This document shows positions 1 through 64,000 of a stretch of 64,000 nucleotides of DNA, one piece after another; the stretch's first letter is position 1; every line of letters begins with the position of its first letter. The translations under genes were made by a program, and so were the position numbers. Source of the stretch: Fuscovulum blasticum DSM 2131 (GTDB lineage: Bacteria; Pseudomonadota; Alphaproteobacteria; Rhodobacterales; Rhodobacteraceae). The stretch lies in contig NZ_PZKE01000001.1 in the NCBI RefSeq assembly GCF_003034965.1, positions 310,001 to 374,000 of the forward strand, given 5' to 3'. Below the pieces are notes generated by a model. It had not been told where the DNA came from and ran no database searches. It worked only from the letters and a program-made list of their open reading frames with translations.

Positions 1-201
1 GGCATTGTCCCCCCGGCTGTGCGTGGAAAGCGAGAATTTCGCCGCGCCGTCCAGCGCCGTCAGGGTTTCCTGCCCGGCCTGCGTCCGCAGGGCATCAAAC
101 CGTGCCAGCAGGCCGGCATCTGGGAAGAAACGGCGCAGATAGCCCAGCTCCGGCGCGTTGTAGGTGCCCCGTCCGGGGCAGATCACGACAGCCGTCTTCA
201 T
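1..201 (-). CDS. Acyltransferase (malonyl-CoA:ACP transacylase-like), N-terminal part only
   Basis: Partial gene: the first 67 codons are visible and the rest lies left of the window. It starts MKTAVVICPGRGTY, which resembles the opening strand and loop of FabD-type acyltransferases, where a GQG motif normally sits; here it reads CPGRGTYNAPELGYL. The ATG (199-201) overlaps the stop of the upstream E1 gene in an ATGA junction, so the two are probably translationally coupled. The catalytic GHSxG region is outside the window, so the assignment is tentative. Another acyl-transfer or unrelated alpha/beta enzyme is possible. Confidence 0.45.
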   Translation of the reverse strand, partial: MKTAVVICPGRGTYNAPELGYLRRFFPDAGLLARFDALRTQAGQETLTALDGAAKFSLSTHSRGDNA

Positions 202-2381
202 TTGCACAGCTCCGTTGCGGCCGCGGTGATTCCGTCTTTGGACGGCATGGTTACCGCATAAGCCGGGCCGGTGGCGATGAAACTGTCCTCGGCGGTGATC
301 CGGGCCAGCCTGGCGCCCGGCGCTGCTTCATGGAAATGCGCCATCAGCGCCTCGGCAACGCCCCCGGAATGGCGTGTCTCATCCACCACCAGAATATGCT
401 TGCAGCCCGAAACCGCCTGCATCAGAGCCTCTTTCGGCAAGGGCGACAGCCAGCGCGTATCCACGATGCGGGTCTTGATCCCCGCCGCCTCGATCGCGGG
501 CAGCGCCTGGTTCGACAGATAGACCCCGTTGCCGAAGGTCACGATGGCCAGGTCGGTTCCCGTGCCCTGAACTCCGACGTCGCCGAAGCCGATCACCTCA
601 TCCGGGGCGGGGTAAAGCCGCATCCAGCCGCCGTCCTTGTCGGTATGCAGGTCGCGCATCGGATACAGCGCAATGGGTTCCAGGAACACCACCACGCGCT
701 GTTCTTCCCGCGCAAGCCGCACAGATTCGCGCAGCATCCGGGCCGCGTCGGCCCCGTTCGACGGCACCGCCAGGATCACGCCCGGAATGTCGCGCAGCAC
801 GGCAACCGAGTTGTCGTTGTGGAAATGCCCGCCAAAACCCTTCTGATACCCCAGCCCGGCAATGCGCAGCACCATCGGGTTGGTGAACTGCCCGTTCGAG
901 AAGAAGGGCAGCGTTGCCGCTTCGCCGCGGATCTGGTCCTCGGCATTGTGCAGATAGGCCAGGAACTGGATTTCCGGCATCGGCACAAAGCCGTTCTGCG
1001 CCATGCCGATGGCCAGGCCCAGGATGGATTGTTCATCCAGCAGCGTGTCGATCATCCGGTCCGGGCCAAAGCGCGCCGTCAGCTTCTGCGTCACACCATA
1101 GACACCGCCCTTGCGGCCGACATCTTCGCCCATCATCACGATTTCGGGGTGCGCCAGCATCAGGTCGGTCAGCGCCCAGTTGATCAGCCGCGACATGATC
1201 TGCGGCTCTTCCATTGCCTTCAGGTCGCCGCCGAAAACCGCCGCCCGCGCTTCGGGCGTGGGGCCGTTGGTGGGCCGGCAGTCGCGTTTCGGCGGGATCA
1301 GGCTGGACATCACGCCGCTGGCCGACTTCAGCCGCGGGCGGGTTACCGCCTCGGCGGCGACGCGGGCCACGCGATCCACGGTTTCCTTGTAGATCGCCAG
1401 CGCCTCGGCGGGCTGCATCACCCCGGCCTGATCCAGCAGCCGCACCGAATGCAGCAGCGGATCTTGCGCCTCTTCGGCCTCCACCTCTTCGCGGCTCAGA
1501 TAGGTGGTGGGCACATCCGCCCCGGCATGGCCATACAGCCGGATGGTGCGCAGGTGCAGGAAGGCCGGCTTCTTGCGGCTGCGCACATAGTCTGCCGCTT
1601 CGGACGCCACGCGGTAGGTGTCATACAGGTCCAGACCATCGGCCTTGAAATATTTCAGCCCCGGGCGGGCGCTGAAACCGGCCTCGATCCAGCCCTTCGG
1701 CGTCTTGGTGGAAATGCCAATGCCGTTGTCCTCGCAGACAAACAGCAGCGGCAGCGGCACCGATTGATAGCTGGTCCAGCCCGCGGTGTTGAACGCGCCT
1801 TGCGCGGTGGAATGGTTGGCGCTGGCATCGCCAAAGCTGCACATTACCACCGCATCTTCGGCCAGAAGCGCGTGTTCCGGGCGGCGGCGGCGCGCGGCGC
1901 CCACCGAATAGGCCGCCCCCACCGCCTTGGGCAGGTGGCTGGCAATGGTCGAGGTTTGTGGCGGGATCATCAGCGCCTTCGATCCCAGAACCTTGTGCCG
2001 CCCGCCCGAGATGGGGTCTTCGCTGGACGAGGCAAAGGACAAGAGCATGTCCCAGGTGGGGTTCTGGCCGGGCACCTGGCCGGCGCGGGCAATCTGGAAG
2101 GCGGCATCCCGGTAATGCAGGAAGGCCATGTCGCCCGTGCGCAAGGCCAGCGCCACCGCCGCCATGCCTTCGTGCCCCGAAGAGCCGATGGTATAGAACC
2201 CTTGCCCCGCCCGCTGCATGGCCCGGCTTTGCCGGTCCAGTGCGCGGGTCAGGCAGGCGGCGCGAAAGGCCGCGACCGCCTGGTCCGCCGTCAGCGGCCC
2301 GGCCGGCGCGCGGCCTGAGGGCAGATCGCCGGCGGCAACGCGGCGCAGGAAGTTCTCATGGACAATCTCGCAACGCGCCAT
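198..2381 (-). CDS. Fused alpha/beta 2-oxoacid dehydrogenase E1 component (thiamine-diphosphate dependent)
   Basis: A 727-residue protein joining both E1 subunits in one chain. The N-terminal half is E1-alpha-like, with a thiamine diphosphate/Mg motif starting GDASANH at about residue 184 and ending near EDNG at 217-220. The C-terminal half is E1-beta-like, with MGEDVGRKGGVYG, a LLDEQSILGLAIG active-site region and a transketolase C-terminal domain. E1 enzymes decarboxylate a 2-oxo acid and pass the acyl group to a lipoyl E2. No E2 or E3 gene is visible here. The gene lies 3 bp after an aminotransferase and overlaps a downstream acyltransferase-like gene by 4 bp, so the three look like one operon. 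Substrate is unknown; branched-chain oxo acids are the nearest guess. Confidence 0.85.
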   Translation of the reverse strand: MARCEIVHENFLRRVAAGDLPSGRAPAGPLTADQAVAAFRAACLTRALDRQSRAMQRAGQGFYTIGSSGHEGMAAVALALRTGDMAFLHYRDAAFQIARAGQVPGQNPTWDMLLSFASSSEDPISGGRHKVLGSKALMIPPQTSTIASHLPKAVGAAYSVGAARRRRPEHALLAEDAVVMCSFGDASANHSTAQGAFNTAGWTSYQSVPLPLLFVCEDNGIGISTKTPKGWIEAGFSARPGLKYFKADGLDLYDTYRVASEAADYVRSRKKPAFLHLRTIRLYGHAGADVPTTYLSREEVEAEEAQDPLLHSVRLLDQAGVMQPAEALAIYKETVDRVARVAAEAVTRPRLKSASGVMSSLIPPKRDCRPTNGPTPEARAAVFGGDLKAMEEPQIMSRLINWALTDLMLAHPEIVMMGEDVGRKGGVYGVTQKLTARFGPDRMIDTLLDEQSILGLAIGMAQNGFVPMPEIQFLAYLHNAEDQIRGEAATLPFFSNGQFTNPMVLRIAGLGYQKGFGGHFHNDNSVAVLRDIPGVILAVPSNGADAARMLRESVRLAREEQRVVVFLEPIALYPMRDLHTDKDGGWMRLYPAPDEVIGFGDVGVQGTGTDLAIVTFGNGVYLSNQALPAIEAAGIKTRIVDTRWLSPLPKEALMQAVSGCKHILVVDETRHSGGVAEALMAHFHEAAPGARLARITAEDSFIATGPAYAVTMPSKDGITAAATELCK

Positions 2382-2384
2382 GGC

Positions 2385-3557
2385 TCAGGCCCCCAATGCG
2401 GCGGCGATGCGGCCAAGACCGGCGTCAAGATCGGCATCGGAATAGGCGAAGGACAGCCGGGCATGGCCGGGCAGGCCAAAGGCGCGGCCCGGCACGATGG
2501 CAACGCCATGATCTTCCAGCAGCCAGGTGCACAGCGCGGCGTCGCTGTCGAACCCCTTGGCCGCCATGGCCCCGGTGATGCGGGGGAAGACATAGAACGC
2601 CCCGTCGGGTGACGGGCAGTCGATTCCCGGCACCGCGTTCAGCGCGGCGACCACCCGGTCGCGCCGTGCCCGCAGCGCCTGCCGCCGAACGTCGATCAGG
2701 CTGTTGTCGCCGGTCAGCGCGGCCACGGCGGCGGCCTGCGCAATCGAACAGGCGCCCGAGGTGACCTGCCCCTGCACCGCGCCCATCGCCTTGACCAGCG
2801 GCGCGGGGGCGATGCCCCAGCCGATGCGCCAGCCGGTCATCGACCAGGCCTTGGACGCCCCGTTCACCGTCAGCAGCCGGTCCCTGAGCTGCGGCGCTGC
2901 CACGGCAAGCCGGGTGAAGGGAATGAAGTTCAGGTGTTCATAGATTTCGTCGGCCATCACCCAGACCTGCGGGTGACGGTCCAGCACCGCCGCCAGCGCC
3001 TGCAACTCGGCCTGGGAATAGATCGCGCCGGACGGGTTCGACGGCGCGTTCAGCATCAGCCAGCGGGTTTGCGGCGTGATCGCGGCTTCCAGCGCGGCGG
3101 GCGACAGCTTGAAGCCGTCTTCCATGGCGCAGGGCACCACCACCGGCACACCGCCAGCCATGGCCACGATGTCGGAATAGCTGGTCCAGTAGGGGGCGGG
3201 CATCACCACCTGATCGCCCGGCTCCAGCGTGGCCAGCATGGCGTTGGCGATCACCTGCTTGGCCCCGGTCGAGATGATGACCTCGGCCACCGTCACCCCG
3301 GCATCGGCCGCCACGGCGCCACGCAGTTCGGCGGTGCCGGCGGTGGCGGTGTATTTCGTCTTGCCTGCCAGCGCGGCGGCATGGGCCGCTTCCACCACAT
3401 GCGCGGGGGTGGGGAAGTCCGGCTCGCCGGTTGACAGCGACACGACATCCTTTCCAGCGGCCTTCAGCGCGGCGGCGCGTTCGCTGATCTGCACGATTTC
3501 CGAGATTTCCAGCCCGGCAATCCGGCTGGCACGGCGAAATCCGGCGGCTGTGGTCAT
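2385..3557 (-). CDS. Pyridoxal-phosphate aminotransferase, class I (aspartate aminotransferase family)
   Basis: A fold-type I aminotransferase of about 390 residues. It shows NAPSNPSG (substrate/PLP region), DEIYEHL and the Schiff-base lysine in SKAWSMTGWRIGW. It ends with an FAYSDADLD segment typical of AspB-like enzymes. The reading frame is open further upstream to 3617, but MTTAAGFRRASRIAG at 3557 matches the usual family N-terminus. It is first in a three-gene operon with the fused E1, so it may supply the 2-oxo acid used by E1 (inference). A LysR regulator diverges from it with a 100 bp gap. The amino acid substrate cannot be read from sequence. Confidence 0.85.
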   Translation of the reverse strand: MTTAAGFRRASRIAGLEISEIVQISERAAALKAAGKDVVSLSTGEPDFPTPAHVVEAAHAAALAGKTKYTATAGTAELRGAVAADAGVTVAEVIISTGAKQVIANAMLATLEPGDQVVMPAPYWTSYSDIVAMAGGVPVVVPCAMEDGFKLSPAALEAAITPQTRWLMLNAPSNPSGAIYSQAELQALAAVLDRHPQVWVMADEIYEHLNFIPFTRLAVAAPQLRDRLLTVNGASKAWSMTGWRIGWGIAPAPLVKAMGAVQGQVTSGACSIAQAAAVAALTGDNSLIDVRRQALRARRDRVVAALNAVPGIDCPSPDGAFYVFPRITGAMAAKGFDSDAALCTWLLEDHGVAIVPGRAFGLPGHARLSFAYSDADLDAGLGRIAAALGA

Positions 3558-3657
3558 TCTGCTTGCTCGCTGCTCTTTGTCGTTTCGCGCCAGACATAGC
3601 TGGAAGTTTCCGAACATATGAGCGAGATTTTGGTCATCACGTTGGAGAAAAAGTCAC

Positions 3658-4539
3658 ATGATCGCCCCGCGCCGCTTTCTGCCGTCAATCTCGTCCCTGC
3701 AGGCGCTTGAGGCGGTGGATCGGCTGGGCACCGCCACGGCGGCCGCGCAGGAACTGTCGCTGACCCATTCCGCGGTCAGCCGGCAGTTGAAGGCGCTGGA
3801 AGACCAGATCGGCGTCGCGCTGTTCCGGCGCGAAGGCAAGGGGCTGGCGCTGACGCAATCGGGCACGGCCTATGCCCAGTCGGTGCGCGGGTTCCTGAAC
3901 GATCTGGCGCGGGCCAGCCTGAAGGTGCGCGCCTCGGGCGAACGCAGCAGCCTGAACCTTGGCATCCTGCCGGCGTTCGGAACGCACTGGCTGACGCCAC
4001 GGTTGCGCGCCTTTGCCGAGGCGCATCCCGAAATCACGGTGAACCTGTCCACCCGGCTGTCGCCCTTCGATTTCAGCCGCGACAAGCTGGATGCCGCCAT
4101 CCATTTCGGCGCCCGCAACTGGCAAGGGGTCGAATACCTGGAACTGTCCAGTGAGCGGGTGATTCCGGCCTGCGCGCCGCAACTGGTGCCACAGGGCCCC
4201 GTTTCGCAACAGGAGCTGCTGGCCTTGCCGCTGCTGCACCTGGAAAGCCGCCCCGGCGCCTGGGAGGAATGGTTCACCCGCAACGGCTGCCCCGGCGCGC
4301 GGCTGCGCGGGATGCTGTTCGACCAGTTCGCCCAGATGGCCGAGGCCGCGGCCCTGGGCTTTGGCGTGGCGCTGCTGCCCGATTTTCTGGCCGAGGCCGA
4401 ATTCCGGCGTGGCCGGCTGGTGCCGGCCTTTGCCCGTTATGCCGCGGCCGAGGGCACCTATTTTCTGGTCTGGCCCCGGCTGCGCGACCCCGGCCGCCCC
4501 TTGCAGGCGCTGATCCGCTGGTTGCAGGCGCAGGGTTAG
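3658..4539 (+). CDS. LysR family transcriptional regulator (GcvA-like)
   Basis: A 293-residue regulator. The N-terminal winged helix-turn-helix (residues 7-66) includes [24 protein letters not shown]. The C-terminal LysR substrate-binding domain covers about 93-290 and has the GcvA-type FPxFGTHWL-like start, here [13 protein letters not shown]. It is divergent from the aminotransferase-E1 operon and is likely its regulator, since LysR proteins commonly control the adjacent divergent unit. GGAG lies 12 bp before the ATG as a weak ribosome site. The stop codon overlaps the convergent ureG stop by 2 bp, so no terminator separates the two genes. Confidence 0.9.
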
Positions 4540-5162
4540 GGGCGCAGTTCCAGACCGCCCATCCCCACCAGATGTGCAATGATCTGGTCAATACCCTGAC
4601 CGCGCCGCAGGTTGGCCAGCACATAGGGCCGCGCGCCGCGCGCCCTGCGGGTGTCGCTTTCCAGAAGCGCAAGGTCCACGCCCACATGCGGGGCAAGGTC
4701 GGTCTTGTTCACCACCAGCAGGTCGGATTTCACCAGTCCCGGCCCCTTCTTGCGCGGAATGTCCTGCCCGGCTGCGGTGTCGATCACATAGATCGTCAGG
4801 TCGGCCAGTTCGGGGCTGAAGGTGGCCGCCAGATTGTCGCCGCCGCTTTCGATCAGGATCAGGTCAAGATCAGGATGCGCGCGGCTCAGGTCGGCCACGG
4901 CGGCCAGGTTGATGCTGGCATCCTCGCGAATGGCGGTATGCGGGCAGCCGCCGGTTTCCACGCCCCTGATGCGGTCCTGCGGCAGAACCTGCGCCCGCAT
5001 CAGATATTCGGCATCCTCGCGGGTGTAGATGTCATTGGTGATGACGGCCATCGACAGCCGCGATGCCAGCGTGCGCGCCAGTTGTTCGGTCAGCGTGGTC
5101 TTGCCCGCACCCACCGGGCCGCCGATGCCCACGCGAAGCGGGCCATTTGGGGAAGCGGTCAT
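4536..5162 (-). CDS. ureG: Urease accessory GTPase UreG
   Basis: A 208-residue SIMIBI-class GTPase that powers nickel insertion into urease together with UreD, UreF and UreE. The P-loop GPVGAGKTT is at 15-23. [15 protein letters not shown] holds the Cys-Pro-His nickel motif, and [12 protein letters not shown] is the NKxD guanine-specificity motif. The length is normal for the family. It is last of the urease operon. Its ATG overlaps the ureF stop in an ATGA junction. It converges with the LysR gene, with overlapping stops. Confidence 0.97.
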
Positions 5163-5794
5163 GTGCGGAAAATCCTTGTCTCCAGCGTTTCATGCGCCAT
5201 CGCGGCCAGATCGGCGCCGGGGGTAAAGGACCAAAGGTCGGCTTCCCCCGCTGCGGCCGCGGCCTGCGCGGTTTCGGCGATCACCGGCGCCAGCGCGGCC
5301 AGCACCCGCTGGCCTTCGGTCTGGCCCAAGGGCAGGAACCGCACGGCCACCGAAACCAGTTGCGCCGCCACGGCCTGCAGGAACAGGGCCAGCACTTCCT
5401 CCTCGGGCAGGTCCATGTCTTGCGTCGCCGCGCCAACGGCCAGCGGATAGGGCAAGGCCGGGTCTTTTGGCCTTGTCAGAGACTGAAAGGCCCGCCCAAG
5501 CTCGGCCGTTTCGATGGCGCGTTCGGCAGAAGGAAGCCAGGCGTCGAACAGATCGGCCAGCGCGGCAAGGTCGGCCCCGGGGCGGCGGGCCATCGACAGG
5601 AAGATGGCATCCGTCCGGGCCGAACCATGGGTCAGAACAGCGGCGATCCAGTCCTGCAAATCACCGGCATCGGCCACGCGCCCATCGGCAATGGCGGTTT
5701 CCAGCCCCTGCGAATGGGCGAAGGCACCAATGGGAAAGGCGGGTGACAGGATCTGCACCAGCCGCAGCCGGGCGGCAATTGCGTCTCTAACCAT
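5159..5794 (-). CDS. ureF: Urease accessory protein UreF
   Basis: About 211 residues, a helical chaperone that gates UreG during urease activation. It shows the family signature [16 protein letters not shown] near the N-terminus. I chose the ATG at 5794 because it lies inside the last codons of ureE (stop at 5787-5789), a typical coupled junction, and gives the usual N-terminus ([21 protein letters not shown]). The open frame continues upstream inside ureE but without similarity. It overlaps ureG by 4 bp downstream. Confidence 0.93.
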
Positions 5795-6266
5795 GCGGAA
5801 ACCCGTGCGGGGCGTGGTCATGTCCCAGCGTGCGGCCATGGCCATAGGCCCCGCCTTCCGGGTGGAAGGGCGCAATGACATGGGCCAGCCTTGCCCCCAG
5901 TTGCGCCAGCATCGCCTCAAGCACATGGTCCTGCCGGATCACCAGATGATCCTTGGCCACCTGACACGGCGTGTGCCGGTTGCCGATGTGCCAGGCCAGC
6001 CGCGCCAGATTTTCCCCGCGCACCTGCACCACCGGCTCATCCGCCGCGACAACCCTGATCCGCTGGCCATCGTCGGTTTCTAGCGCATCGCCGGCTTCAA
6101 GGCTGGTGGTGGCGGCCAGATCGACCATCACGCCCGCGCCCCCTTCGCACAGCAGGCGCTTGCGGCGCAAAAAGCGTTCATCATAGCTCAGCCGCACCGT
6201 ATCGGCGGTGGGGCCAGACCATGTGCCGGCGCGCAGCACGGTGCGGGCGGGAAGCGGGAAAGCCAT
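5787..6266 (-). CDS. ureE: Urease accessory nickel chaperone UreE
   Basis: A 159-residue metallochaperone delivering nickel to the UreG/F/D complex. The N-terminal peptide-binding domain is followed by a nickel-binding domain with WHIGNRHTPCQ. The C-terminus is histidine-rich (GHGRTLGHDHAPHG), as expected for nickel storage. It lies 7 bp after ureC and overlaps the start of ureF. Confidence 0.95.
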   Translation of the reverse strand: MAFPLPARTVLRAGTWSGPTADTVRLSYDERFLRRKRLLCEGGAGVMVDLAATTSLEAGDALETDDGQRIRVVAADEPVVQVRGENLARLAWHIGNRHTPCQVAKDHLVIRQDHVLEAMLAQLGARLAHVIAPFHPEGGAYGHGRTLGHDHAPHGFPHG

Positions 6267-6273
6267 CGCCCCC

Positions 6274-7983
6274 TCAGAACAGGAAATAGCGCTGCGCCAG
6301 CGGCAGCTCGGTTGCCGGGGCGCAGGTCAGCAATTCGCCATCGGCACGCACCTCATAGGTTTCGGTATGCACCTCGATCTGCGGCATGGCGCTGTTCAGC
6401 ACCATGTCGGCTTTGCCGATGTTGCGCGTGCCCTGCACCGCGACGGTTTCCTTGGCCAGCCCCAACTGCCCGCGCAAGCCGTCTGCCTGTGCCGCGGCCG
6501 AAACGAACAGCACCGCCCCCCGCTCGACAGCCCGGCCAAAGGCCCCGAACATCGGCCGCGAATACACCGGCTGCGGCGTGGGGATGCTGGCATTGGTATC
6601 GCCCATCTGCGCCATGGCGATGCTGCCGCCCACCAGCACCATCTCGGGCTTGGCCCCGAAGAAGGCGGGCGACCAGATCACCAGATCGGCGCGCTTGCCC
6701 ACTTCGATTGATCCGATCTCGCGGCTCATCCCCTGCGCGATGGCCGGGTTGATGGTGTATTTCGCCACATAGCGCCGGGCGCGGATATTGTCGTTGTCGC
6801 CCGTCTCCGCGGCCAGCCGCCCGCGCTGCTGCTTCATCTTGTGGGCGGTCTGCCAGGTGCGGGTGATCACCTCGCCCACCCGGCCCATGGCCTGACTGTC
6901 CGAGGAAATGATCGAGAACGCCCCCATGTCGTGCAGGATGTCTTCCGCCGCGATGGTCTCGCGCCGGATGCGGCTTTCGGCAAAGGACACGTCTTCCTGC
7001 ACCCGCCGGTCCAGGTGGTGGCAGACCATCAGCATGTCCAGATGCTCTTCGATGGTGTTCACCGTGTAGGGCATCGTCGGGTTGGTCGAACTGGGAATCA
7101 CATTCGGCGCCGAGACCACCTTGATGATGTCGGGCGCATGGCCGCCGCCCGCGCCTTCCGTGTGGAAGGCGTGGATGGTGCGGCCCCGAATGGCGGCCAA
7201 GGTGTTTTCGACAAAGCCCGACTCGTTCAGCGTGTCGGTGTGGATCATCACCTGCACGTCCATGTCATCGGCCACCGACAGGCAGCAGTCGATGGCGGCG
7301 GGCGTGGTGCCCCAGTCTTCATGCAGCTTCAGCGCGCAGGCGCCGCCCTTCACCATTTCGACCAGCGCCTCGGGCCGGCTGGCATTGCCCTTGCCCGAAA
7401 GGCCGAAGTTGATGGGGAAGGCATCCAGCGCCTGCAGCATCCGCCCCAGATGCCACGGCCCCGGCGTGCAGGTGGTGGCCAGCGTGCCATGCGCCGGGCC
7501 GGTGCCGCCGCCCAGCATGGTGGTGATGCCGGAATGCAGCGCGTCCTCGACCTGCCCCGGCGCGATGAAGTGGATATGGGCGTCCATCCCCCCGGCGGTG
7601 ACGATCCGCCCCTCGCCCGCGATGATCTCGGTCCCCGGCCCGATGATGATGGTCACGCCGGGCTGGGTATCGGGGTTGCCCGCCTTGCCGATGCCGGCGA
7701 TGCGGCCGTCGCGCAACCCGATGTCGGCCTTGTAGATGCCGGAATGGTCAAGGATCAGCGCATTGGTGATGACGGTATCCACCGCCCCCCCGGCGCGGCT
7801 GATCTGGCTTTGTCCCATCCCGTCACGGATGACCTTGCCACCGCCGAACTTCACCTCCTCGCCATAGGTGGTGAAGTCGCGCTCCACCTCGATGATCAGG
7901 TCGGTGTCGCCAAGGCGAACCCTGTCGCCGGTGGTGGGGCCGAACATCAGGGCATAATCTGCGCGGGAAATAGTGTGTGCCAT
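6274..7983 (-). CDS. ureC: Urease alpha (catalytic) subunit
   Basis: A 569-residue amidohydrolase that hydrolyses urea to ammonia and carbamate at a dinuclear nickel site. Visible ligands are HIH at 136-138, the carbamylated lysine in [10 protein letters not shown] (Lys219), HTDTLNESG, the [12 protein letters not shown] loop and the mobile flap MVCHHLD with its conserved Cys and His. I start at ATG 7983 rather than the in-frame GTG just before it, because AAGGA lies about 8 bp upstream. Unlike the rest of the operon it is not contiguous with its upstream neighbour: a 450 bp AT-rich stretch separates it from ureB, so it may have its own promoter. Confidence 0.97.
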
Positions 7984-8433
7984 CACGCTATCCTTCGGAT
8001 TGTTTCTTACTTTTGACGCCTGTCCGACGCGGACGCAAACAAATTAGACTCATTGAAAGGTATCGGTTTGAAAATGAAAGCAAAACATGATTTGGCAAGA
8101 TATTGCCTATTCTTGTATGATCTTGATTTTGTTTTGAAAAATTTTTGATCAACGCGTGTAAATTGTCACGCAACTTGTTGGATTTATTTGCGGAGCATAA
8201 GTTTTTCAATCTGACGCTCGAAAGTTGAAAATCAAAGTCATTATCAGAAATAGCTTCGTAGCCGCCTTATTCTGCGTATTTGATGGATTGGTCATCCACT
8301 GGAATTGGCGCTCTAAGGAAAGGCTAACCTGCATGTCGCACACGGAACTTGTCCTGACTCTGCTGAGTACTGCAATCACTGCATTCATAGCTTTAGGCCG
8401 CTATCGGGGCTGGTTTTGAAGTGTGAAACATTG
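7984..8433. other. AT-rich gap inside the urease operon, no convincing gene
   Basis: This 450 bp stretch between ureB and ureC differs sharply in composition from everything around it. Over 8041-8280 I count 81 G or C in 240 bases, about 34 percent, in a window that is mostly well above 60 percent. It includes a small interrupted palindrome (GGCAA-GATA-TTGCC, 8094-8107). Open frames in it begin with TTG and match nothing I know, except a possible 28-residue hydrophobic peptide at 8333-8419. It may be a regulatory leader or promoter for ureC, or a remnant of an insertion. Confidence 0.6.
8333..8419 (+). CDS. Possible 28-residue single-span membrane peptide
   Basis: A short ATG frame, MSHTELVLTLLSTAITAF followed by IALGRYRGWF, preceded by purine-rich AAGGAAAGG about 10 bp upstream. 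The middle is one hydrophobic helix and the tail is basic and aromatic. It is antisense to the urease operon and sits at the edge of the AT-rich gap. Nothing else supports expression, so this is a weak call. Confidence 0.2.
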   Translation: MSHTELVLTLLSTAITAFIALGRYRGWF

Positions 8434-8739
8434 TCAGAGATCCCCCATCACCTGGGCATTGAAGCCGAACACGCGGCGGGCGCCGCCAAGCGGCACCAGC
8501 CGCACCTCGCGGGTCTGGCCCGGCTCGAACCGGACGGCGGTTCCGGCCGGGATGTCCAGCCGCTGCCCGCGAGCAGCCGCCCGGTCGAAGGACAGCCCCG
8601 GGTTGGTTTCGGCAAAGTGGTAATGGCTGCCCACCTGCACCGGCCGGTCGCCGGTGTTTGCCACCCGCAGCACGGTGACCGGGGCGCCGGCGTTCAATTC
8701 GATGTCGCCGGGCGCTGTCAGGAATTCTCCGGGAATCAT
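8434..8739 (-). CDS. ureB: Urease beta subunit
   Basis: A 101-residue structural subunit of the urease trimer. It starts [16 protein letters not shown] and contains the family segment [18 protein letters not shown]. The length is typical. It lies 9 bp after ureA. The following operon gene ureC starts only 450 bp further on, after an AT-rich gap. Confidence 0.97.
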
Positions 8740-8748
8740 GACAACCTC

Positions 8749-9051
8749 TCAGCGGATGGGGTGGTGGACGGTGACCAGCTTGGTCCCGTCGGGAAACGTC
8801 GCCTCGACCTGCACCGAATGAATCATCTCGGGCACGCCCTGCATACACTGGCTGGCGGTGATGACATGGGCGCCGGCCTCCATCAGATCGGCCACGCTGC
8901 GGCCGTCACGCGCGCCTTCCACGACGAAATCGGTGATCAGGGCAATCGCTTCGGGGTGGTTCAGCTTCACGCCACGGGCCAGCCGGTTGCGCGCCACCAT
9001 GGCGGCCAGGCTGACCAGCAGCTTTTCCTTTTCGCGCGGGGTCAGGTTCAT
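8749..9051 (-). CDS. ureA: Urease gamma subunit
   Basis: A 100-residue subunit with the standard start [20 protein letters not shown] and the [20 protein letters not shown] segment near the C-terminus. The ATG at 9051 overlaps the ureD stop (ATGA), which fixes the start. The open frame upstream of it lies within ureD and is not used. Confidence 0.97.
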
Positions 9052-9881
9052 GTGGTCAGTCCTTGCATCTGCCATGTTCTTGGCAGGGGGGCTACGGTCA
9101 GCCGGGCGGCGATGCGGCCCAGCCATTGCTTCAGCGGCCAGCCGTCGGGGGCCAGCGCCCGGGCGATGCAGCGGCCGTTCCAGCCGGTGACGGCGGCCTG
9201 CACCCCCGGCGGCACGGGCAGGGCACGCAGGGCATCCACCGCCGCCTCGGCCCCCGCACCGCAGAAGGCCACCACGGCAAAGGCGACATTGCCGGCCAGC
9301 AGCGCGGGCCTGTCACCCATGGCCAGAACGCCGGCATCCAGCCGCTGCGCCTCGATCCACAGCGGGCGGCCGGCCAGCGTGACATGGCGGCGGTCGAACA
9401 GGCGGGCGCGGCGCGGCGCCTCGCCCATGGCGCGGCGGCCCAGCACCACGCTTTCGGCCAGCACCACGCTGGCGCCGGGGGCAAGGGCAATCTCGGTCTG
9501 CCGGTCCAGACGGCTGTCTTCGAACAGGATGGTTTCCTGTGGCAGCCACACCAGCCGCCCGCCCGCGCCGACCTGCGCTACCACCTCAATCCGCGCGGCC
9601 CCGTCGCGCGCCAGATAGGCCCGTTCCGCGGTTTGCGTGGTGGCCGTGGCCGTCACCCCGTCGCCCAGCCGCATCGAATAACCCAGCCGGTCGCCCGAAG
9701 TCAGCCCGCCCGAGGTATTGAGGAACACCGCCTCGGGTGCCCCGGCCACATTGGGCAACAGCACCTTGGCTGACCCGGCCTGCGCCAGATCGGTCAGAAC
9801 CGCCCGCCCGTCCCGCAGGGCGAAACCCACACGCGCAAGGCCGCGCGACCGTTCAAGGGCGAGGACGGGTTCCTGAATCAT
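9048..9881 (-). CDS. ureD: Urease accessory protein UreD
   Basis: About 277 residues, the scaffold (UreH/UreD) that binds apo-urease and recruits UreF and UreG for nickel insertion. Recognisable segments are [16 protein letters not shown] and [14 protein letters not shown] chose [18 protein letters not shown] at 9881, which fits the family length. The frame is open to 9947 but that would add an unlikely extension. It is the first gene of the urease operon. Confidence 0.92.
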
Positions 9882-9963
9882 CCGTCCAGTCTGCCGTGGT
9901 CTGCACGGCAGGGTATCCTGCGCCGGATGCGCAGGAGCGCACGGCAATGGTCAGACGGGTCCG

Positions 9964-9982
9964 CCGCACAAGCTGTGTGCGG
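9964..9982. repeat. Inverted repeat between ureD and the Anbu gene
   Basis: CCGCACA, five bases, TGTGCGG: a perfect 7 bp stem in the 131 bp gap downstream of the Anbu operon and upstream of ureD. On the plus strand it is followed by a short T run, but no plus-strand gene ends here. It could be an operator for ureD or a weak terminator for the Anbu transcript. Confidence 0.3.
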
Positions 9983-10012
9983 TTTGCCTGAAAACCGGGC
10001 GAAACGAAAAGA

Positions 10013-10744
10013 TCAGAAGGTGATGTCCGGCAGGCTGTCGAAGGCCCCCTTCAAGGCATCGCCCCAGCCCTTCGAAATGGTCTGGAAATAGGGGTCTTCG
10101 GCCCTGATCCGCCGCTCCATCCCGCGTCTCAGACTGTCGCGTTCATAGATGTGCAGATCCAGCGGCAGCCCGACCGAGAGGTTGGCCTTGATGGTGGAAT
10201 CGAAGCTGACCAGCAGCAGTTTCACGGCGGCCTCGAAGCTCATGCTCGGATCGAAGGCCCGAACCAGGATCGGGCGGCCATACTTGGTTTCGCCGATCTG
10301 CAGGAAGGGCGTGTCATCGCTGGCCTCGATGAAGTTGCCTTCCGGGTAGATCAGGAACAGACGCGGTTCGCTGCCCTTGACCTGCCCGCCCAGAATGATG
10401 GTGGCGTTGAAGGCGGAATCCGCCCGCATCCCGCCGCCGGCCCGTTCCGCTATGATGTCAACCAGCAGTTGCCCGACATGCCGCGCGATCTGGTACATGG
10501 ACGGCAGGCCCAGGATTGACGGCGTGCGGTCCCCCGGTGCCTTCATCCGTTCGTCGATGGTGGAAACCACCGCCTGCGTGGTGGCCAGGTTTCCGGCCGT
10601 CATCAGGGTAACAACCGTATCGCCGCCATCGGTCCAGGTGAACATCTTGCGGAAGGTCGAGATATTGTCGACGCCCGCGTTGGTGCGGGTGTCCGACATG
10701 AACACCAGCCCCCGGTTCATCTTGAGGCCAACGCAATAGGTCAT
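10013..10744 (-). CDS. Anbu-type proteasome-like peptidase
   Basis: A 243-residue member of the bacterial Anbu branch of the proteasome/HslV fold. It begins MTYCVGLKMNRGLVFMSDTRTNAG. After Met removal, Thr2 would be the N-terminal nucleophile, and the strand with FMSDTRT is typical of Ntn hydrolases. Anbu assembles as rings or open helices in studied species, and its natural substrate is unknown. It is the last gene of a four-gene operon with a transglutaminase-fold protein, an alpha-E protein and an ATP-grasp enzyme, 9 bp after the transglutaminase. The operon layout is known from comparative genomics and suggests a peptide synthesis or tagging and degradation system (inference). Confidence 0.9.
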   Translation of the reverse strand: MTYCVGLKMNRGLVFMSDTRTNAGVDNISTFRKMFTWTDGGDTVVTLMTAGNLATTQAVVSTIDERMKAPGDRTPSILGLPSMYQIARHVGQLLVDIIAERAGGGMRADSAFNATIILGGQVKGSEPRLFLIYPEGNFIEASDDTPFLQIGETKYGRPILVRAFDPSMSFEAAVKLLLVSFDSTIKANLSVGLPLDLHIYERDSLRRGMERRIRAEDPYFQTISKGWGDALKGAFDSLPDITF

Positions 10745-10753
10745 CGCACGCTC

Positions 10754-11563
10754 TTACTGCTGCATCTGTTCCACTTCGAGCGCCACCGACAACCGTTCGT
10801 CGGCGCGACCGAAGCGGGTGCCAGTTACAGGCGCGGCCTCGGCATAGTCCAGCCCCGTCGCGATGCGGACATAGGCGGCATCGGGGCATTTGTTATGGGT
10901 CGGGTCAAAGCCGACCCAGCCCAGATCGGGCAGGTGAACTTCGGCCCAGGCATGGGTTGCTTCCTGCACCACCCGGTCGGGCATCATCAGATAGCCCGAG
11001 ACATAGCGCGACGGCAGGCCCATCAGCCGGGCCGCCGTCACGAAGACATGCGCCAGATCCTGACAGACGCCATGACCGGCGGCCAGCGTATCCTCGGCCG
11101 TCCAGCCCACATGGCTGATGCCGGTTTCATAGCGCACCGCTTCATGGATCGCGGCCATAAGGGCGTGCGACCGCTCCAGTGCCGTGCCCGGTGTGATCTG
11201 GCCAACCAGCTTGCGGCTTGCGGTGCCGGGGCGGGTCAGCGCGGTCTGGCGCAGGAACATCCACAACGGCATGAAACCGCCCTGCACCCCCACGACGCCG
11301 GCCGTATCGCTCACCTCGACCTCGCCCTCGCTGACCACGGCGATCTGCCGGGTGCCGGGTTCGAAGCTGACCAGATCCACCCGGTTGCGGTGGGCGTCAT
11401 CGAAGGACAGTTCCTTTTTACCGCCGGTGATGGTGGTCTGCCAGGCCAGCACCGTCTGGGTGGCGCCGTTCTTTGGCGTCAGCCGCAACTGTTGCAGCGC
11501 ATAGGGCACCGGCTCGTCATAGTCATAGGTCGTGGTGTGGGTGATCCGCAGGCGCATGGGCAT
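10754..11563 (-). CDS. Transglutaminase-like cysteine peptidase family protein
   Basis: About 269 residues. An N-terminal beta domain (MRLRITHTTTYDYDEPV) is followed by a papain-like transglutaminase core. The likely catalytic triad is Cys in GHGVCQDLAH, His in ATHAWAEV and Asp in FDPTHN. Such proteins can hydrolyse or transfer amide bonds. The ATG at 11563 overlaps the alpha-E stop (TGATG). An alternative ATG at 11557 starts directly at MRLRITH and may be the true start. A GTG just upstream is less likely. It sits between the alpha-E gene and Anbu in the operon. Confidence 0.9.
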   Translation of the reverse strand: MPMRLRITHTTTYDYDEPVPYALQQLRLTPKNGATQTVLAWQTTITGGKKELSFDDAHRNRVDLVSFEPGTRQIAVVSEGEVEVSDTAGVVGVQGGFMPLWMFLRQTALTRPGTASRKLVGQITPGTALERSHALMAAIHEAVRYETGISHVGWTAEDTLAAGHGVCQDLAHVFVTAARLMGLPSRYVSGYLMMPDRVVQEATHAWAEVHLPDLGWVGFDPTHNKCPDAAYVRIATGLDYAEAAPVTGTRFGRADERLSVALEVEQMQQ

Positions 11564-12507
11564 CACTCGTAAAACCGGAAGTCAATTTCACACTGGCGGC
11601 CGATCATGCCCAGCTCATACAGGAATTCCTGAATGAACTCGTGCAGGCCGGTGTCGAAGATCGCCTCGATAGGCTGCGACAGCCGGTTTTCGATCAGCGT
11701 CTGGGCCAGCGCCAGCGTGGCAGAGCGGGCGCCGTAATCGGCCGCCAGATAGCGCAGGTTGTCGGCGATCTTGTCCACGCAGAAGGCAAGGCTGCGCGGC
11801 ATCCGCCGGTCAAGGATCAGGAACTGCGCAATTTCCAGCGGTCGCACCGTCTGGCCATGGGTCATGCGGAACCCGCCCTCGGCGCTGACAGACCGCAGCA
11901 GCGATTCCCACTGCACATTGTCCAGCGACGACCCCACCGACAGGGCCGAGGGCAGCAGGACATAGTATTTCACATCCAGCAGCCGCGCCGTGTTGTCGGC
12001 GCGTTCGATGAAGCTGCCGATCCGGGCGAAGTTGTAGATCTCGTTGCGCAGCATGGTGCCGGCCATGGCGCCCCGGACATGGGCGCTGCGATGGCGGATG
12101 CGGGTCAGCACTTCCGGCAGGTCGCGTTCGGGCACCCGGCGGGCCAGCGCCTCTTTCAGAAGCATCCAGCTTTCGTTGACGCTTTCCCAGACCTCGCGCG
12201 TCAGGGCGGTGCGCACCAGACGGGCGTTGTTGCGCGCCGATTCCACCACCGACAGCACCGACGAAGGGTTGTCCCGGTCGCGCAGCAGCCAGTCGATGGC
12301 GTTTTCCTTGGTCACCGCCGGGTATTTGGCCAGATAGCTGTCAAGGCTTGAGGCCGTCATCAGCACGCTTTGCCATTCGTCGTCCGACCGGCTGCGCGTC
12401 AACGCGATGCGCTGCCCGGCTTCAACCAGCCGCGCGGTGTTCTCGCTCCGCTCAAGATAGCGGAACATCCAGTACAGCCCGCCTGCCGTCTTGCCCAACA
12501 TCGTCAT
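11563..12507 (-). CDS. Alpha-E domain protein
   Basis: A 314-residue all-helical protein. It begins MTMLGKTAGGLYWMFRYLERSENTARLVE, with the conserved RYLERSENTAR helix repeated later as GSFIERADNTARLLD. The biochemical role of alpha-E is not established; it nearly always travels with circularly permuted ATP-grasp proteins. Start and stop both overlap neighbours by a few bases (ATGA with the ATP-grasp gene), so expression is probably stoichiometric. Confidence 0.92.
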   Translation of the reverse strand: MTMLGKTAGGLYWMFRYLERSENTARLVEAGQRIALTRSRSDDEWQSVLMTASSLDSYLAKYPAVTKENAIDWLLRDRDNPSSVLSVVESARNNARLVRTALTREVWESVNESWMLLKEALARRVPERDLPEVLTRIRHRSAHVRGAMAGTMLRNEIYNFARIGSFIERADNTARLLDVKYYVLLPSALSVGSSLDNVQWESLLRSVSAEGGFRMTHGQTVRPLEIAQFLILDRRMPRSLAFCVDKIADNLRYLAADYGARSATLALAQTLIENRLSQPIEAIFDTGLHEFIQEFLYELGMIGRQCEIDFRFYE

Positions 12508-13928
12508 TCGTCCAGCACCCAGGTGTCCTTGGTGCCCCCGCCTTGCGACGAATTCACCACCAGAGACCCTTTCTTCAACGCCACCCGCGTCAGCCCGCCG
12601 GGCGTGATCGTCACCCCCTCGGGCGAGACCAGAACATAAGGCCGCAAATCCACATGGCGTGGCGACAGGCCCGAATTGGTAAAGATCGGCACGGTGGACA
12701 GCGCCAGCGTCGGCTGGGCTATATAGTTGCCGGGCTTCGCCTCAAGTTTGGCACGGAATTCCGCGATCTCGCGCTTGCTGGCGGTGGGGCCAACCAGCAT
12801 TCCATAGCCGCCAGACCCGTGCACTTCCTTGACCACCAGTTCCGGCAGATGGGCCAGAACGTATTTCAGTGCCTCGGCGTCGTTGCAGCGCCAGGTGGGC
12901 ACGTTCTGCAGCAGCGCCTTTTCGCCGGTGTAGAACTCCACGATCTCGGGCATGTAGCTGTAGATCGCCTTGTCGTCGGCAATGCCGGTGCCCGGCGCAT
13001 TGGCAATGGTGATGCCGCCGGCGCGATAGACATCGAAGATGCCCGGAATACCCAGCGTGCTGTCGGCGCGAAAGTTCAGCGGGTCCAGGAAATCGTCGTC
13101 GACCCGGCGATACAGCACGTCGATCGGCTTGTAGCCCTGCGTCGTGCGCATCGCCACCTTGCCATCGACAACCCGCAGGTCATGCCCCTCGACCAGCTCG
13201 ACCCCCATCTTGTCGGCCAGGAAGCTGTGTTCGTAATAGGCGCTGTTATAGAGGCCGGGCGTCAGCACCGCGACAACAGGCTCCTCCGCCGAATTGGCCG
13301 GTGCGCAGGCCGAAAGGCTGCGCCGCAACGCTTGCGGATAGTTCGACACCGGCTGCACGCGGTTCTTGGCGAACAGCTCGGGGAACATCTGCAGCATGGT
13401 CTCGCGGTTTTCCAGCATGTAGCTGACACCGCTGGGCGTGCGGGCATTGTCTTCCAGCACGAAGAATTCGTTTTCGGCCGTCCGCACGATGTCGATGCCG
13501 ACGATATGGGTATAAACCCCGCCCGGCGGCGTGACCCCCACCATCTGGGGCAGGAAGGCCGCGTTCTTCTCGATCATCTCGACCGGAATCCGCCCGGCGC
13601 GCAGGATTTCCTGCCGGTGGTAGATGTCGTAAAGGAAGGCGTTTATCGCCCGCACCCGCTGTTCGATGCCGCGGCTCAGCCGGCTCCATTCGCGGCCGCT
13701 GATGATGCGGGGAATGATGTCGAAGGGGATCAGCCGCTCGGCCGCCTCGGCCCGGCCATAGACGTTGAAGGTGATGCCGGTCAGCCGGAAGATTTCCTCG
13801 GCTTCGCGCTGCTTTCGTCGCAGGCGCGCGGCGTCCTCTTCCTTCATCCAGCCATCGAAGGCGGCGTAGGGCGACCGCAGCACCCCATCCCGCCCATGCA
13901 TCTCGTCAAAGATCACCGTGTCACTCAT
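12504..13928 (-). CDS. Circularly permuted ATP-grasp type 2 protein
   Basis: A 474-residue predicted amide-bond ligase of the circularly permuted ATP-grasp family. Visible blocks are VLEDNARTPSGVSYMLENR, VDVLYRRVDDDFLDPLNF-like metal-binding segments and the glycine-rich ATP loop VKEVHGSGGYGMLVGP, followed by YIAQPTLALSTVP. It is predicted to activate a carboxylate as acyl phosphate and join it to an amine. The substrate is unknown. It is the first gene of the operon. I see no strong ribosome site before the ATG. A 308 bp divergent region with two stem-loops lies upstream. Confidence 0.92.
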   Translation of the reverse strand: MSDTVIFDEMHGRDGVLRSPYAAFDGWMKEEDAARLRRKQREAEEIFRLTGITFNVYGRAEAAERLIPFDIIPRIISGREWSRLSRGIEQRVRAINAFLYDIYHRQEILRAGRIPVEMIEKNAAFLPQMVGVTPPGGVYTHIVGIDIVRTAENEFFVLEDNARTPSGVSYMLENRETMLQMFPELFAKNRVQPVSNYPQALRRSLSACAPANSAEEPVVAVLTPGLYNSAYYEHSFLADKMGVELVEGHDLRVVDGKVAMRTTQGYKPIDVLYRRVDDDFLDPLNFRADSTLGIPGIFDVYRAGGITIANAPGTGIADDKAIYSYMPEIVEFYTGEKALLQNVPTWRCNDAEALKYVLAHLPELVVKEVHGSGGYGMLVGPTASKREIAEFRAKLEAKPGNYIAQPTLALSTVPIFTNSGLSPRHVDLRPYVLVSPEGVTITPGGLTRVALKKGSLVVNSSQGGGTKDTWVLDE

Positions 13929-14236
13929 GTTCGCAAGTCTGTGATGCCATCGGCCGATTTGGCAAGCACCTGCTTGCGCCGGACGGCATTTCCCTGTGCA
14001 TCTGCCCTTGAAACAGGCAGGCTTGGCGTCCCTGCGGTTGTTCCTGCGGGCGCATCATCACCCCAGACCGGAATGATGCCGTCCGCACGGCCCCTGGGGC
14101 CCCTTGGCCGTGCGGGGCCACGGGCCGTTTCACAAAGAGTTCAGCGCCATTTTCCCGCAGTCTGGCGGGCCGCATTGCCTGCGGGCGCGGTGACAGATAC
14201 CTTGACGGGCAGGCCGATCCAAGGAGACGACTGCCG
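13929..14236. promoter_or_regulatory. Divergent intergenic region with two stem-loops
   Basis: This 308 bp gap drives the ATP-grasp operon leftward and the TPR gene rightward, and holds no gene I can support. It contains two perfect inverted repeats. One is GCATCAT/ATGATGC at 14052-14079. The other is CCGCACGGCC/GGCCGTGCGG at 14083-14115, whose loop itself contains GGGGCCCC. AAGGAG at 14221-14226 is the ribosome site for the TPR gene. No clear -35/-10 pair was recognised. Confidence 0.5.
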
Positions 14237-15964
14237 ATGCCCCGCCGCTTGACCCTGACCGCCGCTTTGGCCGCCGGTCTTCTGGCTGTAACGGTTCCGC
14301 CCGGCCTTGCGCAGGATCAGGTGCAGGATGGCGATCCTGGCGCCTATCTGGCCGCCCGCAACGCCGAGGCGAACGGAGATTTCCGCGCCGCGGCCGCCTG
14401 GTATGCCCGCGCGGCTCTGTCCGACCCCGACAATCCGGCCGTGCTGGATGGCGCGATGTTCGCCAATCTCAGCCTTGGCAAGATTGATCTTGCGGCGCAG
14501 GTCGCGGCCAAGCTGCGCGAAGCCGGCATCGAAAGCCCGGTCGCCGACATGGCGCTGCTGGCGGATGAGGCGATGCGCGAGGATTACACCGCCATCACCA
14601 AGGCCGCAGAGGCGGGCCGCAGTGTCGGCCCGCTGCTGGATGAACTGGTTCTGGCCTGGGCCAAGCTGGGCGAAGGCCGCATGGCCGATGCGCTGGCCGA
14701 TTTCGACAAGGTGGCCGCCGACAAGCGGTTTCAGGCTTTCGGCCTGTATCACAAGGCGCTTGCCCTTGCGCAGGCCGGCGATTTCGAAGGGGCCGATGCC
14801 ATTCTGTCGGGCCAGACCGCCGGGCCGCTGAACCTGAACCGGCGCGGGGTGCTGGCGCGGGTGCAGATCCTCAGCCAGCTTGAGCGTAACCCCGATGCGC
14901 TGGCCCTGCTTGAACGCGCCTTCGGAACCGAGCCAGAACCCTTTCTTGACAGCCTGCGCGCGCGGCTGAAGGCGGGTGAGCCGATCCCGTTCGACATTGC
15001 CCGTACCGCCCGCGACGGCATTGCCGAAGTGTTCTTCTCGGTCGCAACCGTGCTGAACGCCGAATCCGACCCGATCTACACCCTGCTGCACAGCCGTATT
15101 GCCAGCGTCCTGCGCCCCGATCATGCCGAAGCCCTGCTTCTGACGGCGGCCATGCTGGAAAACGTCGATCAGTTCGATCTGGCGGTTGATGTCTATGCCA
15201 GCTTTGCGCCCGATGATCCCAATTACTACAGCGCCGAAATCGGCCGCGCCGATGCGCTGTATTCGGCCGGCAAGAAGGATGCCGCTATCGAGGCGTTGCA
15301 GGTTCTGGCCCGCAGCCATGGCAAGATCATTCTGGTGCAAAGCGCCCTGGCCGATCTGCTGCGCCGCGAAGAGCGCTGGGCCGAGGCGATCCCCGTCTAT
15401 GATGCCGCCATCGCCCTGATCCCCGAGGTCAAGCCCGGCCACTGGCCGCTGTTCTTCAGCCGGGGTGTCTGCGAGGAAAGCCTTAAAAACTATGACAAGG
15501 CCGAGGCCGATTTCCGCAAGGCGCTGGAGCTGAACCCGAACCAGCCGCAGGTGCTGAACTATCTGGGTTACAGCTTCGTTGACCGGGGCAAGAACCTGGA
15601 TGAAGCGCTTTCGATGATCGAACGCGCGGTGAAGGCGCAGCCCGATCAGGGCTATATCATCGACAGTCTGGCCTGGGCCTATTTCCGGCTTGGCCGCTAT
15701 CAGGATGCGCTGGAGCCAATGGAAAAGGCATCGCTTCTGGAACCCGTCGATCCGGTGGTGACCGATCACCTGGGGGATGTCTACTGGGCCGTCGGCCGCA
15801 AGCGTGAAGCCGAATTCCAGTGGCACCGCGCGCTGTCCTTTGGCCCGACCGAAAAGGATGCCGACCGTATCCGCCGCAAGATCGACAAGGGGCTGGATGC
15901 CGTGCTTGCCGAAGAAGGCGCCCCCCCGTTGTCCGAGGTCAAAGCCGCGAAGAATGGCAACTGA
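14237..15964 (+). CDS. Exported tetratricopeptide-repeat protein
   Basis: A 575-residue protein with a signal peptide ([16 protein letters not shown], likely cut after GLAQ near residue 26). The mature part is built of TPR helices throughout. The clearest repeats are in the last third, for example [27 protein letters not shown]. It is probably a periplasmic scaffold for protein-protein contacts. A strong AAGGAG site precedes the ATG. The 3' end overlaps the ispE start by 11 bp, so ispE is likely cotranscribed. Confidence 0.85.
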
Positions 15965-16778
15965 GACCGAATTCGCGCCGGCCAAGGTGAACCTGACGCT
16001 GCATGTCACCGGGCGGCGGCAGGATGGCTATCACCTGCTGGACAGTCTGGTGGTGTTTGCCGGCGTGGGCGACCGTGTTTCCGTCACCACGGGCGAAGGC
16101 TTTTCGGTCACCGGGCCGCAGGCCGCGCTTCTGCCCCCCAGTGATGACAACCTTTGCCTGCGCGCCGCCCGTGCCATGGGCGGCGGCGTGGCGATCACGC
16201 TGGACAAGGTGCTGCCCGTGGCGTCGGGCATTGGCGGCGGGTCGGCGGATGCGGCGGCCACCCTGCGCGCGCTGGCCCGGATGGGGCGGCCGCTGCCCGA
16301 TGCCGAAACCGTGCTGAAGCTGGGGGCCGATGTGCCGGTCTGCCTGTCCGGCCATGCGGTGCGGATGACCGGCGTGGGCGAGGGGCTGGCCCCTGTTTCC
16401 GTGCCGCCCGGCTGGATGGTGCTGGTGAACCCCGGCGTCGCGGTTTCAACTCCGTCGGTGTTCCGGGCGCTTGACCGGCGGGAAAACCCGCCCATGCCCA
16501 CCCCCCTGCCGCCCTTGCCGGATATGGCCGCGCTGGTGGCCTTTGTCGCCAGCCAGCGCAACGATCTTGAGGCTCCGGCCATCGCGCTGGCCCCGGTGAT
16601 CGCCGATGTGAAGGCGGCTCTTGCCGCGCAGGACGGGTGTCTGCTGGCCCGCATGTCGGGTTCGGGCGCCACCTGCTTTGGCCTGTTCGCCGGTCAGGCG
16701 TCTGCCGAAGCCGCCGCCCGCGCCATCAGGGCCGCGCAGCCCGGCTGGTGGGCCGCCGCGGCGCCGATGCTGGGCTGA
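15954..16778 (+). CDS. ispE: 4-diphosphocytidyl-2-C-methyl-D-erythritol kinase
   Basis: A 274-residue GHMP kinase of the MEP isoprenoid pathway. It phosphorylates CDP-methylerythritol. Motifs: [12 protein letters not shown] at the start, the ATP loop [16 protein letters not shown], and [12 protein letters not shown] near the C-terminus. The ATG at 15954 lies within the last codons of the TPR gene and gives the standard family start. The much longer upstream frame is a shadow of the TPR gene. Confidence 0.95.
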
Positions 16779-16784
16779 CCGCGC

Positions 16785-17798
16785 TCAGGCGATCCGCGCC
16801 ACCACATATTGCGCCAGATCGGCCAGAATATCGCGCAGCGGGTTTTCCGGCAGAACCTTCAGCGCGTCCTGCGCCCGGCGCGACCAGTCCAGCGCGGCCG
16901 TGCGCGCGGCGTCCATCGCGCCGTGGCGGGCCATGATCGCCATCGCCCGCTCAAGATCGCCCTCGTTCTGCTGGCCCTTCTCGATCACGCGAACCCAGAA
17001 CGCCCGTTCTTCCGCATCGGCCTTGGCCACGGCCTTGATCACCGGCAGCGTCAGCTTGCGTTCGCGGAAATCGTCGCCGGTGTTCTTGCCGATCACCGCC
17101 GAAGACCCGCCGTAATCCAGCAGGTCATCGGCAATCTGGAAGGCAATCCCCAGCGCATCGCCATAGGTGAACAGCGCCTGCACCTGATCTTCCGGCGCAC
17201 CCGCCAGCACCGCGCCAGACTCGGTCGCCGCGCTGAACAGCGCGGCGGTCTTGCCGCGAATGACCTTCAGGTAGATATCCTCGGTCGTCGCCAGATCCTG
17301 CGCGGCGGTCAGTTGCAGCACCTCGCCCTCGGCAATCACCGCGCTGGCATTGGCCAGAATGTCCAGCACCCGCAGGCTGCCCGGTTCCACCATCAACTGG
17401 AAGGCGCGGGCAAACAGGTAGTCGCCCACCAGAACGCTGGATTTGTTGTCCCACAGCAGGTTGGCGGTCGGCCGGCCACGGCGGCGCTGGCTTTCGTCCA
17501 CCACATCGTCATGCAGCAAGGTTGCGGTGTGGATGAATTCCACCGTTGCCGCCAGCTTGCGGTGATCGGTGCCCGCATAGCCGCAGATCCGGGCCGCGGC
17601 CAGCGTCAGCATCGGCCGCAACCGCTTGCCGCCCGCCTCGATCAGATGCGCCGTGACCTCGGGAATACGGGGGGCATGTTCGCTCGACATCCGCTCGCGG
17701 ATCAGCAGGTTCACCGCGGCCATATCCTCGGCCAGCGCCAGCGCCAGCCGGTCCTGCGGGCCATCCTTCGGCTTGTCGACCGCCCCGTCCATGTTCAT
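16785..17798 (-). CDS. Trans-polyprenyl diphosphate synthase (ubiquinone side chain)
   Basis: A 337-residue prenyl elongase. It shows GGKRLRP at 56-62, the first aspartate-rich motif LLHDDVVDESQRRRG (DDVVD 97-101) and the second DDLLDYGG at about residue 231. Long-chain synthases of this type make the octa- or decaprenyl tail of ubiquinone; chain length cannot be read directly, but alphaproteobacteria usually make Q10. It converges with ispE, a gene of the same isoprenoid route, with 6 bp between stops. Confidence 0.92.
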   Translation of the reverse strand: MNMDGAVDKPKDGPQDRLALALAEDMAAVNLLIRERMSSEHAPRIPEVTAHLIEAGGKRLRPMLTLAAARICGYAGTDHRKLAATVEFIHTATLLHDDVVDESQRRRGRPTANLLWDNKSSVLVGDYLFARAFQLMVEPGSLRVLDILANASAVIAEGEVLQLTAAQDLATTEDIYLKVIRGKTAALFSAATESGAVLAGAPEDQVQALFTYGDALGIAFQIADDLLDYGGSSAVIGKNTGDDFRERKLTLPVIKAVAKADAEERAFWVRVIEKGQQNEGDLERAMAIMARHGAMDAARTAALDWSRRAQDALKVLPENPLRDILADLAQYVVARIA

Positions 17799-17850
17799 CC
17801 CTGCCCCCGCCGCCCTTGCCCGGCCGGGCCGGCGCGATTAACCCTTGGTC

Positions 17851-18066
17851 ATGAAGGAACTGTTGCGCACGACCGACCCGACCGTGATTGCCTTTGCCCA
17901 GGCCCTTCTTCAGGGCGAGGGTATAGCGGCCTTCGCCATGGACGTCCACATGAGCATCCTTGACGGCAGCTTGGGCATCCTGCCGCAGCGCCTGATGGTG
18001 GCGGATCGTGATCTGTTCCTGGCCCGCGCCATCTGCCGCGACAACGGATTGACGCCAAGCCCATGA
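17851..18066 (+). CDS. DUF2007 family small protein
   Basis: A 71-residue protein, MKELLRTTDPTVIAFAQALLQ at its start, with the DUF2007 pattern of a ferredoxin-like fold that detects an N-terminal strand and a GILPQRLMVADRDLFLAR segment. The function of the family is not established. It starts at ATG 17851 (a TTG two codons earlier is not needed). The stop overlaps the next gene by 4 bp. Confidence 0.8.
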   Translation: MKELLRTTDPTVIAFAQALLQGEGIAAFAMDVHMSILDGSLGILPQRLMVADRDLFLARAICRDNGLTPSP

Positions 18067-18824
18067 TCTTCAACGACGCCGATCTGACCGACGACAAGTT
18101 TCTTTGCGGGCGTCTGCGCCTGCTGCAACCGGCGCGCGGCTACCGGGCGGCCACCGATGCCGTGCTTCTGGCCGCCGCCTGTCCGGCCGAACCCGGCGAC
18201 ACGGTGCTGGATCTGGGCTGCGGGGCGGGGGCCGCGTCGCTGTGTCTGGCTGCGCGGGTGCCGGACCTCGTGCTGACCGGGCTTGAGATGCAGCCTGACT
18301 ATGCCGATCTTGCCCGCCGTAACGCGGCCCGCAACGGCATGGCGATGGAGGTGGTCGAAGGCGACGTGGCGCAGGTGCCGCCTGCGCTGCGGCGGCCGTT
18401 TTCGCAGGTGATCGCCAACCCGCCCTGGTATCCGCCCGGGGGCACGCCGTCGCCCCGGCCGGGCCGCGCCACCGCCTTGCAGGTCACGCTGCCGCTGTCG
18501 GTCTGGGTGCAGGCCGCGGCGCAGCGCCTGCACCCCGGCGGCTGGCTGACGCTGATCGCGGGCGCCGACAGCCTGCCTGATCTGCTGGCCGCGCTTGCGC
18601 CCAAACTGGGCTCGGCGGCGGTGCTGCCGCTGCAACCCCGCGAAGGCCGGGCCGCCCCCCGCATCCTGCTGCGGGCCCGCAAGGGCGGCAAAGCCCCCTT
18701 CCGCCTGTTGCCCCCGCTGATTCTGCACACCGGCCCCGCCCATGACGGCGACCGAGAGAGCTATACCCCGCAAGCCAACGCCATCCTGCGCGATGGCGCC
18801 CCTTTGCTGACTGCGTTCCATTGA
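18063..18824 (+). CDS. SAM-dependent methyltransferase, TrmN6 (tRNA1-Val A37 N6) type
   Basis: A 253-residue Rossmann methyltransferase. The SAM loop is VLDLGCGAGAASLCLA (about 48-63) and the catalytic NPPW motif at 119-122 marks N6-adenine or glutamine methylation. The N-terminal GRLRLLQPARGYRAATDAVLLAA is typical of the YfiC/TrmN6 group, which modifies A37 of tRNA1-Val. The substrate is inferred from family only. It is coupled to DUF2007 by an ATGA overlap. Confidence 0.85.
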   Translation: MIFNDADLTDDKFLCGRLRLLQPARGYRAATDAVLLAAACPAEPGDTVLDLGCGAGAASLCLAARVPDLVLTGLEMQPDYADLARRNAARNGMAMEVVEGDVAQVPPALRRPFSQVIANPPWYPPGGTPSPRPGRATALQVTLPLSVWVQAAAQRLHPGGWLTLIAGADSLPDLLAALAPKLGSAAVLPLQPREGRAAPRILLRARKGGKAPFRLLPPLILHTGPAHDGDRESYTPQANAILRDGAPLLTAFH

Positions 18825-18927
18825 ACTTGGCGTGAAATGCTGACGCAGGTTGTCGCAATTTGGGTGACAAGGCCGGGCTTTGGTGGTGGACTGGTGTCAT
18901 CAGGGTGACATCAAAAGGAGGATGAAC

Positions 18928-19107
18928 ATGACGATCGCTTCGCATCTGGCGGAACTCCGCAAGAAGCACGAATCGCTTTCGGACATGGTTGCCGCAGCCC
19001 AGCGCAGCCCCGGATCGGATGACCTCCAGATTGCCGAATGGAAGAAACAGAAGCTGAAGCTGAAGGAAGAAATTGCCCGGCTGACCGAACAGGAACAGCA
19101 GCACTGA
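18928..19107 (+). CDS. DUF465 (YdcH-like) small coiled-coil protein
   Basis: A 59-residue protein, MTIASHLAELRKKHESLS at its start and rich in Lys and Glu, with a helical hairpin pattern ending EEIARLTEQEQQH. A perfect AAAGGAGG at 18914-18921 places the ATG at 18928 at ideal spacing; ATG 18922 is too close. The function is unknown in the family. Its own ribosome site and 103 bp upstream gap suggest independent transcription. Confidence 0.85.
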   Translation: MTIASHLAELRKKHESLSDMVAAAQRSPGSDDLQIAEWKKQKLKLKEEIARLTEQEQQH

Positions 19108-19113
19108 TCCGCG

Positions 19114-19965
19114 TCAGGGCGCGCGGCGCGCGGCCAGGGCGGCCCCCCCGGCAATCAGGATCGCGGCCAGACCGATGGTCCATGTCGCGGGGGTGATCCC
19201 GGCCACCACCAGCGCCAGCGTCGACAAAAGCGGAGCAGCATAGGAGGCGACACCCAGCAACTGGATGTCGCCTTTTTTCATGCCCACATCCCAGGTGAAG
19301 AAAGCCGCCCCCACCGGGCCGATGCCCAGCGCCAGAACCGAAACCCAGCCCACGGCGCCCACCGGCCAGACCGTCTGTTCCAGCAGAAGATGCGCCGGAA
19401 CAGACAGGGCCGCGGTCGCCAGACAGAACACCGTCACGCTTTCGGTCGGCACCTCGCCCAGACGCCGCGACAGCACCGAATAGGCAGCCCAGGTCAGCGC
19501 GCAGCCAAAGGCCAGTATCAGGCCAGGAACCGAAGCGGCGCTTTCACCGCCCCGTGCCAGCACGATCAGCGCCGCGCCGGCAAAGGCGACCAGCGCCCCC
19601 AGCACATGCCAGGCTGTCAGCCGTTCCCCCGGCAACAGGCCCGAAAGCAGCACGATGAACAGCGGCCAGAGATAGGCGATCAGCCCGGTTTCGGCACTGG
19701 GGGCAAGGCGGAAGGCCGTGAAATACAGGAAGTGATAGCCGAACAGCCCCGCCGTTCCGAAGGCATAAACCTTCCACGATACCGTGCGCAGCACCCCCAG
19801 GCCCTTGCGCGCCGTCCAGATCAGGCCGATCACGCCGCCAATGCCAAAGCACAGCGCGTTCAGCAGGAACGGCGGCACCGGCGCAGACCCGATGGTCAGC
19901 AGCGCCAGCAGCGCCCACATCAGGATTGCCGTGAAACCGATTGCCGTGGCGCGCTGGCGTGTCAT
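19114..19965 (-). CDS. EamA-family (DMT) exporter, aromatic amino acid exporter YddG-like
   Basis: A 283-residue inner-membrane protein with ten predicted helices in two EamA repeats. The pattern FGYHFLYFTAFRLAPSAETGLIAYLWPLFIVLLS resembles YddG-type exporters, which export aromatic amino acids. MTRQRATAIGFTAILMW at 19965 is the natural start; the frame continues upstream through a palindromic repeat and is not coding there. It converges with the DUF465 gene (6 bp between stops). Confidence 0.85.
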   Translation of the reverse strand: MTRQRATAIGFTAILMWALLALLTIGSAPVPPFLLNALCFGIGGVIGLIWTARKGLGVLRTVSWKVYAFGTAGLFGYHFLYFTAFRLAPSAETGLIAYLWPLFIVLLSGLLPGERLTAWHVLGALVAFAGAALIVLARGGESAASVPGLILAFGCALTWAAYSVLSRRLGEVPTESVTVFCLATAALSVPAHLLLEQTVWPVGAVGWVSVLALGIGPVGAAFFTWDVGMKKGDIQLLGVASYAAPLLSTLALVVAGITPATWTIGLAAILIAGGAALAARRAP

Positions 19966-19970
19966 GCAGA

Positions 19971-19992
19971 CAAATTCCTTCGAAGGAATTTG
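19971..19992. repeat. 22 bp perfect palindrome centred on TTCGAA (first of a pair)
   Basis: A perfect 22 bp palindrome with half-site CAAATTCCTTC. It shares its last base with a second palindrome immediately to the right, and the two centres are exactly 22 bp apart. It lies a few bases upstream of the EamA gene start and downstream of phbB. It could be a dispersed repeat, an operator or a cruciform-forming terminator. Confidence 0.85.
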
Positions 19993-20015
19993 CAAAAATC
20001 TTCGAAGATTTTTGC
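19992..20015. repeat. 24 bp perfect palindrome centred on TTCGAA (second of a pair)
   Basis: A perfect 24 bp palindrome with half-site GCAAAAATCTTC. It abuts the palindrome at 19971-19992. Both are markedly AT-rich compared with flanking genes. The pair sits between the phbB terminator and the EamA start. Confidence 0.85.
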
Positions 20016-20052
20016 TTCCGCGCTGTCCTTAGCGGCTCACCCGCAAAAGCGA

Positions 20053-20079
20053 AAGGCCCGGCGGGTGATGCCGGGCCTT
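20053..20079 (-). terminator. Terminator of the phbA-phbB unit
   Basis: A 10 bp perfect stem (AAGGCCCGGC/GCCGGGCCTT) with a 7 nt loop. It is followed on the minus strand by a T-rich TTCGCTTTT, 18 bp past the phbB stop. Confidence 0.75.
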
Positions 20080-20097
20080 CCCATCCGTCGTCCGCTC

Positions 20098-20823
20098 TCA
20101 GACGAAGAACTGACCGCCGTTTGCCGAAATCGTCGATCCGGTGATGAAGCCGGCATCGTCGCTGGCCAGGAACACCACGCAGCGCGCAATCTCTTCCGGT
20201 TCGCCCAGACGGCCGACCGGAATTTGCGGGATGATCCGCTCGGCCAGCACCTTTTCGTCAATGGCCTTCACCATTTCGGTGCCAATATAGCCGGGGCAGA
20301 TCGCGTTCACGGTAATGCCGGCGCGGGCGCCTTCCTGGGCCAGCGCCTTGGTAAAGCCCAGGTCGCCCGACTTGGCGGCGGAATAGTTGGCCTGCCCCGC
20401 CTGCCCCTTCTGGCCGTTGATCGAGCTGATGTTGATCACCCGGCCGAACTTGCGGTCGCGCATCCCCGACCACAGCGGATGGGTCATGTTGAACAGGCCG
20501 GTCAGGTTGGTGTCGATCACCTCTTTCCACTGGCCGGGCGTCATCTTGTGGAACATCGCATCGCGGGTGATGCCGGCATTGTTGACCAGCACATCCACCG
20601 GGCCAAGGTCGGCTTCGACCTTCGCGATGCCCGCGGCGCAGGCGTCATAATCGGCAACCGACCACTTGTAAGTCGGAATTCCGGTCTCGGCGGTAAAGGC
20701 CTTCGCGGCCTCATCATTGCCCGCGTAGTTGGCGGCCACCTTGTAGCCCGCCGCCTTCAGCGCGACCGAAATCGCCGCCCCGATGCCACGCGACCCCCCC
20801 GTGACCAGTGCAACCTTTGCCAT
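20098..20823 (-). CDS. phbB: Acetoacetyl-CoA reductase
   Basis: A 241-residue short-chain dehydrogenase that reduces acetoacetyl-CoA to (R)-3-hydroxybutyryl-CoA with NADPH, the second step of polyhydroxybutyrate synthesis. It shows GGSRGIG at 9-15, NNAG at 81-84, catalytic Ser near 134 and YSAAK (Tyr147, Lys151). The family signature [11 protein letters not shown] is present. Good GGAGGAAT before the ATG. It lies 105 bp after phbA, separated by a strong hairpin. Confidence 0.95.
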
Positions 20824-20872
20824 GATTCCTCCTCCAAGGACACTTACCGGAAATCCTGTTACCGAAACTGAT

Positions 20873-20901
20873 ATGGATGCGCAACTTTATTGCGCATCCA
20901 T
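20873..20901 (-). promoter_or_regulatory. Intercistronic hairpin between phbA and phbB
   Basis: A perfect 12 bp inverted repeat (ATGGATGCGCAA/TTGCGCATCCAT) with a 5 nt loop in the 105 bp spacer. On the minus strand no T run follows, so it is more like an RNA-processing, stabilising or attenuating element than a plain terminator. Confidence 0.65.
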
Positions 20902-20928
20902 TTTCTGCTTTGCAGCGTCAGGCGACGG

Positions 20929-22104
20929 TCAACCCCGTTCCAGGCACATGGCCACGCCCATGCCGCCGCCGATGCACAGCGTTGCCAGGCCCTTCTTCGC
21001 CCCGCGGCGGCCCATTTCATGGATCAGCGTGTTCAGGATGCGCGCCCCGCTGGCGCCGATCGGGTGGCCGATGGCAATGGCGCCGCCGTTCACGTTCACG
21101 ATGGACGGATCCCAGCCCATGTCCTTGTTCACCGCGCAGGCCTGGGCGGCAAAGGCTTCGTTCGCCTCGACCAGATCAAGGTCGGCCACCTTCCAGCCCG
21201 CCTTGTCCAGCGCCTTGCGGCTGGCATAGATCGGGCCGACGCCCATGATCGACGGGTCAAGTCCGGCGGTGGCATAGCTGGCGATGCGGGCCAGCACCTT
21301 CAGCCCACGTTTTGATGCCTCTTCTTCCGACATAAGCAGCACGGCCGCTGCACCATCATTGATGCCGCTGGCGTTCGCCGCGGTGACGGTGCCTTCCTTG
21401 GTAAAGGCCGGGCGCAGCTTCTGCATACTGTCCAGCGTGGCGCCGTGGCGGATGTATTCATCCGCGTCCACCACGATGTCGCCCTTGCGGGTCTTTACCG
21501 TGAAGGGAAGGATTTCATCCTTGAATTTGCCAGCCTTTTGCGCGGCTTCGGCCTTGTTCTGGCTGGCCAGTGCGAATTCGTCCTGCATCTCGCGGCTGAT
21601 CTGCCACTGGCTGGCCACGTTTTCCGCCGTGATGCCCATGTGATAGCCGTTGAAGGCATCCCACAGACCATCCTTGATCATCGAGTCGATGAAGTTGAGA
21701 TCGCCCATCTTCTGCCCGGCCCGCAGATGCGCGACATGGGGCGACAGGCTCATGCTTTCCTGCCCGCCGGCGACCACGATCCGCGCGTCGCCCAGTTGCA
21801 CATGCTGCGCCCCCAGCGCCACCGCCCGCAGGCCGGAGCCGCAGACCTGGTTCAGCGACCAGGCGCTGGCTTCCTTGGCCAGACCCGCCTTGATTGCCGC
21901 CTGACGCGCCGGGTTCTGGCCCTGGCCGGCGGTCAGCACCTGGCCCAGGATGGTTTCCTCGACTTCGGCTTTCTCGATCCCCGCGCGGGCCACCACGCCT
22001 TCAATCACGGTGGCGCCCAGGTCATGCGCGGGCGTGTTGGCGAAAGCGCCGTTGAAGCTGCCAACGGCGGTACGGCCCGCCGAAACGATTACGACATTGG
22101 TCAT
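20929..22104 (-). CDS. phbA: Acetyl-CoA C-acetyltransferase (beta-ketothiolase)
   Basis: A 391-residue thiolase that condenses two acetyl-CoA to acetoacetyl-CoA, the first step of polyhydroxybutyrate synthesis. The acyl-accepting Cys88 is in [12 protein letters not shown]. The C-terminal [19 protein letters not shown] and [10 protein letters not shown] supply the catalytic His and second Cys. The start at [15 protein letters not shown] (22104) is supported by GGGAGAGGG just upstream; the longer open frame is not coding. Confidence 0.97.
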
Positions 22105-22220
22105 GTGATCCCTCTCCCGAAGACCGGCGCGGTGCGCGTCACCTTCGCCTCTGGAGGCAAAGATCACAGCCGCAACAAACTTGCGCAAGCAGAATGCGCA
22201 GCCTGCGGGAACCTTCGCCG

Positions 22221-23081
22221 TCACCCGCCGCTGCGGCCATGGCGAAACCGGCTGAAGTCGGGGTTCACCTCGGGGGGACCGAACAGATAGCCTTGCAGAC
22301 AGCCCACGCCCACATCGCACAACCACCCCGCCTCGGCCGGGGTTTCCACGGATTCGGCAACCAGGAACATGCCGAACTCCCGTGCCAGCGCGGCAGCCGC
22401 GCGCACGATTCTCTGGCTGGTTTCGGAACAGTCGATCCCGCGGATGAACTGGCCGTCGATCTTGGCGATCTCGAATCCGAAGGCCTGCAGCAGCGGCAAC
22501 GAGGTGGCGCCGGCGCCAAAGTCATCCAGCGTGAAGGCAATGCCCTCCGCCCGCAGATCGGCCATGAAGGGGATCAGCACATCCGGCATCTGCATGGCGC
22601 TGGCCTCGCCAATCTCAAGGATCAGCCCACGGCCAAGGTCTGGCGATTGTCCCAGTGCGCGGCGCAGCATCTGTGTCCAGGGTTTGTATCCCACCGACCG
22701 TGCCGACATGTTCACCGCGATGCGGATGCCGGGGTTGCGCTGCAGCACCTGCAAGCCGAGTTGCAGCGCCGCCACGTCGATTTCACGGCCCAGTTCCTGC
22801 GTTTCCGCCACCGCCATGAAATCGCGGGCCGGGATCACCCGATCTTTTGGGTCCAGCAGGCGGATGTAACCTTCATAGAACCCGATGATCGACGGATCGG
22901 CGGCATAGACGGCGGGCTGGAACGCCAGCCGCATCCGCCGCAGCATCAGGGCGTTGCGCACCATGGACAGCGTTTCACGTTCCACGGCCGAAACGGCCAC
23001 AGCCAGAGGTGAGGCCAGTTCGGCATCCACATCTGCAGCAGGGCGTTTCGACCCACGCCCCGCATTACGCTGAAAGCTCAT
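22221..23081 (-). CDS. EAL-domain protein with altered signature motif
   Basis: A 286-residue cytoplasmic protein made almost entirely of one EAL domain, the cyclic-di-GMP phosphodiesterase fold. The signature Glu-Ala-Leu is replaced by Glu-Gly-Tyr (EGYIRL, 70-75). Other catalytic positions appear kept: NMS at 124-126, the EIGE glutamate, DDFGAG, KIDGQF, AESVET and QGYLFGPP. So activity is possible but uncertain, and it may act as a cyclic-di-GMP sensor. The start [10 protein letters not shown] at 23081 is chosen because the upstream frame is antisense to tag. It lies upstream of phbA with a 116 bp gap. Confidence 0.85.
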
Positions 23082-23195
23082 CCCCTGATCCTGTGCCGTG
23101 CTTGTCCTGGCTGACAGGCTGCGCGGACAAGGGTAAACACCCTGCAAAGCTTCGGCATTTGACTTGAAGTAGAACGATTTTCCGAAAGGCCCCAG

Positions 23196-23768
23196 ATGAC
23201 CGAAACCCGCTGCCCCTGGTGTGGCACCGACCCGCTTTATGTCTCGTACCACGATACCGACTGGGGCCGCCCCGAGCGCGACCCGCGGGCGCTGTGGGAA
23301 AAGCTGATCCTTGACGGATTCCAGGCCGGGCTGAGCTGGATCACCATCCTGCGCAAGCGCGAGAATTTCCGCGCCGCCTTCCACGGATTCCGCCCCGAGG
23401 TCATTGCCACCTGGGGCGAGGACGAGGTTGCCCGCTTGCTGGCAGACCCGGGCATTGTCCGCCATCGCGGCAAGATCGAAGGCACGCTCCGCAGCGCCCG
23501 CGCCTATCTTGAGATCGAGGCGAAGGAGGGGTTTTCGCCCTTCCTGTGGTCTTTCGTGGGCGGTGCACCCATTCAGTCGAACCTTGCCTCGATGTCGGAT
23601 GCGTTGACCGAATCGCCTGAAAGCCGCGCCATGTCGCGGGCGCTGAAGGCGCGTGGTTTCACGTTCTGCGGACCGACCATCACCTATGCCTTCATGCAGG
23701 CGGTTGGCATGGTGAACGATCATCTGGTCACCTGTCCGGCCCATGCCGAATGTGCCGCGATGGCCTGA
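23196..23768 (+). CDS. tag: DNA-3-methyladenine glycosylase I
   Basis: A 190-residue base-excision repair enzyme removing 3-methyladenine. The zinc ligands match the family: Cys6, His19, His176 and Cys180. RCPWCGTDPLYVSYHDTDWG and DGFQAGLSWITILRKRENF are hallmark segments. It diverges from the EAL gene. Confidence 0.96.
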   Translation: MTETRCPWCGTDPLYVSYHDTDWGRPERDPRALWEKLILDGFQAGLSWITILRKRENFRAAFHGFRPEVIATWGEDEVARLLADPGIVRHRGKIEGTLRSARAYLEIEAKEGFSPFLWSFVGGAPIQSNLASMSDALTESPESRAMSRALKARGFTFCGPTITYAFMQAVGMVNDHLVTCPAHAECAAMA

Positions 23769-23835
23769 GAGCTGCCCCTTGGCGTTTTGGCGCCGAAGGA
23801 TCATATAGACCGCAAACCGGGAACATGAGGACGAC

Positions 23836-24744
23836 ATGCTTGGACTTGGCGACAAACCCGCCGCGCCTGCCGCGACCGGCCTGATCAAGGACGGAACCGA
23901 GGCCACGTTCATGGCCGATGTCATCGACGCCTCGCGCGAGGTGCCGGTGATCGTTGATTTCTGGGCCACCTGGTGCGGCCCGTGCAAGACGCTTGGCCCC
24001 GCGCTTGAGGCGGCGGTGACCGCCGCCAAAGGCAAGGTGCGCATGGTCAAGATCGACGTGGACCAGAATCAGGCCATTGCCGCGCAGATGCGCATCCAGT
24101 CCATCCCCACCGTCTATGCCTTCTTCCAGGGTCAGCCGGTTGACGGGTTTCAGGGGGCGCTGCCGCCTTCGGAAGTAAAGAAATTCGTCGACAAGCTGGC
24201 GGCCATGGCGGGCGACGGCGGTCTGGCCGATGCGCTGGCCGCGGCCGAGGAAATGCTGGAACAGGGCGCCCTGGCCGATGCGATGGAAACCTTCGCCGCG
24301 ATCCTGGGCGAAGAGCCGGAGAATGCTGCCGCCTATGCCGGCATTGCCCGTGCGCATCTGGCGGCCGGCAATCTTGATCAGGCCGAAGCCTTCCTGTCTG
24401 CCGCCCCCGCCGCATTGGCAAAGGCCAAGGAGGTTGAGGCGGCGAAGGCTCAGTTGGAACTGGCGAAGCAGGCTGCCAATGCCGGCCCCGAGGCCGATCT
24501 GCGCGCCGCCGTTCAGGCCGACCCGAACAATCATCAGGCCCGCTTTGACCTGGCCGTCGCACTGAACGCCGCCGGCAAGGTTGAGGAGGCGGTGGATGAA
24601 CTGCTGGAGCTGTTCCGCCGCGACCGCGAATGGAACGACGGCGCCGCCCGCGCGCAGCTTTTCACCATCTTCGACGCGCTCAAGCCGCAAGACCCGATCG
24701 TGCTGAAGGGTCGCAGGCGGTTGTCATCAATGATCTTTGCCTGA
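23836..24744 (+). CDS. ybbN: Thioredoxin-TPR co-chaperone (YbbN/CnoX-like)
   Basis: A 302-residue protein. The N-terminal thioredoxin domain has active site WCGPC (Cys47, Cys50), so unlike E. coli YbbN the redox pair is complete. The C-terminal half has TPR-like helices. Family members protect unfolded clients under oxidative stress. It begins a short rightward group with the Lon-N and Trm112-like genes (15 and 37 bp spacing). Confidence 0.9.
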   Translation: MLGLGDKPAAPAATGLIKDGTEATFMADVIDASREVPVIVDFWATWCGPCKTLGPALEAAVTAAKGKVRMVKIDVDQNQAIAAQMRIQSIPTVYAFFQGQPVDGFQGALPPSEVKKFVDKLAAMAGDGGLADALAAAEEMLEQGALADAMETFAAILGEEPENAAAYAGIARAHLAAGNLDQAEAFLSAAPAALAKAKEVEAAKAQLELAKQAANAGPEADLRAAVQADPNNHQARFDLAVALNAAGKVEEAVDELLELFRRDREWNDGAARAQLFTIFDALKPQDPIVLKGRRRLSSMIFA

Positions 24745-24759
24745 TCGCGGGGGCGGCCT

Positions 24760-25413
24760 ATGTCTAAGCCGATGATCCAGGCCGCCGATCTTCCTGAGAC
24801 GATCCCCGTCTTTCCGCTGCCCGGGGCGCTGCTGCTGCCCCGTGCGCGGCTTCCCCTGCACATTTTCGAGCCGCGCTATCTGGCGATGGTCGAGGACGCG
24901 CTGAAATCGCGCACGCGGCTGATCGGAATGATCTGCCCGCGCGATACCCCGAATGGGGAAAAGCGCCTGAACGCCATTGGATGCGCCGGCCGGATCACCG
25001 GCTTTTCCGAAACCGAGGATGGCCGCTACATGATCACCCTTTCGGGGATCTCGCGGTTTCGCGTGAAGGAAGAGGTGCAGGGCTTTACCCCCTATCGCCG
25101 CTGCGCGGTGGACTGGGCACCCTTCTCCCGCGACCTTGGCCTTGCCGAGACCGACCAAGGGTTCGACAGGTCTGAATTCCTGCAGATTCTTGGCCGCTAC
25201 TTCGCCTCGCAGAAGCTGTCCTCCGATTGGGACAGCCTCAAGGAGGCCGAGCCCGAGCTTCTGGTGAACGCCATCTCGATGCTGTGCCCGTTTTCGCCCG
25301 AAGACAAACAGGCCCTGCTTGAGGCCCCCAGCCTGACAACCCGGCGTGAGACGCTTGTCACCCTGATCGAATTCGCGCTGCGGGGCGGTTCGGCCGAGGA
25401 TCTGATCCAGTAA
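24760..25413 (+). CDS. Lon N-terminal substrate-binding domain protein
   Basis: A 217-residue stand-alone Lon-N (LON-like peptidase S16 domain) protein, with [20 protein letters not shown] and [15 protein letters not shown]. There is no AAA+ or protease domain. Such proteins are proposed substrate adaptors; function is unproven. It is cotranscribed with ybbN, suggesting a proteostasis role. Confidence 0.9.
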
Positions 25414-25450
25414 TCCTGCGCCAACGCCGCCGACCCTGAAAGGACACCCC

Positions 25451-25633
25451 ATGACTGACACCGTGACCGCCGACCGCCGGATGCTGGAATCGCTTGTCTG
25501 CCCGCTGACCCACGCCGTGCTGACCTATGATGCCGAACGCCAGGAACTGGTCTCGAAAGCCGTGCATCTGGCCTTTCCGATCCGCGACGGTATTCCGGTG
25601 ATGCTGGTCAGCGAGGCGCGTCAGATCGGCTGA
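25451..25633 (+). CDS. Trm112/YcaR-like small protein
   Basis: A 60-residue protein with [16 protein letters not shown] and the [20 protein letters not shown] pattern of the Trm112 family. Unlike zinc-binding relatives it has only one cysteine, so no zinc ribbon is likely. GAAAGGACA precedes the ATG. Bacterial homologues may act as small activators of methyltransferases; unproven here. Confidence 0.88.
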
Positions 25634-25694
25634 TCAGGCGCGCATTGCGGCGGCCCGTTCACGGCGTCTGCTATTGGGGGAACCTTGGGAAGAA

Positions 25695-25770
25695 TGGTGC
25701 CGCTGAAGGGACTCGAACCCCCGACCCCATCATTACGAATGACGTGCTCTACCAGCTGAGCTACAGCGGC
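25695..25770 (-). tRNA. tRNA-Thr (anticodon CGT)
   Basis: A 76 nt cloverleaf read on the minus strand. The acceptor stem is GCCGCTG/CAGCGGC, the D-arm AGCTCAGCTGGTAGAGC, the anticodon stem CGTCA/TGATG with loop TTCGTAA (anticodon CGT, codon ACG), and the T-arm GGGTTCGAGTCCC-type. The 3' CCA is encoded. Leader and trailer (GGGAAGAAT and ATTCTTCCC) are complementary and could extend the acceptor helix in the precursor. Confidence 0.97.
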
Positions 25771-25844
25771 ATTCTTCCCTGTGAACCGGCGGCGGGCGCC
25801 GGTTCGGGCTGGCTCTTAGCACCCGTTGCGGGGCGTGTGTAGCC

Positions 25845-27305
25845 CTAATTTGAACGACGAACGATGTCGTCGGGCGGCAGGACAACCGCATCGTCGCTGG
25901 CATTGGGGATCAGCGCGGCTTCGGGCGGCAGGCCCACCAGCAGCGGCGACAGGTCAGCCGAGGCGGCGGTCTGAGATTGCCGCGTGGCAACGGGTTCGCG
26001 CCAGGTCAGCGTGTCGAACCCGCCGCAGGAGCTGCAGACCGGATTCCATTCCGATTGCACGCCCTGGCAGGTGTCACAGCACCATTGCGGCCCGCGCGAT
26101 GCGGTCAGCGCCCGCGCCAGGATGCTGCGCACGGTCAGGTCATCGGCGCCGGTTCCGCGTTCCACGGCGGCCAGAATCGCCAGTGTCCGCTGTGTGGGGT
26201 GCGTCTCGGCCAGATCGCCAAGAACCTTGCGCGCGGCCTTGAAGTCTTCGGCCAGCAGCAGAAGCTCGGCATTGGTCAACCGGGTTTCCTCATTCTCGGG
26301 GCGCGAGGACAGCAGCGGCTTGAAGCGGCGCATCCGGGCGCCGGGGGATTCATCGGGTTCGATGGCGGCAAAGGCGGCGGCCAGATCGGGGTGCGGCTGG
26401 GCGTCCCAGGCCTTGCGCAGCACACGGGCCGCACCCTTCTTGTCGCCCTTTTCAACCAGCGCCCGCGACGCGATGACGGCGGCAGGAATCAGGTCGGGCG
26501 ACATCTTGTTCGCCTCGATCGCGGCTTCGCGGGCCTCGATCGTGCTGCCTTCGTCCAGCACCACCTTTGCCTCTTGCAGTGCCAGCAGGGCATCGCGGCG
26601 GCGATAGACGCTGCGGGGCAGTTCCCCCGTCTTCAGCTTTTCGGACAGCGTGGCGCGGGCGCCTTTCCAATCGGCCTTTTCGGTTTGCAGCTTCAGCAGC
26701 ACGTCCTGCGTTTCGGCATGACGTGGCCGCAGCGCCAGCGCCTTCTCTGCCAGCTTCAGCGCCGTGTCGGTATCGCCCGACACCAGTTTCTGCTTCATCA
26801 GGCCGCGCACGGCGACGAAGCGGGTCTTTTCCGATGACAGAAGCGCCCGATAGGCGGCCATCGCGGTCTTGCCGTCTCCCGCCGCCTCGGCCGCCTGCGC
26901 GGTGAGGAGGGTGGTCAGTTCGGGTTTCTTCAGCAGCTTCTCGGCGGTTTTGGCCCGGCTTAGCGCCAGCGACGGTTCACCCGAGGCCAGCGCGACCATG
27001 CCTTCGGTCAGCGCAGTGAAGCCGCGGCGTTCGCGGCTGCGGTCGAAATAGCGCGAGATGGCCGTTTCATCGCCGTTCAGGAAGCGGAACACCGCCCCCA
27101 GGAAAGCGGCCGCCTTGAGCAGCACCCACACCGCCACCACCAGCAGCACGGCGGCAATTGCGGCCTGCAACGGGCCGAAGGTGAATTCCTGCCCGAAGAC
27201 CCAAAGGCGAACCTCGCCCCCGGTGTCCGAAAGCGTTCCGGCCAGAAAGGCCAGCCCTGCGATGGCCGCAAGGAAGATGACAACCTTGGCAAGAGACCAG
27301 AGCAT
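25845..27305 (-). CDS. HemY-like membrane TPR protein with C-terminal zinc ribbon
   Basis: A 486-residue inner-membrane protein. Two N-terminal membrane helices (about 7-27 and 45-70) are followed by TPR helices, as in the HemY family. Near the C-terminus it has a CxxC pair at 410-413 and another at 424-427 around WNPV, a rubredoxin-like zinc ribbon followed by FDTLTW. This resembles the architecture of LapB. The true HemY function is unresolved even in E. coli. It shares an operon with the Mic60-like gene and hemD on the minus strand. Confidence 0.85.
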   Translation of the reverse strand: MLWSLAKVVIFLAAIAGLAFLAGTLSDTGGEVRLWVFGQEFTFGPLQAAIAAVLLVVAVWVLLKAAAFLGAVFRFLNGDETAISRYFDRSRERRGFTALTEGMVALASGEPSLALSRAKTAEKLLKKPELTTLLTAQAAEAAGDGKTAMAAYRALLSSEKTRFVAVRGLMKQKLVSGDTDTALKLAEKALALRPRHAETQDVLLKLQTEKADWKGARATLSEKLKTGELPRSVYRRRDALLALQEAKVVLDEGSTIEAREAAIEANKMSPDLIPAAVIASRALVEKGDKKGAARVLRKAWDAQPHPDLAAAFAAIEPDESPGARMRRFKPLLSSRPENEETRLTNAELLLLAEDFKAARKVLGDLAETHPTQRTLAILAAVERGTGADDLTVRSILARALTASRGPQWCCDTCQGVQSEWNPVCSSCGGFDTLTWREPVATRQSQTAASADLSPLLVGLPPEAALIPNASDDAVVLPPDDIVRRSN

Positions 27306-27315
27306 CTGTTTCTCC

Positions 27316-28464
27316 TCAGGGCAATTTCAGGGTTGTCAGGGCATCGGTCGCGGCCAGATGGTCGCGGGCCAGCGCCATCCAATCGGCCATGGCCGCTTGG
27401 CCTTCGGGCGGCAGCGCGGCAAGTTCTGTCAGCGCATCCGCCACCTTGCCTTGCCGCAGCGCGCCTTCGGCCCGTGACAACACGGCATCGGGATCGCTGC
27501 CTTCGCGCGGGGTCAGCGAGCGGGCGCCGGTCTGCACCCGCAGGAAGGACCAGAGCCGGTCACCCAACCCCGCCCCCGCCTGTGCCCGCAACGAAGCCTC
27601 CAGCGCCGCGCGGGCCGGGTCTGCGAACCCTTCGGTCAGGGATGCAACTGTCGGAAGCCCGGTTTCTGCATATTTAGAGACGATTTCCGGCACCTGAACC
27701 TGCTCAAGCGCGGCCAGTTCACGCGCATAGGGCACGCCACTTTCTGCCGCCTGCCGCAGCGAGGACAGTGCGGTGGCCTGTGCTGCGGCCTGTTCCGCCG
27801 CGGCTTGTTCGGCGCGGATGCGTTCAGAGTTCGCCGCCTCCCAGGCGGCAAGTTCTTCCTTGGCAAGCTGACGCAGCGCTTCGGGATCGGCGGTTTCAGA
27901 CGGCCTGGCCTTCAGCGCCGCCACCTCGGCCTTCATGGTTTCCAGGGCTGCGGTCAGACTTGCAATCGAGGCCTGCGAAACGCTGCCGTCGGATGCCTGT
28001 CCTGCCGCCGCCAGCGCGGTTTCCAGCGCGGCCACGCGCTTGGCCAGCACGGCAAGCTGATCGGGCAAGGCGGTGGCCGTTTCGGCGGTGGCAGAGACGC
28101 GCGATTCAAGCGCCGCCGTGGCGGTTGAGGCTTCGGTGCGCGCGGCCGAAATCGCGCTGTCCAGCGTTCCGGTCCGGTCGGTCAGATCGGTTCGCAGCGC
28201 GCCCATGTCGGCGGCCAGCTTGTCGAGTTGCGCCTTGATCGCGCCATCGTCGGCTGCGGGCCGTAGTTTCAGCACATCAAAATGCGACAGGCCGAAGCCG
28301 ATGCCAGCGGCAAGTGCGCCCCCCAAAAGCGGCGCGATGAATCCAGCTTTTCGGGCTGGGGGCGCTGCTTTCTCCTTGGGGGGAGGGAGCGGTTCCGGCT
28401 TCTGCTCGGGCTCGGGCGAAACTTCCGGGCCGGCTTCCGGGATCGTAAGATCGTCATTGGGCAT
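27316..28464 (-). CDS. Mitofilin/Mic60-like inner-membrane protein
   Basis: A 382-residue protein. A Pro/Glu-rich N-terminal cytoplasmic tail is followed by one membrane helix (FIAPLLGGALAAGIGFGL), a long Ala-rich coiled coil and a C-terminal mitofilin-like domain. Alphaproteobacterial Mic60 shapes intracytoplasmic membranes in studied species. The start MPNDDLTIPEAG at 28464 is preferred over the upstream in-frame codon. It lies between hemD and the HemY-like gene, the gene order known for this family. Confidence 0.85.
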   Translation of the reverse strand: MPNDDLTIPEAGPEVSPEPEQKPEPLPPPKEKAAPPARKAGFIAPLLGGALAAGIGFGLSHFDVLKLRPAADDGAIKAQLDKLAADMGALRTDLTDRTGTLDSAISAARTEASTATAALESRVSATAETATALPDQLAVLAKRVAALETALAAAGQASDGSVSQASIASLTAALETMKAEVAALKARPSETADPEALRQLAKEELAAWEAANSERIRAEQAAAEQAAAQATALSSLRQAAESGVPYARELAALEQVQVPEIVSKYAETGLPTVASLTEGFADPARAALEASLRAQAGAGLGDRLWSFLRVQTGARSLTPREGSDPDAVLSRAEGALRQGKVADALTELAALPPEGQAAMADWMALARDHLAATDALTTLKLP

Positions 28465-28520
28465 AGGACTGCATCCCCGGACTGGGCTGGTCACAGACTA
28501 ACCGCTTGCCGTTGCAACCT

Positions 28521-29249
28521 TCAAGGCACCCGTGGCGAGATCACGCGGGAGATCGCCGCAATCATCGCGTGTGAATCGGGGCGGTCCGCAACCGTTGCCG
28601 CGCGAGCCAGATCGCCGGTCAGCGCCTGCGCGACATTGGCGCTCATCGCCACCGGCACCAGCCTTGCCCCAATGTTTTCAGGCAATGCCTGCTGGAACAA
28701 GCGCGCTGTCCGGGGCGAAAACAGCGGCACGATCACCGGGCCGGGTGCCCCGATCACGGCCAGCGCTTCGGGTGAGAGGGCCAGGGCCCGCTGGGCGTAG
28801 ACCACTGCCTCGGTCACAGGGCGGCCCGGCAGCAGCGACAACAAGTCGCCGGCCCGATCCTGCCCGTGCAGGTAAAGAAGCGGCCCTTTGTCGGGCTGCG
28901 AGAGAATCAGCGACGCCAGATCCTGCACGGCGCCGGCCGCCGATTCTGCCGCGAAGCCTGCCGCGGTTGCGGCGGCGGCGGTGCGGTCACCCACACAGAA
29001 GGCCAGCGAAGGCAGCGCCCAGCCCTGGCCGCGCAGCCGGACGGCGGCCCGCACGCCCGGCTCGGACGTCAGCACAACGGCCGCGAAAGGACCGGGGGGA
29101 CGGTCGGGTGTCAGTGCGACTTCTTCCATCAGCGGGCAGCACAACGGGGCGACCGCCCCGCCCAGAGCAGCCGTCAGTTCGGCGGCAAAGCGCGTGGCTT
29201 GTGGCTCGGGGCGGGTGATCAACACCGGGATTGCGGATTGTCTGGCCAT
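28521..29249 (-). CDS. hemD: Uroporphyrinogen-III synthase
   Basis: A 242-residue enzyme that closes and inverts hydroxymethylbilane for heme and chlorophyll synthesis. The family is poorly conserved, but [18 protein letters not shown] at the start and [14 protein letters not shown] in the second domain are diagnostic. The start at MARQSAIPV (29249) fits the usual length. It is divergent from tsaD, with 46 bp between starts, and first in an operon with the Mic60-like and HemY-like genes. Confidence 0.92.
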
Positions 29250-29295
29250 GCCCCCGATGTTACCTGCGGGGAACAGGGGGCCACAAGCGCGACAC

Positions 29296-30378
29296 ATGGA
29301 CCACGGGCTGACTTTCCTTGGCATCGAGACAAGCTGCGACGACACCGCCGCCGCGGTGGTGCGGCGGCTGTCCGATGGCGGGGCGCTGATTCTGTCCTCG
29401 GTCGTGGAGGGGCAGGCCGAACTGCACGCGGCCTTTGGTGGCGTGGTGCCGGAAATCGCCGCCCGTGCCCATGCGGAAAAGATCGACCACGCGGTCGAGG
29501 CCGCGCTTTCCGCCGCCTCGGTTTCGCTGGCCGATCTGGACGGCATTGCCGTGACCGCAGGGCCGGGGCTGATTGGCGGGCTGCTGTCCGGGCTGATGCT
29601 GGCCAAGGGCTTGGCCGCGGCCACGGGTCTGCCCATGGTCGGGGTGAACCATCTGGCCGGCCATGCGCTGACCCCCCGGCTGACCGATGCGGTTGCCTAT
29701 CCCTATCTGATGCTGCTGGTTTCGGGCGGGCATTGCCAGTTTCTTGCGGTCGAGGGGCCCGAGACGTTTCATCGTCTTGGCAGCACCATCGACGATGCGC
29801 CGGGCGAGGCCTTCGACAAGATCGCCAAACTTCTGGCCCTGCCGCAGCCTGGCGGGCCGCATGTCGAACGCGAAGCGGCGCTGGGTGATCTGGCCCGCTT
29901 CCGCTTTCCCCGCCCGCTGCTGGACCGGCCGGGGTGCGACCTGTCGTTCAGTGGGCTGAAGACCGCGGTCCTGCGCGCGCGGGATGAGATCATCGCGCAA
30001 AAGGGCGGGCTGACCGTGCAGGACCGCCGCGACCTTTGCGCCGGGTTCCAGGCGGCGGTGGCGGATGTTCTGGCCGAAAAGACCCGCCGCGCCTTGGCGG
30101 CCTTTCCCGCGCCGGTCATTGCGGTGGCGGGCGGTGTCGCCGCAAACGGGGCGATCCGCGCCCGGTTGCAGGCGGTGGCCGATCAGGCCGGGGCGCGGTT
30201 TCTGGCCCCGCCCCTGAAGCTGTGTACCGACAATGCCGCGATGATCGCCTGGGCCGGGATCGAGCGGCACCTGGCTGGTGGGGTGGACGATGCAACGCTG
30301 TCCGTGCGGTCGCGCTGGCCGCTGGATGCGGCGGCGGTGCCGTTGATCGGTTCGGGCAAGCGGGGGGCCAAGGCATGA
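29296..30378 (+). CDS. tsaD: tRNA N6-threonylcarbamoyladenosine transferase TsaD
   Basis: A 360-residue ASKHA-fold enzyme that attaches threonylcarbamoyl to A37 of ANN-decoding tRNAs. The N-terminal [14 protein letters not shown] and the metal-binding His119 and His123 in [12 protein letters not shown] are clear, as is the glycine-rich [14 protein letters not shown]. The ATG at 29296 gives the standard N-terminus. Its 3' end overlaps gpsA by 4 bp. The partner tsaE is 15 kb away at 45449. Confidence 0.96.
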
Positions 30379-31316
30379 TCGGGGTGGCCGGCGCAGGCGC
30401 GTTCGGAACGGCGCTGGCCGTGGCCTTTGCCCGCGAGGGGTTGCCGGTACGGCTGTGGGGTCGCGATCCCGGCCTTGCGACGCGCCGTGAAAGCCCGCGC
30501 CTGCCGGGGGTGACCCTGCCGCCAAGGATTGAGGTGGTCGAAACCGTCTCTGACCTTGCCCAAAACGGCCCTGTCCTGCTGGCCATGCCGATGCAGGCGC
30601 TGCGCGAATTTCTGGCGGCGGAGGGCCAGCCGTTGTTGGCCTCGGACCTGGTGGCCTGCTGCAAGGGCATTGATCTGACCACCCTGCAAGGCCCGGCCGA
30701 AGTGATTGAGGCTGCGGGCGCGCGTGGCGCGCGGGCGGTTCTGACCGGCCCCAGCTTTGCCGCCGACATTGCCCGTGGCCTGCCCACCGCCCTGACGCTG
30801 GCCTGCGCCGGCCCGCAGGCGCAGGCGATCCAGGTGGCGCTGTCAACCGCCACGCTGCGCATCTACCGCACCGAAGATGTGGTTGGGGCCGAACTGGGGG
30901 GCGCGTTGAAGAACGTGATCGCCATCGCCGCCGGCGTGGTGATCGGCGCTGGCCTGGGCGACAGCGCCCGCGCTGCGCTGGTGACCCGTGGCTATGCCGA
31001 GATGGGGCGTTTTGCCCTGGCGCTTGGCGCGCGGGCAGAAACGCTGGCCGGGTTGTCGGGGCTGGGCGATCTGCTGCTGACCTGCACCTCGGCCCAGTCG
31101 CGCAATTTTGCGCATGGCGTGGCGCTTGGCGCAGGCCGGGTGCCGCCACAGGCCACGGTCGAAGGCGTGGCCACGGCGCGGGCCGCTGTCCGGCTGGCCG
31201 GGGCGCGCGGAATCGACATGCCGGTCGCGGCCATGGTGGCACGGCTGGTGGCAGGCGAAATCGGGGTGGCAGAGGCGGTCAAGGCGCTGATGTCCCGCCC
31301 GCTGAAACAGGAGTGA
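30375..31316 (+). CDS. gpsA: Glycerol-3-phosphate dehydrogenase [NAD(P)+]
   Basis: A 313-residue enzyme making sn-glycerol-3-phosphate for phospholipids. It has the Rossmann loop [13 protein letters not shown], the [16 protein letters not shown] motif, [15 protein letters not shown] with the catalytic Lys, and [16 protein letters not shown]. Overlaps tsaD by 4 bp, an association common in bacteria. Confidence 0.95.
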
Positions 31317-31320
31317 ACCC

Positions 31321-31593
31321 ATGCGCGTGGCATTGATCTGCATCGACAAGCCGGGGCACCTTGAGGTGCGCAAGACCAACCGTGACGCCCATCTGGCCTA
31401 TATCGAGGCCAGCGGCGTGGTTGAAATGGCCGGCCCGTTCCTTTCGCCGACCGGCGAGATGGTCGGATCTTTGGTCATTCTCGACGTTGGCCGGCTGAGC
31501 GACGGCGAGGATTGGGCGGCGGCAGATCCCTATGCGATGGCCGGTCTGTTCCAAAGCGTGGAGATTAGGGAATGGAAGAAGGTGATCGGGTGA
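31321..31593 (+). CDS. YciI-like protein
   Basis: A 90-residue dimeric ferredoxin-fold protein of the YciI family, with RDAHLAYIEASGVVEMAGPF and the DPYAMAGLFQSVEIREWKKV C-terminal signature. The family is thought to be enzymatic because of a conserved His/Asp pair, but its reaction is undefined. It lies 4 bp after gpsA and overlaps the EVE gene. Confidence 0.92.
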   Translation: MRVALICIDKPGHLEVRKTNRDAHLAYIEASGVVEMAGPFLSPTGEMVGSLVILDVGRLSDGEDWAAADPYAMAGLFQSVEIREWKKVIG

Positions 31594-32009
31594 ACCGCTG
31601 GCTGTTCAAATCCGAGCCTGACACCTGGAGCTGGGACCAGCAGGTCGCCAAAGGCGCCGAGGGCGAGGAATGGCACGGCGTTCGCAACTATCAGGCCCGC
31701 AACAACATGCGGGCCATGAAGGTGGGCGATCTGGGGTTCTTCTACCACTCGAACATTGGGAAAGAGATCGTCGGCATTGTCGAGGTCTGTCGCGAAAGTC
31801 AGCCCGACAGCACCACCGACGATCCCCGCTGGGATTGTGTGATGATCCGCGCCGTCCGACCGTTTCTGCGGCCGGTCACGCTGGAAGATTGCAAGGTTGC
31901 GCCGGGGCTTGAGGCGATGGTGCTGGTCAACAGCAGCCGTCTGTCGGTGCAGCCCGTCAGCCCCCGGGAATGGGAGATTGTCTGCCGGATGGGCGGGGTT
32001 GACCCCTGA
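31590..32009 (+). CDS. EVE-domain protein
   Basis: A 139-residue single EVE domain (PUA-like fold), with MNRWLFKSEPDTWSWDQ, GVRNYQARNNMRAMKVGD and FYHSN. EVE proteins bind modified bases in DNA or RNA, by analogy with YTH and thymocyte nuclear protein 1; ligand unknown. I prefer GTG 31590, which overlaps the YciI stop and has AGAAGG at good spacing, over ATG 31572. It is last of the tsaD-gpsA-YciI-EVE group. Confidence 0.9.
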   Translation: MNRWLFKSEPDTWSWDQQVAKGAEGEEWHGVRNYQARNNMRAMKVGDLGFFYHSNIGKEIVGIVEVCRESQPDSTTDDPRWDCVMIRAVRPFLRPVTLEDCKVAPGLEAMVLVNSSRLSVQPVSPREWEIVCRMGGVDP

Positions 32010-32028
32010 CGCGACGACATGGGGAAAC

Positions 32029-32057
32029 GGAGGGTCCGCACCCCTGCGGAACCCTCC
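32029..32057 (+). terminator. Terminator after the EVE gene
   Basis: A stem of 12-13 bp with one bulge (GGAGGGTCCGCA/TGCGGAACCCTCC) and a CCCC loop, 20 bp past the EVE stop. Confidence 0.65.
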
Positions 32058-32192
32058 ATTCACCCCACATGCGCCCCGAACGCTGCATGTCATCTGACAA
32101 GGTTTCGGACGGTTCTGCCCAAGGCCGGAACCTTGCCGCAGGGCAAGCCTGTGCCGCAACCGAAAAGCCGCGGGCATTTTAGGCGATGCCGG

Positions 32193-33383
32193 TCAGTGGC
32201 GGGTGTCGGGCAGGAAGAACGCGGCCAGCCCCAGCAGGGGCAGGAAGGCGCAGATTCGGTAGACGGCGACGATGCCCCAATGATCGGCCAGAACGCCCAG
32301 CAGGGCGGCACCGATGGCGGCGATGCCGAAGGCCACGCCAAACATCATTCCGGCCACCATGCCGGTTCGCAGGGGCATCAGATCCTGCGCATAGACAACC
32401 ATTGCCGGAAAGGCCGAGGCCAGCACAAGGCCCGCCAGTGCCGCGCACAGGATCGAGGGAACCAGCGGCAGCCAGGGCAGGGCCAGCGCCAGCGGCAGGA
32501 TGCCAAGGATGGACCACAGGATCACCCGGCGGCGGCCGATGCGGTCTCCGATCGGGCCGCCGATGATGGTGCCGGCTGCCACCGCGGCCAGGAAAACGAA
32601 AAGGCAAAGGTTGGCCTGCGCCTTGGTCAGGGCAAAGTGCTCGATCAGATAGAAGGTGTAGTAGCTGGAGAAACTGACCGAATAGACGAACTTCGAGACC
32701 ATCAGCACGACCAGCAATGTCATGCCCCGGCGGACGGTGCCGGGGTCTGGGGCCGTTGCGGCGGCGCGGGCCTTGCGATGGGCGGCGCGGCCCGCCCCGA
32801 CCGACTGATACCAGCGGCCGATGGCATAAAGCACCAACATCCCCGCCAGGGCCACGGCGGCGAACCATTCAATCGAAAGCTGACCACGCTCCAGCACGAT
32901 GAAGGCGGCGGCAAGCGGGCCAAGGGCAGAACCGGCATTGCCGCCGACCTGAAACACCGATTGCGCAAAGCCGGGGCGCATACCGGCCGCCAGCCGGGCA
33001 ATGCGAGAGGCCTCGGGATGGAAGATCGCCGAGCCCAGCCCGATCAGCGCAACGGAACACAATACCATGGCGAAACTGGCGGCATGGGCCAGAAGGACAA
33101 GGCCCGCGCCGGTTGAGGCCATGCCGGCCGACAGCGCATAGGGCAGCGGACGGCGGTCGGTGTATAGCCCGACCAGCGGTTGCAGGATTGAGGCCGTGCC
33201 CTGAAAGACCAGCGTGATCAGCCCGATCTGCGTGAAGCTGAGCGCGAGGTTGTCCTTGAGCAGCGGATAGGCCGCCGGGATCAGCGACTGCATCAGGTCA
33301 TTCAGGAAATGCCCCAGCGACACGCCCAGAATGACCGGAACGACGGTGGTCTCGTGCGGGGCAGTCCGGGATTGCAGGGTCAT
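32193..33383 (-). CDS. MFS drug exporter, Fsr (fosmidomycin resistance) type
   Basis: A 396-residue inner-membrane carrier with about 12 helices. The N-terminal SLGHFLNDLMQSLIPAAYPLL and SAIFHPEASRIARLA strongly resemble Fsr, and FSSYYTFYLIEHFALTKAQ is also typical. Fsr exports fosmidomycin, an inhibitor of the MEP pathway; true substrate here unknown. The 183 bp upstream of its stop to EVE holds one terminator and nothing else seen. Confidence 0.88.
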   Translation of the reverse strand: MTLQSRTAPHETTVVPVILGVSLGHFLNDLMQSLIPAAYPLLKDNLALSFTQIGLITLVFQGTASILQPLVGLYTDRRPLPYALSAGMASTGAGLVLLAHAASFAMVLCSVALIGLGSAIFHPEASRIARLAAGMRPGFAQSVFQVGGNAGSALGPLAAAFIVLERGQLSIEWFAAVALAGMLVLYAIGRWYQSVGAGRAAHRKARAAATAPDPGTVRRGMTLLVVLMVSKFVYSVSFSSYYTFYLIEHFALTKAQANLCLFVFLAAVAAGTIIGGPIGDRIGRRRVILWSILGILPLALALPWLPLVPSILCAALAGLVLASAFPAMVVYAQDLMPLRTGMVAGMMFGVAFGIAAIGAALLGVLADHWGIVAVYRICAFLPLLGLAAFFLPDTRH

Positions 33384-33402
33384 GGCGGGCCTTCAGACAG
33401 GA

Positions 33403-33428
33403 AACGGGCGGCACCATGGCCGCCCGTT
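33403..33428 (-). terminator. Likely terminator after the DUF2853 gene
   Basis: A perfect 10 bp stem (AACGGGCGGC/GCCGCCCGTT) with a 6 nt loop, between the DUF2853 stop and the MFS start. Only a weak T run follows on the minus strand. Confidence 0.55.
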
Positions 33429-33462
33429 CCGCGATTGGCAATCGCTGCTGCGTGAATGCAGC

Positions 33463-33804
33463 TTATTTGTAAACGGCTTCCTTACCGAAATGCTTGACCA
33501 GCATGTAGTAGAACGGCGCGCGATATTTGTTGCGCTCGGACTTGCCGTAGGTTTCCACCACGGCCTTGATGCCTTCCATCAGCGCCGGGCTGTCGGACAG
33601 GCCAAGCTTCTTGATCAGAAAGTTGTTCTTGATCCGCTCCAGTTCTTCGGGATCGGAGGCGGCAACAGTCTGGGCGTCGTTGTCATAGATCGACGGGCCG
33701 CAGCCGATGGTAACCTTGGTGAGAAGGTCCATATCCGGCGTCATCTTGCACTTGTTCTTCAGATCGTCTGCGTATTTCGCAATAAGTTCGTCTCTTTTAC
33801 CCAT
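33463..33804 (-). CDS. DUF2853 family protein
   Basis: A 113-residue soluble helical protein with MGKRDELIAKYADDLKNKC at the start and a conserved KYRAPFYYMLVKHFGKE C-terminus. The function is unknown. Start at 33804 is set by GGGAGAGTGTAAG just upstream. It sits between the TonB receptor terminator and its own terminator, so is probably monocistronic. Confidence 0.88.
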   Translation of the reverse strand: MGKRDELIAKYADDLKNKCKMTPDMDLLTKVTIGCGPSIYDNDAQTVAASDPEELERIKNNFLIKKLGLSDSPALMEGIKAVVETYGKSERNKYRAPFYYMLVKHFGKEAVYK

Positions 33805-33891
33805 CTTACACTCTCCCATGGCGCGTTCGCGCGCCAGTTTGTCACCAACAAATCGGATAGCAAGGCCATACCGTCCGGCGATAGGGGAAAA

Positions 33892-33924
33892 TTCCGGGGG
33901 CCGTGTCAACACCGGCCCCCGGAA
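33892..33924 (-). terminator. Terminator of the TonB receptor gene
   Basis: A perfect 12 bp stem (TTCCGGGGGCCG/CGGCCCCCGGAA) with a 9 nt loop, followed on the minus strand by TTTTCC, 19 bp past the stop. Confidence 0.85.
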
Positions 33925-33942
33925 ATGCGGCACAACCGGGCG

Positions 33943-35949
33943 TCAGAACCGGATTTCACCGCCGATATAGGCCGACCGGCCGGGGCCGGAACTGTCGGTC
34001 GCCGCCCAAGGGGTGTAAAGTTCATCGGTGAGGTTCGACACCTTGGCGTTGACCGAGAAATTCTCGGCCACGTCATAGCTGGCGAAGATGTCGATGGTCT
34101 TGTACGAGCCGCGGTTCGTATCGGTTTCAAAGGCAATCGCGGCCGGGCCGTTGCTGTTGTAGACCAGCGTGGTCCCCACCGTCAGCGCGCCGTCCAGGAA
34201 GTGGCCGGCCAGCGTGGCGCTGATTGTGTTCTCGGGTTGCAGGCGGCCGCCCCCGTAAGACCCCTTGCTGTGCGCCCAGGCCAGGATGGCCGAGAAGCGG
34301 TCGGATTCGTAACCCAGTTCCAGCTCAAGCCCGCGGGTGCGGACGGTTTCGTCGATGTTGACAAACTGCATACCGGCGCCACCGGCGGTGGTCTGGGCGA
34401 TGATGAAGTTGTCGACATCAAGGTCGAAATAATTGATCCGGGCCTTGAGCGCGTCATCGGCACGGAAGATGCCGTCGCGGGTGATGTTCACGCCAAGCTC
34501 GTAGCCTTCCGAAACCTCGGGTTCGAGGGCAAGGTTGCCGATATAGCCGAAGCCGTGAATCGACGGATCGCCGCCGCCAAGGAAGGTTTCCTGCGCCGTG
34601 GGCGCGCGGGTGCTGCGATAGACCGAAACATAAGGCTGGAAGGTGTCGTTGATGCTGTAGGCCAGTGACAGCTTGGGGTCGAACGAGCTGTGCGAGATCT
34701 TGAAATATTCGCTGCCGACGGTTGTGTCGAGATCATAGTCGGAATAGCGGAACCCCAGCATCACCTCGAACGGGCCGTTGGTGAAGGTGTTTTCCGAAAA
34801 GACTGCGGCGCGGTCGGTGTTTCCTCGCACCGGGTTCACCCCGGTCAGAGACCCCGAGGCGTTCTGCTGGCCACCCAGCTTGTCGCGCGAGATCTCGAAG
34901 CCGTTGGTCGAGGTCAGGGTCCAGTCACCCAGGGCCGCGGTCGAGACGTTCTTGACATCAAGCCCAAGCGTCTCAGTCTCCATCACCCGGCCAAGGGCCG
35001 AGCCGAAGCCGGAAACGTGCCGGTGGGTGGTGGTGCCGGAATAAAGGTTGCCGGTCAGGTTGATCAGGTCGCCGGTCGAATAGGTGAAGCCCAGGCTGTA
35101 GATGTCATTGCTGACTTCGTGGTTGTAGGCTGCCAGCGTGACCGGGGGCATACCGGGGGCAAAGCTCATACGATAGGCCGAGGCATAGTCGGTGTCGTAG
35201 GATATGGCCAGGAAGTTGACCTTCAGCGCCTCCGACACCTGATAAGCGCCGCGCAGCATCAGCGAGCCGCCCTTTTGCGCCGTATCGTCCACCTTGTCGC
35301 CCGCCCCGTTCACATAGGCGTCAAGGTCGCGGCTGGAGGCGGCAAAGGCCAGTTCCAGCGGGCCGCGGACCATGCCCACGGCGGCCATGCCGGCAAAGCC
35401 TTCGCCGTTGTCGCCATAGCGCAGGCGGACCATGCCGCCGGTGCCTTCGCCATCGCGCACCAGATCGGTGGCGGTGATCATGCGGAAGTTGACGCTGCCG
35501 GTCAGGCCGCCCCCCGTCAGCGAAGCGCCCCGGGTGATGTCGATTGCCGACAGCAGCAGCGGATCGACATAGGCAAAACCGTCGGCGGTGTTGTGCGCCG
35601 TGAAGCGGAAGTTCTGCGGGACGCCTTCGATGGTGGTGCTCACGCGTGATCCGCCAAGACCGCGGATTGCCACCGCCACGCCCGCCTGGCCTGCGTTCAT
35701 CAGGGTGCTGGCGCCGGGTGTCTGGCGGACAACTTCATCCAGAGTGACGATGCCGCCGTGGCCGGTGATCGCATCGCCTTCCAGGGTTGAGCTGTTTTCA
35801 CCGGCATAGACCGGGGTTCCGTCGGCGCTGTAGCCGATGATGATGCGGCCAAGGTGCAACGGCGTTTCGGTCTCTTGCGCCAAGGCCGGCGCGGCAAACA
35901 GCACAAGGCCGGCAAGCGCGGCTGAAGCGCGGTCGAGGGGGGATGTCAT
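33943..35949 (-). CDS. TonB-dependent outer-membrane receptor, possibly heme type
   Basis: A 668-residue outer-membrane protein. The signal peptide (SPLDRASAALAGLVLFAAPA) ends near ALAQ. The plug domain covers about 40-160 (VTLDEVVRQTPGAS, VAIRGLGGSRVSTTIEGVPQ). A 22-strand barrel follows, ending in the terminal phenylalanine (GGEIRF). The segment RAPTAQETF followed by GNLALEPEVSEGYELG resembles the FRAP/NPNL region of heme receptors, so a heme or iron ligand is suggested. Monocistronic; no transporter or heme oxygenase is nearby. The ATG at 35949 is preferred over one 33 bp upstream because it starts the signal peptide directly. Confidence 0.85.
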   Translation of the reverse strand: MTSPLDRASAALAGLVLFAAPALAQETETPLHLGRIIIGYSADGTPVYAGENSSTLEGDAITGHGGIVTLDEVVRQTPGASTLMNAGQAGVAVAIRGLGGSRVSTTIEGVPQNFRFTAHNTADGFAYVDPLLLSAIDITRGASLTGGGLTGSVNFRMITATDLVRDGEGTGGMVRLRYGDNGEGFAGMAAVGMVRGPLELAFAASSRDLDAYVNGAGDKVDDTAQKGGSLMLRGAYQVSEALKVNFLAISYDTDYASAYRMSFAPGMPPVTLAAYNHEVSNDIYSLGFTYSTGDLINLTGNLYSGTTTHRHVSGFGSALGRVMETETLGLDVKNVSTAALGDWTLTSTNGFEISRDKLGGQQNASGSLTGVNPVRGNTDRAAVFSENTFTNGPFEVMLGFRYSDYDLDTTVGSEYFKISHSSFDPKLSLAYSINDTFQPYVSVYRSTRAPTAQETFLGGGDPSIHGFGYIGNLALEPEVSEGYELGVNITRDGIFRADDALKARINYFDLDVDNFIIAQTTAGGAGMQFVNIDETVRTRGLELELGYESDRFSAILAWAHSKGSYGGGRLQPENTISATLAGHFLDGALTVGTTLVYNSNGPAAIAFETDTNRGSYKTIDIFASYDVAENFSVNAKVSNLTDELYTPWAATDSSGPGRSAYIGGEIRF

Positions 35950-36213
35950 GGCTCCCAGTTCCTTCTTCGGGGCGCGCGTCATGCGCGCCGGTCCTGTCGG
36001 ACGGGCCTGGCTGGAACAGGTCGCAAGATGCGCAGGCCAGCGGCAGCCGATCCGGGTTGATCCGGCTGCTGGCTGTCTTGGGGCGCGCGCGGGGCGCCCT
36101 GAACGCTGGCATGGGTAGGGGTTCCCTGCCGCAGCGGATGGGATGAGTCAACTATTTTTGTCGGGAATTATTTCGCCCTGTCTGCTGCTGTTGCGCAGAG
36201 GTGACAAAACGCA
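35950..36213. promoter_or_regulatory. Leader and promoter region of the TonB receptor gene
   Basis: This 264 bp stretch (315 bp with the ahcY terminator) holds no gene I can support. Close to the start codon is an inverted repeat GGCGCGC/GCGCGCC (about 35971-35989). An AT-rich tract with TTGACT on the minus strand lies around 36145-36170 and may be part of the promoter. I saw no clear Fur, Irr or cobalamin-riboswitch consensus. Confidence 0.4.
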
Positions 36214-36241
36214 CAAAGGGCGCCCGTGGGGGCGCCCTTTG
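36214..36241 (-). terminator. Terminator of ahcY
   Basis: A perfect 12 bp stem (CAAAGGGCGCCC/GGGCGCCCTTTG) with a 4 nt loop, 23 bp past the ahcY stop, then TGCGTTTTG on the minus strand. Confidence 0.85.
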
Positions 36242-36264
36242 CCTTGGCCGTTTTGGGCGAGGTA

Positions 36265-37662
<1,398 letters not shown>

Positions 37663-37711
37663 GCCTGGTGCCGCTCCTGTAAAGTTCGATTTCGGTCCGC
37701 CCTTTATCATT

Positions 37712-37737
37712 CCCGGCCGAAGTCGGCAATTGCCGGG
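37712..37737 (-). promoter_or_regulatory. Nested alternative hairpins in the ahcY leader
   Basis: About 50-75 nt upstream of the ahcY ATG, three mutually exclusive stems share bases: CCCGGC/GCCGGG (outer), GCCGA/TCGGC, and the palindrome CGGCAATTGCCG. This could allow switching, but it does not match a riboswitch consensus I recognise. Confidence 0.35.
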
Positions 37738-37884
37738 CGGGTGCCGTATCGGCGCCATCCTCCACTTTGGGGCATTCTGGAGCATACCCATGCCTTGTGC
37801 CGGGCCATGTTGCTGCGTTAGCTCTTGTCGAAACTCCCGCAGGGCGGGCCGGGCGCGGTGGCGCGGCAACCAGGAGGTGGCGGC

Positions 37885-38823
37885 ATGTCGGCTGGACAGA
37901 AACTGCGCAAGGCGCTGGTGCTGTGTGTGGATCAGGCCTATGTGCCCTTCGCGCTGTTTCTTGTCAGCCAGATTGACCGGCTGAGCCCCGGACGGGATTT
38001 CGATATCTGCCTTGTCAGCGATGCACAGCTGAATCTGCCCCCGGCTTTTGATGATCTGCGGTTGCGCCTGATCGGGCCGGTCGATGACCCGGCCTATCTG
38101 GCGCTGGAAAACAGCAATCTGCCACGATCCACCTACCTGCGCCTCTGGATGCCGTATCTGTTGGCGCAGGACTATGACCGGCTGGTCTATCTGGATGCCG
38201 ACATGTTCGCCGAATGCGGCGATTGGTCGGCCTTGTTCGAGGTGGATCTGCGGGGAAAGGCGCTGGCAGCGGTGCGCGATGTGCAGCAGTGGCGCAAGCC
38301 GGACCGCAAGGTGTTTGAGTTCGCGGCGGCGGGGCGCGATAGCAAGCGCTATTTCAACGCCGGGCTGATGGTGATCGACCCGGCAGTCTTTGTCGCGCAA
38401 GATCTGCGCGACCGCTGCCTTGCGCTGGGGCAGGCACAGCCCGAACTTGCGCGGCACCATGACCAGTCGCTGCTGAATCTTGTGCTGGACGGCGCTTGGG
38501 CCGAGCTTTCCCCGGTGTGGAACTGGCAATGGCCGCTGAAGCAACCGCTGTTCACGGACTGGGCGGCGCCAAATCTGGTGCACTTCATCGGCCATCTGAA
38601 GCCTTGGAACGACGGGCGCGGTTTGTATCCGGCGCGTTTTCAGAAGGCCTATGCCCGCTTCATGGGGCGGCACTTCCCGGACGGGCCCCAGATCGTGACG
38701 CCAGAATCGTCGCTGCTGCGGTCGGGGCCGCGCAGCCTGCGGATGGCGTTGCAGTTCCTGGCCTTCCGGCCTGCGCTGCTGCGCTACCTGGACCGCTTTT
38801 CCGATCCGCTGGCCACAGTCTGA
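37885..38823 (+). CDS. Glycosyltransferase family 8 protein
   Basis: A 312-residue GT-A fold glycosyltransferase. The nucleotide-sugar/metal motif is DAD (104-106) in [33 protein letters not shown] and the [10 protein letters not shown]-terminal block are typical of GT8 (galactosyl/glucosyltransferase). Acceptor unknown. AGGAGG places the ATG at 37885. It diverges from ahcY. Confidence 0.9.
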
Positions 38824-38903
38824 CACTGGCCATGTGGCCCGGGCGTGCGTATGACCAAGGGCAGAGCCCGCCCTGATCAACCGAAACGCCCCGGACCTGC
38901 CCG

Positions 38904-39500
38904 ATGAAGAAACCCGCGCGTGCCTGGCAACGCATGCTGTCCGGCCGCAGGCTGGATCTGCTGGACCCGACCCCGGTGGACATCGAGGTTGAGGACATTG
39001 CGCATGGGCTGGCCTTTGTCGCGCGCTGGAACGGCCAGACGCGGGGCGATTGGGCCTATTCGGTGGCCGAACATTCGTTGCTGGTGGAAGAGCTGTTCAC
39101 ACGCGCAAATCCCGGGGTTGCGGCGCGCTGGCGATTGGCGGCGCTGCTGCACGATGCCCCGGAGTATGTGATCGGTGACATGATCAGCCCGGTGAAGGCG
39201 GCAATCGGGCCCGACTATGGTGCATTGGATGAACGGCTGACCGCTGCAGTACACCTGCGGTTCGGACTGCCCGCTGCCTTGCCGGTGCCCATCAAGAAAC
39301 AGATCAAGGCAGCCGACAAGGTTTCGGCCTGGCTTGAGGCGGTTCAGATCGCGGGCTTCACCATGGCCGAGGCCGACCGTTTCTTCGGCAAGCCCGATGC
39401 GGCGCTGGTGCGCGGCCTGGCGATCCGGCTGCGTCCGCCCGCAGAGGTGCGGGCGGAATATGTGCAGCGTCATGCGGATTTGCTTGCCGCCTGCGGCTGA
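38904..39500 (+). CDS. HD-domain hydrolase, YfbR-like
   Basis: A 198-residue metal-dependent phosphohydrolase. Visible ligands: His57 in AEHS, His83-Asp84 in LLHDAPE, and Asp138 in KAADK, the YfbR/HD pattern. YfbR-type enzymes are 5'-deoxynucleotidases; substrate is inferred only. It lies 80 bp after the GT8 gene on the same strand. Confidence 0.88.
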
Positions 39501-39503
39501 CGG

Positions 39504-39647
39504 TCAGTCGCGGCCCCCGGTGGTGGCCATCCACCGGCGCAGCTTTTCGCGCTCCCGCTCGGGGTCCGTTCGCCGTGTCTGTTCATCGGGCCGCAGCAGA
39601 TCACCGCGCGTGGCGATGAGCAGGGCATCTGCGAAGAGTGATAACAT
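39504..39647 (-). CDS. 47-residue small protein, function unknown
   Basis: An ATG frame of 47 codons, MLSLFADALLIATRGDLLRP at its start, then a charged tail with EREREKLRRWM. It has a near-perfect Shine-Dalgarno (AAAGGAGAAGG) right before the ATG. It begins with a short amphipathic hydrophobic helix and ends basic. It converges with the HD gene (3 bp gap) and diverges from the LysR gene by 99 bp. No family recognised. Confidence 0.55.
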   Translation of the reverse strand: MLSLFADALLIATRGDLLRPDEQTRRTDPEREREKLRRWMATTGGRD

Positions 39648-39728
39648 GTCCTTCTCCTTTCACGCTTGTCTCTAGGGCCTTTTGTAAGCAATTCTGGGCC
39701 AAAGTCCCACTCAGCAATTTTTCCATAT

Positions 39729-39745
39729 TGTTAGGTCAGCTAACA
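39729..39745 (+). promoter_or_regulatory. Probable LysR-type operator abutting the LysR start codon
   Basis: A perfect interrupted palindrome TGTTAG-N5-CTAACA (17 bp) that ends one base before the ATG at 39747. It contains the T-N11-A / TTAG-CTAA shape typical of LysR binding sites and overlaps where a ribosome site would be, so it may be autoregulatory. Confidence 0.55.
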
Positions 39746-39746
39746 G

Positions 39747-40622
39747 ATGACAGTCGCCTGGTCCCGCTTGCCCCCGCTGTCTGCGCTGCGTGCCTTTCAT
39801 GCCGTGGCCGAAGGCGGCGGCTATTCGCAGGCAGCGCGGGCGCTGAACGTGACCCATGCCGCCGTAGCCCAGCAGGTGCGCACGCTTGAGGGATTGATGG
39901 GCGTGGCGCTGGTGATGCGGCACGGGCGCGGCATGGCGCTGACGGCCGAGGGCGCCGATCTGGCGCGGGCATTGTCAGAAGGCTTTGGTGCCATCCAGAC
40001 CGGGGTTGAGGCGCTGAAAGCCGCAGGCGCGGCCCGCCCGGTGCGGATCACCCTGACGCCCAGCTTCGCGTCACAATGGCTGATGCCCCGGCTCAAGGAA
40101 TTCTGGAAGCTGCATCCCGACATTGCGCTGTCGCTGCACCCCGACGCCCGCGTTCTGGATCTGCGGCGCGACGGAATGGATATTGGCCTGCGCTATGGCA
40201 ATGGCGATTGGCCCGGCGTTGAGGCCAGGTTCCTTGCCCCGGCGCGAATGGCCGTGGCCTGCGCGCCGGATTTGCTGTCGGGCCGAAATACACTGACGGT
40301 CGAAGAAATGCAGCGCATGGACTGGCTGCTGACGCAGGATTGGCCAGAGCAGGAGAATTACCTGAAAAGTCTGGGCCTTGATCCACAACGCTTGAGTCGA
40401 ACCGAATTCCCTGGCGAGGAATTGTCGCTTGCGGCGGCCCGGCAAGGATTGGGGCCGATTGTGGAAAGTCTGGCGCTGATGGAGGAAGATATCAGCACAG
40501 GAAGGCTTGTGCTGCTTCACGACAGCCGCACACAGTTGCCGGCCTATTTCGTGGTGACTCCGCCCGGGCCGCAACGATCTGCGGCGCGGGCGTTTCTCAA
40601 GTGGCTGTTTGCGGCAGCCTGA
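39747..40622 (+). CDS. LysR family transcriptional regulator (GcvA-like)
   Basis: A 291-residue regulator. Winged helix at about 8-65 (AEGGGYSQAARALNVTHAAV). The substrate-binding domain (91-290) begins VRITLTPSFASQWLMPRL and has DIGLRYGNGDWPGVEARFL, as in GcvA. The target is unclear; the nearest divergent gene is the 47-residue ORF. No clear ribosome site. Converges with hvrA (3 bp gap). Confidence 0.9.
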   Translation: MTVAWSRLPPLSALRAFHAVAEGGGYSQAARALNVTHAAVAQQVRTLEGLMGVALVMRHGRGMALTAEGADLARALSEGFGAIQTGVEALKAAGAARPVRITLTPSFASQWLMPRLKEFWKLHPDIALSLHPDARVLDLRRDGMDIGLRYGNGDWPGVEARFLAPARMAVACAPDLLSGRNTLTVEEMQRMDWLLTQDWPEQENYLKSLGLDPQRLSRTEFPGEELSLAAARQGLGPIVESLALMEEDISTGRLVLLHDSRTQLPAYFVVTPPGPQRSAARAFLKWLFAAA

Positions 40623-40625
40623 CGA

Positions 40626-40940
40626 TCAGATCGCCATGTCTTCCGGGCGCTTGCCCTTGGCCAAAGCCTCGGCGAACCAGCGTGGCTTGCGGCCGCGGCC
40701 CGTCCAAGTATCGGCCGGATTGGCCGGATTGGCGTATTTTGCCGATGAAGGGGTGCGTTTGCGGGCAACCGGCGTTCCGGTCAGCTCTTCCAGGGAAAAG
40801 CCAAGTTCGCGGGCTTTTTCATGAAGTTCCGCGAGGGCCTTCTTCTTGACCCGATCTTCAAAGGACGCAATCGCCTTTGCGACCTGCGATTGAATGTCTT
40901 TCAGCTCTTTAAGCGAGAGCGAGTGAAAGTCAATACTCAT
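40626..40940 (-). CDS. hvrA: H-NS-like regulator HvrA
   Basis: A 104-residue nucleoid protein. The N-terminal helix dimerises and the C-terminal AT-hook-like core is TWTGRGRKPRWF (78-89), typical of Rhodobacter HvrA. In R. capsulatus HvrA modulates photosynthetic and nitrogen-fixation genes. Start MSIDFHSLSLKELKD at 40940. It lies 70 bp after regA on the same strand. Confidence 0.93.
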   Translation of the reverse strand: MSIDFHSLSLKELKDIQSQVAKAIASFEDRVKKKALAELHEKARELGFSLEELTGTPVARKRTPSSAKYANPANPADTWTGRGRKPRWFAEALAKGKRPEDMAI

Positions 40941-41010
40941 ACAAAAACCTCCCATGACGGCATGCCAGATGCGATATGACAGACAGAAAGCTGCCGCAAT
41001 GGCAATAGTC

Positions 41011-41565
41011 TTATTTCGGGCTGCGCTTTGCCAGAATACGCTGCAGAGTTCTGCGGTGCATGTTCAGCCGGCGTGCCGTTTCGGAAACATTGCGATCGCA
41101 CATTTCATAAACGCGCTGAATGTGTTCCCAGCGAACACGGTCTGCCGACATCGGGTTTTCCGGCGGGGCGGGCAAGGTTTCACCGCGGGCCAGAAGCGCG
41201 TTCATCACATCATTGGCATCGGCGGGCTTCGACAGGTAATCAATGGCGCCGATCTTGACGGCGGCCACCGCCGTGGCGATCGCGCCATAGCCCGTCAGCA
41301 CGACGATGCGGCAGTCGGGCCGCCTTTCGCGCAGCAGTTCGACCACGTCCAGACCATTGCCGTCCTCAAGCCTCAGGTCGACAACCGCATAGGCCGGCGG
41401 GCGGTTTTGCGCGATCAGCTTTCCCGCGGCAACGCTTTCGGCGGTTTCGGGAAGAAAGCCCCGCTTCTCCATCGCCTTGGCCAGGCGCTTGACGAAAGGC
41501 TCGTCATCATCAACCAGAAGGAGCGACCGGTCCGCACCCAGTTCGGCTTGCATGTCTTCGGCCAT
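41011..41565 (-). CDS. regA: Redox response regulator RegA (PrrA/ActR)
   Basis: A 184-residue response regulator. The receiver domain has Asp63 in VVDLRLEDG (the conserved phosphorylation site), and the C-terminal Fis-type helix-turn-helix contains NVSETARRLNMHRRTLQRIL. It globally controls respiration, photosynthesis, carbon and nitrogen fixation in relatives. It lies between senC and hvrA, 56 bp after senC. Confidence 0.97.
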   Translation of the reverse strand: MAEDMQAELGADRSLLLVDDDEPFVKRLAKAMEKRGFLPETAESVAAGKLIAQNRPPAYAVVDLRLEDGNGLDVVELLRERRPDCRIVVLTGYGAIATAVAAVKIGAIDYLSKPADANDVMNALLARGETLPAPPENPMSADRVRWEHIQRVYEMCDRNVSETARRLNMHRRTLQRILAKRSPK

Positions 41566-41621
41566 TGACGAACATCCTCTCTAACGTGTGCGGACAAGCG
41601 TAAAGATAAAGCTCACAAGCG

Positions 41622-42245
41622 TCAATTTGACTGAGCGGCTGCCTCCAGGAAGCAGCGAACGCCTTGGGCCCGCTGTTCAGCAGGGGTGTCATGCTTGAAA
41701 AAATCCATAAAGCCAAGCCCCGGCAGGACGAGATAGGTGAAAGCCGAATGATCCACGAGATAAAATTCGGGATCGCCATCCTGCTTCTTGAAATAGGCGC
41801 GGTACGCCTTGGCGGCCGCCGCAACCTGTTCATCCGAGCCGGTCAGGCCGATCGCGCGTGGGTGGATGTTGCTTGCGAAGTCGCCAACCACCTTGGGCGT
41901 GTCGCGGCCCGGGTCGACCGAGATGAACACGAGGTTCACCAATTGCCCTTCTTCTTCCAGAATATCGGCAGCTTCCGCGTTCAGCGACATGTCCAGCGGG
42001 CAGACATCCGGGCAGAAGGTATAGCCGAAATAAACCAGCGTCGGCGCTGTGATCACATCAGTATCGGTGACGGTCTTGCCGTCCTTGTCAACCAGGGTGA
42101 ACGGCCCGCCGATATCGGCGGCGGACTGGCCTGCGCGGCATTGGGCGAAGGCATCCGTCGGTCTTGGCCAGAAGGCGTAACCGGCCATCGCCCCAAGGGC
42201 GGCCACCGTCGCGACCGCTGCCATACCCGCAAATACCTTTGACAT
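41622..42245 (-). CDS. senC: SCO1/SenC copper chaperone
   Basis: A 207-residue membrane-anchored thioredoxin-fold protein. N-terminal anchor helix, then TFCPDVCP with Cys78 and Cys82 and the third copper ligand His166 in FYLVDHSAF. It assembles the CuA/CuB sites of cytochrome oxidase and links the oxidase to RegB signalling in Rhodobacter. Divergent from regB with 87 bp between starts. Confidence 0.95.
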   Translation of the reverse strand: MSKVFAGMAAVATVAALGAMAGYAFWPRPTDAFAQCRAGQSAADIGGPFTLVDKDGKTVTDTDVITAPTLVYFGYTFCPDVCPLDMSLNAEAADILEEEGQLVNLVFISVDPGRDTPKVVGDFASNIHPRAIGLTGSDEQVAAAAKAYRAYFKKQDGDPEFYLVDHSAFTYLVLPGLGFMDFFKHDTPAEQRAQGVRCFLEAAAQSN

Positions 42246-42332
42246 TTCACCCTACTCCGATCGGACTTGCCATTGATCGCGCCACGGCGCGCCCTTAACA
42301 AGGGCAAAATCAGTCATACCGGTTGGGCGGAC

Positions 42333-43724
42333 ATGCAACAAGACGGCAGTCTGGGCTTTCACTCCGAGGAGGACCGCAGCAACTGGGTGCGCCTGCGCAC
42401 GCTGATCCTGCTGCGCTGGATGGCGATTGCCGGCCAGTTGGCCGCCATCACCGTTGCCGACAGGTTCTTCGAACTGCAGTTGCCGCTGGGCCTGTGCTAC
42501 CTTGCGGTTGGGACCTCGGTCATTGCGAACACGGTCTCATCTTTCGTCTTTCCCGAAAGCAAGCGCCTGACCGAGTTCGAGGCGCTGCTGATGCTGCTGT
42601 TCGATCTGACGCAGTTGTCTTTCCTGATCCTGGTGACCGGCGGCCTGACAAACCCTTTCGCGCTGCTTATTCTGGCGCCCGTCACCATTTCCGCCAGCGC
42701 GCTGGGGTTGCGAACAACTCTCTTTCTGGGTGCAATGGCGGTGCTTTACATCTCGGTCACCGCCTTCGTGAATGTTCCGCTGCGAATGGCGGACGGCACG
42801 GAATTGACAGTGCCGCCAATTTTCGAATTCGGGTATTGGCTGGCAATCGTTGTCGGTATTGTCTTTCTGGGGCATTACTCGCGTCGTGTAGCCACCGAAA
42901 TGCGCGCCATGGCAGATGCCCTGCTGGCAACGCAGATGGCCCTGTCACGCGAACAGAAGCTGACGGATCTGGGGGGGGTGGTGGCCGCCGCCGCGCATGA
43001 GCTTGGCACGCCTCTGGCGACGATCAAGCTGGTCAGCAGCGAGCTGATGCAGGATCTGGACCAGTCTTCCGAACAATATGAAGATGTGCGGCTGATCCGC
43101 GAACAAGCCGACCGCTGCCGCGACATCCTGCGCAGCATGGGCCGGGCCGGAAAGGACGATCTGCAACTGCGCCAGGCCCCCCTGGGCGCCGTTCTGCGCG
43201 AGGCGGCGGAGCCACATGCAGAACGTGGCAAGGAGCTGATCTTCAACTTTCAGCCGGGGCCGGGCGGGGCAGACCGGCAGCCTACGGTGCTGCGCCGGCC
43301 GGAAATAATTCACGGGCTGCGCAACCTGATTCAGAACGCGGTGGATTTCGCGCGCACCACGGTCTGGGTTGATGCCGAGTGGACCGACCGCACTGTTCTT
43401 GTCCGCATTGTCGATGACGGAGAGGGGTATCCGCAGAACGTGATTGGCCGGATCGGCGATCCGTTCGTGCGGTCGCGCCGGTCTGAACAGGATCTCAGCA
43501 AGCGGCCCGAATATGAAGGCATGGGGCTGGGCCTGTTCATCGCCAAGACCCTGCTGGAGCGGTCCGGTGCAACGCTGAGCTTTGCCAACGGTGCCGATCC
43601 CTTCCTTGCGCCGGAAGAGCGCCCTGAACGCTGTGGCGCCGTGGTCGAGGCGGTCTGGGCGACGACCAGCCTTCTGGCCTCGACCACACCGATCGGGGCG
43701 CAGAACGCCACGTTCGACCATTGA
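42333..43724 (+). CDS. regB: Redox sensor histidine kinase RegB (PrrB/ActS)
   Basis: A 463-residue kinase with about six N-terminal helices. The ubiquinone-binding redox box is GGLTNPF (103-109). The H-box is AAHELGTPLATI with His222, and the redox-active Cys262 sits in DRCRDIL; offset by 3 from the R. capsulatus positions His225 and Cys265. The C-terminal ATPase domain has the N-box and GMGLGLFIAKTLLE. The ATG at 42333 fits the family length. Nearest neighbour on the minus strand is senC. Confidence 0.97.
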   Translation: MQQDGSLGFHSEEDRSNWVRLRTLILLRWMAIAGQLAAITVADRFFELQLPLGLCYLAVGTSVIANTVSSFVFPESKRLTEFEALLMLLFDLTQLSFLILVTGGLTNPFALLILAPVTISASALGLRTTLFLGAMAVLYISVTAFVNVPLRMADGTELTVPPIFEFGYWLAIVVGIVFLGHYSRRVATEMRAMADALLATQMALSREQKLTDLGGVVAAAAHELGTPLATIKLVSSELMQDLDQSSEQYEDVRLIREQADRCRDILRSMGRAGKDDLQLRQAPLGAVLREAAEPHAERGKELIFNFQPGPGGADRQPTVLRRPEIIHGLRNLIQNAVDFARTTVWVDAEWTDRTVLVRIVDDGEGYPQNVIGRIGDPFVRSRRSEQDLSKRPEYEGMGLGLFIAKTLLERSGATLSFANGADPFLAPEERPERCGAVVEAVWATTSLLASTTPIGAQNATFDH

Positions 43725-43811
43725 TCCCGGCCCTGTAGGCCGAAACGCGGTTAACCCTGCGTTAACCGAGAGGGCTTTAGTCTGGCAGCGCCACCCTGCC
43801 GGAACGGGCCC

Positions 43812-45371
43812 ATGCTGTTTGACTGGACGCTTGCCTTCGGAACACTGTTTGCTGCCGGTCTGATGGCCCTGGCGGCGGTTCTGATCGTGCAGGCCCTGTC
43901 GCGTCGGGGGCGGCAGGCGGTCAGCTCGATCTTTTCGCAGGCAACACCCGGCACGGTGCTGCTGTTCGATGGCGACCGGCTGGTTGATGCCACCCCTGCG
44001 GGGCGGGCCCTGGTGTCGGCGGGGCTGGCCGGCGGCAAGGCCTGGCTGCAGGCCATGGCCCGGCTAGAGCCGCTGTTTCCTGGCCTGTCCCAGCGGCTGG
44101 AAGGCCTGCCGCGCGAAGGCCGCGTTGTTCTTTGTTCGCGTCAGGACATCGAACCGCCGTTGGTTCTGCGCGCCGAAAGCCTGGGCGGGCTGACCCGGCT
44201 GACCCTTTCGGACAGTGACAGCGAACAGCGCAAGCCGGGCACCGAAGCCGCGGCCGAACTGGCCCTGCGCGACGAGGCCGAGACGATGCGGATCACGCTG
44301 ACCCACGCCCCCCTGCTGATCTGGCATTGCACTGGCGATGGTCAGGTGACCTGGGCCAACGGGGCCTATATCCAATGCGCGGTGAACCGGCTGGAACCCG
44401 GCGAAGATCTGGGCTGGCCCTTGCCCGCGCTGTTTCCCACCACCGCTGAAGACACCTCAACCCGGCGCAGCCTGCGCCTTGGCCATGATGATTACTGGTT
44501 TGACCTGTGTTCTGTCCCGCTTGAGGGGCGGGTGCTGCATTACGCGCAACCGGCAGACCGCTTGGTCAGGGCCGAGGTATCGTTGCGCGACTTCCAGCAG
44601 ACACTGACCAAGACCTTTGCCCAGCTTCCCATCGGCCTGGCCATTTTCGACCGTGGCCGGGTGCTGCAGATCTTCAACCCCGCCCTGATTGACCTGACAG
44701 GGTTGCCGATCGAGTTTCTGGTCGCGCGACCAACGCTTTCCATGCTGCTGGACGCCATGCGCGAACGCGCTGTTTTGCCCGAGCCGAAAGATTACCGAAG
44801 CTGGCGCAAACAGATTTTCGATCTTGAGGAAGCCGCCGCGTCGGGCCTGTTTCAGGAAACCTGGTCGTTGCCCGACGGGCGGACGATGCGGGTGACAGGG
44901 CGGCCGCATCCCAATGACGGGCTGGCTTTCCTGTTCGAGGACATATCGTCCGAGACGGCGCGCAGCCGTCGTGACCGTGCCGATGTCGCGATGGGTCGTG
45001 CGGTGGTGGATGGGCTGGATCAGCCGGTGGTGGTGTTTGCGGCCGATGGCGGGGTGATCCTGTCGAACCGCGCCGCGATGCAGTTGTGGGGCGACCCTCC
45101 GCCGGGACTGGGCCTTGAGATGCAGGAGCCCGACGCCCTGGCCAACTGGCGGCGCCTGACAGCGCCTACGCTGTTGTGGAACGACCTGGCTGATTACATC
45201 CGCACCCTTGGCACCCGCGATCCTTGGGATGGTGAAGTGCGGCTCAAGGACGGCCGGCTGGTCGAATGCCGGGTGATGCCGCTGCCGGAAGGGGCGACCA
45301 TGGTCAGTTTCCGGGTGATGCCACCTGCCGCAGGCGATGCAGGCGCAGCGCAAGCCGTGATGGTTGCCTGA
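43812..45371 (+). CDS. Multi-PAS sensor protein lacking a kinase or output domain
   Basis: A 519-residue protein with one N-terminal membrane helix (about 6-28) and at least three PAS-like segments (around 160-250, 265-370 and 395-495, e.g. AFAQLPIGLAIFDRGRVLQI). There is no histidine kinase, GGDEF or EAL module. It may sense redox or ligand and act through a partner. It lies upstream of the tsaE chain with a 77 bp gap and 87 bp after regB. Confidence 0.8.
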   Translation: MLFDWTLAFGTLFAAGLMALAAVLIVQALSRRGRQAVSSIFSQATPGTVLLFDGDRLVDATPAGRALVSAGLAGGKAWLQAMARLEPLFPGLSQRLEGLPREGRVVLCSRQDIEPPLVLRAESLGGLTRLTLSDSDSEQRKPGTEAAAELALRDEAETMRITLTHAPLLIWHCTGDGQVTWANGAYIQCAVNRLEPGEDLGWPLPALFPTTAEDTSTRRSLRLGHDDYWFDLCSVPLEGRVLHYAQPADRLVRAEVSLRDFQQTLTKTFAQLPIGLAIFDRGRVLQIFNPALIDLTGLPIEFLVARPTLSMLLDAMRERAVLPEPKDYRSWRKQIFDLEEAAASGLFQETWSLPDGRTMRVTGRPHPNDGLAFLFEDISSETARSRRDRADVAMGRAVVDGLDQPVVVFAADGGVILSNRAAMQLWGDPPPGLGLEMQEPDALANWRRLTAPTLLWNDLADYIRTLGTRDPWDGEVRLKDGRLVECRVMPLPEGATMVSFRVMPPAAGDAGAAQAVMVA

Positions 45372-45448
45372 CAGGTAACGACGATCCGGCGGCATATCGG
45401 CCTTGCGCCGGGCTTTCGTCTTGCGTTTGGCCCGGCTAGACTCGGCCC

Positions 45449-45922
45449 ATGCCTGCCGATGCCCCGCCCGAATTTCACCTTCCCGATGAAGAGGCTTCCC
45501 GCCGCTTTGGCGCAACCCTGGGCCATGCCCTGCGCCCCGGCGATACGGTCTTGCTGGATGGCCCTGTCGGCGCCGGCAAATCGCACATCGCCCGCGCGGC
45601 AATCCGGGCGCTGTGTGGCGCGGCGACCGAGGTGCCGTCGCCCACCTTCACGCTGGTGCAAACTTATGACGGGCCAGAGTGCGAAATCTGGCACGCCGAC
45701 CTTTATCGGCTGACCGGCGGGCATGAGGTTGATGAACTGGGCCTGACCGAGGCGATGGGGCGCGACATCGTGCTGGTGGAATGGCCCGACCGGCTGGGCT
45801 CACGCGCGCCCGGTAATGCGATGCGGCTGACCCTGACCGTTGAAGGCGACGGTCGGCGGGTGCGTCTTGCCCACGCGCCCGCGCAGATTCTGGCTGCGCT
45901 TGAACAGGGCCCAAATTCATGA
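45449..45922 (+). CDS. tsaE: tRNA threonylcarbamoyladenosine ATPase TsaE
   Basis: A 157-residue P-loop ATPase required for t6A formation with TsaD/TsaB. Walker A is GPVGAGKS (38-45), followed by VPSPTFTLVQTYDG, IWHADLYRL and VLVEWPDRLG. Overlaps the next gene by 4 bp (ATGA). Confidence 0.95.
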   Translation: MPADAPPEFHLPDEEASRRFGATLGHALRPGDTVLLDGPVGAGKSHIARAAIRALCGAATEVPSPTFTLVQTYDGPECEIWHADLYRLTGGHEVDELGLTEAMGRDIVLVEWPDRLGSRAPGNAMRLTLTVEGDGRRVRLAHAPAQILAALEQGPNS

Positions 45923-46932
45923 CCCGCAACCGCGAAGCCGCCAAGACACTATTCCTGCGGCAGGCCGGCTGGGACGCGGCGGTTCGGCGGCATCTGGCTG
46001 GCGATGCTTCGGCGCGGCGCTATGAACGGCTGGAACGGGGCGCGGATCGTGCCGTGCTGATGGACAGCCCGCCCGGCGCTGGCGACGATGTGCAGGATTT
46101 CCTGCGCATCGACGCGCATCTGACGGCCATCGGTCTTTCTGCGCCGAAGATTCTGGCCGCCGAACCCGCCCAGGGTTTCCTTTTGCTCGAAGATCTGGGC
46201 GACAACCTTTACACGGCGGCGGTGACGAAGGATCCGGCGCAGGAAGCCCCGCTCTATGCCGAGGCGGTTGAAGTGCTGCTTCACCTGCAACGGGCCGCGC
46301 CGCCAGCCCCGGTGCCTGATCTTTCCGCCGAAGACTGGGCGCGATCGGCGGGCTTCGTGCTTGATTTCTACGCGCGCGCCGCGACCGGGGCCGTGCCGGA
46401 TGGCGACGACTTTCATGCCGCCCTGACCACGTTGTTGCAGACCCATGCCGACGGGCCGCGCATCCTGATCCTGCGGGACTATCATGCGGGAAACCTGCTT
46501 TGGCTGCCCGATCGGCGCGGGCTGGCGCGGGTGGGGCTGCTGGATTTTCAGCAGGCGCAGATGGGGCAACCGGCCTATGACCTTGTGTCTTTGTTGCAGG
46601 ACGCGCGGCGCGATGTGGCGCCCGAGGTTGAAACTGAGGGCGTGGCGCGGATGGCGCGGGGGCTGGGGTTGACGGTGGCCGACCTGTCGCCGGCCTATGC
46701 CACGCTGGGGGCGCTGCGTGCGCTGCGAATTCTGGGCATCTTCGCGCGGCTCTGTCTGGTGGATGGCAAGCCCGGCTATCTGGACTTCGTGCCCCGGGTC
46801 TGGGGGCAGTTGCAACGCAACCTTTCGCACCCGGCACTGCACGGACTGCGCGACCTGTGCGGTGGTCTGTTGCCGCCCCCCACCCCTGAAACGCTGACCC
46901 GGATTCGTGCCCAATGCGCCCCTTCCCGCTGA
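45919..46932 (+). CDS. amgK: Anomeric MurNAc/GlcNAc kinase AmgK
   Basis: A 337-residue protein-kinase-like sugar kinase. The catalytic loop is LRDYHAGNLLWLP and the metal loop GLLDFQQAQMGQPAYDL. It phosphorylates MurNAc at C1 in the fosfomycin-bypass peptidoglycan recycling route. The next gene is its known partner murU, overlapping by 19 bp. Confidence 0.93.
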   Translation: MTRNREAAKTLFLRQAGWDAAVRRHLAGDASARRYERLERGADRAVLMDSPPGAGDDVQDFLRIDAHLTAIGLSAPKILAAEPAQGFLLLEDLGDNLYTAAVTKDPAQEAPLYAEAVEVLLHLQRAAPPAPVPDLSAEDWARSAGFVLDFYARAATGAVPDGDDFHAALTTLLQTHADGPRILILRDYHAGNLLWLPDRRGLARVGLLDFQQAQMGQPAYDLVSLLQDARRDVAPEVETEGVARMARGLGLTVADLSPAYATLGALRALRILGIFARLCLVDGKPGYLDFVPRVWGQLQRNLSHPALHGLRDLCGGLLPPPTPETLTRIRAQCAPSR

Positions 46933-47609
46933 TGCTGTTCGCTGCGGGTTTCGGCACCCGTATGCGCGAACTGACCGCAACGCGGCCCAAGCCGTTGGTT
47001 CCCGTTCTGGGCGAAACGCTGCTGGACCGGGCGCTGAACCTGGCCGAAGACGCGGCTTGTGCGCCGGTGGTGGTGAACGTGCATTATCTGGGTGGCCAGA
47101 TCATCGACCATCTGGCCGGGCGGCCGGGGGTACAGATCAGTGATGAACGTGCCGCCATTCTGGACACCGGCGGCGGCTTGCGTGCAGCGTTGCCGATGCT
47201 GGGGCCGGGGCCGGTGATGACACTGAACCCCGATGCCGTCTGGCGCGGGCCTAACCCGCTGTCGCTGCTGGCCAAGGCCTGGGAGGGCGACCGGATGGAT
47301 GCGCTGCTTCTGGTCAAGGACCGGGCGCAGGTGCGCGGGCGCAGCGGCAAGGCCGATTTCCGGTTGGATGCGGAAGGCCGGATCACCCGCGCCGTGGATG
47401 AGACGGGCAGCCTGTATCTGGGTGCGCAGATTTTGCGAACAGATACGCTTTCAGCCATGACAGAGCCTGTTTTCTCGCTGAACCGCCTTTGGAACCGGAT
47501 GATTGCCGAAGGGCGGGCCTATGCCTTGCCCTATGCCGGAGACTGGTGCGATGTGGGCAGCCCCGAAGGGCTGGCCGAAGCCGAGGCGATGCTGCGGGAG
47601 GGGGGCTGA
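46914..47609 (+). CDS. murU: MurNAc-1-phosphate uridylyltransferase MurU
   Basis: A 231-residue nucleotidyltransferase. The signature FAAGFGTRMRELTATRPKPL is intact, with ILDTGGGLRAALP and the C-terminal WCDVGSPEGLAEAEAML. It makes UDP-MurNAc from AmgK product. Its ATG lies within amgK, and its stop shares one base with the addB start (TGATG). Confidence 0.94.
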   Translation: MRPFPLMLFAAGFGTRMRELTATRPKPLVPVLGETLLDRALNLAEDAACAPVVVNVHYLGGQIIDHLAGRPGVQISDERAAILDTGGGLRAALPMLGPGPVMTLNPDAVWRGPNPLSLLAKAWEGDRMDALLLVKDRAQVRGRSGKADFRLDAEGRITRAVDETGSLYLGAQILRTDTLSAMTEPVFSLNRLWNRMIAEGRAYALPYAGDWCDVGSPEGLAEAEAMLREGG

Positions 47610-50539
47610 TGTTCGCAGGCCCCGGCCCGCATGTCTTTGGCCTGCCACCCGGCGCCGATTTCCCCGCACGGCTGGCCGAAGGTCTGTTGCAGCGGCTTGG
47701 GAGGCAGACGCCCGAGGCACTGGCTCGGGTTACGATTTTCCTGAACACCCAGCGGATGCGTCGGCGGTTGCGGGCCTGTCTGACCGCGAGCGGCGCGACG
47801 CTGCTGCCGCGACTGCGGTTGGTCACCGAACTGGGTGGCGATCCGCTGCTTTGCGGCCCTGAACCAGCGGTTTCCGGTCTGGGGCGGCGGCTGGAGCTTG
47901 TGGTGCTGATTGACCGGATGCTGCGGGCCGATCCGTCTTTGGCCCCGCGCGGGGCGCTGTTCGATCTGGCCGACAGTCTGGCCGCCCTGATGGACGAAAT
48001 GCGCGCCGAAGGCGTGGACCCCGAGGCAGTGGCCGCGCTGGATGTTGAAGGCCACGCGGCGCATTGGGCGCGCAGCCAGCGGTTCCTGTCGCTGGTTGAG
48101 CGGTTCTTCGATGCCGATGCCCGCCCGGATGCCGAAGCGCGCCTGCGCGCCGCGACATTGCGGCTGATCGAGGGCTGGCAATCTCGGCCGCCGGCCGACC
48201 CGGTGATCGTTGCGGGTTCCACCGGATCGCGCGGCACAACCGCCCTGTTGATGCAGGCCGTGGTGCGGTTACCGCAGGGTGCGCTGGTCTTGCCGGGGCA
48301 TGATTTCGACCTGCCCGAGCAGGTTTGGGACAGTATGGCTGATGCCATGGCGCACGAGGATCACCCGCAGTTCCGCCATCGCCGGCTGATGGCGCTGCTG
48401 AAGATCGCCCCCGGCGATGTGTCCGAATGGACCGCCGGCGCCGCGCCAGATCCGGCCCGGAACCGGCTTCTGTCGCTGTCGCTGAGGCCCGCCCCGGTTA
48501 CCGACCAGTGGATCACAGAAGGCGGCGCTCTTCCGGGGCTGTCTGCCGCCACTGCCAGGTTGACCCTGCTTGAAGCACCCACCCCGCGAGCCGAGGCGAT
48601 GGCCATCGCGCTGCGGCTGCGACAGGCGGTTGAAGAGGGGCAGAGCGTGGCGCTGATCAGCCCCGATCGCGATCTGACCCGCCGCGTCAGTGCCGCGCTG
48701 GATCGCTGGGGCGTGCTGCCCGACGACTCGGCCGGTCAACCCTTGCCGCATACGCCGCCCGGCCGGCTGTTGCGGCTGACGGCGCGCGCGATGGGGCGGC
48801 GGCTGACGGGGCCGGGCCTGCTGGCGCTGCTGAAACATCCGCTGGCCTTTGCGGGGGCGGATCGCGGGCCGCATCTTCTGCTGACCCGCGATCTGGAACT
48901 GGAGCTGCGCCGCCACGGCCCGGCTTTTCCCGACGCAGGTTTCCTCACAGCCTGGGCTGAGGCGCGGAAAGAGGTATTTGCACCTGACTGGGCACGCGTC
49001 ATTTGTGGAGTGTTAGAGACACTTTTGACCTTGGATGAAGCCCCGCTTCCGGTGCTGATCGCCCGCCATCGCGCGGCGACCGAGGCACTGGCCCGCGGTG
49101 CCGACTGGGATGCGGCGGGTGATACGCCCTGGGACAAGGCCGCCGGGATCGAGGCCCTTCTGGCGGTGACCGAGTTTCAGGCCGAAGCCCCCGAAGGCTT
49201 TGTCCTGTCGCCGCTGGATTACCCCGCGCTGCTGGATGGCGTTCTGGCACGCCGCGCGGTGCGTGACGCGGTGCTGACGGATGAGCGTGTGCAGATCCTT
49301 GGCCCGCAAGAGGCGCGGATTCAGGGCGCAAATTTGGTGATCCTGGCCGGGCTGAACGAAGGTATCTGGCCGGGTCAGCCCAGCCCGGACCCGTGGCTGA
49401 ACCGCAAGATGCGCGCCGAGGCAGGCCTTTTGCTGCCCGAGCGGCGGATCGGGCTGGCAGCGCATGATTACCAGATGGCCGCCGCCGCGCCGCAGGTGGT
49501 GCTGAGCCGCGCCCTGCGCGATGCCGAAGCCGAGACGGTTCCATCGCGCTGGCTGAACCGGCTGGTCAACCTGCTGGCCGGCCTGCCTGACGGTGGCGGC
49601 CCTACTGCGCTTGCAGATATGCGGGCGCGGGGGGCCGATCTGATGGCGCAGGCGGCGGCGGTGGAGCGGCCGCTTCCTTCCGCCCCTGCGGTGCGGCCCG
49701 CGCCGCGCCCGCCGGTTGCGCTGCGCCCGGCACGGTTGTCGCTGACTGAAATCGAGCGGCTGATCCGCGACCCCTATGCCATTTATGCCAAGCATTTGCT
49801 GAAACTGCACCCGCTGTCGCCGCTGCGGGCCGATGCCGACGCCCGCCTGCGTGGCGAAGTGGTGCATAGGGTGATGGAAACGCTGCTGAAGGCTGGCCCT
49901 CTGCCCGCCGATTCCGAAGCGGCGGTGGCGCGTCTGCTGGATGTGGCCGATACGGTGCTGGCGCAGGATGTGCCCTGGCCGGTGGCGCGGACGGTCTGGC
50001 GCGGGCGTCTGGCGCGGATCGCGCGGCCCTTTGTCGAGGCGCTGGCGCGTGAGGGTGGGACGCCGGTGCTGCTGGAAGAGAAACACACGGCCACCTTCGC
50101 CCACCCGCCTTTCACGCTGGTTGGCAAACCTGACCGGATTGACCTGTTGCCCGATGGCAGCCTGCGGATCGTCGATTACAAGACCGGCAAGCCGCCCGGC
50201 GAGAAAGAGCAGAGGTATTTTGCCAAGCAGTTGCTGCTGGCGGCGGTGATGGCGGATATGGGGGCCTTTCCGCAGGTGGCCGGTGCCGAGGTGCGCGAGA
50301 TTGTCTATCAGGGCCTTGGGGCCGACCTGAAAGCGGAACGCACCGTGATGACGCCCGAGTTGATTGCCGCCACGCGAGATGAACTGCTGTTGCTGTTGCA
50401 CGCCTGGGCCGAGCCGGGGCGAGGATATACCTCGCGCCGGGCGGTGTTCGAGGTGAAATGGCCGGGCGATTATGACGATCTGGCACGCCACGGTGAATGG
50501 GATGCGACCGATGCCCCGGTGCCCGAGGATGTGCCATGA
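47609..50539 (+). CDS. addB: Double-strand break repair protein AddB
   Basis: A 976-residue alphaproteobacterial-type AddB, the degenerate helicase/nuclease subunit of AddAB (RecBCD analogue). The C-terminal RecB-type nuclease core is GKPDRIDLLPDGSLRIVDYK followed by TGKPPG. N-terminal FAGPGPHVFGLPPGADFPAR begins directly at the ATG at 47609. It overlaps addA by 4 bp. Confidence 0.93.
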   Translation: MFAGPGPHVFGLPPGADFPARLAEGLLQRLGRQTPEALARVTIFLNTQRMRRRLRACLTASGATLLPRLRLVTELGGDPLLCGPEPAVSGLGRRLELVVLIDRMLRADPSLAPRGALFDLADSLAALMDEMRAEGVDPEAVAALDVEGHAAHWARSQRFLSLVERFFDADARPDAEARLRAATLRLIEGWQSRPPADPVIVAGSTGSRGTTALLMQAVVRLPQGALVLPGHDFDLPEQVWDSMADAMAHEDHPQFRHRRLMALLKIAPGDVSEWTAGAAPDPARNRLLSLSLRPAPVTDQWITEGGALPGLSAATARLTLLEAPTPRAEAMAIALRLRQAVEEGQSVALISPDRDLTRRVSAALDRWGVLPDDSAGQPLPHTPPGRLLRLTARAMGRRLTGPGLLALLKHPLAFAGADRGPHLLLTRDLELELRRHGPAFPDAGFLTAWAEARKEVFAPDWARVICGVLETLLTLDEAPLPVLIARHRAATEALARGADWDAAGDTPWDKAAGIEALLAVTEFQAEAPEGFVLSPLDYPALLDGVLARRAVRDAVLTDERVQILGPQEARIQGANLVILAGLNEGIWPGQPSPDPWLNRKMRAEAGLLLPERRIGLAAHDYQMAAAAPQVVLSRALRDAEAETVPSRWLNRLVNLLAGLPDGGGPTALADMRARGADLMAQAAAVERPLPSAPAVRPAPRPPVALRPARLSLTEIERLIRDPYAIYAKHLLKLHPLSPLRADADARLRGEVVHRVMETLLKAGPLPADSEAAVARLLDVADTVLAQDVPWPVARTVWRGRLARIARPFVEALAREGGTPVLLEEKHTATFAHPPFTLVGKPDRIDLLPDGSLRIVDYKTGKPPGEKEQRYFAKQLLLAAVMADMGAFPQVAGAEVREIVYQGLGADLKAERTVMTPELIAATRDELLLLLHAWAEPGRGYTSRRAVFEVKWPGDYDDLARHGEWDATDAPVPEDVP

Positions 50540-53500
50540 ACCGGCCGGTTCCTTCTGACGCTTCGCTTGCCCAGATCGCGGCTGCCAATCCGGATGACAA
50601 CGTCTGGCTGGTGGCCAATGCCGGATCGGGCAAGACGCGGGTTCTGACCGACCGGGTGGCGCGGCTGTTGCTGCGCGGGGTTGATCCGCAGAACATTCTT
50701 TGCCTGACCTATACCAAGGCGGCGGCGGCCGAGATGCAGAACCGACTGTTCAAGCGGTTGGGCGAATGGGCGATGGCCCCGGAAGGGCCGTTGCGCGACA
50801 GTCTGGCCGACCTGGGCGAAGGCGACCTGCCGCCCGAACAGTTGCGTCTGGCGCGGCAGTTGTTTGCCCGTGCCATCGAAACCCCGGGTGGTATCCGCAT
50901 CCAGACCATCCACAGCTTTGCCGGCAGCCTGCTGCGGCGCTTCCCGCTGGAGGCGGGCGTATCGCCGGGCTTTCAGGAGATTGACGACCGCAGCGCCGCC
51001 CAACTGCGGGCGGATGTGCTGGACGTCATGGCCGAAGGGCCGGATTCCGCCTTGTTAGAGACGGTTCTTGAAGATTCCGGCGAAGACCTTGATGCACTGG
51101 CGCGGGCGGTCATCGGTCGAAAGACGGCTTTTGAGGGCCGGTTGGACGAGGCGGCGCTGCGCGCATCCTTTGGTCTGCCTAAAGGTCTGGACAGGGCTGC
51201 CTTGCTGGCGCAGGTGTTTCTGGGCAGCGAAGCGGCGCTGCTGGCGGCGATCCTGCCGGCGCTGAAAAGCGGCACGGTGACCGACGCGAAAGCCGCGGGT
51301 GTGGTCGAAACCCTGCCGCCACTGCCCTCGCTTGCAGCCTTGCGGGTTCTGGAAGGGCTGCTGCTGACCGGCAGCGGTGCCAAGGCACCTTATTCGGCCA
51401 AGATAGGGTCTTTCCCGACCAAGAAGACGGCCGAAGCCATTGTTGCCCACAGGGCCGCGCTGGAAAATCTGATGGCGCGGGTCGAATCTGCCCGGCCCTT
51501 GCGCATGGCGCTTGAGGCGGCCGAGGCGGCCGTGCGGCTGCATCGTTTTGCCCGGGCCTTCCTGCGCCGGTATGAGGCTGCGAAATCCGCCCGGGGCTGG
51601 CTGGATTTCGACGATCTGATCCTGCGCGCGACCGATCTGCTGACTGACCCTCTGGTCGCGCCCTGGGTATTGTTCCGACTGGATGGCAACCTTGACCACG
51701 TTCTGGTGGACGAGGCGCAGGATACCAGCCCCGGCCAGTGGCGCATCATCGAGGCGCTGACGCAGGAATTCACTGCCGGCGAAGGCGCGCGGCGGGTGCC
51801 CCGGTCGCTGTTCGTGGTGGGCGACAAGAAACAGTCGATCTACTCGTTCCAGGGCGCCGATGTGGCGGCCTTTGACGACGTGAAGGGCAAGTTTTCGGGC
51901 CGGTTCAACGCCGCCAAGGCACCGTTGCAGCAGTTGCCCCTGCAACATTCGTTCCGCTCGTCCCGCGCGATCCTGGATCTGGTGGATCGCTGTTTTGACG
52001 GCCCCGCCTCTGAACCGCTGGGCGGCGCGTTCCGGCATCTGGCCTTTCACGAAGATTTGCCGGGCCGGGTGGACATCTGGCCCGCGGAACCCCCGCCCGA
52101 AAAGCCCGAGGAAGGCGCCTGGTACGAACCCGTTGACCTGATGGCCGAGAACAATGCCACGGTTGTTCTGGCCCGCAGGATTGCCGGGCAGATTGCCAAG
52201 ATGATCGAAACCGGGGTTCAAATCCCGGATGACCCGAAAACCGGCACCTTCCGCCCGGTGCAGGCAGGGGATTTCCTGATCCTTGTGCAACGCCGCAAGG
52301 AGGTGTTCGCCGAAATCATCCGCGCCTGCAAGGCGGCCAACCTGCCGATCGCCGGGGCAGACCGCCTGATCCTGACCGACGATCTGGCGGTGCGGGACAT
52401 CCTGTCGCTGCTGGCCTTTCTGAACACGCCCGAGGACGATCTGGCACTGGCAACTGCGCTGCGGTCGCCGCTGTTCGGCTGGTCGGAAAAGCGGCTGTTC
52501 CGGCTTGCACAGAGCCGCAAAGGCTATCTCTGGGAAGCATTGCGCAATGACCCTGCCGAGGTTGAAACCGTCGCCGTCCTGCATGACCTGCGCAACCGGG
52601 CCGAGTTCCTGCGGCCCTATGAGCTGATCGACCGGGTGCTGACACGACACGGGCGTCGGCCAATGATCCTGGGCCGGATGGGTGCCGAGGCCGCCGAGGC
52701 GCTGGATGAGTTGCAGGCGCAGGCTCTGGCCTATGAACGCAGCGAGGTGCCGTCGCTGACAGGGTTCCTGGCCTGGATGCAGGCGGGCGAGGTTGAGGTG
52801 AAGCGCCGGCCAGAGGCAGAAGGCGGGCTGATCCGGGTGATGACGGTACACGGGGCCAAGGGTCTTGAGGCGCCGATTGTCATCCTGCCCGATACCGCCG
52901 ACCGCCGGCTGGACGACCGCGATGCGATCCTGCCGGTGGCGGACGGCGTGCCGGTCTGGGCCGGGCGCAAGGAGGATAACCCCGCCGTGGTGGCTGCGGC
53001 CAAGGCCGAACGCAGCGCCGCCCGCAAGGCCGAGAACCTGCGGCTGCTGTATGTGGCGCTGACACGGGCGAAAAGCTGGCTGATCGTGGCGGCGGCGGGC
53101 GAATGTGGCCCCGAATCGTGGTATGGAATGGTCGAACGGGGCGCCGCGACCCTGCCGCTTCAGCCCCTGGCCGAAGGCGTGCGGCGGTTGCAGGTGGGGC
53201 ACTGGCCCACGGATGCCCCCGCGCCTGTGCGGGCCAAGCCAGAGATTGCCGCACCTGATTGGGCGCTGGTTGCAGCGTCACCGCCCCCTGCGCCGTTGGC
53301 CGAGGTTTCGCCTTCGGCGCTGGGCGGTGAGAAGGTGGTGGCGGGCGAACCGCTGGATGCCCCGGGCTATGATCCGGTGTTGCGGGGCAGTCTACTGCAC
53401 CTGCTGCTTGAGCATCTGCCAGGCCTGCCGCAGGCCGACTGGGCGGCGCTGGCAGAACAGATTGGCGCGCTTGATGTTCTGGACGAGGCGAAGGCGATCC

Positions 53501-53847
53501 TGTCGGAACAGTCTCTGACATGGCTGTTTCAGCCCGGAACGCTGGCCGAGGTGGCGGTTTCCGCCCCGTGGAACGGGGCGGTTCTGGCGGGCAGCATCGA
53601 CCGGCTGGTGGTGACGCCCGATGTGGTGACCGCCATCGACTACAAGTCGAACCGGCGGATTCCGACCCGCCCCGAAGAGGTGCCCGAAGCCTATTTGCGG
53701 CAGTTGGGGGCCTATGCCCACGCGCTGCACGCCATCTACCCCGACCGCCGGATCGAAACCGCGATCCTGTGGACGCGCGGGCCGGTGCTGATGCCGCTCT
53801 CTCTCGATATCGTGAGGGCTGCGCTGGGCCGGGCCGCTATGCCTTGA
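50536..53847 (+). CDS. addA: Double-strand break repair helicase-nuclease AddA
   Basis: A 1103-residue UvrD-family helicase with C-terminal nuclease. Walker A ANAGSGKTRVLTDRV (28-42), the DEAQD motif in VLVDEAQDTSPGQWR, VMTVHGAKGLEAPIV (motif V) and the nuclease strand GSIDRLVVTPDVVTAIDYKS. With AddB it resects DNA ends for RecA. Start at ATG 50536 overlaps the addB stop. Confidence 0.95.
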   Translation: MNRPVPSDASLAQIAAANPDDNVWLVANAGSGKTRVLTDRVARLLLRGVDPQNILCLTYTKAAAAEMQNRLFKRLGEWAMAPEGPLRDSLADLGEGDLPPEQLRLARQLFARAIETPGGIRIQTIHSFAGSLLRRFPLEAGVSPGFQEIDDRSAAQLRADVLDVMAEGPDSALLETVLEDSGEDLDALARAVIGRKTAFEGRLDEAALRASFGLPKGLDRAALLAQVFLGSEAALLAAILPALKSGTVTDAKAAGVVETLPPLPSLAALRVLEGLLLTGSGAKAPYSAKIGSFPTKKTAEAIVAHRAALENLMARVESARPLRMALEAAEAAVRLHRFARAFLRRYEAAKSARGWLDFDDLILRATDLLTDPLVAPWVLFRLDGNLDHVLVDEAQDTSPGQWRIIEALTQEFTAGEGARRVPRSLFVVGDKKQSIYSFQGADVAAFDDVKGKFSGRFNAAKAPLQQLPLQHSFRSSRAILDLVDRCFDGPASEPLGGAFRHLAFHEDLPGRVDIWPAEPPPEKPEEGAWYEPVDLMAENNATVVLARRIAGQIAKMIETGVQIPDDPKTGTFRPVQAGDFLILVQRRKEVFAEIIRACKAANLPIAGADRLILTDDLAVRDILSLLAFLNTPEDDLALATALRSPLFGWSEKRLFRLAQSRKGYLWEALRNDPAEVETVAVLHDLRNRAEFLRPYELIDRVLTRHGRRPMILGRMGAEAAEALDELQAQALAYERSEVPSLTGFLAWMQAGEVEVKRRPEAEGGLIRVMTVHGAKGLEAPIVILPDTADRRLDDRDAILPVADGVPVWAGRKEDNPAVVAAAKAERSAARKAENLRLLYVALTRAKSWLIVAAAGECGPESWYGMVERGAATLPLQPLAEGVRRLQVGHWPTDAPAPVRAKPEIAAPDWALVAASPPPAPLAEVSPSALGGEKVVAGEPLDAPGYDPVLRGSLLHLLLEHLPGLPQADWAALAEQIGALDVLDEAKAILSEQSLTWLFQPGTLAEVAVSAPWNGAVLAGSIDRLVVTPDVVTAIDYKSNRRIPTRPEEVPEAYLRQLGAYAHALHAIYPDRRIETAILWTRGPVLMPLSLDIVRAALGRAAMP

Positions 53848-53905
53848 CGATTCCCGGCCCGGTCCATACCTTCGATAACCGACAAATCCCCTCAGGAGAA
53901 CCGCC

Positions 53906-54232
53906 ATGGGCGCTGCCACCGTCGCCGTCACCGATGCCACCTTTGATGCCGAAGTCCGCAAGTCGGACGTGCCGGTGGTGGTGGATTTCTGGGCCGAATG
54001 GTGCGGCCCCTGCCGGCAGATCGGCCCTGCGCTGGAAGAACTGGCGGCGGAATATGCCGGCAAGGTCAAGATCGTGAAGGTGAACGTGGACGAGAACCCG
54101 GAAAGCCCGGCGGTTCTGGGTGTGCGGGGCATCCCGTCGCTGTTCCTGTTCAAGGACGGTCAGGTCGTGTCGAACAAGGTTGGCGCCGCCCCCAAGGCCG
54201 CGCTGGACAACTGGATCAAGTCGGCGATCTGA
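53906..54232 (+). CDS. trxA: Thioredoxin
   Basis: A 108-residue classic thioredoxin with the redox site [11 protein letters not shown] (Cys33, Cys36), the cis-Pro [12 protein letters not shown] and WIKSAI end. General cytoplasmic disulfide reductant. AGGAGAA precedes the ATG. It lies 58 bp after addA and has its own terminator. Confidence 0.97.
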
Positions 54233-54252
54233 TTTTCGCCTGCGTCAAGAGC

Positions 54253-54286
54253 AAGGGGCGGTCTGGAAGGGCCGCCCTTTTGTTTT
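54253..54286 (+). terminator. Terminator of trxA
   Basis: A 9 bp stem (AAGGGGCGG/CCGCCCTTT, one G-T pair) followed by TGTTTTG, 20 bp past the stop. Confidence 0.8.
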
Positions 54287-54331
54287 GCGCCTGCCGCCGC
54301 CATATTGGGCAGCGAAACGACGGAGAGACAG

Positions 54332-54889
54332 ATGGCCGACGACAAGTTTCCCGGCTGGCATGGAACCACGATCCTGGCAGTGCGCCGGGGCGGTGAGGTG
54401 GTGGTGGCCGGTGACGGGCAGGTAAGCCTGGGCCAGACCGTCATCAAGGGCACGGCGCGCAAGGTGCGGCGGTTGTCGCCCGGCGGCAAGGATGTGGTCT
54501 GCGGCTTTGCCGGCAGCACGGCGGATGCCTTCACCCTGCTGGAGCGGCTGGAGAAGAAGCTGGAGGCCGCGCCGGGCCAGTTGGCGCGGGCCTGTGTCGA
54601 TCTGGCCAAGGACTGGCGCATGGACAAGTACCTGCGCAACCTTGAGGCCATGCTGATCGTTACCGATGGCACGGCGCTGTTCGTGATCACCGGCGCGGGC
54701 GATGTGCTGGAGCCGGAACATGACATCGCCGCCATCGGATCGGGCGGCAACTTCGCGCTGGCCGCGGCGCGCGGGCTGATGGAAACCGATCTGCCCGCCG
54801 AGGCCGTGGCGCGCAAGGCCATGGCGATTGCTGCCGACATCTGTGTCTATACCAACGGCAATCTGACGGTCGAGCGGATCACCGCATGA
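54332..54889 (+). CDS. hslV: ATP-dependent protease peptidase subunit HslV
   Basis: A 185-residue proteasome-like peptidase. A short propeptide ([11 protein letters not shown]) ends just before the nucleophile Thr12 in [19 protein letters not shown]. Partner of the HslU ATPase, degrading unfolded and regulatory proteins. The start MADDKFPGW at 54332 is standard. A CCATAT resembling a sigma-32 -10 lies at 54300-54305. hslU is not adjacent: it is 3.1 kb downstream past three unrelated genes. Confidence 0.96.
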
Positions 54890-54903
54890 CAGGACTGCGC
54901 TTG

Positions 54904-56118
54904 TCAGGCGTCCGGGATCACGGCATCGGCGGCGGCAAGCGCCTGTCCGATCTGTGCAATCGGAACCGACAGGGCCCGGTCGCCTTCCCGTCTGGCGCCC
55001 TTGACGGCCCCGGCAAGGGTATCAAGCACCTCGGCTCTCAGGGCCCGGGGAAGATGCACCTCCAGCCCCATACGCTGTTCATTCGACAGTCGCAGCAGCC
55101 GAAGGTGCTGTTCCTCGGGGCGGCCGTGCAGGAAAAGCCGCAGGAACTTGCGGTCATGGCGCAGGTCCGCGACCATGCCCCGTGGCAGCGCGGCCCGCAG
55201 ATCGGCAAAGACCGTCAGCCAATAGGTGCGCGCGTCGGCGGCCTTCAGCACTTCGGCGGCTTCGGCTGGATGGGCCTCGGCAAGCGTCAGCGGGCCGGCG
55301 TAAGGCTGGCCCCCGCAGGCGACCCAGGTTGCCTGATGCGTGGCCCAGTCCGGGAAAAGCTGCATGAGCGGGGTCGCGTTCCAGAACTTGTGCGGCCCGA
55401 TGGCATGAACCAGAAGCGCATCTTCGACCCCGCCTGTCATGACCGGGTGGTTGAACCGCATCGGCCAGGCAGTGACGGGCAGATGCAGGCTGGCGGCGGC
55501 CAGATACCAGGGCATTTCGGCAATCTGCGACGGGGGGGCCTGTTCCACCAGGTGCGCCGCCATCCTGTGAATCAGCCCGACCGAACCGCCCCGATCCAGG
55601 AACCTGCGCGACACGCCGATCACCCCGCCGTTCAGCAAGGGAACAGCGGGATCAAGGTCAAGGTGACGGAACACCGACAGCACCTTCTCGCGCCGCGCGA
55701 AGGCGCCTTCGGGCAAGGGGCGCCAGGCCAGACAGTCGAAATCCCACAGCGGCGCCAGCGGCCCGCGCACCAGAATGTCGGCGTCCAGCCAGATGACGCG
55801 CTCGTACTCGTCCAGCAGGGCGGGCAGTTCCAGCTTGGTCAGCACAAGCGGGCTGAAATGGGCCAGATAGGGCGCAACCCGCGCGTCATCGACCGTGACC
55901 CCCAGCCGTTTCGCCACATCAGCTGCGGTGAAGGGCAAAAACCGGCAGCGTGGCCACAGCCGCAGGAAGGCGGCCTGCTGATCTTCGGGCAGCCCGTCGT
56001 GATAGATCACCACGGTTGCATCGAAGGCCGGATCGCGCGCCAGGATCGACGCCAGAAGCGCCCCCGCAGCGAAGGCGTAATTCGTGGTGAACCCCAAAAC
56101 GATTGCTCTGGCAGACAT
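54904..56118 (-). CDS. Glycosyltransferase, GT8-like
   Basis: A 404-residue GT-A-type enzyme. The metal/nucleotide-sugar motif is Asp-Ala-Asp (112-114) in ERVIWLDADIL. LLNGGVIGVSRRF and a later HAIGPHKFW block are consistent with family 8. The C-terminal 100 residues are helical. ATG 56118 is used rather than the GTG before it. It converges with hslV by 14 bp. Acceptor unknown. Confidence 0.75.
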   Translation of the reverse strand: MSARAIVLGFTTNYAFAAGALLASILARDPAFDATVVIYHDGLPEDQQAAFLRLWPRCRFLPFTAADVAKRLGVTVDDARVAPYLAHFSPLVLTKLELPALLDEYERVIWLDADILVRGPLAPLWDFDCLAWRPLPEGAFARREKVLSVFRHLDLDPAVPLLNGGVIGVSRRFLDRGGSVGLIHRMAAHLVEQAPPSQIAEMPWYLAAASLHLPVTAWPMRFNHPVMTGGVEDALLVHAIGPHKFWNATPLMQLFPDWATHQATWVACGGQPYAGPLTLAEAHPAEAAEVLKAADARTYWLTVFADLRAALPRGMVADLRHDRKFLRLFLHGRPEEQHLRLLRLSNEQRMGLEVHLPRALRAEVLDTLAGAVKGARREGDRALSVPIAQIGQALAAADAVIPDA

Positions 56119-56180
56119 CACCCGACCCCCATGCCGGGCGTCATGTGGTCAGCCGTCCCTTCCCCTGTCAAGGAAAACCC

Positions 56181-57254
56181 ATGACTCCCGAAGACCTTCG
56201 CGCCGCCGTTGCCGCGGGCATTGTCACCGAGGCGCAGGCCGCCTCGATCACTGCGCTGGCGGACAGCCGGTCGGGCCGCCGCGCCGCCATGCAGGCCGAG
56301 GATGAGCCGTTCGAGTTCTTCCGCGGCTTCTCCGAGATCTTCATCTCGATCGGTCTGGTGATCCTGCTGACCGGCGTTTCCCTGATGCTGACATGGTTCG
56401 GCGGTTTCGGCCTGCTGGTGGCGGTGCCGCTGATCACGGCAGCGATTGCCTGGTGGTGGGCGGGCTATTTCACCCTGCGCCGGCGAATGACGCTGCCGTC
56501 GATGGTTCTGGCCAGCGCGTTCGGGGCCGGGCTGATGATCTTTATCGTCACCTTGCTGGGCCAGAGCGGCCTGGATGAACGGATGGTCGGGGTGCTGGCT
56601 TTTGCCCTGTCGGCTGCGGGTATGCTGCTGTGGTATCGCCGGTTCAAGCTGCCCTTCGCGGCGTTCCTGACCGGGCTTCTGGTGCTGGGCATGATCTATG
56701 CGATCACGGCATCAACCGCGAACCTGATCGCGCTGGCGTCTGGCGGCAATGGCTGGGACCGGCTGTTCGACCTGACGGAAAGCCCCGCCTTCGCCACCGC
56801 GACGCTGCTGTTCGGCATCGGGGCCTTTCTGGTGGGCATGTGGTTCGACACCCGCGATCCGCACCGTCTGGGCCGGCACGCGGCAACCGCCTTCTGGTGC
56901 CATCTGCTGGCCGCACCCGCGCTGGTGAACACGGTTGCGGTCACGCTGCTGAACAGCGGTGGCGGCACCGGAATCGCGCTTCTGTCGCTGGCTCTGGTGG
57001 TGATCACCATGCTGGCGCTGGTGATCGACCGTCGGTCTTTCCTGACGGCGGCGATTGCCTATATCGCGCTGGTCATCAGTTGGGTGGCCGGTGACAGCGG
57101 TGATTTCGGAACCTGGATCTTCGTTCTGATCGTGCTGGGGTCGCTGATCACCGCCATAGGCACCTGGTGGGTGCAACTGCGGGCCTTCGTGATGAAGGCG
57201 CTGCCAGACTTTCCCGGCAAGCACCGCCTGCCGCCCTATTCACGGTCCGAATAG
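56181..57254 (+). CDS. DUF2157-like multi-span membrane protein
   Basis: A 357-residue inner-membrane protein with a cytosolic N-terminal helix (MTPEDLRAAVAAGIVTEAQA) that resembles the DUF2157 start. About nine to ten hydrophobic helices follow. No catalytic motif visible. Function unknown. It sits inside the hslV-hslU gap on the plus strand. Confidence 0.65.
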   Translation: MTPEDLRAAVAAGIVTEAQAASITALADSRSGRRAAMQAEDEPFEFFRGFSEIFISIGLVILLTGVSLMLTWFGGFGLLVAVPLITAAIAWWWAGYFTLRRRMTLPSMVLASAFGAGLMIFIVTLLGQSGLDERMVGVLAFALSAAGMLLWYRRFKLPFAAFLTGLLVLGMIYAITASTANLIALASGGNGWDRLFDLTESPAFATATLLFGIGAFLVGMWFDTRDPHRLGRHAATAFWCHLLAAPALVNTVAVTLLNSGGGTGIALLSLALVVITMLALVIDRRSFLTAAIAYIALVISWVAGDSGDFGTWIFVLIVLGSLITAIGTWWVQLRAFVMKALPDFPGKHRLPPYSRSE

Positions 57255-57266
57255 GGGTATGACGGA

Positions 57267-57875
57267 TCAGGCTCCTTCCTTTTCGACCAGCCCTTGCAAA
57301 AGCGCCAGACGCTGGTCGACGAAACTGCCAGAGCAGGTCGCCAGATCATGCATGGCGCGCACGAAGAACTGTCGATAGCCCTGACGCTCGGTGCACCAGG
57401 CCAGAAGCTTTACCCCCTGCGGCGGATGAACCAGCGCCAGCGGCAACACGCTGCGCTGCGACGGCTGATCCGAAAGATCGGTATAGGCAAAGAAGACCGG
57501 CTGCGAGGCCCCGATCGCCCGGTGCAGCAGCGCAAGGTCGTCTGCCGAGGCCGGCTGCATGTCTACCCTGTAGAAAGCCGACGGCCGCACATCGAGCGCA
57601 CAGTAAAGCCGTGCGAGCAAGGCGCCTTCGGGGTCTGTTGCGGCCAGACGCTCCATGGTTGCCCGCGCCGCGGCGGCGGCCACCGGGTCGCCGCGGTGCA
57701 TGGCCAGCGCCAAGCCGCGTAACGCGGCATCGCGCAGATCGGGGTCTGGGGCGGTCTGTGCCGGGGCGGTAACGGGGCCGGCCACGGCCACCATCGCCCC
57801 ACCCACCACCCGCAGCCCAAGGGCGCGGCGGGTCAGGCGAAAGAAACCGGGCGAGCGGGCGGGGTACATGGCCAT
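57267..57875 (-). CDS. WYL-domain protein with an N-terminal membrane or export segment
   Basis: A 202-residue protein. The N-terminus has basic residues then a hydrophobic stretch and TAPAQTAPD, like a signal or anchor. The C-terminal half carries a WYL-like pattern: [40 protein letters not shown] and [16 protein letters not shown] domains usually bind nucleic acid or nucleotides beside a helix-turn-helix in the cytoplasm; none is present here. [10 protein letters not shown] at 57875 is the likely start. Convergent with the DUF2157-like gene. Confidence 0.6.
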
Positions 57876-57943
57876 GGTCCTTGTGGCACAATGGAAAAGG
57901 GCGACGGCCATGCGTGTGTGGTGGCCTGTTGTCCAGCCGCTTG

Positions 57944-57970
57944 CTTGAAACGCGGGCGGGCCGTCTTTAA
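57944..57970 (+). promoter_or_regulatory. Candidate sigma-32 (heat-shock) promoter for hslU
   Basis: A perfect CTTGAAA at 57944-57950 (the sigma-32 -35 consensus), 14 bp, then CTTTAA at 57965-57970 as a partial -10. It lies about 30-55 bp upstream of the hslU ATG. Confidence 0.5.
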
Positions 57971-57998
57971 GTGGTGCAGAACCGTCACAGGAGCGAGC

Positions 57999-59297
57999 AT
58001 GACCGACCTGACCCCGCGCGAGATCGTGTCCGAGCTGGACCGCTTCATCATCGGCCAGAAAGAGGCCAAGCGTGCCGTGGCGGTGGCCTTGCGCAACCGC
58101 TGGCGGCGGAAGCGGCTGGCCGATGACCTGCGCGATGAGGTTTATCCGAAGAACATCCTGATGATCGGACCAACCGGCGTGGGCAAGACCGAGATCAGCC
58201 GCCGTCTGGCCCGTCTTGCCAGGGCGCCGTTCCTGAAGGTCGAGGCGACCAAGTTCACCGAGGTGGGCTATGTCGGGCGCGATGTGGACAGCATCATCCG
58301 CGATCTGGTGGATGTGGGTATCAACGATACCCGCGCCCGGATGCGCGACGAGGTGCGCGACCGCGCCCGCCGCGCCGCCGAGGACCGGGTGATCGAGGCG
58401 CTGGCCGGGACCGATGCGCGCGATGCCACGCGCGAGATGTTCCGGGGCAAGCTCAAGCGGGGCGAGCTGGACGACACGATGATCGAGATCGAGGTCGTCG
58501 ATGCCGCGCCGCAGATGCCGATGATGGGCGGCGCGCCCGGCATGGAAATGCAGATGCAGGGGTTGCAGGATCTGTTCAAGGCCTTCGGGTCACGCGGCAG
58601 CCGCAAGCGGATGACGGTGGCGCAAAGTTTCGACGTGCTGCTTGGGCAAGAGGCCGACAAGCTGCTGGATGACGAGGCGGTGCGTGCCGCGGCGCTTGAG
58701 GCGGTGCAGGAAAACGGCATCGTCTTCCTGGACGAGATCGACAAGATCTGCGCACGGGCCGAAACGCGCGGCGCCGATGTCAGCCGCGAAGGCGTGCAGC
58801 GCGATCTTCTGCCACTGATCGAGGGGACGACGGTTTCCACCAAATACGGGCCGGTGAAGACCGACCATATCCTGTTCATCGCCAGTGGGGCCTTCCATAT
58901 TGCCAAGCCGTCGGACCTGCTGCCCGAATTGCAGGGTCGGTTGCCGATCCGGGTTGAGCTGGGTCCGCTCAGCGAGGCGGATTTCGTTCGCATCCTGACC
59001 GAAACCGACAATGCGCTGACACGGCAGTATTCTGGCCTGATGGGCACGGAAGAGGTGGCGGTGCGCTTTACCGAAGGCGGCATCGCGGCGATTGCCAGCA
59101 TTGCCGCCGAGGTGAACCGCAGCGTCGAGAATATCGGGGCGCGGCGGCTTTATACCGTGATGGAGCGGGTGTTCGAGGAGCTGTCCTTCACCGCCCCTGA
59201 CCGGGGCGGGGAAGAGGTGGTGGTGGACGAGGCGTTTGTCGAAAAGAACGTCGGCGCGCTGGCGCGGTCGGCCGATATTTCGCGCTACGTCCTTTAG
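57999..59297 (+). CDS. hslU: ATP-dependent protease ATPase subunit HslU
   Basis: A 432-residue AAA+ unfoldase. Starts [20 protein letters not shown]. Walker A GPTGVGKT (57-64), the pore GYVGRD loop, Walker [11 protein letters not shown] and the C-terminal SADISRYVL tail that docks into HslV are all intact. CACAGGAGCGAGC is the ribosome site before the ATG. Has its own upstream promoter candidate, as expected since it is not cotranscribed with hslV. Confidence 0.97.
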
Positions 59298-59298
59298 G

Positions 59299-60048
59299 TC
59301 AGGCCAGCGGCGGCAGGCCACAATCGGCGCGCAGGGCCGGATCGCGGATGTCCAGCTCTTGCCCGGCCCGGTCTGCGGCGGCGGTGGTGCACAGCCAGGC
59401 AATGCAGCGGGCGGGCTGGTCGGTGGGGGCCAGCGCGCTGCGCGGCAGTTGCGACACCGGGTTGATGCCCGAGGCGCGGATGGCCCCCTGCATGTCGGTA
59501 TCCACCACGCCGGGGGCAAGCCCGTAGACCCGGATGCCCAGCGGCGCATATTCCAGATGGACCGATTTGGTCAGCATGGCCAGCCCCGCCTTGCCGGCGC
59601 AATAGGCGGCCCAGCCTTCCTGCGGGCGATGCGCCGCGCCGGATGACACATTGACGATCACCCCCCGTCCGCGTGCCGTCATGGCCGGCAGGCACAGGCG
59701 GATGGCATCGAACTGTGCGGTCAGATTCGTCTCTATGCTGGCGGAAAATGCCTCTGGCGTCAGATCGGCAATGCGGCCGATAGGGTATACGACGGCCGCA
59801 TTGTTCACCAGGATGTCAAAGCCCGCTGCGGTGATTTCGGCCAGGCGGACGCGGTTGGTGATGTTGCACAGCAGGCCGGTGCCTGCGCCGTTCAGCGCGG
59901 CTTCGGCGCTGGCCAGACTGTCCTCGGTCCGGGCGGTGAAGGTGACGCGGGCGCCAAGGGTAGCCAGGGCGGAAACGGTGGCCAGCCCGATGCCACGGGC
60001 GCCCCCTGTAACAAGCGCTGTCTGGCCAGAGAGGGGGAGGGTCATCAT
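59299..60048 (-). CDS. Short-chain dehydrogenase/reductase
   Basis: A 249-residue NAD(P)-binding oxidoreductase. Cofactor loop TGGARGIG, NNAAV, a Ser in NVSSGAAHRP and catalytic YCAGK in AAYCAGKAGLAML. Substrate cannot be inferred. Start at the first of two adjacent ATGs (60048/60045). It converges with hslU with a 1 bp gap between stops. Confidence 0.9.
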   Translation of the reverse strand: MMTLPLSGQTALVTGGARGIGLATVSALATLGARVTFTARTEDSLASAEAALNGAGTGLLCNITNRVRLAEITAAGFDILVNNAAVVYPIGRIADLTPEAFSASIETNLTAQFDAIRLCLPAMTARGRGVIVNVSSGAAHRPQEGWAAYCAGKAGLAMLTKSVHLEYAPLGIRVYGLAPGVVDTDMQGAIRASGINPVSQLPRSALAPTDQPARCIAWLCTTAAADRAGQELDIRDPALRADCGLPPLA

Positions 60049-60141
60049 TCGGGCCTTTCCTGCGGGGTGAAACCCACATAGCCGACAGACCTTTCGCTTT
60101 CCATGACTGCGTGAAAGAACGGGCGGCGGAGTGCCTGTCTC

Positions 60142-61362
60142 ATGCCCTTTCTCGCCTTTCTGCGCGCCAATGCGCCCTTCCTTCTGGCGGGGTTCCTGCT
60201 CTCGTTGCTGTCCAGCTTCGGGCTGACCTATTTCCTGTCGCCCTTTGGCGCCGAGATCCGGGCCGAATACGGGCTGTCGCATGGAAGCTGGGCCACACTT
60301 TACGCGGGGTCTACCGTGGCCGGGGCGATTGCGATGGTCTGGGCGGGGCCGTTGCTGGACAGGTTCCGTGTGCGGACGATCGGGGTGGTGTCGCTGCTGG
60401 GGCTGGCGGGCGCGTCGGCGCTGATGGCGGTGAATCCCAGTGTCGTGACGCTGCCGGTGGTGATCTTTCTCTTGCGGTTCCTGGGGCAGGGCATGGTGGT
60501 GCAGGCCGCCGGCGTGGCGATGAGCCGGTGGTTCGTCGGCAGCCGGGGGCGGGCGCTGGCGATTGCCGCGCTAGGGTTCAGTGTGGGTGAGATCGTGCTG
60601 CCGCTGGCCTTTACCGCCGCCAAGGCGGCTGTGCCGTGGCGCTGGCTGTTCGTGCTGGCGGCGGGGCTGATTCTGGTCAGCCTGCCGGTCTTGCTGCGGC
60701 TTTTGCGGCTGGAGCGGACACCACAGCAGATGGCGACGGGCGAAGACAGTGCCGGATTGGCGGCGCGGCACTGGACACGGGCCGAAGCCCTGCATCACGG
60801 ACTGTTCTGGTGCGTGCTGCCGTCGCTGATGGTTCCGTCGATGTTCATCACGGTGATCTTCTTCCATCAGGCCCATCTGGCCGAGGTGAAGGGTTGGTCG
60901 CATCTGGGGCTGCTGACGGTGCTGCCGTTCTACACCCTGGCGGCGGTTGTGGGCATGTTTGCCACCGGCGTGGCGCTGGACAGGATCGGCACCCGGCCGA
61001 TGATGCCGCTGTATCTGCTGCCGCTGGCCGCGTTCCTGCTGCTGTTCCCGCATGTGCAAAGCCTGTTCTGGGCCGGTCCGGTTCTGGCCTTGATGGGCCT
61101 GACGGCGGGCGCGCAGGCGACGGTGCTGATGGCCTTCTGGGCCGAGATCTACGGCACGCGGAACCTGGGCGCGATCCGGGCGCTGACCGGGGCGATCATG
61201 GTTTTCGGCACGGCTGTCGGGCCGATGCTGGCGGGCGAACTGATCGAACGTGGCGTCGAAATTGATGCCCAGATGGGCGCGATGGCTGCGGTCACCCTGG
61301 TTTCGGCAGGGCTGGTGGCCTTTGGTCTGCGGCGCTTTGCCGGTGGATTTGGCCGCACTTGA
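60142..61362 (+). CDS. MFS transporter
   Basis: A 406-residue carrier with 12 predicted membrane helices. Loop 2-3 pattern GPLLDRFRVRTIG and the equivalent GVALDRIGTRPMM at the second half are typical MFS repeats. It resembles the OFA/monocarboxylate-like branch (SMFITVIFFHQAHLAE). Substrate unknown. Diverges from the SDR gene. Confidence 0.88.
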   Translation: MPFLAFLRANAPFLLAGFLLSLLSSFGLTYFLSPFGAEIRAEYGLSHGSWATLYAGSTVAGAIAMVWAGPLLDRFRVRTIGVVSLLGLAGASALMAVNPSVVTLPVVIFLLRFLGQGMVVQAAGVAMSRWFVGSRGRALAIAALGFSVGEIVLPLAFTAAKAAVPWRWLFVLAAGLILVSLPVLLRLLRLERTPQQMATGEDSAGLAARHWTRAEALHHGLFWCVLPSLMVPSMFITVIFFHQAHLAEVKGWSHLGLLTVLPFYTLAAVVGMFATGVALDRIGTRPMMPLYLLPLAAFLLLFPHVQSLFWAGPVLALMGLTAGAQATVLMAFWAEIYGTRNLGAIRALTGAIMVFGTAVGPMLAGELIERGVEIDAQMGAMAAVTLVSAGLVAFGLRRFAGGFGRT

Positions 61363-61393
61363 CCGGGGCGTCCTACCCCGTCACACAGGGACC

Positions 61394-62512
61394 ATGAAGG
61401 TATTGTCAGTCCTTGTTGCCCTGCTGTTCCTGATCGCCTGCAGTCCGCGGGGCGAGTTCCTGATGCTGGCCGATATTCCGGCCGAGAAGCAGGCCGAAGC
61501 CACCACATCGGGCGTGCGCGAAGTGGTGTTCGTCGGCACGTCACGCAAGGAAGAAGATGGCATTTTCGGCTTTGGCCGGTCAGAACAGGCGCGGTTCCTC
61601 CGGTATGACATCCTGGTGCCCTTCAACCGCCCTCTGGGCGAGGTGAGTTGGCCCCGCAGCGCCAAGCGGGCCGATCCGAAGACCGATTTCCTGACGCTTG
61701 ACGGTATCGGCTATGACACCGCCGCCGATTTCCGCGGCGCGCTGCGCGAGTCGATGGCGCGGCGCAAACAGCGCGACGTGGTGGTCTATGTTCATGGTTT
61801 CAACAACACGATGGCCGAAAGTGTCTATCGCGTTGCGCAGATGCACTATGACCTCAAGGTGCCGGGCATTGCGGTGCATTATGCCTGGCCAAGCCGCGGG
61901 TCGCCCTTCGGATATGTTTATGACCGGGATTCGGCGCTGTTCGGGCGCGATGGTCTGGAACAATTGCTGCACGAAGTCGCGCTGTCCGGTGCCCAGCGGA
62001 TTGTGATCGTCGCCCATTCGATGGGGGGCGCGCTGACGATGGAGACGCTTCGCCAGACGGCCATCCGCAACGACAAGCTCGTGCTGGGGCATATCGGCGG
62101 CGTGGTCCTGATCTCGCCAGATCTGGATGTGGATCTGTTCCGTGCCCAGGCCCACGCGATGGGACGCCTGCCGCAGCCGTTCCTGATCTTCGGAAATACC
62201 AAGGATTCGATCCTGAACCTGTCGTCCAAGATCGCCGGCGCGCCTGACCGGCTGGGCAACCTGAGCGATCTGGCGCAACTGGGGGATCTGGAGGTCACCT
62301 ATTTCGACACGGCGGCCTATAATCAGGGGGCGGGGCATTTCAATCTGGGCACCTCGCCGGCGCTGATCCAGCTTCTTGGCGGGATCGCGAACATCGACGC
62401 GGCCTTCCGGGCCGAGGCGGCCAGCCGCGTGGGCCTGCTGCCCGGCGTGGTGCTGACCGTGCGCAATGCGACCGGCATCATTTTGGCGCCGGTGGAAGCG
62501 GCGGTTGATTAA
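61394..62512 (+). CDS. Alpha/beta hydrolase lipoprotein (DUF900 esterase)
   Basis: A 372-residue lipoprotein-like protein. Lipobox LIAC at 13-16 predicts a lipid-anchored, periplasm-facing protein. The hydrolase core has VVVYVHGFNNTMAESVYR, the nucleophile Ser in IVAHSMGG and a late HFNLGTSP histidine. DUF900 enzymes are esterase/lipase-like. Overlaps the Smr gene by 4 bp at the stop. Confidence 0.88.
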   Translation: MKVLSVLVALLFLIACSPRGEFLMLADIPAEKQAEATTSGVREVVFVGTSRKEEDGIFGFGRSEQARFLRYDILVPFNRPLGEVSWPRSAKRADPKTDFLTLDGIGYDTAADFRGALRESMARRKQRDVVVYVHGFNNTMAESVYRVAQMHYDLKVPGIAVHYAWPSRGSPFGYVYDRDSALFGRDGLEQLLHEVALSGAQRIVIVAHSMGGALTMETLRQTAIRNDKLVLGHIGGVVLISPDLDVDLFRAQAHAMGRLPQPFLIFGNTKDSILNLSSKIAGAPDRLGNLSDLAQLGDLEVTYFDTAAYNQGAGHFNLGTSPALIQLLGGIANIDAAFRAEAASRVGLLPGVVLTVRNATGIILAPVEAAVD

Positions 62513-63084
62513 CGCCGGCGCAGATAGACGTAGAACGCCCCGGCGCCCCCGTGTTTCAGATGTGCTTCTGACACCTGCAACACGGCCTGTCCCAGCGGCG
62601 GCAGGCGCAGCCAATGCGGCACCTGATGGCGCAAGGCGCCGGTGGGGCGCGGCACGGGTTCGAACATCGCCCGCCCCTTGCCGGTGATGACCAGCACCAG
62701 CCGCAGCCCCTGCGATTGCGCGTTCAGGATGAAGCGGATCAGCTCGGGGTGCGCTTCGGCCAGGGTCATGCCGTGCAGATCAAGCCGTGCTTCGGGCGCC
62801 AGCTTGCCCCGGGTCATGCGCGCGTGGGTCTTGGCGTCCATCTGCAAGGGCTGGGCCGTGGGCGAAGGCGCCAGCACATGCGGGCGGGCCAGCGGCGCCT
62901 GTTCACCCAGCCGGAACTGCGGCAGGCGGGGCTGAGCCGGCACCTTCGGGGCCTCTGCCGGGGGCGGCGTGGGGGCCAGCGCCTCGGGCAGCGGCAGGTG
63001 GGTGCCGTGCATCGGCCGGGCGGTGCGGGCGACCGCGTGCCAAAGCTCGGCCTCCTCGGGCCGCAGGTGACGACGGCGCGACAT
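62509..63084 (-). CDS. Smr-domain protein
   Basis: A 191-residue protein with a Pro/Ala-rich N-terminus and a C-terminal Smr domain: LDLHG at 101-105 and TGKG at 134-137. Smr domains are endonucleases/nickases acting on DNA or RNA. It follows mltA on the minus strand with 3 bp spacing and converges with the lipoprotein gene. Confidence 0.93.
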   Translation of the reverse strand: MSRRRHLRPEEAELWHAVARTARPMHGTHLPLPEALAPTPPPAEAPKVPAQPRLPQFRLGEQAPLARPHVLAPSPTAQPLQMDAKTHARMTRGKLAPEARLDLHGMTLAEAHPELIRFILNAQSQGLRLVLVITGKGRAMFEPVPRPTGALRHQVPHWLRLPPLGQAVLQVSEAHLKHGGAGAFYVYLRRR

Positions 63085-63087
63085 GGG

Positions 63088-64000
63088 TCAAAGCCCTTCC
63101 AGCATGGCGAAGGCGCGGTCGATGGGCAGCAGCAGCACCATACGGCCGCCGTCCTTGACATCGCCCGCGGCATCGCCTGCCGCATCGCCGAAGCCATAGA
63201 AGATGTCAGCCCGCTGCGCGCCCTTGATGGCACCGCCTGTATCCTGTGCCACCATCAGCCGGTTCATGGGAACGCGGCCTTCCTTTTCAATCCAGACCGG
63301 GGCGCCAAGGGGCGTATAGGCCGGGTCAACCGCCAGCGACCGCAGCGGCGTGATTGACCGGCCCATCGCCCCGATCGGCCCCTTGTCGGCGGGCAGGTTC
63401 GCGATCTTGCGGAAGAAGATGTAGGACGGGTTATGGTTCAGAAGTTCGGCCCCCAGATCGGGGTTGCTGCGGACCCAGTTGGCGATGGCCCCGGCAGACA
63501 CCTGATGCGGCAGGAAATAGCCGCGACGCACCAGTTCCTGCCCGATGGACCTGTAGGCGTGGCCATTGCGCCCGGCATAGCCCACGCGGATGACCGAACC
63601 ATCGGTCATGCGGATGCGGCCAGAACCCTGGATGTGCAGGAAGAACACCTCGACCGGATCGTCCAGCCAGGCGATCTCAAGCCCACGGCCGCCAAGGGCG
63701 CCGCCTTCGATGCTGGCGCGGCTGTGATAGACGGTTCCATCGGCCAGTTCCGGCGGGCGGCGATAGATGGGCCAGGCATAGCGCGGAGTGCGGACGGCGG
63801 AGCCGGTCAGTTCGGGTTCGAAATAGCCGGTGAACAGCGCCGGAGGTGTGCCCACGATCACCGGGCGGAAGAACAATTCGAAAAAGGCGCGGGCCGAGGC
63901 ATCGTCGCGCGGCACATCGCGGGCCAGCTTGCACAGCGGGCGCCAGTCGGCGGCATCCAGCAGATCGCAGGTGTCAAGAAAGGCCGCCAAGGCGGCGGCC
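63088..64000 (-). CDS. mltA: Membrane-bound lytic murein transglycosylase A, N-terminus missing
   Basis: About 304 residues visible; the 5' end lies right of the window (63990 is only an in-frame TTG). Core blocks are LFTGYFEPELTGS, FFLHIQGSGRIRM, GYAGRNGHAYRSIG, ELLNHNPSYIFFR, and the C-terminal 3D-domain MVAQDTGGAIKGAQRADIF YGFG. It cleaves peptidoglycan to anhydro-muropeptides, fitting the amgK/murU recycling genes in this window. Confidence 0.93.
   Translation of the reverse strand, partial: AAALAAFLDTCDLLDAADWRPLCKLARDVPRDDASARAFFELFFRPVIVGTPPALFTGYFEPELTGSAVRTPRYAWPIYRRPPELADGTVYHSRASIEGGALGGRGLEIAWLDDPVEVFFLHIQGSGRIRMTDGSVIRVGYAGRNGHAYRSIGQELVRRGYFLPHQVSAGAIANWVRSNPDLGAELLNHNPSYIFFRKIANLPADKGPIGAMGRSITPLRSLAVDPAYTPLGAPVWIEKEGRVPMNRLMVAQDTGGAIKGAQRADIFYGFGDAAGDAAGDVKDGGRMVLLLPIDRAFAMLEGL

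Follow-up and report, generated by a model that had tools for sequence, protein, structure and literature searches.

The closest described system is the Anbu operon (Valas and Bourne 2008 and Iyer et al. 2009, cited in PMC5666114 and PMC6376114), which, as those citing papers present it in part, is like the locus analysed here in all four genes, their order and their candidate catalytic residues. The ATP-grasp protein of Y. bercovieri was reported to set phosphate free from ATP, and the available portion of the same report describes no peptidase or amidase activity of Y. bercovieri Anbu on standard proteasome substrates and no detected specific interaction with its operon partners (PMC6376114). 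Other Anbu proteins assemble into an open split-ring dodecamer, and the text available of that work gives Anbu genes no associated AAA+ ATPase gene and mentions no unfoldase known in the literature (PMC5666114). HslV and the 20S proteasome share with Anbu the proteasome family and an N-terminal threonine with an aspartate and a lysine; Anbu, in contrast, scores far under the archaeal proteasome cut-offs and, as partly covered by PMC5666114, forms an open ring with no known unfoldase.

The operon PP_2685-2688 of P. putida (Hervas 2009, referred to by PMC7801951) responds to nitrogen limitation and contains, besides two further genes, one for a transglutaminase and a proteasome-beta-like one; its induction probably proceeds via NtrB/NtrC (PMC7801951). 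According to the 2020 table from that source, the three partners were up 11- to 37-fold and the Anbu gene rose little (1.12, 4.81 and 1.45, in columns not matched to strains); one of the three strains was an rpoN mutant and the partners still rose in it, which argues against strict sigma-54 control. The 2012 P. putida data, as excerpted, have Anbu up 11.1-fold, and the excerpt from Fuchs et al. gives unchanged expression under various other conditions. A further related system encodes a fused ATP-grasp/alpha-E protein and a DUF2126-transglutaminase with homologous domains, and has a copy in the genome studied here (L264) with its two best motif places just upstream; it differs from the operon below in the fusion, in an extra predicted amidoligase domain and in that no Anbu gene was noted there. 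The genes I35_5080-83 of B. cenocepacia, which are unfused, are seemingly related to this DUF2126-transglutaminase system. In a B. cenocepacia ntrC mutant, the DUF404/407 and DUF403 genes were at log2 -8.2 and -9.4 in the part of PMC5491218 available.

The window, by which we mean the whole stretch of 64,000 nucleotides of Fuscovulum blasticum DSM 2131 that was analysed, contains the following features.

6274..9881, minus strand: ureD, ureA, ureB and ureC, directly downstream of Anbu and on the same strand
9985..10002, no strand given: NtrC-type site between Anbu and ureD, PWM 13.96 bits
10013..10744, minus strand: Anbu, proteasome-fold Ntn hydrolase, 243 aa, last operon gene
10754..11566, minus strand: transglutaminase-fold cysteine enzyme, 270 aa, 4-base overlap with alpha-E
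11563..12507, minus strand: alpha-E, 314 aa, 4-base overlap with the ATP-grasp gene, Pfam Alpha-E
12504..13928, minus strand: circularly permuted ATP-grasp ligase, 474 aa, first operon gene, Pfam CP_ATPgrasp_2
14003..14020, no strand given: weak NtrC-type palindrome TGCC-N9-GGCA, PWM 11.9 bits, 75-92 bases upstream of the ATP-grasp start

The four-gene set proposed in an earlier note on this DNA was borne out, the open reading frames lying exactly at these coordinates and all Pfam matches exceeding their curated cut-offs. Within the operon, two 4-base overlaps are followed by a 9-base gap before Anbu, a layout compatible with the translational coupling and cotranscription of the four genes. 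All four were found at 193 of the 220 related loci searched, in the order ATP-grasp, alpha-E, transglutaminase, Anbu on one strand at 178 of the 193, with median intergenic distances of -1, -5 and +34 bases; the grouping is thus no product of chance. In the phylum sample, 101 of 102 Anbu genomes also held alpha-E, a co-occurrence figure that takes no account of phylogeny or genome size; of the 103 Anbu places in this sample, all but those of G016 and G149 were fetched. By gene content and order, the window operon is a typical example of the Anbu operon as published. The same note had described the set as known only by comparative genomics, which is outdated given the solved Anbu structures, the phosphate release of the ATP-grasp protein and the probable NtrC dependence reported for Pseudomonas putida in the sources cited above; its view that the purpose is unsettled agrees with the literature searched, where Anbu has no known substrate. 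What is new here is the nitrogen side, that is, the NtrC-type site and the urea neighbours, the four-gene operon itself being already published.

The ATP-grasp protein matched Pfam CP_ATPgrasp_2 at 551 bits, above the curated cut-off, and its closest solved relative was PDB 3n6x (E 9.5e-192, residues 4-473). D146, E159, D160, N161, K320 and K367 are conserved in 199/199 relatives and R429 in 198/198; across 197-199 sequences, few if any changes occur in the D..ED-N cluster, the lysines or the glycine-rich loop. Loss of the ATP-grasp active site, named earlier as the result that would refute the system, was not what we found, the candidate metal and ATP residues being intact throughout these relatives; their individual roles are putative assignments made by analogy. 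Alpha-E (Pfam Alpha-E, 285 bits, above the curated cut-off) was modelled by AlphaFold2 with a mean pLDDT of 92.9 as an all-helical, internally duplicated protein, the half-versus-half alignment scoring 76 against a mean of 28 and a maximum of 44 in 300 shuffles. A fold search of the PDB with the alpha-E model returned nothing at E <= 0.001.

The transglutaminase-fold protein matched Transglut_core (85.5 bits) and Bact_transglu_N (74.5 bits), both above the curated cut-offs, and PDB 3isr (E 5.6e-11). Its assignment as a Cys-His-Asp enzyme held up, with the triad present in the window protein and, among 198 relatives, Cys in 197, His in 197 and Asp in 198. At three of 180 loci a zinc peptidase (Peptidase_Mx) takes its place, and the genomes of these loci held no Bact_transglu_N above cut-off. 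This swap in three genomes suggests a hydrolytic role and tends to favour hydrolysis over transamidation for the transglutaminase-fold enzyme. In two genomes, G284 and G031, ATP-grasp, alpha-E and Anbu are present and both Bact_transglu_N and Peptidase_Mx are missing, in a search that covered these two families and would have passed over Transglut_core alone; they count against the nitrogen-scavenging module proposed below. Anbu matched Pfam Proteasome at 31 bits, above the curated cut-off, and its closest PDB relatives were five Anbu sequences (5loy, 5nyj, 5nyf, 5nyw and 5lox; best E 2e-88). In 220 relatives, the Thr1 position is occupied by threonine in 217 and serine in 3, and Asp17 and Lys32 are kept in all 220. 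It scored 26.2 bits with the 20S proteasome equivalog NCBIfam arc_protsome_B against a cut-off of 224, and none of the HslV models matched it. Of the label "proteasome-fold peptidase" given to it previously, the fold and the Thr1, Asp17 and Lys32 set stood, "peptidase" being a name taken from the fold.

Relative to the published operon, the window adds ureDABC on the same strand and NtrC-type sites before the operon (weak) and before ureD. UreD, Urease_gamma and Urease_beta were matched at 155, 154 and 150 bits, the start of ureD being taken as the ATG at 9881 of an open reading frame that at its longest begins at 9947; ureC, a 570-aa open reading frame at 6274-7986, was named by its place and by 78-80% identical partners beside ureA/ureB in relatives. 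The earlier note had made no mention of these genes. A urease gene or urtA lay within 10 kb of Anbu in 6 of 127 family genomes (about 1.0 expected), a count outside which a urea gene at 16 kb (L215) falls; urea genes occurred at 8 of 80 alphaproteobacterial loci and at 2 of 100 fetched phylum-sample loci. About seven arrangements of urease or urea-transporter genes next to the operon were seen; most genomes show none of them. In the phylum sample ureA came within 12 kb of Anbu in only three genomes, at about 1.2 kb in the window and in G047 and at 11.4 kb in G235, and urease-Anbu adjacency as a general rule was accordingly not supported; it is recurrent but minor. In marine metagenomes, DUF404/407 and DUF403 domains were found to associate with urea-metabolism domains, in the part of PMC3597751 available. 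Rough clustering of neighbours brought up, besides the core genes, a probable antisense artefact and clusters from large superfamilies. ABC-transporter ATPases formed the widest of the latter (17 loci in 8 families), and at least some of them are parts of urea or polyamine-type importers; genes for a carrier or a precursor were not prominent in this clustering.

De novo search of 76 alphaproteobacterial regions upstream of ATP-grasp genes (the window plus 75 of 80 loci, five having given no usable upstream region) yielded the palindrome TGCC-TAAAAATT-GGGCA, with a log-likelihood of 408 as against 143-155 on three shuffled sets run with fewer restarts and iterations. Of these training regions, 39/76 carried it at 14 bits or more, and the best place began 85-135 bases upstream in 48/76. 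In loci of the same family, and thus related to the training set, 21 of a further 36 (40, less two without an ATP-grasp match and two duplicating training sequences) reached at least 14 bits, as against 1.5% of 972 control windows. The same threshold was reached before P-II genes in 15 of 25 loci (27, less two without an open reading frame), in genomes most of which had been picked for a strong operon site, as against 1.75% of 800 random windows; for about ten of these loci the start codon was not located and the scanned stretch is approximate. The P-II gene copy of the genome studied here has a palindrome of 20.6 bits. Because the same motif precedes P-II genes, the palindrome is most likely an NtrC site.

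Within the window itself, where the six best motif places were considered, a number fixed after the list was seen, the site between Anbu and ureD is the second best of the 64 kb; 13.9 bits were attained in 4 of 637 overlapping 300-base tiles, its own tiles included. The palindrome upstream of the ATP-grasp gene resembles in location the stronger sites of relatives; 11.85 bits were reached by 15/637 tiles, those over the site included. The weakness of this upstream site, at 11.9 bits, speaks against a putative NtrC control of the window operon.

Sigma-54 control of the window operon was rejected, the best -24/-12 element within 450 bases upstream scoring 7 of 11. Across the sampled Anbu loci, sites of at least 10/11 were present at 19 of 85 (8 of 29 families; 87 upstream regions, two dropped for length) as against 4 of 1068 control regions. 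The NtrC-type palindrome reached at least 12 bits with this matrix at 0/3 loci of family f5, 0/6 of f6, 0/9 of f2 and 1/8 of f8; f2 and f8 have sigma-54 sites instead, and f5 and f6 had none scoring 10 or more in the scan. Family f34, possibly Pseudomonas-like by our guess, has sigma-54 sites, whereas the window has none and its genome encodes a probable NtrC without the GAFTGA loop. This loop is absent from Rhodobacterales NtrC, and R. capsulatus NtrC acts with sigma-70 according to the part of PMC10274813 available; a predicted NtrC without GAFTGA fits the missing sigma-54 site. The G235 regulator (L263) was set aside as an NtrC candidate, as it looked like another response regulator.

We put at about an even chance the reading that the operon encodes a cytoplasmic ligase/hydrolase module that scavenges nitrogen and is controlled by NtrC. 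When glutamine is low, active NtrC would bind the palindrome ahead of the ATP-grasp gene, inducing the operon at the same time as P-II genes and, in many relatives, the genes for urea uptake and urease. An amide or peptide bond would then be formed via an acyl phosphate by the ATP-grasp enzyme, which probably depends on alpha-E as an obligate partner. Of the two hydrolases that follow, the transglutaminase-fold enzyme would cleave an amide or peptide first and Anbu, as an Ntn-type enzyme, would act second; the conjugate in which a poor nitrogen source or reserve had been trapped would thereby be reopened to give usable nitrogen. The intact candidate catalytic residues, the NtrC-type sites of relatives, the urea neighbours and the zinc-peptidase replacement support this scheme at the sequence level; the chemistry of each step, the step order, the substrate and the binding of NtrC we infer. 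The published P. putida, B. cenocepacia and marine-metagenome observations cited above also favour it. That most Anbu loci are without nearby urea genes counts against it, as do the weak upstream site and negative sigma-54 scan of the window, the families in which this matrix finds no NtrC-type site, the small rise of Anbu in the 2020 P. putida table, the unchanged expression given by Fuchs et al. and the negative amidase result on standard proteasome substrates. More tentatively, and with the balance leaning to the negative, the Anbu operon may be a widespread proteobacterial pathway in which ATP-driven ligation is followed by two unrelated hydrolases, the first interchangeably a cysteine or a zinc enzyme, nitrogen being freed from an amide or peptide in concert with the uptake of urea and its cleavage by urease. 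On that reading Anbu, rather than being a protease, would act in metabolism as an Ntn amidohydrolase, which would account for the negative result on standard proteasome substrates in PMC6376114.

Protein recycling would suit regulation by nitrogen starvation equally well, and in a scheme that follows a proposal in print (PMC6376114), ATP-grasp and alpha-E, possibly joined by the transglutaminase-fold enzyme, would tag proteins with a peptide and Anbu would untag or degrade them when nitrogen is short. The closest solved relatives, which are Anbu chains, and the proteasome-subunit Pfam family are in its favor; yet the available text of PMC5666114 describes no AAA+ ATPase gene association, and that of PMC6376114 no peptidase activity or detected partner interaction. 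Moreover, S. meliloti pSymB carries genes for the ATP-grasp, alpha-E and transglutaminase proteins, and no Sinorhizobium was found among the 27 plasmid records with Anbu, a count that covers plasmids only; since some operons do without Anbu, the ligase side may work without it. We hold protein tagging to be unlikely. Lower still do we rate the making of a specialised peptide metabolite or a reserve of nitrogen for storage or export, which the hydrolases would trim or recycle (Iyer et al. 2009, as cited in the parts seen of PMC5666114 and PMC3597751): the extra predicted amidoligase domain, DUF2126, of the paralogous system in the same genome suits it, but reserves are normally made in nitrogen excess while the control sites and published expression indicate limitation, and the neighbour clustering brought up recurrent ABC-transporter ATPases and no prominent carrier or precursor gene. 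That the nitrogen link is a lineage accident, with urease beside Anbu by chance and the palindrome belonging to another regulator, seems very improbable to us. The minor urea linkage (6/127 in the family sample, 2/100 phylum-sample loci) and a palindrome assigned to NtrC from sequence only leave room for such an accident; the variety of urea-gene arrangements, the identical motif at P-II genes, the sigma-54 sites of other families and the P. putida induction under nitrogen limitation, as partly seen in PMC7801951, run counter to it.

Together, the shared NtrC-type site, the urea neighbours and the zinc-peptidase swap narrow the Anbu question to which nitrogen compound goes unused or unreleased once ammonium runs out, and the place to look for the role of the operon is in nitrogen-limited cells with their urea pathways removed.

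Finally, the solo Anbu genes of family f33 have a mutS cluster next to them at several loci (with Pfam run on L040 only), an adjacency that looks like lineage synteny.

ORF calling recovered four genes at exactly the coordinates proposed in the earlier note, and each of the four proteins scored above the curated Pfam cut-off for the identity given there:

12504-13928 (-), ATP-grasp protein
11563-12507 (-), alpha-E protein
10754-11566 (-), transglutaminase-fold protein
10013-10744 (-), Anbu

The Anbu system had been rightly recognised, and the operon is a member of an already known system. Two of its gene junctions are 4-base overlaps and the third is a 9-base gap; a divergent TPR gene lies upstream, and ureD follows downstream on the same strand, then ureA, ureB and the ureC ORF. 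The genome comprises 3.59 Mb in 69 contigs, and the nearest named relatives of its Anbu come from Rubellimicrobium (79%) and a Rhodobacterales MAG (78%). Since no signal-peptide-like N-terminus was evident by eye in any of the four proteins, the module would be sited in the cytoplasm. Papers describing Anbu structures or relatives leave the function open in the parts accessible to us (PMC5666114, PMC6376114, PMC8665760); the present evidence narrows it towards nitrogen starvation.

Residue conservation was read from tblastn alignments of 197-220 relatives, some of them from the same species. In the ATP-grasp protein, D146, E159, D160, N161, K320 and K367 were invariant in 199 relatives and R429 in 198, residues which by analogy we take to bind metal and ATP. 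The Cys and His of the transglutaminase-fold protein were each retained in 197/198 relatives and the Asp in all 198. Anbu Thr1 was T in 217/220 and S in the other three, Asp17 and Lys32 being invariant in 220; the same triad is given for YbAnbu in the available part of PMC6376114. Solved relatives comprised five Anbu sequences, 3n6x for the ATP-grasp protein (E 9.5e-192) and 3isr for the transglutaminase-fold protein, with nothing convincing among solved structures for alpha-E (best E 0.078). The AlphaFold2 model of alpha-E was confident and all-helical (mean pLDDT 92.9) and matched no PDB fold at E <= 0.001 (best 0.6). Judged by its sequence, alpha-E is an internal duplication with a repeated ER-x-(D/E)-N-T-A-R-L motif, the two halves aligning with a score of 76 against a mean of 28 and a maximum of 44 in 300 shuffles. 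A strict motif search found both copies in 19/42 family members; one copy is therefore often altered.

De novo search of 76 regions upstream of alphaproteobacterial ATP-grasp genes yielded the near-palindrome TGCC-TAAAAATT-GGGCA. Scored against the resulting weight matrix, it reached at least 14 bits in 39/76 regions, and its best place began 85-135 bases before the gene in 48/76. Classical targets of NtrC include the P-II genes glnB and glnK. Upstream of P-II genes the palindrome reached 14 bits or more at 15/25 loci against 1.75% of 800 random windows, in a scan of 12 genomes mostly picked for a strong operon site; the P-II gene of the window's own genome (contig C5) carries TGCCTAAAAAACGGGCAG, at 20.6 bits. 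Because it is present at these genes, and because NtrC of Caulobacter binds at glnBA and glnK according to the accessible part of PMC10274813, the palindrome is most likely an NtrC site. At 36 further loci from the window's family, outside the training set yet related to it, 21 reached 14 bits, a level seen in 1.5% of 972 control windows. In the phylum sample that level was attained by 6/6 loci of family f10, 2/2 of f13 and 6/9 of f1, the window's own, and scores stayed below 12 bits in f5 (3 loci), f6 (6) and f2 (9).

Across the same sample, -24/-12 sigma-54 elements matching at least 10/11 positions preceded the ATP-grasp gene at 19/85 loci, in 8/29 families, compared with 4/1068 upstream regions of other predicted genes at these loci and a shuffle mean of 0.5 (Fisher p ~3e-19, loci treated as unrelated). 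Family f1 had none at this level.

The palindrome upstream of the window operon stands at the usual distance from the gene but scores only 11.9 bits, a level met by 15/637 overlapping 300-base tiles of the window. A site between Anbu and ureD scores 14.0 bits (13.96; 4/637 tiles reach 13.9) and one in the ureB-ureC gap, AT-rich, 12.2 bits. The locus holds three of the six best distinct motif places in 64 kb, the cut of six having been picked post hoc. A paralogous system in the same genome (locus L264, contig C4, 4117-10733) encodes a fused ATP-grasp/alpha-E protein, a transglutaminase-DUF2126 protein and a small transglutaminase; the two highest-scoring motif places in the 12-kb stretch around it, at 12.5 and 10.9 bits, both precede its first gene. 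The genome's probable NtrC falls under the NCBIfam cut-off, matching in two pieces around a missing loop. It lacks GAFTGA, which is present in the corresponding proteins of four sampled genomes (G047, G058, G249, G287); the part of PMC10274813 available to us reports loss of GAFTGA in Rhodobacterales and use of sigma-70 by R. capsulatus NtrC. A simple scan found no sigma-70 consensus promoter.

Published observations, as far as the accessible portions go, concur with nitrogen control: PP_2685-2688 are induced by nitrogen limitation, likely under NtrB/NtrC (PMC7801951, citing Hervas 2009), PP2685 rises 11.1-fold (PMC3325844), DUF404/407 and DUF403 genes are among the strongly NtrC-dependent ones (PMC5491218), and these domains are tied to urea metabolism in marine metagenomes (PMC3597751). 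PMC12239564, in its available part, concerns a different, RimK-like ATP-grasp system.

Of 299 Pseudomonadota genomes, 102 held Anbu, 156 held alpha-E and 101 held urease gamma. Urease accompanied Anbu in 57/102 genomes against 44/197 without Anbu (Fisher p 1.6e-8), and alpha-E without Anbu showed no significant link (24/55 vs 77/244, p 0.11). In a sample of 179 genomes from the window's family, UrtA exceeded its cut-off in 97/127 Anbu genomes vs 19/52 others (p 8e-7) and urease was found in 105/127 vs 33/52 (p 0.01); none of these comparisons is corrected for phylogeny or genome size. Either ureA or urtA lay within 10 kb of Anbu in 6/127 genomes against about 1.04 expected (p 7e-4; p 4e-3 without the window), assuming uniform placement in 3.9-Mb genomes and independence of urease and urtA. 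Urea genes were seen at 8/80 loci of the alphaproteobacterial relatives set and at L004 and L006 of the phylum sample, the link being absent from the majority of loci.

Arrangement of urea genes and the Anbu operon, by locus (urt genes named by NCBIfam above cut-off in L006, elsewhere by tblastn identity to L006 of at least 52%)
Operon then urease, same strand: window, L004
Urease then operon: L214
Urease divergent: L213, L170
urtABCDE then operon: L006, L140
Operon then urtABCDE: L119, L130, L173
urtA divergent: L210-L212
Urease convergent: L148, L151, L179

Alpha-E was present in 101/102 Anbu genomes (exception G094) and without Anbu in 55 genomes. ATP-grasp matches scoring 380 bits or more lay within the stretch at 87/101 Anbu loci (100 fetched plus the window); across all sets, 193/220 loci had all four genes, 178/193 in the common order and strand. 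A large transglutaminase-DUF2126 protein was encoded within the stretch at 16/180 loci. At three of the 180 (L067, L074, L086), a Peptidase_Mx zinc metallopeptidase adjoins the core genes and no transglutaminase lies beside them; these genomes have exactly one Peptidase_Mx each and genome-wide no Bact_transglu_N match above cut-off (one weak match fell below it). It looks as if an unrelated zinc hydrolase stands in for the transglutaminase-fold enzyme there, which would argue that the latter hydrolyses rather than cross-links. Genomes G284 and G031 have neither family, which counts against a strict need for that hydrolase step.

We propose that nitrogen limitation would activate the operon through NtrC, that the ATP-grasp protein with alpha-E would catalyse ATP-dependent bond formation, and that the cysteine (or zinc) enzyme and Anbu would then carry out hydrolysis; urea uptake, urease and the Anbu module would be induced jointly for use of poor nitrogen sources. 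The regulatory step is the best-supported part. The putative chemistry draws on family membership and on the Y. bercovieri ATP-grasp protein, which releases phosphate according to the accessible part of PMC6376114. A general literature search, covering few subscription journals, turned up no paper describing NtrC sites conserved at alphaproteobacterial Anbu operons, urt/ure genes juxtaposed with the operon, or the zinc-peptidase replacement.

Anbu stood without nearby ATP-grasp or alpha-E genes at eight loci of family f33 (L040, L045, L047, L048, L050, L062, L065, L068), alpha-E still being present in these genomes; its neighbour was mutS in L040, and in L047, L050 and L062 it sits next to genes from the cluster to which that mutS belongs. 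On pSymB of S. meliloti 1021, ATP-grasp, alpha-E and transglutaminase genes had no Anbu match within the stretch; NtrC-like places ~200 bases upstream scored 12.9 and 11.6 bits. The window's ureB-ureC gap (7987-8433, ~450 bases) is AT-rich, its GC content falling as low as 32% against 64% for the region, whereas ureB and ureC abut in L004; the gap gave zero matches to a plasmid collection and could be either what is left of an insertion or regulatory DNA. An Rfam match to 5'ureB sRNA (86.7 bits, 7542-7831 (+), antisense within the ureC ORF) probably reflects merely conserved urease coding sequence.
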